From a virus: DNA of 21,293 bases. How positions within the stretch are numbered: position 1 is the first letter of the stretch; every line of letters starts with the position of its first letter. Of the stretch, positions 1 through 21,293 are shown one piece after another. Made by a program: the position numbers and the translations under genes. Location: positions 117-21,409 of the IMG/VR virus record IMGVR_UViG_3300000116_000296. The stretch is one strand, 5' to 3'. The notes under the pieces are model-generated. The model did no database searches. It was not told where the DNA came from and worked only from the letters and a program-made list of their open reading frames with translations.

Positions 1-86
1 CCTTGTGAACCTTGAGTACCGTCATCTCCTGGTGAACCTGGTGAACCATCAGTACCCTGATCACCAGTTATACCTTGGATACCTTG
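1..86 (-). CDS. Continuation of the collagen-like frame beyond the frameshift (partial, runs off the window)
   Basis: Read on the minus strand one base out of phase with the 61-2430 frame, this stretch encodes QGIQGITGDQGTDG followed by SPGSPGDDGTQGSQ. That is uninterrupted Gly-X-Y of the same composition as the neighbouring fibre. No start codon is expected, since it is the rest of the same shaft. It either joins the upstream frame after correction of a one-base indel at 87-90, or is the untranslated remainder of a truncated gene. The fibre's C-terminal tip would lie outside the window. Confidence 0.6.
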
Positions 87-1616
87 TGATACCTTGAGTA
101 CCTTGAGTACCTTGTGAACCATCAGTACCTTGTGAACCTTGAGTACCATCAGTACCCTGATCTCCAGCACCTTGGACACCTTGAGTACCTTGTGAACCAT
201 CAGTACCTTGTGAACCTTGAGTACCATCAGTACCTTGATCTCCAGCACCTTGGACACCTTGAATACCCTGATCTCCAGCACCTTGGACACCTTGGACACC
301 TTGAGTACCTTGTGATCCATCAGTACCCTGATCACCAGTTATACCTTGAGTACCTTGTGAACCTTGAATACCCTGATCTCCAATACCTTGGACACCTTGA
401 GTACCCTGAGTTCCTTGTGAACCATCAGATCCTTGAGTACCTTGAATACCCTGATCTCCAGCACCTTGGACACCTTGAGTACCCTGAGTTCCTTGTGAAC
501 CATCAGATCCTTGAGTACCTTGAATACCCTGATCTCCAGCGCCTTGGACACCTTGAGTTCCTTGTGAACCATCAGTACCCTGATCACCAGTTATACCTTG
601 GATACCTTGAGTACCTTGAGTACCTTGTGAACCATCAGATCCTTGTGAACCATCAGATCCTTGATTACCAGATGGTCCTGCTGGTCCCGGAGATCCTGAT
701 GGACCGGGGGATCCTGGAGATCCTGATGGACCAGGAGATCCTGATGGACCAGGGGATCCAACATCACCGTCATTTCCACTTGATCCCTGAACACCTTGAT
801 CACCAGTTATACCCTGTATTCCTTGAATACCCTGATCACCTTTATCTACTGCTTGACCAGATAGTCCCTGAATCCCTTGATCTCCATCAGATCCCTGTGC
901 TCCGGTTTCACCTTGTGTACCATCAAAACCCTGTATTCCTTGAATACCCTGATCACCTTTATCTACTGCTTGACCAGATAATCCCTGTACACCCTGTACA
1001 CCTTGATCTCCAGTTATACCTTGGATACCTTGAATACCCTGATCACCTTTATCTACTGCCTGACCAGATAATCCCTGTACACCTTGATCTCCAGTTATAC
1101 CTTGAATTCCTTGGTCACCGACACCTTGGATACCTTGAATTCCTTGATCACCTTTATCTACTGCTTGACCAGATAATCCCTGTACACCCTGTACACCTTG
1201 ATCTCCAGTTATACCTTGGATACCTTGATCACCAAGACCTTGTACACCTTGATCTCCAGTTATACCTTGAATTCCTTGGTCACCAGTTATGCCCTGTACA
1301 CCTTGGTCACCAGTTATACCTTGAATTCCTTGGTCACCAGTTATACCTTGAATTCCTTGGTCACCAGTTATGCCCTGTACACCTTGGTCACCAGTTATAC
1401 CCTGTACACCTTGATCTCCAATTATGCCTTGAGTACCTTGAATACCTTGTGAACCATCAAATCCTTGATTACCTTGGTCACCAGTTATACCCTGAATACC
1501 TTGAATACCTTGGTCACCCTTATCTACTGCTTGACCAGATAGTCCCTGAATCCCTTGATCTCCAGGTCCTCCTTGAATACCTTGAACACCTTGAACACCC
1601 TGAATACCTTGAGATC
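61..1616 (-). repeat. 9-base-unit collagen-coding repeat tract
   Basis: About 1.55 kb built from 9-base units that, read on the minus strand, encode Gly-X-Y triplets. Typical plus-strand units are accttgagt, accttggat, accttgtga and accatcagt. Longer blocks recur almost identically, such as the segments at 143-260, 440-500 and 520-560, and the tandem units around 1240-1410. Such tracts expand and contract by slippage and are difficult to assemble from short reads. Confidence 0.9.
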
Positions 1617-2430
1617 CAACAATCGCATTTCGATATACTATTACATCTAAACTTTCCCCAGAATCAAGAGACTCCGTCAGTGTTATAGTATCTCCCCCGC
1701 TTAAAGAATATAATGATGGTGATAAGTGAACACCATTTAAATAAACATCTACATCTTCTTCAGATGAATATTCGATAGTGAAGGATATCTGATCTTGTTC
1801 TGAAATAAAATTATAAAGAATTCTTTCAAATCCAAAAACACTATTAACACTAGCCCAACTAACACCTACACCAGTTGAGGTTAATATTGAATTGGCAATA
1901 CCAACATTATCATTAACATCATAGAAAACATCTGTTAACTTTAGACTTCCACGGATATCGACGTTTGCTTGAGGATTTGTGGTTCCAATGCCAAGAGAAT
2001 TTGTAGAACTGTCAAAGACCAATAAAGTATCTGTTACAAACTCCCCATTTTCATTAAAGATAACTTCTTTGGAAGATCCAGGAGCAAAAACAGTAATTGT
2101 TGAAATTGATCCGCTAGCAGTTGCAGTTATAGCTGCGCCAACAAAATTTACTTTAGATACACTGTTTGCAGTTCCGACAAGAACTCCCTCATCAAATATA
2201 CTGATTCCACCTAAAACCTCTGCAGGAGGAATTTCAACCCAATACTTATCATAAGAAACAGGATCATCAATCGTAACCAAATAATAATATTTGTCAGAAA
2301 TTGGTAGCTGCTTTTCTCCAGGATATCCAAGATCTGGTTCTGCCTGATCAAGACCAAGATATTGATATCTTTCGGTTGAAATTCCAGATATTGGTGTTTT
2401 TTTAACTCGGTTACTAAAATATTTTGCCAT
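61..2430 (-). CDS. Collagen-like tail fibre/virion protein, frame broken near its left end
   Basis: A 789-residue reading frame whose ATG lies 3 bases after the preceding structural gene. Residues 1-271 form a globular head. Part of it (around residues 145-185, with LGIGTTNPQANVDIRG) resembles the 'GIGTT.P...LDV.G' units of phage fibre proteins and similar units in the 1285-residue protein of this window. From about residue 272 it is Gly-X-Y, mostly GIQ, GVQ, GDQ, GTQ and GIT, with one proline-rich patch (GPSGSPGPSG, near 670-765). Such sequences form trimeric collagen-like shafts in phage fibres. Five copies of GQAVDKG and several G-x-GDQ steps break the triplet pattern. The frame stops at 61-63 after an off-phase tail (ITRYPRYNW), because one repeat unit at 81-90 is 10 bases instead of 9. 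The Gly-X-Y frame continues to base 1 in another phase. Probably a host-contact fibre; the receptor is unknown. Confidence 0.8.
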   Translation of the reverse strand: MAKYFSNRVKKTPISGISTERYQYLGLDQAEPDLGYPGEKQLPISDKYYYLVTIDDPVSYDKYWVEIPPAEVLGGISIFDEGVLVGTANSVSKVNFVGAAITATASGSISTITVFAPGSSKEVIFNENGEFVTDTLLVFDSSTNSLGIGTTNPQANVDIRGSLKLTDVFYDVNDNVGIANSILTSTGVGVSWASVNSVFGFERILYNFISEQDQISFTIEYSSEEDVDVYLNGVHLSPSLYSLSGGDTITLTESLDSGESLDVIVYRNAIVGSQGIQGVQGVQGIQGGPGDQGIQGLSGQAVDKGDQGIQGIQGITGDQGNQGFDGSQGIQGTQGIIGDQGVQGITGDQGVQGITGDQGIQGITGDQGIQGITGDQGVQGITGDQGIQGITGDQGVQGLGDQGIQGITGDQGVQGVQGLSGQAVDKGDQGIQGIQGVGDQGIQGITGDQGVQGLSGQAVDKGDQGIQGIQGITGDQGVQGVQGLSGQAVDKGDQGIQGIQGFDGTQGETGAQGSDGDQGIQGLSGQAVDKGDQGIQGIQGITGDQGVQGSSGNDGDVGSPGPSGSPGPSGSPGSPGPSGSPGPAGPSGNQGSDGSQGSDGSQGTQGTQGIQGITGDQGTDGSQGTQGVQGAGDQGIQGTQGSDGSQGTQGTQGVQGAGDQGIQGTQGSDGSQGTQGTQGVQGIGDQGIQGSQGTQGITGDQGTDGSQGTQGVQGVQGAGDQGIQGVQGAGDQGTDGTQGSQGTDGSQGTQGVQGAGDQGTDGTQGSQGTDGSQGTQGTQGITRYPRYNW

Positions 2431-2433
2431 TCT

Positions 2434-3093
2434 TTAAACGGTAGAATTCTCTAGTATGCTTCCAATGAATTCTAGTTGGAGTGGTCCAACTAACCCACCA
2501 CTTACATAAGTGTGTGATATCCCATTGGCACTGCCAACATTTGTAGTAAATGTTTTGGATCCACCAACATCGCTTTCAATGTTGTCTATAACAAAAGATC
2601 TTTGTGGACTAGGAAATATAGTAGTTGTTATTCCAGATCCTCCTGGACAAGACATTTCAATACCAGACATTGTAATTTCACTATCAGATTCAAATCCATG
2701 TGGTGTAGATGTTGTTATTGTTGCAACTCCCGTCGGTTCATAATATTCAACATTAGTAATTGTAACAATTCCAGATTGAACTGAAGTTATATAAACTGAA
2801 TCCAGAACAGATGCGGTTTTTTCTAATACTAATCTCCCATCAACCAAAATAACTGCATCATTCGGTGGCACTTCAACTTCTTTGATGATTCTTATATCTC
2901 TAGTATTTCCTGTACTTCTAGATTCTCTTCTTTGAATAAAAGTAACTTTTGGGTAAGTTCCTACGCCGACATTTGACACTTGAGCATAAAGCAATATAGA
3001 AGATGTCCCCGTAGGAACTTCATATAGTTTTTGCTCTCCAGGTGCAACTGGAGTGGATACTGATAGAAACTTATTAACTGGTGCAATTGCCAT
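2434..3093 (-). CDS. Virion structural protein, 219 residues, role unknown
   Basis: A complete ATG-started gene that begins 9 bases after the 1285-residue gene and ends 3 bases before the collagen-like gene, so it belongs to the same late block. The first half is beta-rich and ordinary. The second half carries the pattern ATITTSTPHGF...SGIEMSC...FVIDNI...GISHTYVSGG, which I recall as recurrent in large structural proteins of marine T4-like phages. There is no signal peptide or membrane segment. Its position between two fibre-like proteins suggests a baseplate, fibre-joint or fibre-associated subunit. That role is inferred from context only. Confidence 0.65.
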   Translation of the reverse strand: MAIAPVNKFLSVSTPVAPGEQKLYEVPTGTSSILLYAQVSNVGVGTYPKVTFIQRRESRSTGNTRDIRIIKEVEVPPNDAVILVDGRLVLEKTASVLDSVYITSVQSGIVTITNVEYYEPTGVATITTSTPHGFESDSEITMSGIEMSCPGGSGITTTIFPSPQRSFVIDNIESDVGGSKTFTTNVGSANGISHTYVSGGLVGPLQLEFIGSILENSTV

Positions 3094-3102
3094 TTTATTT
3101 TA

Positions 3103-6100
3103 TTATCCCCCCAAAGCAAGTATCAATGGTGTTAAGTTTGCCTGTATCGCTCTAGTAAAGTCTCTTCCAGAAATAGTAGATGTAGTTTGATCAATTGTTA
3201 AACCTTCACCAATCCTAAAGTTACCTTTTTGATCTGTACTTGTGAATGGAATTTGCCCCCCATTGATAGCAACAACTTCATTTTCAGGTATTGGGACACC
3301 ACCCTGGAAGGGGTTTGCTCTATTTATATCTGTGCCAGCACCAATATATTCGAAGGAGTGAGAGCTGGTAATAATCCTACTAAGTCTTCTAAATGATACA
3401 CCAACATTTGAGTTAACAGAATATGGTACAAATTCATTAAAGGTTACAGTAGTAATACCCAAGATTGATGGTTCTGTTGCAGTATTAACAGTATATAATA
3501 TTGGATCTGTAATTGCTTCTGCAGTTGCTCCACCAGAACCAGAAATAGTAATTGTAATATCTTGTTGATTGCTTCCTGTTCCTGATGGTAGGAAGTTTCT
3601 GCCACTCGAAATAACATCAATGGAAGAAATTGTTCCATCTGCATCAACATTTGCAGAAAGTTCTGCCAGAATTCCTTCTGGTCCTAGTGGTTCGGAAATT
3701 GTAATGTTTGGTGGTGCTGCTGCACTGTATCCAGATCCTCCATCTGTAACTCTTATGGATCTAATAACTCTAAGTGGTTCTGTAACTATACCTGCTTTTA
3801 CTCCCGTATCTGGATAATCATCCAGATTAATTTTAAAAAATACTCCTTGCCCATCAAATGGTTTTCTTACATTTTCTTCAGAGTCTTTAACACCATAAAA
3901 TACATAAGTATCTTCTTCGGCAGAAACTGTTGCTCCAGTAGTAATTCCAGTAAATTCATCTCCACTTGTTCCATCCGCATATAAACCATAATTACCAAAT
4001 GAAGAGTTTGAGTTTGTTATGTCACATTGACCACCACTACCAGCAAAAATTCCAATATTGCAATTAATAGTGAAAATAGAAACTAATTGTGCATATGCTT
4101 TGTTAGTAACAGAAACTCCAATACCATTTTGGTTATACTGTGTAAACGAGTCACAAACCATACATTTGAGATCTTGTCCAAGATTGTTTGTTCCTGTAAA
4201 GGCAGCAGAAACATGATCTCCATCAATTTTCATACCAATACTATCGGTCATAAAATTAGTACAGTTACGAATATATGGAGACCTCCATCTTCCACTTGGT
4301 CCTTCATTGCAAGGACCTGGATCTAGGAATCCAGATCTAGCACTACCAATTCCTACTGGTGGTGGAAATGCTACAGCAGCAGCAGTAATGTTAATAGGTG
4401 CTACATCATCATACGGATCTTTACTATATGCAAAACTCAAACTATCAATGAGACATCCTCTCCTAACATAGAAAACATCGTCATTGTTCTGTGGATAAAT
4501 TGTTACTAGTCTTAGGTCTTGTCCAACGACGGAAACATCAGTTCTTAATCCAATTGGATTATTTTCAGCATAAACACCAGAACGAACCATAATTGTATCA
4601 CCTGGTTGTGCTATTTCTGCTGCAGCACCAATAGTAAGTTTTGCTGAACCTTCTGTTCTTCCATTATTATCATCATTTCCATACTTTGTAACATATATAA
4701 TGTTCTTTGCATCTGCACCTGCTGGAGACCAAACAATTTTTCCGTTTGGATTATTAATATTCGGCGCAGCAGATGGTCCACTTCCAATAATAGTTGTAAC
4801 TATTCCCGCACAAACTGTGATAGCGGATACAACATTAGCACATCCATCTGGATCAATATTTGAACTATAGTTTGGATCGTCTTGTAGTGAAAGATCCCGA
4901 ATAAGAGAAATACTATTACCAACTCCTTGATAAGATCTGGTTGGTGGTAAGTTATTAATTACATATCTTGATACTTGAGCAGCAGTTGTAATGGCAACGA
5001 TTGTAGCATCTTTAATGCTATATCCATTTACATCCGTGCCAGTAATATGTTGTAGGACTGACCCATTATAATAAGATAAACCCGCACCTACGCAACGTGA
5101 ATTACCACCTCGTGTAATATCATAAGTAACTGCTTTTAGAATATCTTTGATATCATCTTTACAAGATGTGTAATCTGCGGATGATAATTCGAAAGCTGGG
5201 TTTTTATAGTCAGTGCTAGTTAAAAATCCAACTGCTTCATTTGCAATAAAGTCTAAGTTTAAACGTATGAGATTGGCAGCATCATAGAATCTTCCACCAA
5301 TAATATTGCCAGAAGTATCAACCCCTACGCTTGTTAAAACATTTCTTGGAACTTGGTAATTTTCATTTTTAAATCCAACTTCATTATTTGTGTCATAAAT
5401 TGCTTTTTGAAAGCGAACATCCTTATTAAAATCAACATCCTGTGATGGTGTTACACTACCAAATCCAACACTTCCTATTCCAGTTGTTGTGATAACTGTA
5501 CCACCAACACCAACTTGAAGAGTAGAATTTAAAGATGTTGCCCCATCAACTGTTAATGTATCATCAAAATCAACTGATTCTCCAACATTTAATCTTTTTA
5601 CAATACCGACTCCACCATCAATTTGAACAGATCCATTTGTTGGATTAGTAGAATCCGTTGTATTGTTAAATCTGGTGAGTCCATCAACATCAAGAGTACT
5701 GTTTAATGTAGTAGCACCATCAACATCAAGGGAAGAATTAAGTGTAGTAGCACCATCAACGTCAAGACCAGCGTTGAGTGTAGTATTACCATCAACGTCA
5801 AGAGTATTGTTTAAGGTAGTAGCACCATCAACATCAAGAGCAGCATTAAGTGTGGTAGTGCCATCAACGTCAAGGGAAGAATTAAGTGTAGTAGCACCAT
5901 CAACATCAAGGGAAGAATTAAGTGTAGTATTACCATCAACGTCAAGAGTACTGTTTAAGGTAGTAGCACCATCAACATCAAGAGCAGCATTAAGTGTGGT
6001 AGTGCCGTCAACATCAAGAGTATTGTTTAAAGTGGTAGCACCGTCAACATCAAGAGCAGCGTTGAGTGTAGTAATACCATCAACATCAAGAGCAGCATTA

Positions 6101-6960
6101 AGTGTAGTAGTACCATCAACGTCAAGACCAGATTCAAGTGTAGTATTACCACCAACATTCAAAGTTTCTGATATTTCTACACTTCCAGTAACATCTAAAT
6201 CTGCAGTTGGTGTTGAGTTATTAATACCTACTTTAGAATTTCTATAGATATTTCCACTAGCATTAGATCCCCAATAATCATAAACGAAAATATCAGCAAT
6301 ACTAGCATTATTTGAATTAACAGATGCCTGAACAGTATCTGTTGATGAACCAAAACTATTTCCAGCAACTAAATTTAATCCACTAAATGAAGTAAGACCT
6401 ACTAAAACTTCGTCATTATAAACAAAAATACCCTCACTAAAGGATGGTTCAAAGTTTACCCACCTAATACCATCTCCATCTTTAGTTAAGAAAGCTCCAA
6501 CATCACCAGGACTATTTGTAGAATCATAAATTTCATCATCGATTTTTATACTACCGGCAACGTCTAGTCGTTGCTCTGGGGATGTGCTTCCAATTCCAAT
6601 ATTTTGATTAACTATAATATTTTCAACAACATTAACACTACCATCAATATCAAGTTTATATTCTGGATCAGTTTTTCCTATTCCAGTATTTCCATTTTCT
6701 AATACTGTAAATAATGAACCACCAATTCCAACTTCTAATTTTTGTCTTGCTGAAAGAATATCAACAGTCAAAGACGAGTTAATGTCTATGTCACCAATAA
6801 AAGTAGTTAAACCAGTAAAGACTGAATTACCAGTTACATTTATACTATCAAGATCTAATACGTCCTTAGTAAAATCATAATTTAGTTTTCCGTAAATCGT
6901 CAGATTTTCTACAAAATCATCGCCAGAACTGAAAGTATATTTGTCTGGAGCTAATCCCAT
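3103..6960 (-). CDS. Large baseplate/tail-fibre structural protein with 12-residue repeats and a beta-helix-like domain
   Basis: A 1285-residue protein started by ATG with a clear ribosome site (AGGAG, 7 bases upstream). Three parts are visible. Residues 1-266 include units of the form GIG.T.PE..LD..GS, also seen in the collagen-like protein. Residues 267-434 are fourteen 12-residue units (one LNVGG unit, then thirteen LDVDG units). From about 750 to 910 the pattern IIYVTKYGNDDNNG...IAQPGDTIMVRSGVY resembles right-handed beta-helix (pectate-lyase-like) domains of phage fibres. Near residue 1073 there is a GGSGYSAAAPPNITI motif, and the end is FRIGEGLTIDQTTST...FTRAIQANLTPLILALGG. It is probably a peripheral baseplate or fibre protein, analogous in position to T4 gp10-gp12. 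I cannot assign an exact T4 counterpart. Confidence 0.7.
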   Translation of the reverse strand: MGLAPDKYTFSSGDDFVENLTIYGKLNYDFTKDVLDLDSINVTGNSVFTGLTTFIGDIDINSSLTVDILSARQKLEVGIGGSLFTVLENGNTGIGKTDPEYKLDIDGSVNVVENIIVNQNIGIGSTSPEQRLDVAGSIKIDDEIYDSTNSPGDVGAFLTKDGDGIRWVNFEPSFSEGIFVYNDEVLVGLTSFSGLNLVAGNSFGSSTDTVQASVNSNNASIADIFVYDYWGSNASGNIYRNSKVGINNSTPTADLDVTGSVEISETLNVGGNTTLESGLDVDGTTTLNAALDVDGITTLNAALDVDGATTLNNTLDVDGTTTLNAALDVDGATTLNSTLDVDGNTTLNSSLDVDGATTLNSSLDVDGTTTLNAALDVDGATTLNNTLDVDGNTTLNAGLDVDGATTLNSSLDVDGATTLNSTLDVDGLTRFNNTTDSTNPTNGSVQIDGGVGIVKRLNVGESVDFDDTLTVDGATSLNSTLQVGVGGTVITTTGIGSVGFGSVTPSQDVDFNKDVRFQKAIYDTNNEVGFKNENYQVPRNVLTSVGVDTSGNIIGGRFYDAANLIRLNLDFIANEAVGFLTSTDYKNPAFELSSADYTSCKDDIKDILKAVTYDITRGGNSRCVGAGLSYYNGSVLQHITGTDVNGYSIKDATIVAITTAAQVSRYVINNLPPTRSYQGVGNSISLIRDLSLQDDPNYSSNIDPDGCANVVSAITVCAGIVTTIIGSGPSAAPNINNPNGKIVWSPAGADAKNIIYVTKYGNDDNNGRTEGSAKLTIGAAAEIAQPGDTIMVRSGVYAENNPIGLRTDVSVVGQDLRLVTIYPQNNDDVFYVRRGCLIDSLSFAYSKDPYDDVAPINITAAAVAFPPPVGIGSARSGFLDPGPCNEGPSGRWRSPYIRNCTNFMTDSIGMKIDGDHVSAAFTGTNNLGQDLKCMVCDSFTQYNQNGIGVSVTNKAYAQLVSIFTINCNIGIFAGSGGQCDITNSNSSFGNYGLYADGTSGDEFTGITTGATVSAEEDTYVFYGVKDSEENVRKPFDGQGVFFKINLDDYPDTGVKAGIVTEPLRVIRSIRVTDGGSGYSAAAPPNITISEPLGPEGILAELSANVDADGTISSIDVISSGRNFLPSGTGSNQQDITITISGSGGATAEAITDPILYTVNTATEPSILGITTVTFNEFVPYSVNSNVGVSFRRLSRIITSSHSFEYIGAGTDINRANPFQGGVPIPENEVVAINGGQIPFTSTDQKGNFRIGEGLTIDQTTSTISGRDFTRAIQANLTPLILALGG
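3321..3328 (-). promoter_or_regulatory. Exact T4 late-promoter octamer TATAAATA inside the 1285-residue gene
   Basis: The minus strand reads TATAAATA, identical to the T4 late consensus, about 228 bases upstream of the 219-residue gene. It could give extra transcription of that gene and the collagen-like fibre. It also simply encodes Asp-Ile-Asn-Arg in the host gene, so chance is possible. Confidence 0.3.
5659..6162 (-). repeat. Fourteen tandem 36-base units (12 residues each)
   Basis: This stretch is exactly 504 bases, or 14 x 36. The first unit in reading order encodes LNVGGNTTLESG. The next thirteen follow LDVDG-x-TTLN-x-x, where the first variable position is T, I, A, N or L and the last two are AA, NT, ST, SS or AG; the final unit is LDVDGLTRFNNT. 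The plus-strand motif is 'ccatcaac(a/g)tcaag'. The very regular spacing suggests one turn of a beta-helix or a trimeric beta-shaft per unit, and recent expansion by unequal exchange. Confidence 0.92.
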
Positions 6961-6970
6961 TTGTTTTCTC

Positions 6971-7522
6971 CTATTCCGCTAAACTTAAAACGGTTCTTAA
7001 AATATCGAACGGTTTAGTGAATATTGAAGCATTTCCTAATGCCAAAATGTTTGTATTCTGCATCAGAAGAGCTGATAGTTTTCCTTCTTTAAGATATGGC
7101 GTTGGAACATCATCTGCTAGCATTCTTATATTTTTTGTAGCACCCTCTTCCTGATATCCAAGTCTAATATTTCTTCCTTGAATTACAACTTCCTCTTCAC
7201 CCTCGATAACAATTTGAGTTGCCTTAAACGTTATAATTCCATCTTCGGCAGTGAATTCAATACCCCCTTTGTGGGCAGTAAAAAGACAAGCAACATCAGT
7301 TGATTTAATTTTATCGCCACATTCAAACTGAAACTTACTATCAGTATTAAATCTAGCAAGTCCACTACCTTCATGAAAACTTTGGTTATATCTTAAACCA
7401 TCAGCATTGACAGAAACTAACTGATATGCCGTTTTTCCAGCAAATCCTACAACTGTACTTCCAGTTTCAACATATAGTTTTGGACCGAAAGACTCTAGAT
7501 ATCTTGGTTTATTATCGCTCAT
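6971..7522 (-). CDS. Small beta-rich virion protein with needle-like octads (candidate tail spike/needle)
   Basis: I place the start at the ATG at 7520-7522 (MSDNKPRYLES), giving 183 residues. This ATG overlaps the TGA of the preceding gene as ATGA, a typical coupling arrangement. An upstream TTG at 7531 would add three residues but is less likely. The protein is beta-rich throughout. Residues 97-120 fall into 8-residue steps (VIEGEEEV, VIQGRNIR), recalling the V-x-G octads of the T4 gp5 C-terminal needle. It lies in the hub-gene block, downstream of a gp5-like gene that has no needle of its own. A separate spike or needle subunit is therefore plausible. The fold assignment is inferred, and the protein could instead be a general beta-sandwich structural protein. 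Confidence 0.6.
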   Translation of the reverse strand: MSDNKPRYLESFGPKLYVETGSTVVGFAGKTAYQLVSVNADGLRYNQSFHEGSGLARFNTDSKFQFECGDKIKSTDVACLFTAHKGGIEFTAEDGIITFKATQIVIEGEEEVVIQGRNIRLGYQEEGATKNIRMLADDVPTPYLKEGKLSALLMQNTNILALGNASIFTKPFDILRTVLSLAE

Positions 7523-9750
7523 GTTACACAATCAATAGAAGTAACTATTTCTGTTTGTGGTGGTTGTACAGTAGTCATAATTGGTCTCAATACAGCACCA
7601 TATCCAGTCTCCGTTCTAATATTTAGTTTTGGTAGGTCAGAATAACGAATTGGTTTCTTAATTCTAACCGCAGTAATTCTTCCACCAGAAACATCCATCT
7701 CCAAATCATCATTCTCTAAATCATCCCCATCATCATAATTATCACCAGGATCTTCAACAATAACATCTCTAATGTAAGCATCTTCTTCATCACCTGCTGG
7801 ATAGTTTTCACCTTCGGTCATAATGATCACCGATGTTATTTGACCATATGTTGGTGAATTTACATTAGTATCAATTACTGTCTTGCCATAGCAACCATAC
7901 CCTTGATCACAATTGTCATCAAAGGAAACAAATGGGGCATCCTTATAATCAGTTCCAGGATCAGTAAGTTCTACACCAATAATACTTGCGGTTCTCTTAA
8001 TGTCTCCACCAATATTATCAGTATCAAATTCCCTCATAAACTTACCAAGAATAACCTTTCCTGCTCCACCAACACCATCGCCACCAAAGAAGGTTACCTT
8101 TGGTGCTCCACAAGCAAATACATTTCCGGTATTACAATTTGATCCACCAATTCCTTCATCTGTTCCTGCTCCAGATCCAAAAATATCCCATTGACCATAT
8201 TCATTTTCAAAGTCATTAATACCTCTTCCAACAGTCTCTGACAAGGAGAAGTTAGAAATTTTATCAAGTAAACCTTCTTGCTCCTTTTCTCCTTTGTCTT
8301 TCTTTACACCCCTATCAATAACATATTTTCTACTTGGTGGACACTTCTCTTTCTCACCACACTTAAGGAAACTTAGAATTTTTCTAATCGTCTTAACAGC
8401 ACCAACTAGGAAATCTTTTACCTTAAAGACAGCACCTAAAATTGCACTAATTGGTCCTAACAATGGAGTAATAGCAGAGTCAATAAAATTAATAATCTTC
8501 GTTGTTAAAGCGCCAATAAACTGCTGAACGGCACAGGTGGGGACGTTAAGAACATTTCTAACCATTCCCATAATAAGATCTTCAATTACACTTGTAAGTG
8601 CCTGTGTAACTTTTGATGCTAAACAAGCAAGAGCCTTATTGAGTAACTTAACTGGATTTAATAAGTCTTCTTCTATACCAACAATTTTTAGTAGTGCCTG
8701 AGCAGGAGCAGCAACCGTATTGAATATTTGTTGGGTTAATTTTGCGAGTCCATTACTTATAAACTTATTAATCGCTTTTGATAATTTACCAATCATTGTC
8801 CCAACAAAAGTGCTAGCTGCCCTACCAATCTGTCCAACAACTGTCTTAAGTTCTTGTGGGAAATTTAAAATCTTTGAACCAAGTTTTGTAATTTTATTGA
8901 AGAAATTTTCAAGATGTGCTTCTACTTTGGCGAAGAAGTTATCCTTACAAGGATCTGCGAGGAGAATTGTTTTCCCTGTTGTGTCTGAAAGTGCTGGGCA
9001 AGTTGTTTCCTTTCCACTCTTAGCATTTTTTTGTCTTTGTTTTTCTCTTAGAGATTTTAGTAATTGTTCTGGACTTTGTTTGTTGAATGGAATTTGAACA
9101 GTAGAATTGAGTTCAGCACAAAGATCTGGGTAACTGGCACAGATAATTTTTTTAACCTCTGGATCCAATACTCCAAGTTCCTCCATCTCTTTGGCATAAT
9201 CTATAAACTCTTGAGATGGTGTTTCTTGTACTGTTGGACCAGTTTGTGTTGGTGTTGCTGGTTCTGGTGCTGTTATTGTTGTATCTGGAAATCGAATATC
9301 AACTTCAAATGGTACTGAATTAGTAAATAAACTTTCCGGATATCCAGACCCTTTTTCTTTTGCTTGTTGCTCAAAATATTTTAATTGATCGGCATTTCCA
9401 TTAGAAGACTCTTGACCTGTAGGATATGGTTTAAATTCTGTAAATCTTCCATCACTCCCTTTACTAAATGATCCAATATAAACAAAATCTCTCTCAACAC
9501 CACTAGTGGTCGGTATTGATGTAATCAGCTGCTCTATTTGTTTTTCAGTATATGAATTACCATATTCAGTTACGTATCCTCCACTTCTAGCTTTGTTTAT
9601 TATTCGCTGCCTTTCAGTAACTATCTCGCCTTTAGCATTTACATTTGTCTTTTTATCTTCATAAGCAATGTAAATTGTTTTCCCATCATTAATAAAGACA
9701 TAATCTCTTCCATTAATTCTTGTTGGTGGTTGAATACGTACGTCTGCCAT
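7519..9750 (-). CDS. Large virion structural protein (743 residues), probably baseplate hub-associated
   Basis: Starts with ATG behind a strong ribosome site (AGGAGG at 9762-9767). I do not recognise a T4 counterpart. The N-terminal ~130 residues include a segment with YVFINDGKTIYIAYED and RDFVYIGSFSKGSDGRFTEFKPY. A proline/threonine-rich linker follows near 155-175. A long amphipathic, hydrophobic helical stretch spans about 275-465 (e.g. GPISAILGAVFKVKDFLVGA). The C-terminal third is beta-rich and acidic, with TDPGTDYKDAPFVSFDDN near residue 600, a motif related to the GSGY..PP motif of the 1285-residue protein. Cysteines are unusually frequent for this window and several are closely paired (CGEKEKC, CDQGYGC). 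It sits between the gp5-like and needle-like genes, so a role in the central hub or spike region is likely. Confidence 0.6.
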   Translation of the reverse strand: MADVRIQPPTRINGRDYVFINDGKTIYIAYEDKKTNVNAKGEIVTERQRIINKARSGGYVTEYGNSYTEKQIEQLITSIPTTSGVERDFVYIGSFSKGSDGRFTEFKPYPTGQESSNGNADQLKYFEQQAKEKGSGYPESLFTNSVPFEVDIRFPDTTITAPEPATPTQTGPTVQETPSQEFIDYAKEMEELGVLDPEVKKIICASYPDLCAELNSTVQIPFNKQSPEQLLKSLREKQRQKNAKSGKETTCPALSDTTGKTILLADPCKDNFFAKVEAHLENFFNKITKLGSKILNFPQELKTVVGQIGRAASTFVGTMIGKLSKAINKFISNGLAKLTQQIFNTVAAPAQALLKIVGIEEDLLNPVKLLNKALACLASKVTQALTSVIEDLIMGMVRNVLNVPTCAVQQFIGALTTKIINFIDSAITPLLGPISAILGAVFKVKDFLVGAVKTIRKILSFLKCGEKEKCPPSRKYVIDRGVKKDKGEKEQEGLLDKISNFSLSETVGRGINDFENEYGQWDIFGSGAGTDEGIGGSNCNTGNVFACGAPKVTFFGGDGVGGAGKVILGKFMREFDTDNIGGDIKRTASIIGVELTDPGTDYKDAPFVSFDDNCDQGYGCYGKTVIDTNVNSPTYGQITSVIIMTEGENYPAGDEEDAYIRDVIVEDPGDNYDDGDDLENDDLEMDVSGGRITAVRIKKPIRYSDLPKLNIRTETGYGAVLRPIMTTVQPPQTEIVTSIDCVT

Positions 9751-9761
9751 TCTCTAAATTA

Positions 9762-9782
9762 CCTCCTCGTGCTGATATTTAT
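9762..9782 (-). promoter_or_regulatory. Possible late promoter (AATAAATA) and strong ribosome site ahead of the 743-residue gene
   Basis: On the minus strand ATAAATA (9782-9776, preceded by A) matches seven of the eight bases of the T4 late promoter TATAAATA. AGGAGG (9767-9762) follows, then the ATG 11 bases further on. A transcript starting 6-7 bases past the motif would carry a short leader just containing the ribosome site. The motif overlaps the stop codon of the gp5-like gene, which leaves a 28-base gap, the second longest in this block. Confidence 0.45.
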
Positions 9783-10600
9783 TCTTCAAAAAGACTTGTA
9801 ATTACCCCACCGCCAGGATATTGTTGACCAAGACTACTATCCGCACGATACGGTCTAAATTGAAGATTTTTTAACCTCAAAGCTTTTGATAATTCCTCTG
9901 ATGGTGGCTCGCTCAGGCGAGGTCGTCCAATCGATTCTCCAGAATTAATTTTATTCAATACATCAGTGGAATTTGTAATTTGTTTGGCAACAGCATTACT
10001 TTGTGCTTTAGACACAGTATCAACACCTTGTCCAGGAGTAATGCCAGTTTGCTTTTCAATTAAATCAACTGTCGCTTTTTTTCTTTCTTCATCTTTCTTA
10101 CCACCATCACCTTTTGGTGGTTGTTTTTTCGTTAATACTCCAGATACAACATTGTCCTGTTGATTATATTCTTGCTGTCCAAGTCCTCCAGGTTTTACAT
10201 CTTGATCATATCCACTCTTGACTTCAAATCTTCCAGATCCATACTTAACCCCAGAAGTTCTTCCCAGAACATTGGTGATCATTGGAATTTGTCTTTTATC
10301 ACCATCCAAAAATCTACCGAGAACAACATCACCTGGAGATATTTTTGGTGTTCTTAGTCTTCCTCCAGCACCAGATCCATCGCAAGTTCCAAGAGCACAT
10401 ATAGCATATGTAATTTCCTCATCTTTAATTGATGCTTGATCAACTGGATGATGACCCATTATGGCAACTCTATACCTCCACCCCCATCCAGCAAGACCTG
10501 ATAATTGATCTTTTTGAGAGTCTCCAGATAGAACAATACCAAGAAACTCATTGGTTCCAGCACCATAAAAATTTAAACTAGAAGATGAGAAAGCGTCCAT
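9779..10600 (-). CDS. 5: gp5-like baseplate hub protein, OB-fold only (no lysozyme domain)
   Basis: Residues 17-115 match the N-terminal OB-fold of the T4 gp5 family: RYRVAIMGHHPVD, EEITYAICALGTCDGSGAGG and GDVVLGRFLDGDKRQIPMIT. In T4 this domain attaches gp5 to the gp27 trimer at the tail tip. T4 gp5 is 575 residues long, with a lysozyme domain and a beta-helical needle after the OB-fold. This protein is 273 residues, and after residue 120 it has only a charged, Gln/Gly/Lys-rich linker and a short C-terminal segment. I see no lysozyme-type catalytic pattern and no octad repeats. Its ATG overlaps the TAA of the gp27-like gene (TAATG), consistent with coupled synthesis of hub partners. Confidence 0.75.
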   Translation of the reverse strand: MDAFSSSSLNFYGAGTNEFLGIVLSGDSQKDQLSGLAGWGWRYRVAIMGHHPVDQASIKDEEITYAICALGTCDGSGAGGRLRTPKISPGDVVLGRFLDGDKRQIPMITNVLGRTSGVKYGSGRFEVKSGYDQDVKPGGLGQQEYNQQDNVVSGVLTKKQPPKGDGGKKDEERKKATVDLIEKQTGITPGQGVDTVSKAQSNAVAKQITNSTDVLNKINSGESIGRPRLSEPPSEELSKALRLKNLQFRPYRADSSLGQQYPGGGVITSLFEE

Positions 10601-11925
10601 TAGGTATCTTTAGTAAAATGTAATCCGTATGAATCTCTAATTAAAACAATAGATGTAACTGATTTGTTTGGTTCAAAGTGATGGCAAAGACTTTTTATTA
10701 TATATTCTCCACTCTGACGTTCATCTACACCTTGTTCTTTGTTCGTTGATGTACTCTCCACATTCATTTTAATTTTTCTTCCTGCTTCAAGATCCAAATT
10801 ACAAGGAACAGAAATAGAATGAGATTGGGAGAACATTACATTATATCTTGTTGTTCCGGCGGCATAGTATAGTTCTGGACTATTATTAATTCCCAAATTT
10901 GCCTCATCAGCACCAACATCTAGAATGGCAGTTTGAACTCTGTGATATCTCTTTCCAGCATTGAAGTCTGATGCTAATATTCCAGGAAACTTTGGTTTCT
11001 TAGCAATAGAAGAAAACTTTGGATCATTAACTACAGAAATATCAATCTCTTTAAACTGTAGGTTTGATGGATTAAAGAAAATATTTTTAGTAGCATATAC
11101 ACCAGATCTGATTTGTGACAACAAACTTTGGTCTTTCGTTGTTGTAAGAGACGATACTTTAAAATTATTACTGGAGTTTTTTAATTCAACAGAAGATTGT
11201 ACGGCACCATTGTAATTATATTCATTTCCATATCTCTGTTGTTTTAGCAACTTATCAGCAGAAACATAATGAAACTTCGACTTAGTTTCATAGATGAAAT
11301 ATCCAGGATTTGATACGCTAGAAGGAACCGTTGCCTTTGCCAACATAAACAAAATATCAAATGGTCTCTTATTCATACCAGTAAATGAATATGAATTTGC
11401 CGAAGGATCTAGGTCAATTTTGTTTTTGTCAATAGTAAGAACTTCTGTGAGAATTTTTTGAACAGAGTCTGTAATTTTCCCTTTGTAGTGTTTTGTGATT
11501 CTTGTAGTTTCATTCAACCACCCAATGCGAGAAATAAATTTAAGAGTTATTGTTTCACTTGTAGAACTTTTATCAAGAATACTCACATCGGTAACATAAA
11601 GTCTCTTAAATGGGTCGGTTGAAAAATCTAGAAGATTAGTCTCATTACCAACACCCGCCCTAATCTTTGCTGTAATTACACATCCAGCACTAAGTGGTAA
11701 GAAGTTATAAAGAGATCCACTTCTCTGTTGATTATCTTCTGTGGATTTGGCAGCATCAATCGTGCTTACAATAACAACATTTCCAGTAATGTAAGGCGAG
11801 AGGATAGTTTCATAATAGTTGAACCTTGTAACTCTAAACTTACCACTATAAGCATCCACAGCATTAGAACCATCCTGTGAGATTATCTTGAATTCTTCGT
11901 ATTTAACGTCTTGTGCTTCTAACAT
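10600..11925 (-). CDS. 27: gp27-like baseplate central hub protein
   Basis: A 441-residue protein (T4 gp27 is about 390). Visible hub-type features are HYKGKITDSVQKILTEVL near 146-163 and a segment near 185-225 containing RPFDILFMLAKATV and FIYETKSKFHYVSADKLL. The ending is GEYIIKSLCHHF...VTSIVLIRDSYG, typical of tail-hub proteins that cap the tube with a torus-like trimer. It lies directly upstream of the gp5-like gene, as expected for its binding partner. The start overlaps the stop of the 532-residue gene by one base (TAATG), and its own stop overlaps the next start in the same way. The family assignment rests on pattern and gene order. Confidence 0.7.
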   Translation of the reverse strand: MLEAQDVKYEEFKIISQDGSNAVDAYSGKFRVTRFNYYETILSPYITGNVVIVSTIDAAKSTEDNQQRSGSLYNFLPLSAGCVITAKIRAGVGNETNLLDFSTDPFKRLYVTDVSILDKSSTSETITLKFISRIGWLNETTRITKHYKGKITDSVQKILTEVLTIDKNKIDLDPSANSYSFTGMNKRPFDILFMLAKATVPSSVSNPGYFIYETKSKFHYVSADKLLKQQRYGNEYNYNGAVQSSVELKNSSNNFKVSSLTTTKDQSLLSQIRSGVYATKNIFFNPSNLQFKEIDISVVNDPKFSSIAKKPKFPGILASDFNAGKRYHRVQTAILDVGADEANLGINNSPELYYAAGTTRYNVMFSQSHSISVPCNLDLEAGRKIKMNVESTSTNKEQGVDERQSGEYIIKSLCHHFEPNKSVTSIVLIRDSYGLHFTKDT

Positions 11926-13523
11926 TATGGTATATTGTTAAGTGAGAATGCTGATCTTGGTTTTGTAATGTCAAATAAAACAGGAACCTGAGTTGGTGAT
12001 GCGTTACCAGAACTGATAGGAGTAGATGGTGCTTGTGTCACAATAGGTAATAATAAAAGTTTAGTTTGTGAGTCATCTACTGAGGTATCTATACTAAGTG
12101 GTTTCTTTTCAAGTCCTTTAAGTATGGCAAGTGTTTTCTTAGCTTCTCTTTCTTGTTTTTTCCTCTCTGCTATTTTTTCTTGCTGTCTCTTTAGTAAAGA
12201 AGTTTCATCATCTGGACCAGAATTTAAATGGTTCAATGTATATTGAACACCATTGGATTCGATAATAACTCTATTGCCATATCCATCACCACGATTTGGA
12301 ATAAATTGAACATACTTCAGTCCACCTTGTAGTGTTATCTTTTGATCTGGATCTCCAGCATAATCTTCTCCTCGGTGCATACTACCCCATCTCATCCCAA
12401 TACCAGAGGTAAATCTCAATCTTTGTGTCATTGGAATGCCACTTACAAGAATATTATTCTTAACAGAGTCTGGTATAGACGCTCCTGGATTTGTGTAATT
12501 CTCAATATGAATATGAGATCCACCAGGTCCTGCTGGCACAGTTTTTCCAGTATATCCAACAGATCCAATTACTTCATCTGATCTTACAGCAACTGGTGTT
12601 AAATCAGATGCTGGTCTTGTTCTTGGACCTTCTCCTGGGTTTTCATTTGGTCTTTCGTTACCATCTCCACCAAATTTTTTAATAGTTTTTAGAGTTTTGA
12701 CAATATCTTCAAACTTACTCATATTCTTATCATATAAATCAGTAGTTTCCTTGTTCTGTTCGGAAGTCTTAGAGAAAAGTTTTACTGGATTTGTTTTTTC
12801 ATTACCAATTGTTGTCCTCTTTGGTTGTTGATTTGCCCGAGACTGTTTATTAACTGCTCCACCTTTGTTTCTCTTTTGTATTTTTGGAATACTACCTTCT
12901 GGTGAACTTTGTGGTGGAGATATCTGTGGAGATGCTTGAGGAGTTTGTTGAGGGAACATATTCCCTGGTGCCATTGGAGCAAAAGGCATCTCTGGAATAA
13001 CAATACCATCAGTATCAATCTCACGATCTAATCCACGTAGTTCTTTTTCTGATTGTTGTATATTTTTCTTAGCATCATCTGGTTTGAAAAGAGAAGATAT
13101 ACTGTTATAGACTGATCCTATTCCACTTGCTATTACTCCAAGTGCCTTAACAGTTCCAACAACAAATGGTCCAACAGTTTTTATAAAAGAGGATACTTTT
13201 TCAATAATTATAGGTAACTTATCAACCAGAAATCCAAGAACAAGATAACCAAAGAAGTTTATAATACGATCTTTGATGCTCATCACCATTCCACCAACAC
13301 CCGATAGAATTTTTTTACCAAATCCCATTCCTGGTTTAATTTTTGTTTCTGCCTTTTGCTCTGCCTCTGCTCTTCTTCTGTCCTGAACTTCCTTACTAAT
13401 TAATGCTGTTTTTTTAGAGTCAATTCTTCTAACTTGAGTATTAGATTTGATAAGAAAACTTTTAATGTTAGTAACATTAAGTTTTAAATTTTCTACTTGA
13501 GTTGTGGTGTTTAGTTCTTCCAT
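11925..13523 (-). CDS. Tail/hub protein with a circularly permuted M23 (LytM-type) peptidase-like domain
   Basis: A 532-residue protein in four parts. Residues 1-60 are charged and helical. Residues 82-145 are hydrophobic (DRIINFFGYLVLGFLVDKL) and similar to part of the preceding gene product. A Pro/Gln-rich linker covers 177-240. Residues 310-434 carry M23 metallopeptidase motifs. M23 enzymes cut peptidoglycan cross-bridges using H-x3-D and H-x-H zinc/catalytic motifs, in that order. Here IGSVGYTGK and GGSHIHIE (H337, H339) come first. TSGIGMRWGSMHRGEDYAG (H383, D387), GDGYGN and YTLNHL (H432) follow. These four are the only histidines in the protein. A charged helix (residues 435-470) and a low-complexity tail end it. 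It could supply the lytic activity missing from the gp5-like protein. Confidence 0.72.
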   Translation of the reverse strand: MEELNTTTQVENLKLNVTNIKSFLIKSNTQVRRIDSKKTALISKEVQDRRRAEAEQKAETKIKPGMGFGKKILSGVGGMVMSIKDRIINFFGYLVLGFLVDKLPIIIEKVSSFIKTVGPFVVGTVKALGVIASGIGSVYNSISSLFKPDDAKKNIQQSEKELRGLDREIDTDGIVIPEMPFAPMAPGNMFPQQTPQASPQISPPQSSPEGSIPKIQKRNKGGAVNKQSRANQQPKRTTIGNEKTNPVKLFSKTSEQNKETTDLYDKNMSKFEDIVKTLKTIKKFGGDGNERPNENPGEGPRTRPASDLTPVAVRSDEVIGSVGYTGKTVPAGPGGSHIHIENYTNPGASIPDSVKNNILVSGIPMTQRLRFTSGIGMRWGSMHRGEDYAGDPDQKITLQGGLKYVQFIPNRGDGYGNRVIIESNGVQYTLNHLNSGPDDETSLLKRQQEKIAERKKQEREAKKTLAILKGLEKKPLSIDTSVDDSQTKLLLLPIVTQAPSTPISSGNASPTQVPVLFDITKPRSAFSLNNIP

Positions 13524-13526
13524 TTA

Positions 13527-15425
13527 TCAACTCCCGTATATTCCAAGTTCCATCATCGCATAAGCAACGTAGAAGTTTGATGGGTCTTCAGCATCAACCA
13601 TTGGCATTGAACTACCTCTAGATGGTGGAGTTGCCATAGTTCCAGAAGGTGACATAGTTTGATTTCCGCCACCCATGTTCATTGGTGGAAGAACCGCCAA
13701 TGATGATCCCGATGAAGGTCTTCTCAAATCTTTGGTTGCTCTTCTTGGTTGCTTCAAATTAACACTAATTTGTCCAACAACTCCAGCAGAATTTATTTCA
13801 ATTCCAGATTGAGCAGAACCCATTAGGTTGCCAACTTTTAGTTTTGGCATTGAGCGAAGATTACCACCACCATATATGCTTTGATATAAAGCAGGATCAG
13901 ACTCTTTCAATTTCATCTTTTTAACAAAATCATCATAATCTTTCAAAGTGGTTTCAAACTTTTCATTTGCTGCTTTGAATATTTCATTATTTTCTTCTTG
14001 CTTCTTAAGGGCACCAATCATCATAGTATAAAGTTGTCCACCATTATAAATGACATCATCAATGAATGGTCCAAATTTTTTGCTTTCATCTCTTGGAACA
14101 ACCTTTTCTCCAGGAGTTGCCAAAAGTGGGACAATATCTCTATTCACATTTGGTCCAGGAACAGTTCCACCTCTATTAAATTCTAAACCAGAACCTTCCT
14201 GATTTTGCTCTTGCCCACTTGTTACAGCATCATAAATTGAACCAGCAAGAATATCACCAAGTAATCCTCCCCATATTGGACCACCAAAAGGAAGTAGTGG
14301 TGGGAAAGAACCTAAAGCAGTTCCTAATGTGGCACCAATTGCTTTTGCTGCTGCTCTACCCAATGGTTCTCCAAGAGCAAGGGATACTGCAAAATCAATT
14401 AAACCACCAATAAGTGGTATTCTTTTAAATATCGGTCTCAATAATTTTCCAAGACCTTTAGCACCGGGACCCATTCCGATTGCCTTCATTGCACTATTAC
14501 CAGCCCTTTTAAATCCTACATCAACACCTTGAAGTGCTCTTGCTACTGGATTTTTTGATCTTGTTACAACATCTAAATCTATCTTTTTCCTGCCACCACC
14601 AGGATCATATTCAGAAGGTCCTGTTCTTCCACCAGTTCCAGTATAAAAAGATCTAGTTTCTCTGCCTATTGTTACACCCCTTCTTCCACCTGAGGCATTT
14701 CGAAATAATCCACCACCAGTTCTGCCAGTTCCGCCAGTTCCACCAAAACCACGCCCAGTCGCAAATCTAGAAATACCACGGAGGAGACGATAAAGACGTG
14801 TAATCTTTCTAACAACTCTAAGAACAAGAACACCACCAATAACCATCAAAATGGTATTGGCATGTTTTGATAGGAAATCAAAAAATCCTTGTATCTTTTC
14901 TATACTACCTGGTTTGCTTAACCACTTCAGTCCCTGATTGATTAAAAATCCACCAACCAGTGCTCCAAAGAACTGAAGTATTCTGTCGAATATATTTTTT
15001 GTTGGAGCAATAATTTTATCTACAGTTTTGCCAATCTTTGATCCAAGTTTATTGACAGTCTCTGCGCCTTCTTCTGCTTTACCCCTTTTTCTCTTATCGG
15101 TGGCACTTCTTATTTTCTTTACTTCATCTTCTTCTTTTGCTATTCTATAAGCAAAATCCAAAGAAAGTTGTTTTTGAATTTCTACAAGAATATTATTAGT
15201 CTCTACTAAAGTCTGTTCTATAGGAGCAGACTCTTTCTTTAAGTATTTTGGATCTACATAACTAGCGCGAGCACCAATCTGCATTCCCTTTGGAATTTTG
15301 ATTGTAGTTGATTTACCTACCAGTGGTGACTCGCCACGAAATATTGAGGAAGAAACTGTTGTTTTTCCTAACTTAGGTTTTGCCTTTAGTGATGGTGCGG
15401 TAAATGCCTGACTACTAAATGCCAC
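13527..15425 (-). CDS. Tape-measure-like tail protein (632 residues)
   Basis: Starts with GTG, overlapping the end of the small gene before it by 11 bases; no strong ribosome site is visible. Charged helical residues 65-120 are followed by hydrophobic stretches at about 148-167, 189-205, 336-352 and 379-395, a Gly/Arg-rich region (224-280), and FNRGGTVPGPNVNRDIVPLL with ATPGEKVVPRD at 416-445. That last pattern (GG-x-VPG...D-x-VP...TPGE-x-V) is common near the ends of tail tape-measure proteins. The length is close to that of T4 gp29 (590 residues), the ruler and hub component, and the neighbours are tube-end and hub genes. No clear gp29 sequence similarity is visible to me, so the role is an inference from motif, length and position. 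Confidence 0.55.
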   Translation of the reverse strand: MAFSSQAFTAPSLKAKPKLGKTTVSSSIFRGESPLVGKSTTIKIPKGMQIGARASYVDPKYLKKESAPIEQTLVETNNILVEIQKQLSLDFAYRIAKEEDEVKKIRSATDKRKRGKAEEGAETVNKLGSKIGKTVDKIIAPTKNIFDRILQFFGALVGGFLINQGLKWLSKPGSIEKIQGFFDFLSKHANTILMVIGGVLVLRVVRKITRLYRLLRGISRFATGRGFGGTGGTGRTGGGLFRNASGGRRGVTIGRETRSFYTGTGGRTGPSEYDPGGGRKKIDLDVVTRSKNPVARALQGVDVGFKRAGNSAMKAIGMGPGAKGLGKLLRPIFKRIPLIGGLIDFAVSLALGEPLGRAAAKAIGATLGTALGSFPPLLPFGGPIWGGLLGDILAGSIYDAVTSGQEQNQEGSGLEFNRGGTVPGPNVNRDIVPLLATPGEKVVPRDESKKFGPFIDDVIYNGGQLYTMMIGALKKQEENNEIFKAANEKFETTLKDYDDFVKKMKLKESDPALYQSIYGGGNLRSMPKLKVGNLMGSAQSGIEINSAGVVGQISVNLKQPRRATKDLRRPSSGSSLAVLPPMNMGGGNQTMSPSGTMATPPSRGSSMPMVDAEDPSNFYVAYAMMELGIYGS

Positions 15426-15591
15426 TCTGCTGCTGTTTTAGATTTTCTTCTTCAATGTACTGTTGGAGAAGAGTAACATAAATTTCTCTCTCCCACGGTA
15501 TCATATTTTCAATCTCCGTCAAACTATATTTATGGTGCTGAATGAGAGCAAAATTTGTTCTATAGTAGTTTTCCAGGCTTTCATGCGCCAT
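15415..15591 (-). CDS. Small tail-assembly-like protein, 58 residues
   Basis: A complete ATG-to-TAG gene of 58 codons filling the gap between gp26 and the 632-residue gene. It starts 2 bases after the gp26 stop and overlaps the next start by 11 bases. The protein begins MAHESLENYYRTNFALIQHH, continues KYSLTEIENMIPWEREIYVT and ends in a charged helix LLQQYIEEENLKQQQSGI. Small helical proteins with a PWE-type motif next to the tape-measure gene are often tail-assembly chaperones. In T4 the hub-assembly factor gp51 works with gp26. It could be a counterpart of either, but I cannot decide. The tight packing argues strongly that the gene is real. Confidence 0.75.
   Translation of the reverse strand: MAHESLENYYRTNFALIQHHKYSLTEIENMIPWEREIYVTLLQQYIEEENLKQQQSGI
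15527..15533 (-). promoter_or_regulatory. Possible internal late promoter (CATAAATA)
   Basis: On the minus strand CATAAATATAG resembles the T4 late promoter TATAAATA. It lies inside the 58-residue gene, about 100 bases upstream of the tape-measure-like gene. Such 7-base matches occur by chance in AT-rich DNA, so this is a weak call. Confidence 0.25.
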
Positions 15592-15593
15592 CG

Positions 15594-16316
15594 CTAGCTG
15601 AAAAAACTTGCTAACCCTTCTAGAACCACTTCACTTTCAACACCTGTCTCTGGATTTTTAACTTTAACAGTATGTGTAAGTTTTGGCATCGTATTGAAGA
15701 ACTCTTCAATATCCTTGAACTGTTTGGTGTTCATCTGTTCGATAAAATCTCTCAGTTCTTTCTTAGTACAGTCAGAAGCACTCCAAGACTCATCTTCTGT
15801 GAATACTTGACCAATACAAGCAACAATAACTTCAAGTGATTTGTCAACATCACTTCCAGTCTCATTATACTCGAAGTTGTTCTCAACGAACTGAGCAAGA
15901 GAAGGATATTTCATTTGGATTGAAAGATTATCATCCAATTTAACAACATTTGAATGTTTTGGATCCTTTTCAACTTTAATGGCATCCAAATCAATTTCAA
16001 CTTTTACTTTAGTTACATTATCATCTGGACAGGTAATATTAACTTCTACTGTTTCACCAACAGAACGAGCACGAATATTCAGGAAGAGATACTCGATATC
16101 AAATGTTGAAAGATCATCAACTTTTACACCGCGTGTGCTAATACAATCAGTGATAACTGTTTTAATAGCACTTGAGATTTGTTTCATATTCTCAGACTCA
16201 AGTGCCATGATGAGAATTTTTTCTTCTCTTACCAGAAAGGGACGGTACTTAATTGTCTTTCCGGTAGAAGGTAGTTCCAACTCATATGTTGGCGTAGAGA
16301 TCTTTGGTAAAGGCAT
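15594..16316 (-). CDS. 26: gp26-like baseplate hub protein
   Basis: A 240-residue protein (T4 gp26 is 208). It shows the family's characteristic opening, YELELPSTGKTIKYRPFLVR followed by EEKILIMALE (residues 11-40), and then mixed alpha/beta sequence ending in VLEGLASFFS. In T4, gp26 takes part in assembling the central baseplate hub. It has a weak ribosome site, but a late-promoter-like motif sits 28 bases upstream in the 42-base gap after the gp54-like gene. It is followed at 2 bases by the small tail-assembly-like gene, an arrangement that fits a hub-assembly operon. Confidence 0.75.
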   Translation of the reverse strand: MPLPKISTPTYELELPSTGKTIKYRPFLVREEKILIMALESENMKQISSAIKTVITDCISTRGVKVDDLSTFDIEYLFLNIRARSVGETVEVNITCPDDNVTKVKVEIDLDAIKVEKDPKHSNVVKLDDNLSIQMKYPSLAQFVENNFEYNETGSDVDKSLEVIVACIGQVFTEDESWSASDCTKKELRDFIEQMNTKQFKDIEEFFNTMPKLTHTVKVKNPETGVESEVVLEGLASFFS

Positions 16317-16343
16317 AATAACCTATAGAAATTCAGTTAAAAT

Positions 16344-16351
16344 TATTTATT
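16344..16351 (-). promoter_or_regulatory. Possible late promoter (AATAAATA) upstream of gp26
   Basis: AATAAATA on the minus strand matches seven of the eight bases of T4 late TATAAATA and lies in the 42-base intergenic gap, the longest inside this block. It ends 28 bases before the gp26 ATG, a normal late-leader length. It would let gp26 and the downstream hub genes be transcribed independently of the gp54-like gene. Confidence 0.45.
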
Positions 16352-16358
16352 ACTATTT

Positions 16359-17246
16359 TTAAAGTCCCCTTGGACCAGTTACACTTTCTCTCAATTTTCT
16401 GTCTCTGGCAGCATTTATTTTTTGGGTAGATTGAATTGTTCCTCCTCTATAAGCATCATACCATTCTTGATCAGTTAAAAGTCCCTTGAATGGTCTCTCT
16501 ACTGGTTCATTTGTTACTGGATTAATAGGCACATCTTGTGCTGGTGATGGTTCTGGTTGGACAGGAATTTCTCCTTGTGCACCTGTTCCTTCGCTAAACC
16601 CCCTTCCTTGAAGGATAAGATACCTATCATAGGCAAAAGAAACTGTTACCTTTAAAGTATCTGCTGGACCATAAGAAACAGGAATAGCAGACATTGATTT
16701 GGGAAAAGCATTAAAAAATTGATAAGTCAACATTGGAGATCCAGTTTTAGTAGTGTCTCTTTCAAACTTAGTAATATCAAACCCAGATTGACACTTATAA
16801 CCTGTTGGTCCCTCAGGATAATTAAATCTTCTATAGTAGCGATAATCAGTTTGTCCATATCCTTGTATGTTATTACCAGAAATATAATCCATCCATCCTT
16901 CAAAAACTTTAATCATTTGATAATTTTTATCGACATAAAAAGTGAAATCACTGTCTATGTAAAGTCTTGTATGGGCGAATTGTTGATTTACTCCATGAAA
17001 ATTATCTTTTACTTCTGCTGTAGCAAATGAACTTGCTGGAAGTGTCGCATCAGCACACATTAAACCAGCCTGTTCTTTAATCCAATTAGATGGAACACCA
17101 TACGTTTTACTAATATATTTTTTTACAACCTCAGGAATACCTCCAATGTTAACTTGATAATAATTGGTAAGAGATGGTTTAGCAATGTCCTTGGATTTAA
17201 GGACACTCATCTTAGGTTCTTGGACTACTGTTTTTGGCGATGCCAT
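16359..17246 (-). CDS. 54: Tail-tube/baseplate tube-initiator protein (gp54/gp19-like)
   Basis: A 295-residue protein. Residues 25-220 look like the tube fold shared by T4 gp19, gp48 and gp54: SLTNYYQVNIGGIP, then LPASSFATAEVKDNFHGVNQ, TRLYIDSDFTFYVDKNYQMI and a terminal DTLKVTVSFAYDRYLI. After a Pro-rich linker the C-terminal 45 residues (RPFKGLLTDQEWYDAYRGG onward) are charged. T4 gp54 (about 320 residues) starts tube polymerisation on the baseplate and gp48 caps it; a gp48-like gene lies in the divergent block. Length and position favour gp54 over the short tube protein gp19 (163 residues). The gene begins at the edge of the divergent promoter region, inside one arm of its inverted repeat. 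Confidence 0.6.
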   Translation of the reverse strand: MASPKTVVQEPKMSVLKSKDIAKPSLTNYYQVNIGGIPEVVKKYISKTYGVPSNWIKEQAGLMCADATLPASSFATAEVKDNFHGVNQQFAHTRLYIDSDFTFYVDKNYQMIKVFEGWMDYISGNNIQGYGQTDYRYYRRFNYPEGPTGYKCQSGFDITKFERDTTKTGSPMLTYQFFNAFPKSMSAIPVSYGPADTLKVTVSFAYDRYLILQGRGFSEGTGAQGEIPVQPEPSPAQDVPINPVTNEPVERPFKGLLTDQEWYDAYRGGTIQSTQKINAARDRKLRESVTGPRGL

Positions 17247-17289
17247 CTAAATATCTCTAATGGAGCCTACATTATTAAGTATTTAGATG
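17244..17289. promoter_or_regulatory. Divergent late promoter region bounded by a perfect 10-base inverted repeat
   Basis: CATCTAAATA at 17244-17253 and TATTTAGATG at 17280-17289 are exact reverse complements. The outer three bases of each arm are the start codons of the two divergent genes (gp54-like leftwards, gp4 rightwards). Each arm contains CTAAATA, a near match to T4-type late TATAAATA. For each gene, the copy in the opposite arm lies about 33 bases upstream of its ATG. Neither gene has a strong ribosome site. Symmetric late promoters, or a site read from both sides, are inferred. Confidence 0.5.
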
Positions 17290-17724
17290 TCATATAAGGG
17301 AAAATTTCAACCATCATACCCACAAAAATACAAAGGTGACCCAACAAACATAATCTATCGTTCTCTTTGGGAGCGAAAGTTTATGGTCTACTGTGATAAG
17401 AACAAAAATATTCTTGAGTGGGGTAGTGAAGAAATTGCCCTTCCATATCGTTCTCCCATTGATAATAGAATTCACAGATACTTTCCTGACTTCTATATTA
17501 AGGTGCGAGAAACGAATGGCCAGATCAAGAAAATGATCATCGAGATCAAACCAAAGAAGCAAACAGTTGAACCAAAAGTTCAAAAGAAGAAAACAAAAGG
17601 ATATATTTACGAAGTCTACGAGTATGCCAAGAACCAGGCAAAGTGGAAAGCAGCACGAGAATTCTGTAAAGATAGATTATGGGAGTTCAAAATCATCACA
17701 GAAGACGAACTAGGTATTAAGTAA
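17287..17724 (+). CDS. 4: gp4-like head completion protein with PD-(D/E)xK nuclease signature
   Basis: A 145-residue protein, close to T4 gp4 (about 150), which is needed to finish DNA-filled heads before tails join. The sequence has the TnsA-like / PD-(D/E)xK pattern: YRSLWERKFMVYC (Glu29), RYFPDFYI (Asp68) and MIIEIKPKK (Glu86, Lys88). All expected acidic and lysine positions are present, so nuclease activity is possible, perhaps trimming packaged DNA ends; that activity is inferred. Residues 90-103 are very lysine-rich. It is the first gene of the rightward late block, and its TAA overlaps the next ATG (TAATG). Confidence 0.85.
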   Translation: MSYKGKFQPSYPQKYKGDPTNIIYRSLWERKFMVYCDKNKNILEWGSEEIALPYRSPIDNRIHRYFPDFYIKVRETNGQIKKMIIEIKPKKQTVEPKVQKKKTKGYIYEVYEYAKNQAKWKAAREFCKDRLWEFKIITEDELGIK

Positions 17725-18125
17725 TGCCGAGAAAAACTCTTAAACAGAGAAAAGAAAAATACCCCACAGAGAACGAAGTTAATCGAATTCGTTCTGTAAT
17801 GGATAATATTGTTGGTATGGAAGATCCCGATGATGTGATGATGGAACTTATGAGTACCATACCCGAAAGTGGCAGAGCACCAAGTGCTGGAAAGTATTAT
17901 GCCTTTGTTTATAATCCCAAGACTCCTAACATAGTATATGATCAAAATCCCCTAGTTGCCGTCACTGATGTATTTGAATGGGGATTTCGTGGTCTTAATT
18001 ATCACTGGGGTCAAATGCGCCAATACACTTGGAATGAAATCCCAGGGCAATTGTATGAAATCTATCCCGAAGAACTTGCCGATGCCAGAGAACTGCCTTT
18101 TATGAAACAGCGTCTAAATAGTTAG
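17724..18125 (+). CDS. Conserved small phage protein of unknown function (133 residues)
   Basis: Starts on the A of the gp4 stop codon (TAATG) and ends 14 bases before gp48, so it is translated with head and baseplate genes. The first 45 residues are charged (MPRKTLKQRKEKYP...). The rest contains GKYYAFVYNPKTPNIVYDQN, PLVAVTDVFEWGFRGLNYHW and a short C-terminal helix ending LPFMKQRLNS. The pattern Y-D-x-x-P-L-V ... F-x-G-L-N-x-H is one I recall from small structural proteins of other myoviruses, but I cannot attach a function. A virion or tail-assembly role is suggested by position only. Confidence 0.7.
   Translation: MPRKTLKQRKEKYPTENEVNRIRSVMDNIVGMEDPDDVMMELMSTIPESGRAPSAGKYYAFVYNPKTPNIVYDQNPLVAVTDVFEWGFRGLNYHWGQMRQYTWNEIPGQLYEIYPEELADARELPFMKQRLNS
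18113..18120 (+). promoter_or_regulatory. Possible late-promoter-like motif (TCTAAATA) ahead of gp48
   Basis: TCTAAATA is identical to the motif in both arms of the divergent region at 17244-17289. It lies only 19 bases before the gp48 ATG, so any leader would be very short, and no good ribosome site lies between. Weak call; it may be chance within the end of the preceding gene. Confidence 0.2.
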
Positions 18126-18139
18126 AAAAGTAGCCAAAA

Positions 18140-19051
18140 ATGGCAAGTTATAGATATCCTAGAGAAACTATTGATAATAAACAAGACCTTATCAGGTTTG
18201 AAGTTGTTAAGTATGTGAGAAAAGAAAAAACAATAACAGTGCCACAAACTTTTCCTGGAGTTGGTGCCATAAAACCATTTATATATGAAAGAGATATTAA
18301 AACAAATCCTTTAATTGGTGGTCCTGACGTTAATCAAAAAGCAATAGAAACTATATTTTTACCAATACCAGGACAATTGTCAGATACAAACGCGGTTAAT
18401 TATGGCGAAAATTCTTTGAATTCTTTTTATGCTGCAGTAACTTCTTCAGCATTAGATATTACTGGAGCTCCAACTATAAACAGTTTTTTTCAAAAAATTG
18501 CCTCAACATCACAACAAGGTTTAGAAGATCTAAAAAAGGATCAAAATCTACAAGAGTTTATTAAAACTTGGTCTGTAACATCAGCTATTAGTGCTCTTGG
18601 GGCAAATATTAGTGTAGATCAATTATTTGCTAGAGCAACTGGAGCAATTATCAATCCAAATATGGAATTATTATTCAGTGGACCAACTTTGAGGCAATTC
18701 AAATTTCAATTTAAAATGACTCCAAGATATCAAGGAGAAGCACAAGAAGTAAAAGATATTATAAGATGTTTTAAAAAAAATATGGCACCAGAAGGAAGAG
18801 ATGTTAGTTTCTTAAAAACCCCAAATATTTTTAGAATTGGGTATGTTGGAGCATCTTCAGATTATTTAAATAAATTTAAACTTTGTGCTCTCACAAATAT
18901 GAGTGTCAATTACACTGGTGAAGGAAACTATGCGACATATAGTGACGGTGCTCCTGTTTCTATGATTATGGATTTAGCATTCCAAGAACTATCGCCAGTT
19001 TATCGAGAAGACTACGATGAAGGAGAAGGAGTAGGAGGAGTAGGTTACTAA
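18140..19051 (+). CDS. 48: gp48-like baseplate tail-tube cap
   Basis: A 303-residue protein (T4 gp48 is 364). It opens MASYRYPRETIDNKQDLIRF, like gp48 proteins. Residues 174-215 carry the conserved tube-cap segment NPNMELLFSGPTLRQFKFQF followed by KMTPR and a cysteine-containing helix, and residues 255-290 complete the tube-like beta sheet. In T4, gp48 binds the baseplate above gp54 and is the platform on which the tail tube polymerises. The acidic, glycine-rich tail (YDEGEGVGGVGY) is low complexity. The gene ends one base before gp53, and the two products meet in the baseplate. Confidence 0.8.
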   Translation: MASYRYPRETIDNKQDLIRFEVVKYVRKEKTITVPQTFPGVGAIKPFIYERDIKTNPLIGGPDVNQKAIETIFLPIPGQLSDTNAVNYGENSLNSFYAAVTSSALDITGAPTINSFFQKIASTSQQGLEDLKKDQNLQEFIKTWSVTSAISALGANISVDQLFARATGAIINPNMELLFSGPTLRQFKFQFKMTPRYQGEAQEVKDIIRCFKKNMAPEGRDVSFLKTPNIFRIGYVGASSDYLNKFKLCALTNMSVNYTGEGNYATYSDGAPVSMIMDLAFQELSPVYREDYDEGEGVGGVGY

Positions 19052-19052
19052 A

Positions 19053-19700
19053 ATGGGATACTTTAGAGAACTTCCAAATCTATTATATCCTTCTTATCAG
19101 TCTGATAAGAATTCATCTCTTAACTACATTGAGGTTAAAAACCTCTTCCGTAGAGTCAAACTAAGAGAAGATCTTCAGAATGTTTTAACTATCTTTAATA
19201 AGTATGAAGTTCCAGAAGGATCAAGACCAGAACTTATTGCTGAAGAAGTTTATGGAGATCCAGAACTTGATTGGGTGGTTCTAATTACGGCAGGAATTAT
19301 TAACGTTCGAGATGATTGGCCTCTTTCAGATCGAGATCTCTATAATTATTCCTACGAGAAATATGGAACCGATTTGAACGCAACGCGCTTTTATGAAACT
19401 ACAGAAGTTAAAGACTCTAATGGTCGTTTAATTCTTCCCAAAGGAAAAGTAGTTGACGGCACTTTTACAATTCCAAATCCTGCTGATCCAACGGCAACTC
19501 TAAATCCAGTTACTGGGATTAGTAACTACGAGTATGAAGTTCGTAAGAATGATAAAAAGAGGAGCATCTACATATTAAAACCAAGATACTTACAGCAGTT
19601 CTTGAATGATATGAGAGACATCTTTACATATCAAAAATCTTCTCAGTATATCAACGAAAAGTATATTCAAACTGAGAATCTAAACATCACTCTTCCATAA
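19053..19700 (+). CDS. 53: gp53-like baseplate wedge protein
   Basis: A 215-residue protein (T4 gp53 is 196). Typical features are FRELPNLLYPSY at the start, VKNLFRRVKLREDL, and EEVYGDPELDWVVLITAGII with DDWPLSDRDLYNY and EKYG (residues 64-108). This is the family's signature region. The remaining half is beta-rich, with YILKPRYLQQFLNDM near the end. In T4, gp53 joins wedges to each other and to the hub. It is the last gene of the rightward block, and its 3' end overlaps the 3' end of the opposing Mom-like gene by 21 bases. Confidence 0.8.
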   Translation: MGYFRELPNLLYPSYQSDKNSSLNYIEVKNLFRRVKLREDLQNVLTIFNKYEVPEGSRPELIAEEVYGDPELDWVVLITAGIINVRDDWPLSDRDLYNYSYEKYGTDLNATRFYETTEVKDSNGRLILPKGKVVDGTFTIPNPADPTATLNPVTGISNYEYEVRKNDKKRSIYILKPRYLQQFLNDMRDIFTYQKSSQYINEKYIQTENLNITLP

Positions 19701-20279
19701 GAGTTCTAGTTTCTTATCAAACATCATAACGTATCGGTGCTTGCGGGAGCGTTCTTTCCATTCTCCCTCGGCACCTTTTACTTTGCCACGAGAGTGCTTA
19801 GTTCCGTCTGCATAGTAGAAATCTTTTTTTGGTTCTGTGAGACCTGCATATTTAAAGTTACAAGCACGATAAATTGTACCAGAATGGTAATCTGAATCAG
19901 CATAAGAAATGATTGCTTTAACTTCAGTATCTTTCCGAAGTTGTCTAATCGCTCGTGACACAAACCAAGAAGTGATGTTATATTCGCATGACTGCGTATC
20001 AGGGTGGATGCAAAGTCTTGAGAGTTCGAAGAGTCCTTGTTGTTCATTACGTTCTAATCCAAATGCTCCTTGTGCGACTTCGGGAACAGGGAGTCCAGTA
20101 AAAATACAGACTCCCTTGATACCACCGATATTCAGTGGACTGAAATCATTGCTCTCATATAAACCGTAGTTGTATCCAGACTTAAAGGACTTCGAAAAGT
20201 CCTTAAGATAATGAAACCGCAGAAGTAATTCTGCGGCTTCGGATTTACTTACACGGTCTATTGTGTAATCAGATTTCAC
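19680..20279 (-). CDS. Mom-like (GNAT-type) DNA-modification protein
   Basis: A 199-residue protein starting with GTG that overlaps the gp32 stop (GTGA). The central and C-terminal pattern matches my recollection of the phage Mu Mom family: FELSRLCIHPD (84-94), SWFVSRAIRQL (104-114), ISYADSDYHSGTIYRACNF (124-142), KYAGL, DGTKHSRG and SRKHRYVMMFD (178-188). Mu Mom has an acetyltransferase-like fold and converts adenine in DNA to a methylcarbamoyl-amino form that blocks restriction enzymes. By analogy this protein may decorate phage DNA. The N-terminal part is shorter than in Mu Mom (about 240 residues in all). Other GNAT-type acyltransferases are possible. It is in the early gp32 unit, which fits a DNA-acting enzyme, not a virion part. 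Confidence 0.7.
   Translation of the reverse strand: MKSDYTIDRVSKSEAAELLLRFHYLKDFSKSFKSGYNYGLYESNDFSPLNIGGIKGVCIFTGLPVPEVAQGAFGLERNEQQGLFELSRLCIHPDTQSCEYNITSWFVSRAIRQLRKDTEVKAIISYADSDYHSGTIYRACNFKYAGLTEPKKDFYYADGTKHSRGKVKGAEGEWKERSRKHRYVMMFDKKLELLWKSDV
20185..20204 (-). other. Perfect 8-base-pair hairpin with UUCG loop inside the Mom-like coding region
   Basis: On the minus strand AAGGACTT-TTCG-AAGTCCTT forms an 8-base-pair stem with a four-base loop, covering codons 26-31 of the Mom-like gene. It lacks a downstream U-run, so it is not a standard terminator. It might affect mRNA stability or ribosome progress, or be chance. Confidence 0.35.
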
Positions 20280-21208
20280 TCGTCAGCAAGGCGTGCAAAG
20301 TACGAGAGAGCATCATCATCCTCATCTTCATCAGAGGAAGAGGAAACAGTGCGAGTGGGTTGAAGAGTGTTCAGTTCATCACGGAGATCTTCAGTGAGTT
20401 CACGGGTGGAACCACGAGTGGTTTCTTCCCCATCAAACTCTTCAGGATCCTGATAACGGGGAGTACCTTTGTTACCCAGCACATAATCTAGGCGCTTTTT
20501 CAGATCATCATAGGTCTTGAACTGATCAGCAGCAACAAGTTCAGCAAGAGAATACTCTTTCTTCCACACTGCTTCCATAGCATCATCATCGTCCAGGAGA
20601 GCATCGGGACGGGCAAACTCACTGGAGTCGTAGTTACGATAACCAGCAACGTTCTTTGCCTTCAGTTTGAAGTTAGCACCTTGCCAGAAATCAAACGGAT
20701 CGATTGCTTCCTCGTCCTCAAACTCAGGTTGCATGGCAGCAGTGAGTTTGTCAAAGATCTTCTTACCGAACTTATACAGGAAGACTTTACCTTCGTTGGA
20801 GGGATTGGCAGGATCCTTGACCACATAGATGTTAGCGATGTAGGTCAGTTTGCGCTTCTGCTTACGTGCTGCTTCTTTACCAGCATCGGTGCCATTGTTC
20901 CACAGCATCGTATTGTACTCAGAAACAGGATCCTTCTGACCAAGAGTGGTCAGAGAGTTCTCAATATACCAACCACCAGGACCTTGGAAGGCGTGACTGT
21001 AGAGTTTCACGAAAGGAAGGTCTTCACCATTAGGGGCGGGGAGGAAACGGATCACGGCATAACCGTTGCCGCTCTTATCACATTCCAGTTTCCACAAGCG
21101 ATCATCGCCGCTGGAACCGCTATTGTTATTCATCTTTTCGACTTCCTTGACCAGTTTCGCGGTCAGGGAGCCAAGCTTAGATTGCTTTTTAAGGTCTGCG
21201 AAAGACAT
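20276..21208 (-). CDS. 32: gp32 single-stranded DNA-binding protein
   Basis: A 310-residue protein (T4 gp32 is 301) that coats single-stranded DNA in replication, repair and recombination. The core is easily aligned with T4: LWKLECDKSGNGYAVIRFLP (38-57), FVKLYSHAFQGPGGWYIE, ANIYVVKDPANPSNEGKVF, FGKKIFDKL, FWQGANFKLKAKNVAGYRNY. The acidic tail SSSSDEDEDDDALSYFARLA matches the protein-recruiting tail of T4 gp32. The zinc ligands differ: His72 is kept, but T4 Cys77, Cys87 and Cys90 are Ser85, Asp93 and Ser96. A clear ribosome site (GAGG, 8 bases before ATG) and a strong promoter lie upstream. Base composition is much richer in G+C than the late genes. The stop overlaps the start of the Mom-like gene. 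Confidence 0.95.
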   Translation of the reverse strand: MSFADLKKQSKLGSLTAKLVKEVEKMNNNSGSSGDDRLWKLECDKSGNGYAVIRFLPAPNGEDLPFVKLYSHAFQGPGGWYIENSLTTLGQKDPVSEYNTMLWNNGTDAGKEAARKQKRKLTYIANIYVVKDPANPSNEGKVFLYKFGKKIFDKLTAAMQPEFEDEEAIDPFDFWQGANFKLKAKNVAGYRNYDSSEFARPDALLDDDDAMEAVWKKEYSLAELVAADQFKTYDDLKKRLDYVLGNKGTPRYQDPEEFDGEETTRGSTRELTEDLRDELNTLQPTRTVSSSSDEDEDDDALSYFARLADE

Positions 21209-21253
21209 TTGGATTACCTCGGATTAATTTGGATTCGGGGGATTTACTCGGAT

Positions 21254-21282
21254 AGTATAGCAAGGATGCCCTCAGTCGTCAA
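21254..21282 (-). promoter_or_regulatory. Sigma-70-type early promoter of gp32
   Basis: On the minus strand TTGACG (21282-21277) and TATACT (21259-21254) are separated by exactly 17 bases, each one base from the bacterial housekeeping consensus. Transcription would begin around 21247, leaving a leader of roughly 40 bases with GAGG eight bases before the gp32 ATG. It would be recognised by unmodified host RNA polymerase, so gp32 and the coupled Mom-like gene can be made early. Confidence 0.8.
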
Positions 21283-21293
21283 GATATTTCTTG

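Follow-up and report, generated by a model that had tools for sequence, protein, structure and literature searches.

A frame break in the collagen-like fibre array of an IMG/VR virus record, very probably an assembly consensus error

The described system closest to the locus analysed here is the collagen-like fibre of T4-type cyanophages and marine myoviruses (Kyanoviridae), with which it shares a PF01391 array, PHROG tail fibre families, and a baseplate/tail neighbourhood. According to a passage in a description of the pelagimyophages, triple collagen repeats also occur among the domains of their putative receptor-binding proteins (PMC7029224). The N-terminus of the fibre studied here was similar to those of the tail fibre proteins of Synechococcus and Prochlorococcus phages, whereas, unlike the collagen-like fibres of the Kyanoviridae, this copy is cut by the end of the contig and contains two changes of the Gly-X-Y frame.

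Repeat-collapse consensus artefacts are a kind of fault in short-read metagenome assemblies, and the locus resembles them in that Ns stand at differing positions of the repeat copies, the frame is broken, and the contig end is adjacent; it differs from them in that the merging step is, for this record, one that we infer. As stated in a passage of one report, contig sets of several assemblies were merged with minimus2 in at least one metagenome study, which also deals with SOAPdenovo and Newbler (PMC4149020).

Fibre gene and affiliation of the record

The window, i.e., the whole stretch of 21,293 nucleotides that was analysed, corresponds to bases 117-21409 of a 21,409-base IMG/VR virus record, which has 116 bases more on the left. 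The tail tube protein matched 158 phage records, all of which were named Synechococcus, Prochlorococcus, cyanophage or marine virus. The best match (48.6%) came from the single-cell marine virus AG-345-L05, another record of which is filed under Kyanoviridae, and other genes in the window matched T4-type baseplate, head-closure, and gp32 families. The source is most likely a cyanophage-like phage of the T4 type with an ordinary collagen-like tail fibre. Beside the gp32 homologue, a Mom-family protein was found at 19680-20279 on the minus strand (Pfam PF25680, E 5.8e-25). Mom proteins are DNA-modification enzymes. This one matched 184 phage records, with Roseobacter phage CRP-212 as the best match (52% over 99%) and no cyanophage in the best 10 of the 184.

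The fibre gene, an open reading frame at 61-2430 (minus strand) encoding 789 aa, was composed of a 270-aa non-collagen N-terminal part followed by a long Gly-X-Y array, of which the PF01391 match covers 8 stretches (Table 1). The Gly-X-Y repeat region by which collagen-like phage tail fibres are recognised is therefore present, and the gene is located in a tail/baseplate module with an N-terminal part as in tail fibres. A second repeat in the window, a 36-base tandem array of 13.3 copies at 5681-6158 coding for a 12-aa repeat of the type TTLNAALDVDGA, lies within a large fibre gene at 3103-6960 (minus strand).

Table 1. Features of the fibre locus, in window coordinates
Feature	Position	Strand	Basis
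10-base unit with one base surplus, breaking the Gly-X-Y frame	about 81-90 (record 197-207)	-	sequence re-read
Gly-X-Y continuation in the neighbouring frame, reaching the window edge and then the N block	1..80	-	sequence re-read
Apparent out-of-frame tail and stop of the ORF 61-2430	61..80	-	ORF translation
Collagen-like Gly-X-Y region, 169 Gly codons in register	91-1620	-	Pfam Collagen PF01391, E 9.5e-68
N-terminal non-collagen fibre part, 270 aa, common to relatives	1621..2430	-	comparison with relatives
Neighbouring conserved 219-aa protein, phrog_1276, function unknown; guide to syntenic relatives	2434..3093	-	

Two frame changes at the left end of the record

The initial annotation had reported a surplus of one base at 81-90, a truncation of the reading frame at 61, and a Gly-X-Y pattern that continues beyond the break, and all three were borne out upon re-reading. 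Units to the left of 81 were one base out of register with those to the right of 91. The frame of the fibre gene ended in ...GTQGITRYPRYNW-stop with the tail ITRYPRYNW-stop, such that only RYPRYNW follows the last Gly-Ile-Thr, while bases 3-90 read in the neighbouring frame gave SQGIQGITGDQGTDGSPGSPGDDGTQGSQ, which was free of stops up to the window edge and contained 9 Gly codons spaced by exactly 9 bases. The accompanying claim of a uniform 9-base length for the surrounding units proved too broad, as 153 of the 168 Gly-to-Gly spacings in the ORF frame at 91-1620 were of 9 bases, and spacings of 6 bases (9 cases), 18 bases (5) and 3 bases (1) also occurred. Nevertheless, all 168 were frame-keeping, and the break at 81-90 was the sole frame-breaking unit inside the array of the window.

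The 116 bases to the left of the window contained six single Ns, at record positions 101, 103, 110, 113, 114, and 116, which are all the ambiguous bases of the record; the window itself has none. Because the last of them stands at record position 116, the window starts immediately past the final N. Across this 16-base N block (record 101-116), which lies about 80 bases away from the 10-base unit, the Gly-X-Y frame changed for a second time, roughly 90 bases further left than the break at 81-90. The repeat accordingly uses three frames, namely one to the right of the anomaly, one between the anomaly and the Ns, and one to the left of the Ns, where it persisted up to the very end of the record with no C-terminal domain in view. 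The true end of the fibre lies outside the record. Both changes fell within the final 210 bases of the record, at most about 110 bases apart, and none was found in the approximately 1,500 bases that the array spans on the right side. Ambiguous bases accompanied by further inconsistency at the site, by which an assembly artefact is recognised, were therefore both found here, the former as the six Ns and the latter as the second frame change, no more than about 110 bases from the first. The scattered single Ns do not have the pattern of a masked stretch and appear to be unresolved consensus columns. A view of the left 206 bases as no more than a copied part of the right array was rejected, since their units differ from the right ones and exact 40-base stretches shared between them were few.

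The composition of both sites was then compared with the real units of the array. The Ns of the block fall at positions where array units differ, and the pattern ACCNTGNNTNCC was obtained as the column consensus of two real array units, with two such unit pairs in existence; four Ns placed at random on a real 12-mer were explicable in the same way in 2.8% of 20,000 trials. Similarly, there were 8 ways to write the ten-base ACCANTNAGT as two real 9-base units merged with a gap. Within the 10-base unit at 81-90, four different real units were contained as one-base shortenings (present in the array in 11, 4, 1, and 1 copies), and 1.6% of simulated one-base insertions reached four real units. As these tests were devised after inspection of the sequence, they support rather than prove a merging of repeat copies, and the reading of ACCNTGNNTNCC, ACCANTNAGT, and the 10-base unit as joined copies is only suggestive. 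The Ns, and probably the 10-base unit as well, thus read like consensus positions at which different repeat copies were merged.

Frame conservation and fibre ends in comparison loci

To place these frame changes on a common scale, runs of at least five Gly codons 9 bases apart were scanned, with neighbouring runs taken within 200 bases. The record of the window displayed two frame changes in 181 Gly units when 300 bases were allowed between runs, and the limit of 200 bases gave the same result. None was detected among 12,903 Gly units of 80 IMG/VR loci, among 8,649 units of 80 further loci (49 of them with a tract), or among the 588 units counted in four named records (L084 to L087), which comprise three cultured cyanophages and one single-cell virus. 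By the same kind of scan on the comparison loci (no change in 12,903 Gly units), the frame break at 81-90 is beyond chance. Thirteen comparison tracts touching a contig edge (within 10 bases) were likewise devoid of frame changes (1,263 units), so that the fault must be specific to this assembly and not due to the edge alone; the 80 loci of the set compared for contig edges contained no N.

The comparison loci were gathered in three ways. The first 80 were found by the N-terminal part of the fibre, and since only L003 among them held collagen by the rule used (in a scan of 83 loci), a second set was fetched by the collagen part; the third was fetched via the neighbouring 219-aa gene. The locus counts are not fully independent, because L003, L132 and L182 are one and the same contig, and L106 is apparently a near-duplicate of L112. 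A tblastn search of phage records with the collagen stretch yielded no match, probably owing to the low-complexity filter and perhaps to out-of-frame coordinates, and carries no weight here.

The closest relative found, L003 (IMGVR_UViG_3300010354_001069), was 67% identical to the window fibre over the N-terminal 270 aa and likewise has a collagen array after this part, beside a relative of the same 219-aa gene. It differs in that its fibre was open over 1,005 aa to the contig edge without any frame change, although it also ends within the repeat. Downstream of the relatives of the 219-aa gene, 19 contigs out of 80 were read, and several of them carried a closed fibre with a non-collagen tail, such as L169 (621 aa) and L197 (1,470 aa), which have similar endings; the N-terminus of the latter resembled that of the window fibre. 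Not every one of the 19 has a collagen-rich fibre at this place, as exemplified by L210, which had none by the count used.

Among closed collagen frames, 82 of 84 distinct ones extended beyond the last tract by at least 20 aa (median 121.5 aa), in a count that covers 84 loci (80 fetched by the collagen part and the four named records), with 13 further frames open at the edge. The other two (L158 and L165, 2/84) end 16 aa past the last tract with nearly identical tails and perhaps represent a short-tailed type of collagen protein; short tails are hence not impossible.

The length of the gene varied among close relatives in which both gene ends are shared. Lengths of 519, 522, and 621 aa were found in L168, L171, and L169 (fibre from 10667), and of 681 versus 600 aa in L088 and L089, the differences consisting in each case of whole 9-base units only, so that the natural variation seen keeps the frame. 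These differences could be true length polymorphism or repeat collapse in assembly.

Origin of the frame changes

Four causes had been listed for the surplus base in the initial annotation, namely an assembly or sequencing error, a real truncation, phase variation of the tip through slippage, and slippage of the ribosome or the polymerase. An error of the first kind is strongly favoured by the N block with its second frame change together with the absence of any change in the controls, and the same two observations weaken each of the other three. Taken together, the one-base surplus is very probably an assembly consensus error that arose by merging of repeats near the contig end. An error of the sequencer at a homopolymer was set aside, because the longest run within the 10-base unit is two bases. 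In the proposed course of events, different copies of similar 9-base units, or the same array from different strains, would have been aligned near the contig end with small gaps and then merged; differing copies would have yielded N in the consensus, and an opened gap would have led to an extra base being retained, such that merging could produce two frame changes within about 110 bases. Repeat-copy merging would then be the cause at 81-90 and the true gene would be open, most likely an ordinary continuous collagen-like tail fibre whose frame would extend outside the record and reach a C-terminal tip domain. Against this reading stand the distance of about 80 bases between the Ns and the 10-base unit, the lack of any N in that unit, and the comparison tracts at contig edges, which kept their frame; the two closed frames with 16-aa tails also count against it.

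A real insertion of one base that truncates the fibre, in the whole phage or in part of its population, as a loss mutation or a standing polymorphism, would agree with the facts that the 10-base unit itself is free of N and that the reading frame meets a clean stop about 20 bases on. However, the frame would then have to change independently a second time no more than about 110 bases away, and precisely at the Ns of the record; no frame change occurred in 12,903 units elsewhere, and the truncated fibre would lose the non-collagen tail that most closed relatives have. We therefore consider this explanation unlikely. A related reading, in which the virus population truly holds fibre alleles of differing frame and the Ns and the 10-base unit are the record that the assembler left of mixed alleles, is regarded as very unlikely; if it were true, the collagen stalk of some particles would be short and tipless.

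Phase variation of the fibre tip through slipped-strand mispairing in the repeat might be suspected from the position of the site within a tandem array whose length varies among relatives. Yet, as the unit is 9 bases long, its gain or loss by slippage keeps the frame, and the length variants compared were indeed all of whole 9-base units. The homopolymer or short repeat whose slippage shifts the frame of phase-variable genes was absent, the repeat unit being of 9 bases and the 10-base unit containing no run longer than two. Moreover, a search of viral_contigs for the site, allowing 0 to 2 bases at the variable position, returned nothing and hence revealed no alleles, though very near records are perhaps omitted from this collection, and none of the papers that the literature search brought up stood out as dealing with frame-based phase variation in collagen-like fibres of phages. 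Such phase variation is accordingly given scarcely any credence. Programmed ribosomal or polymerase slippage joining the two frames would at least account for the fact that the Gly-X-Y frame does go on, but it would require a slippery site at the junction, and neither an X-XXY-YYZ heptamer of the type sought nor CTTTGA, CCCTGA, or TCCTGA was found in the 110 bases around the site. In addition, the frame would have to slip once more at the N block, and the arrangement was seen in no examined relative, the gene of L003 being continuous to its contig edge. This explanation is thus improbable in the extreme.

With the surplus base most readily ascribed to the assembly, a false lead is removed, and citing the record as an example of a truncated or phase-variable phage fibre should be avoided. 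As a rule for controls, when a collagen array is out of frame in a metagenome contig, an assembly fault should be assumed first, especially near Ns and a contig end, because the phage Gly-X-Y arrays examined here kept their frame and comparable relatives varied by whole 9-base units.
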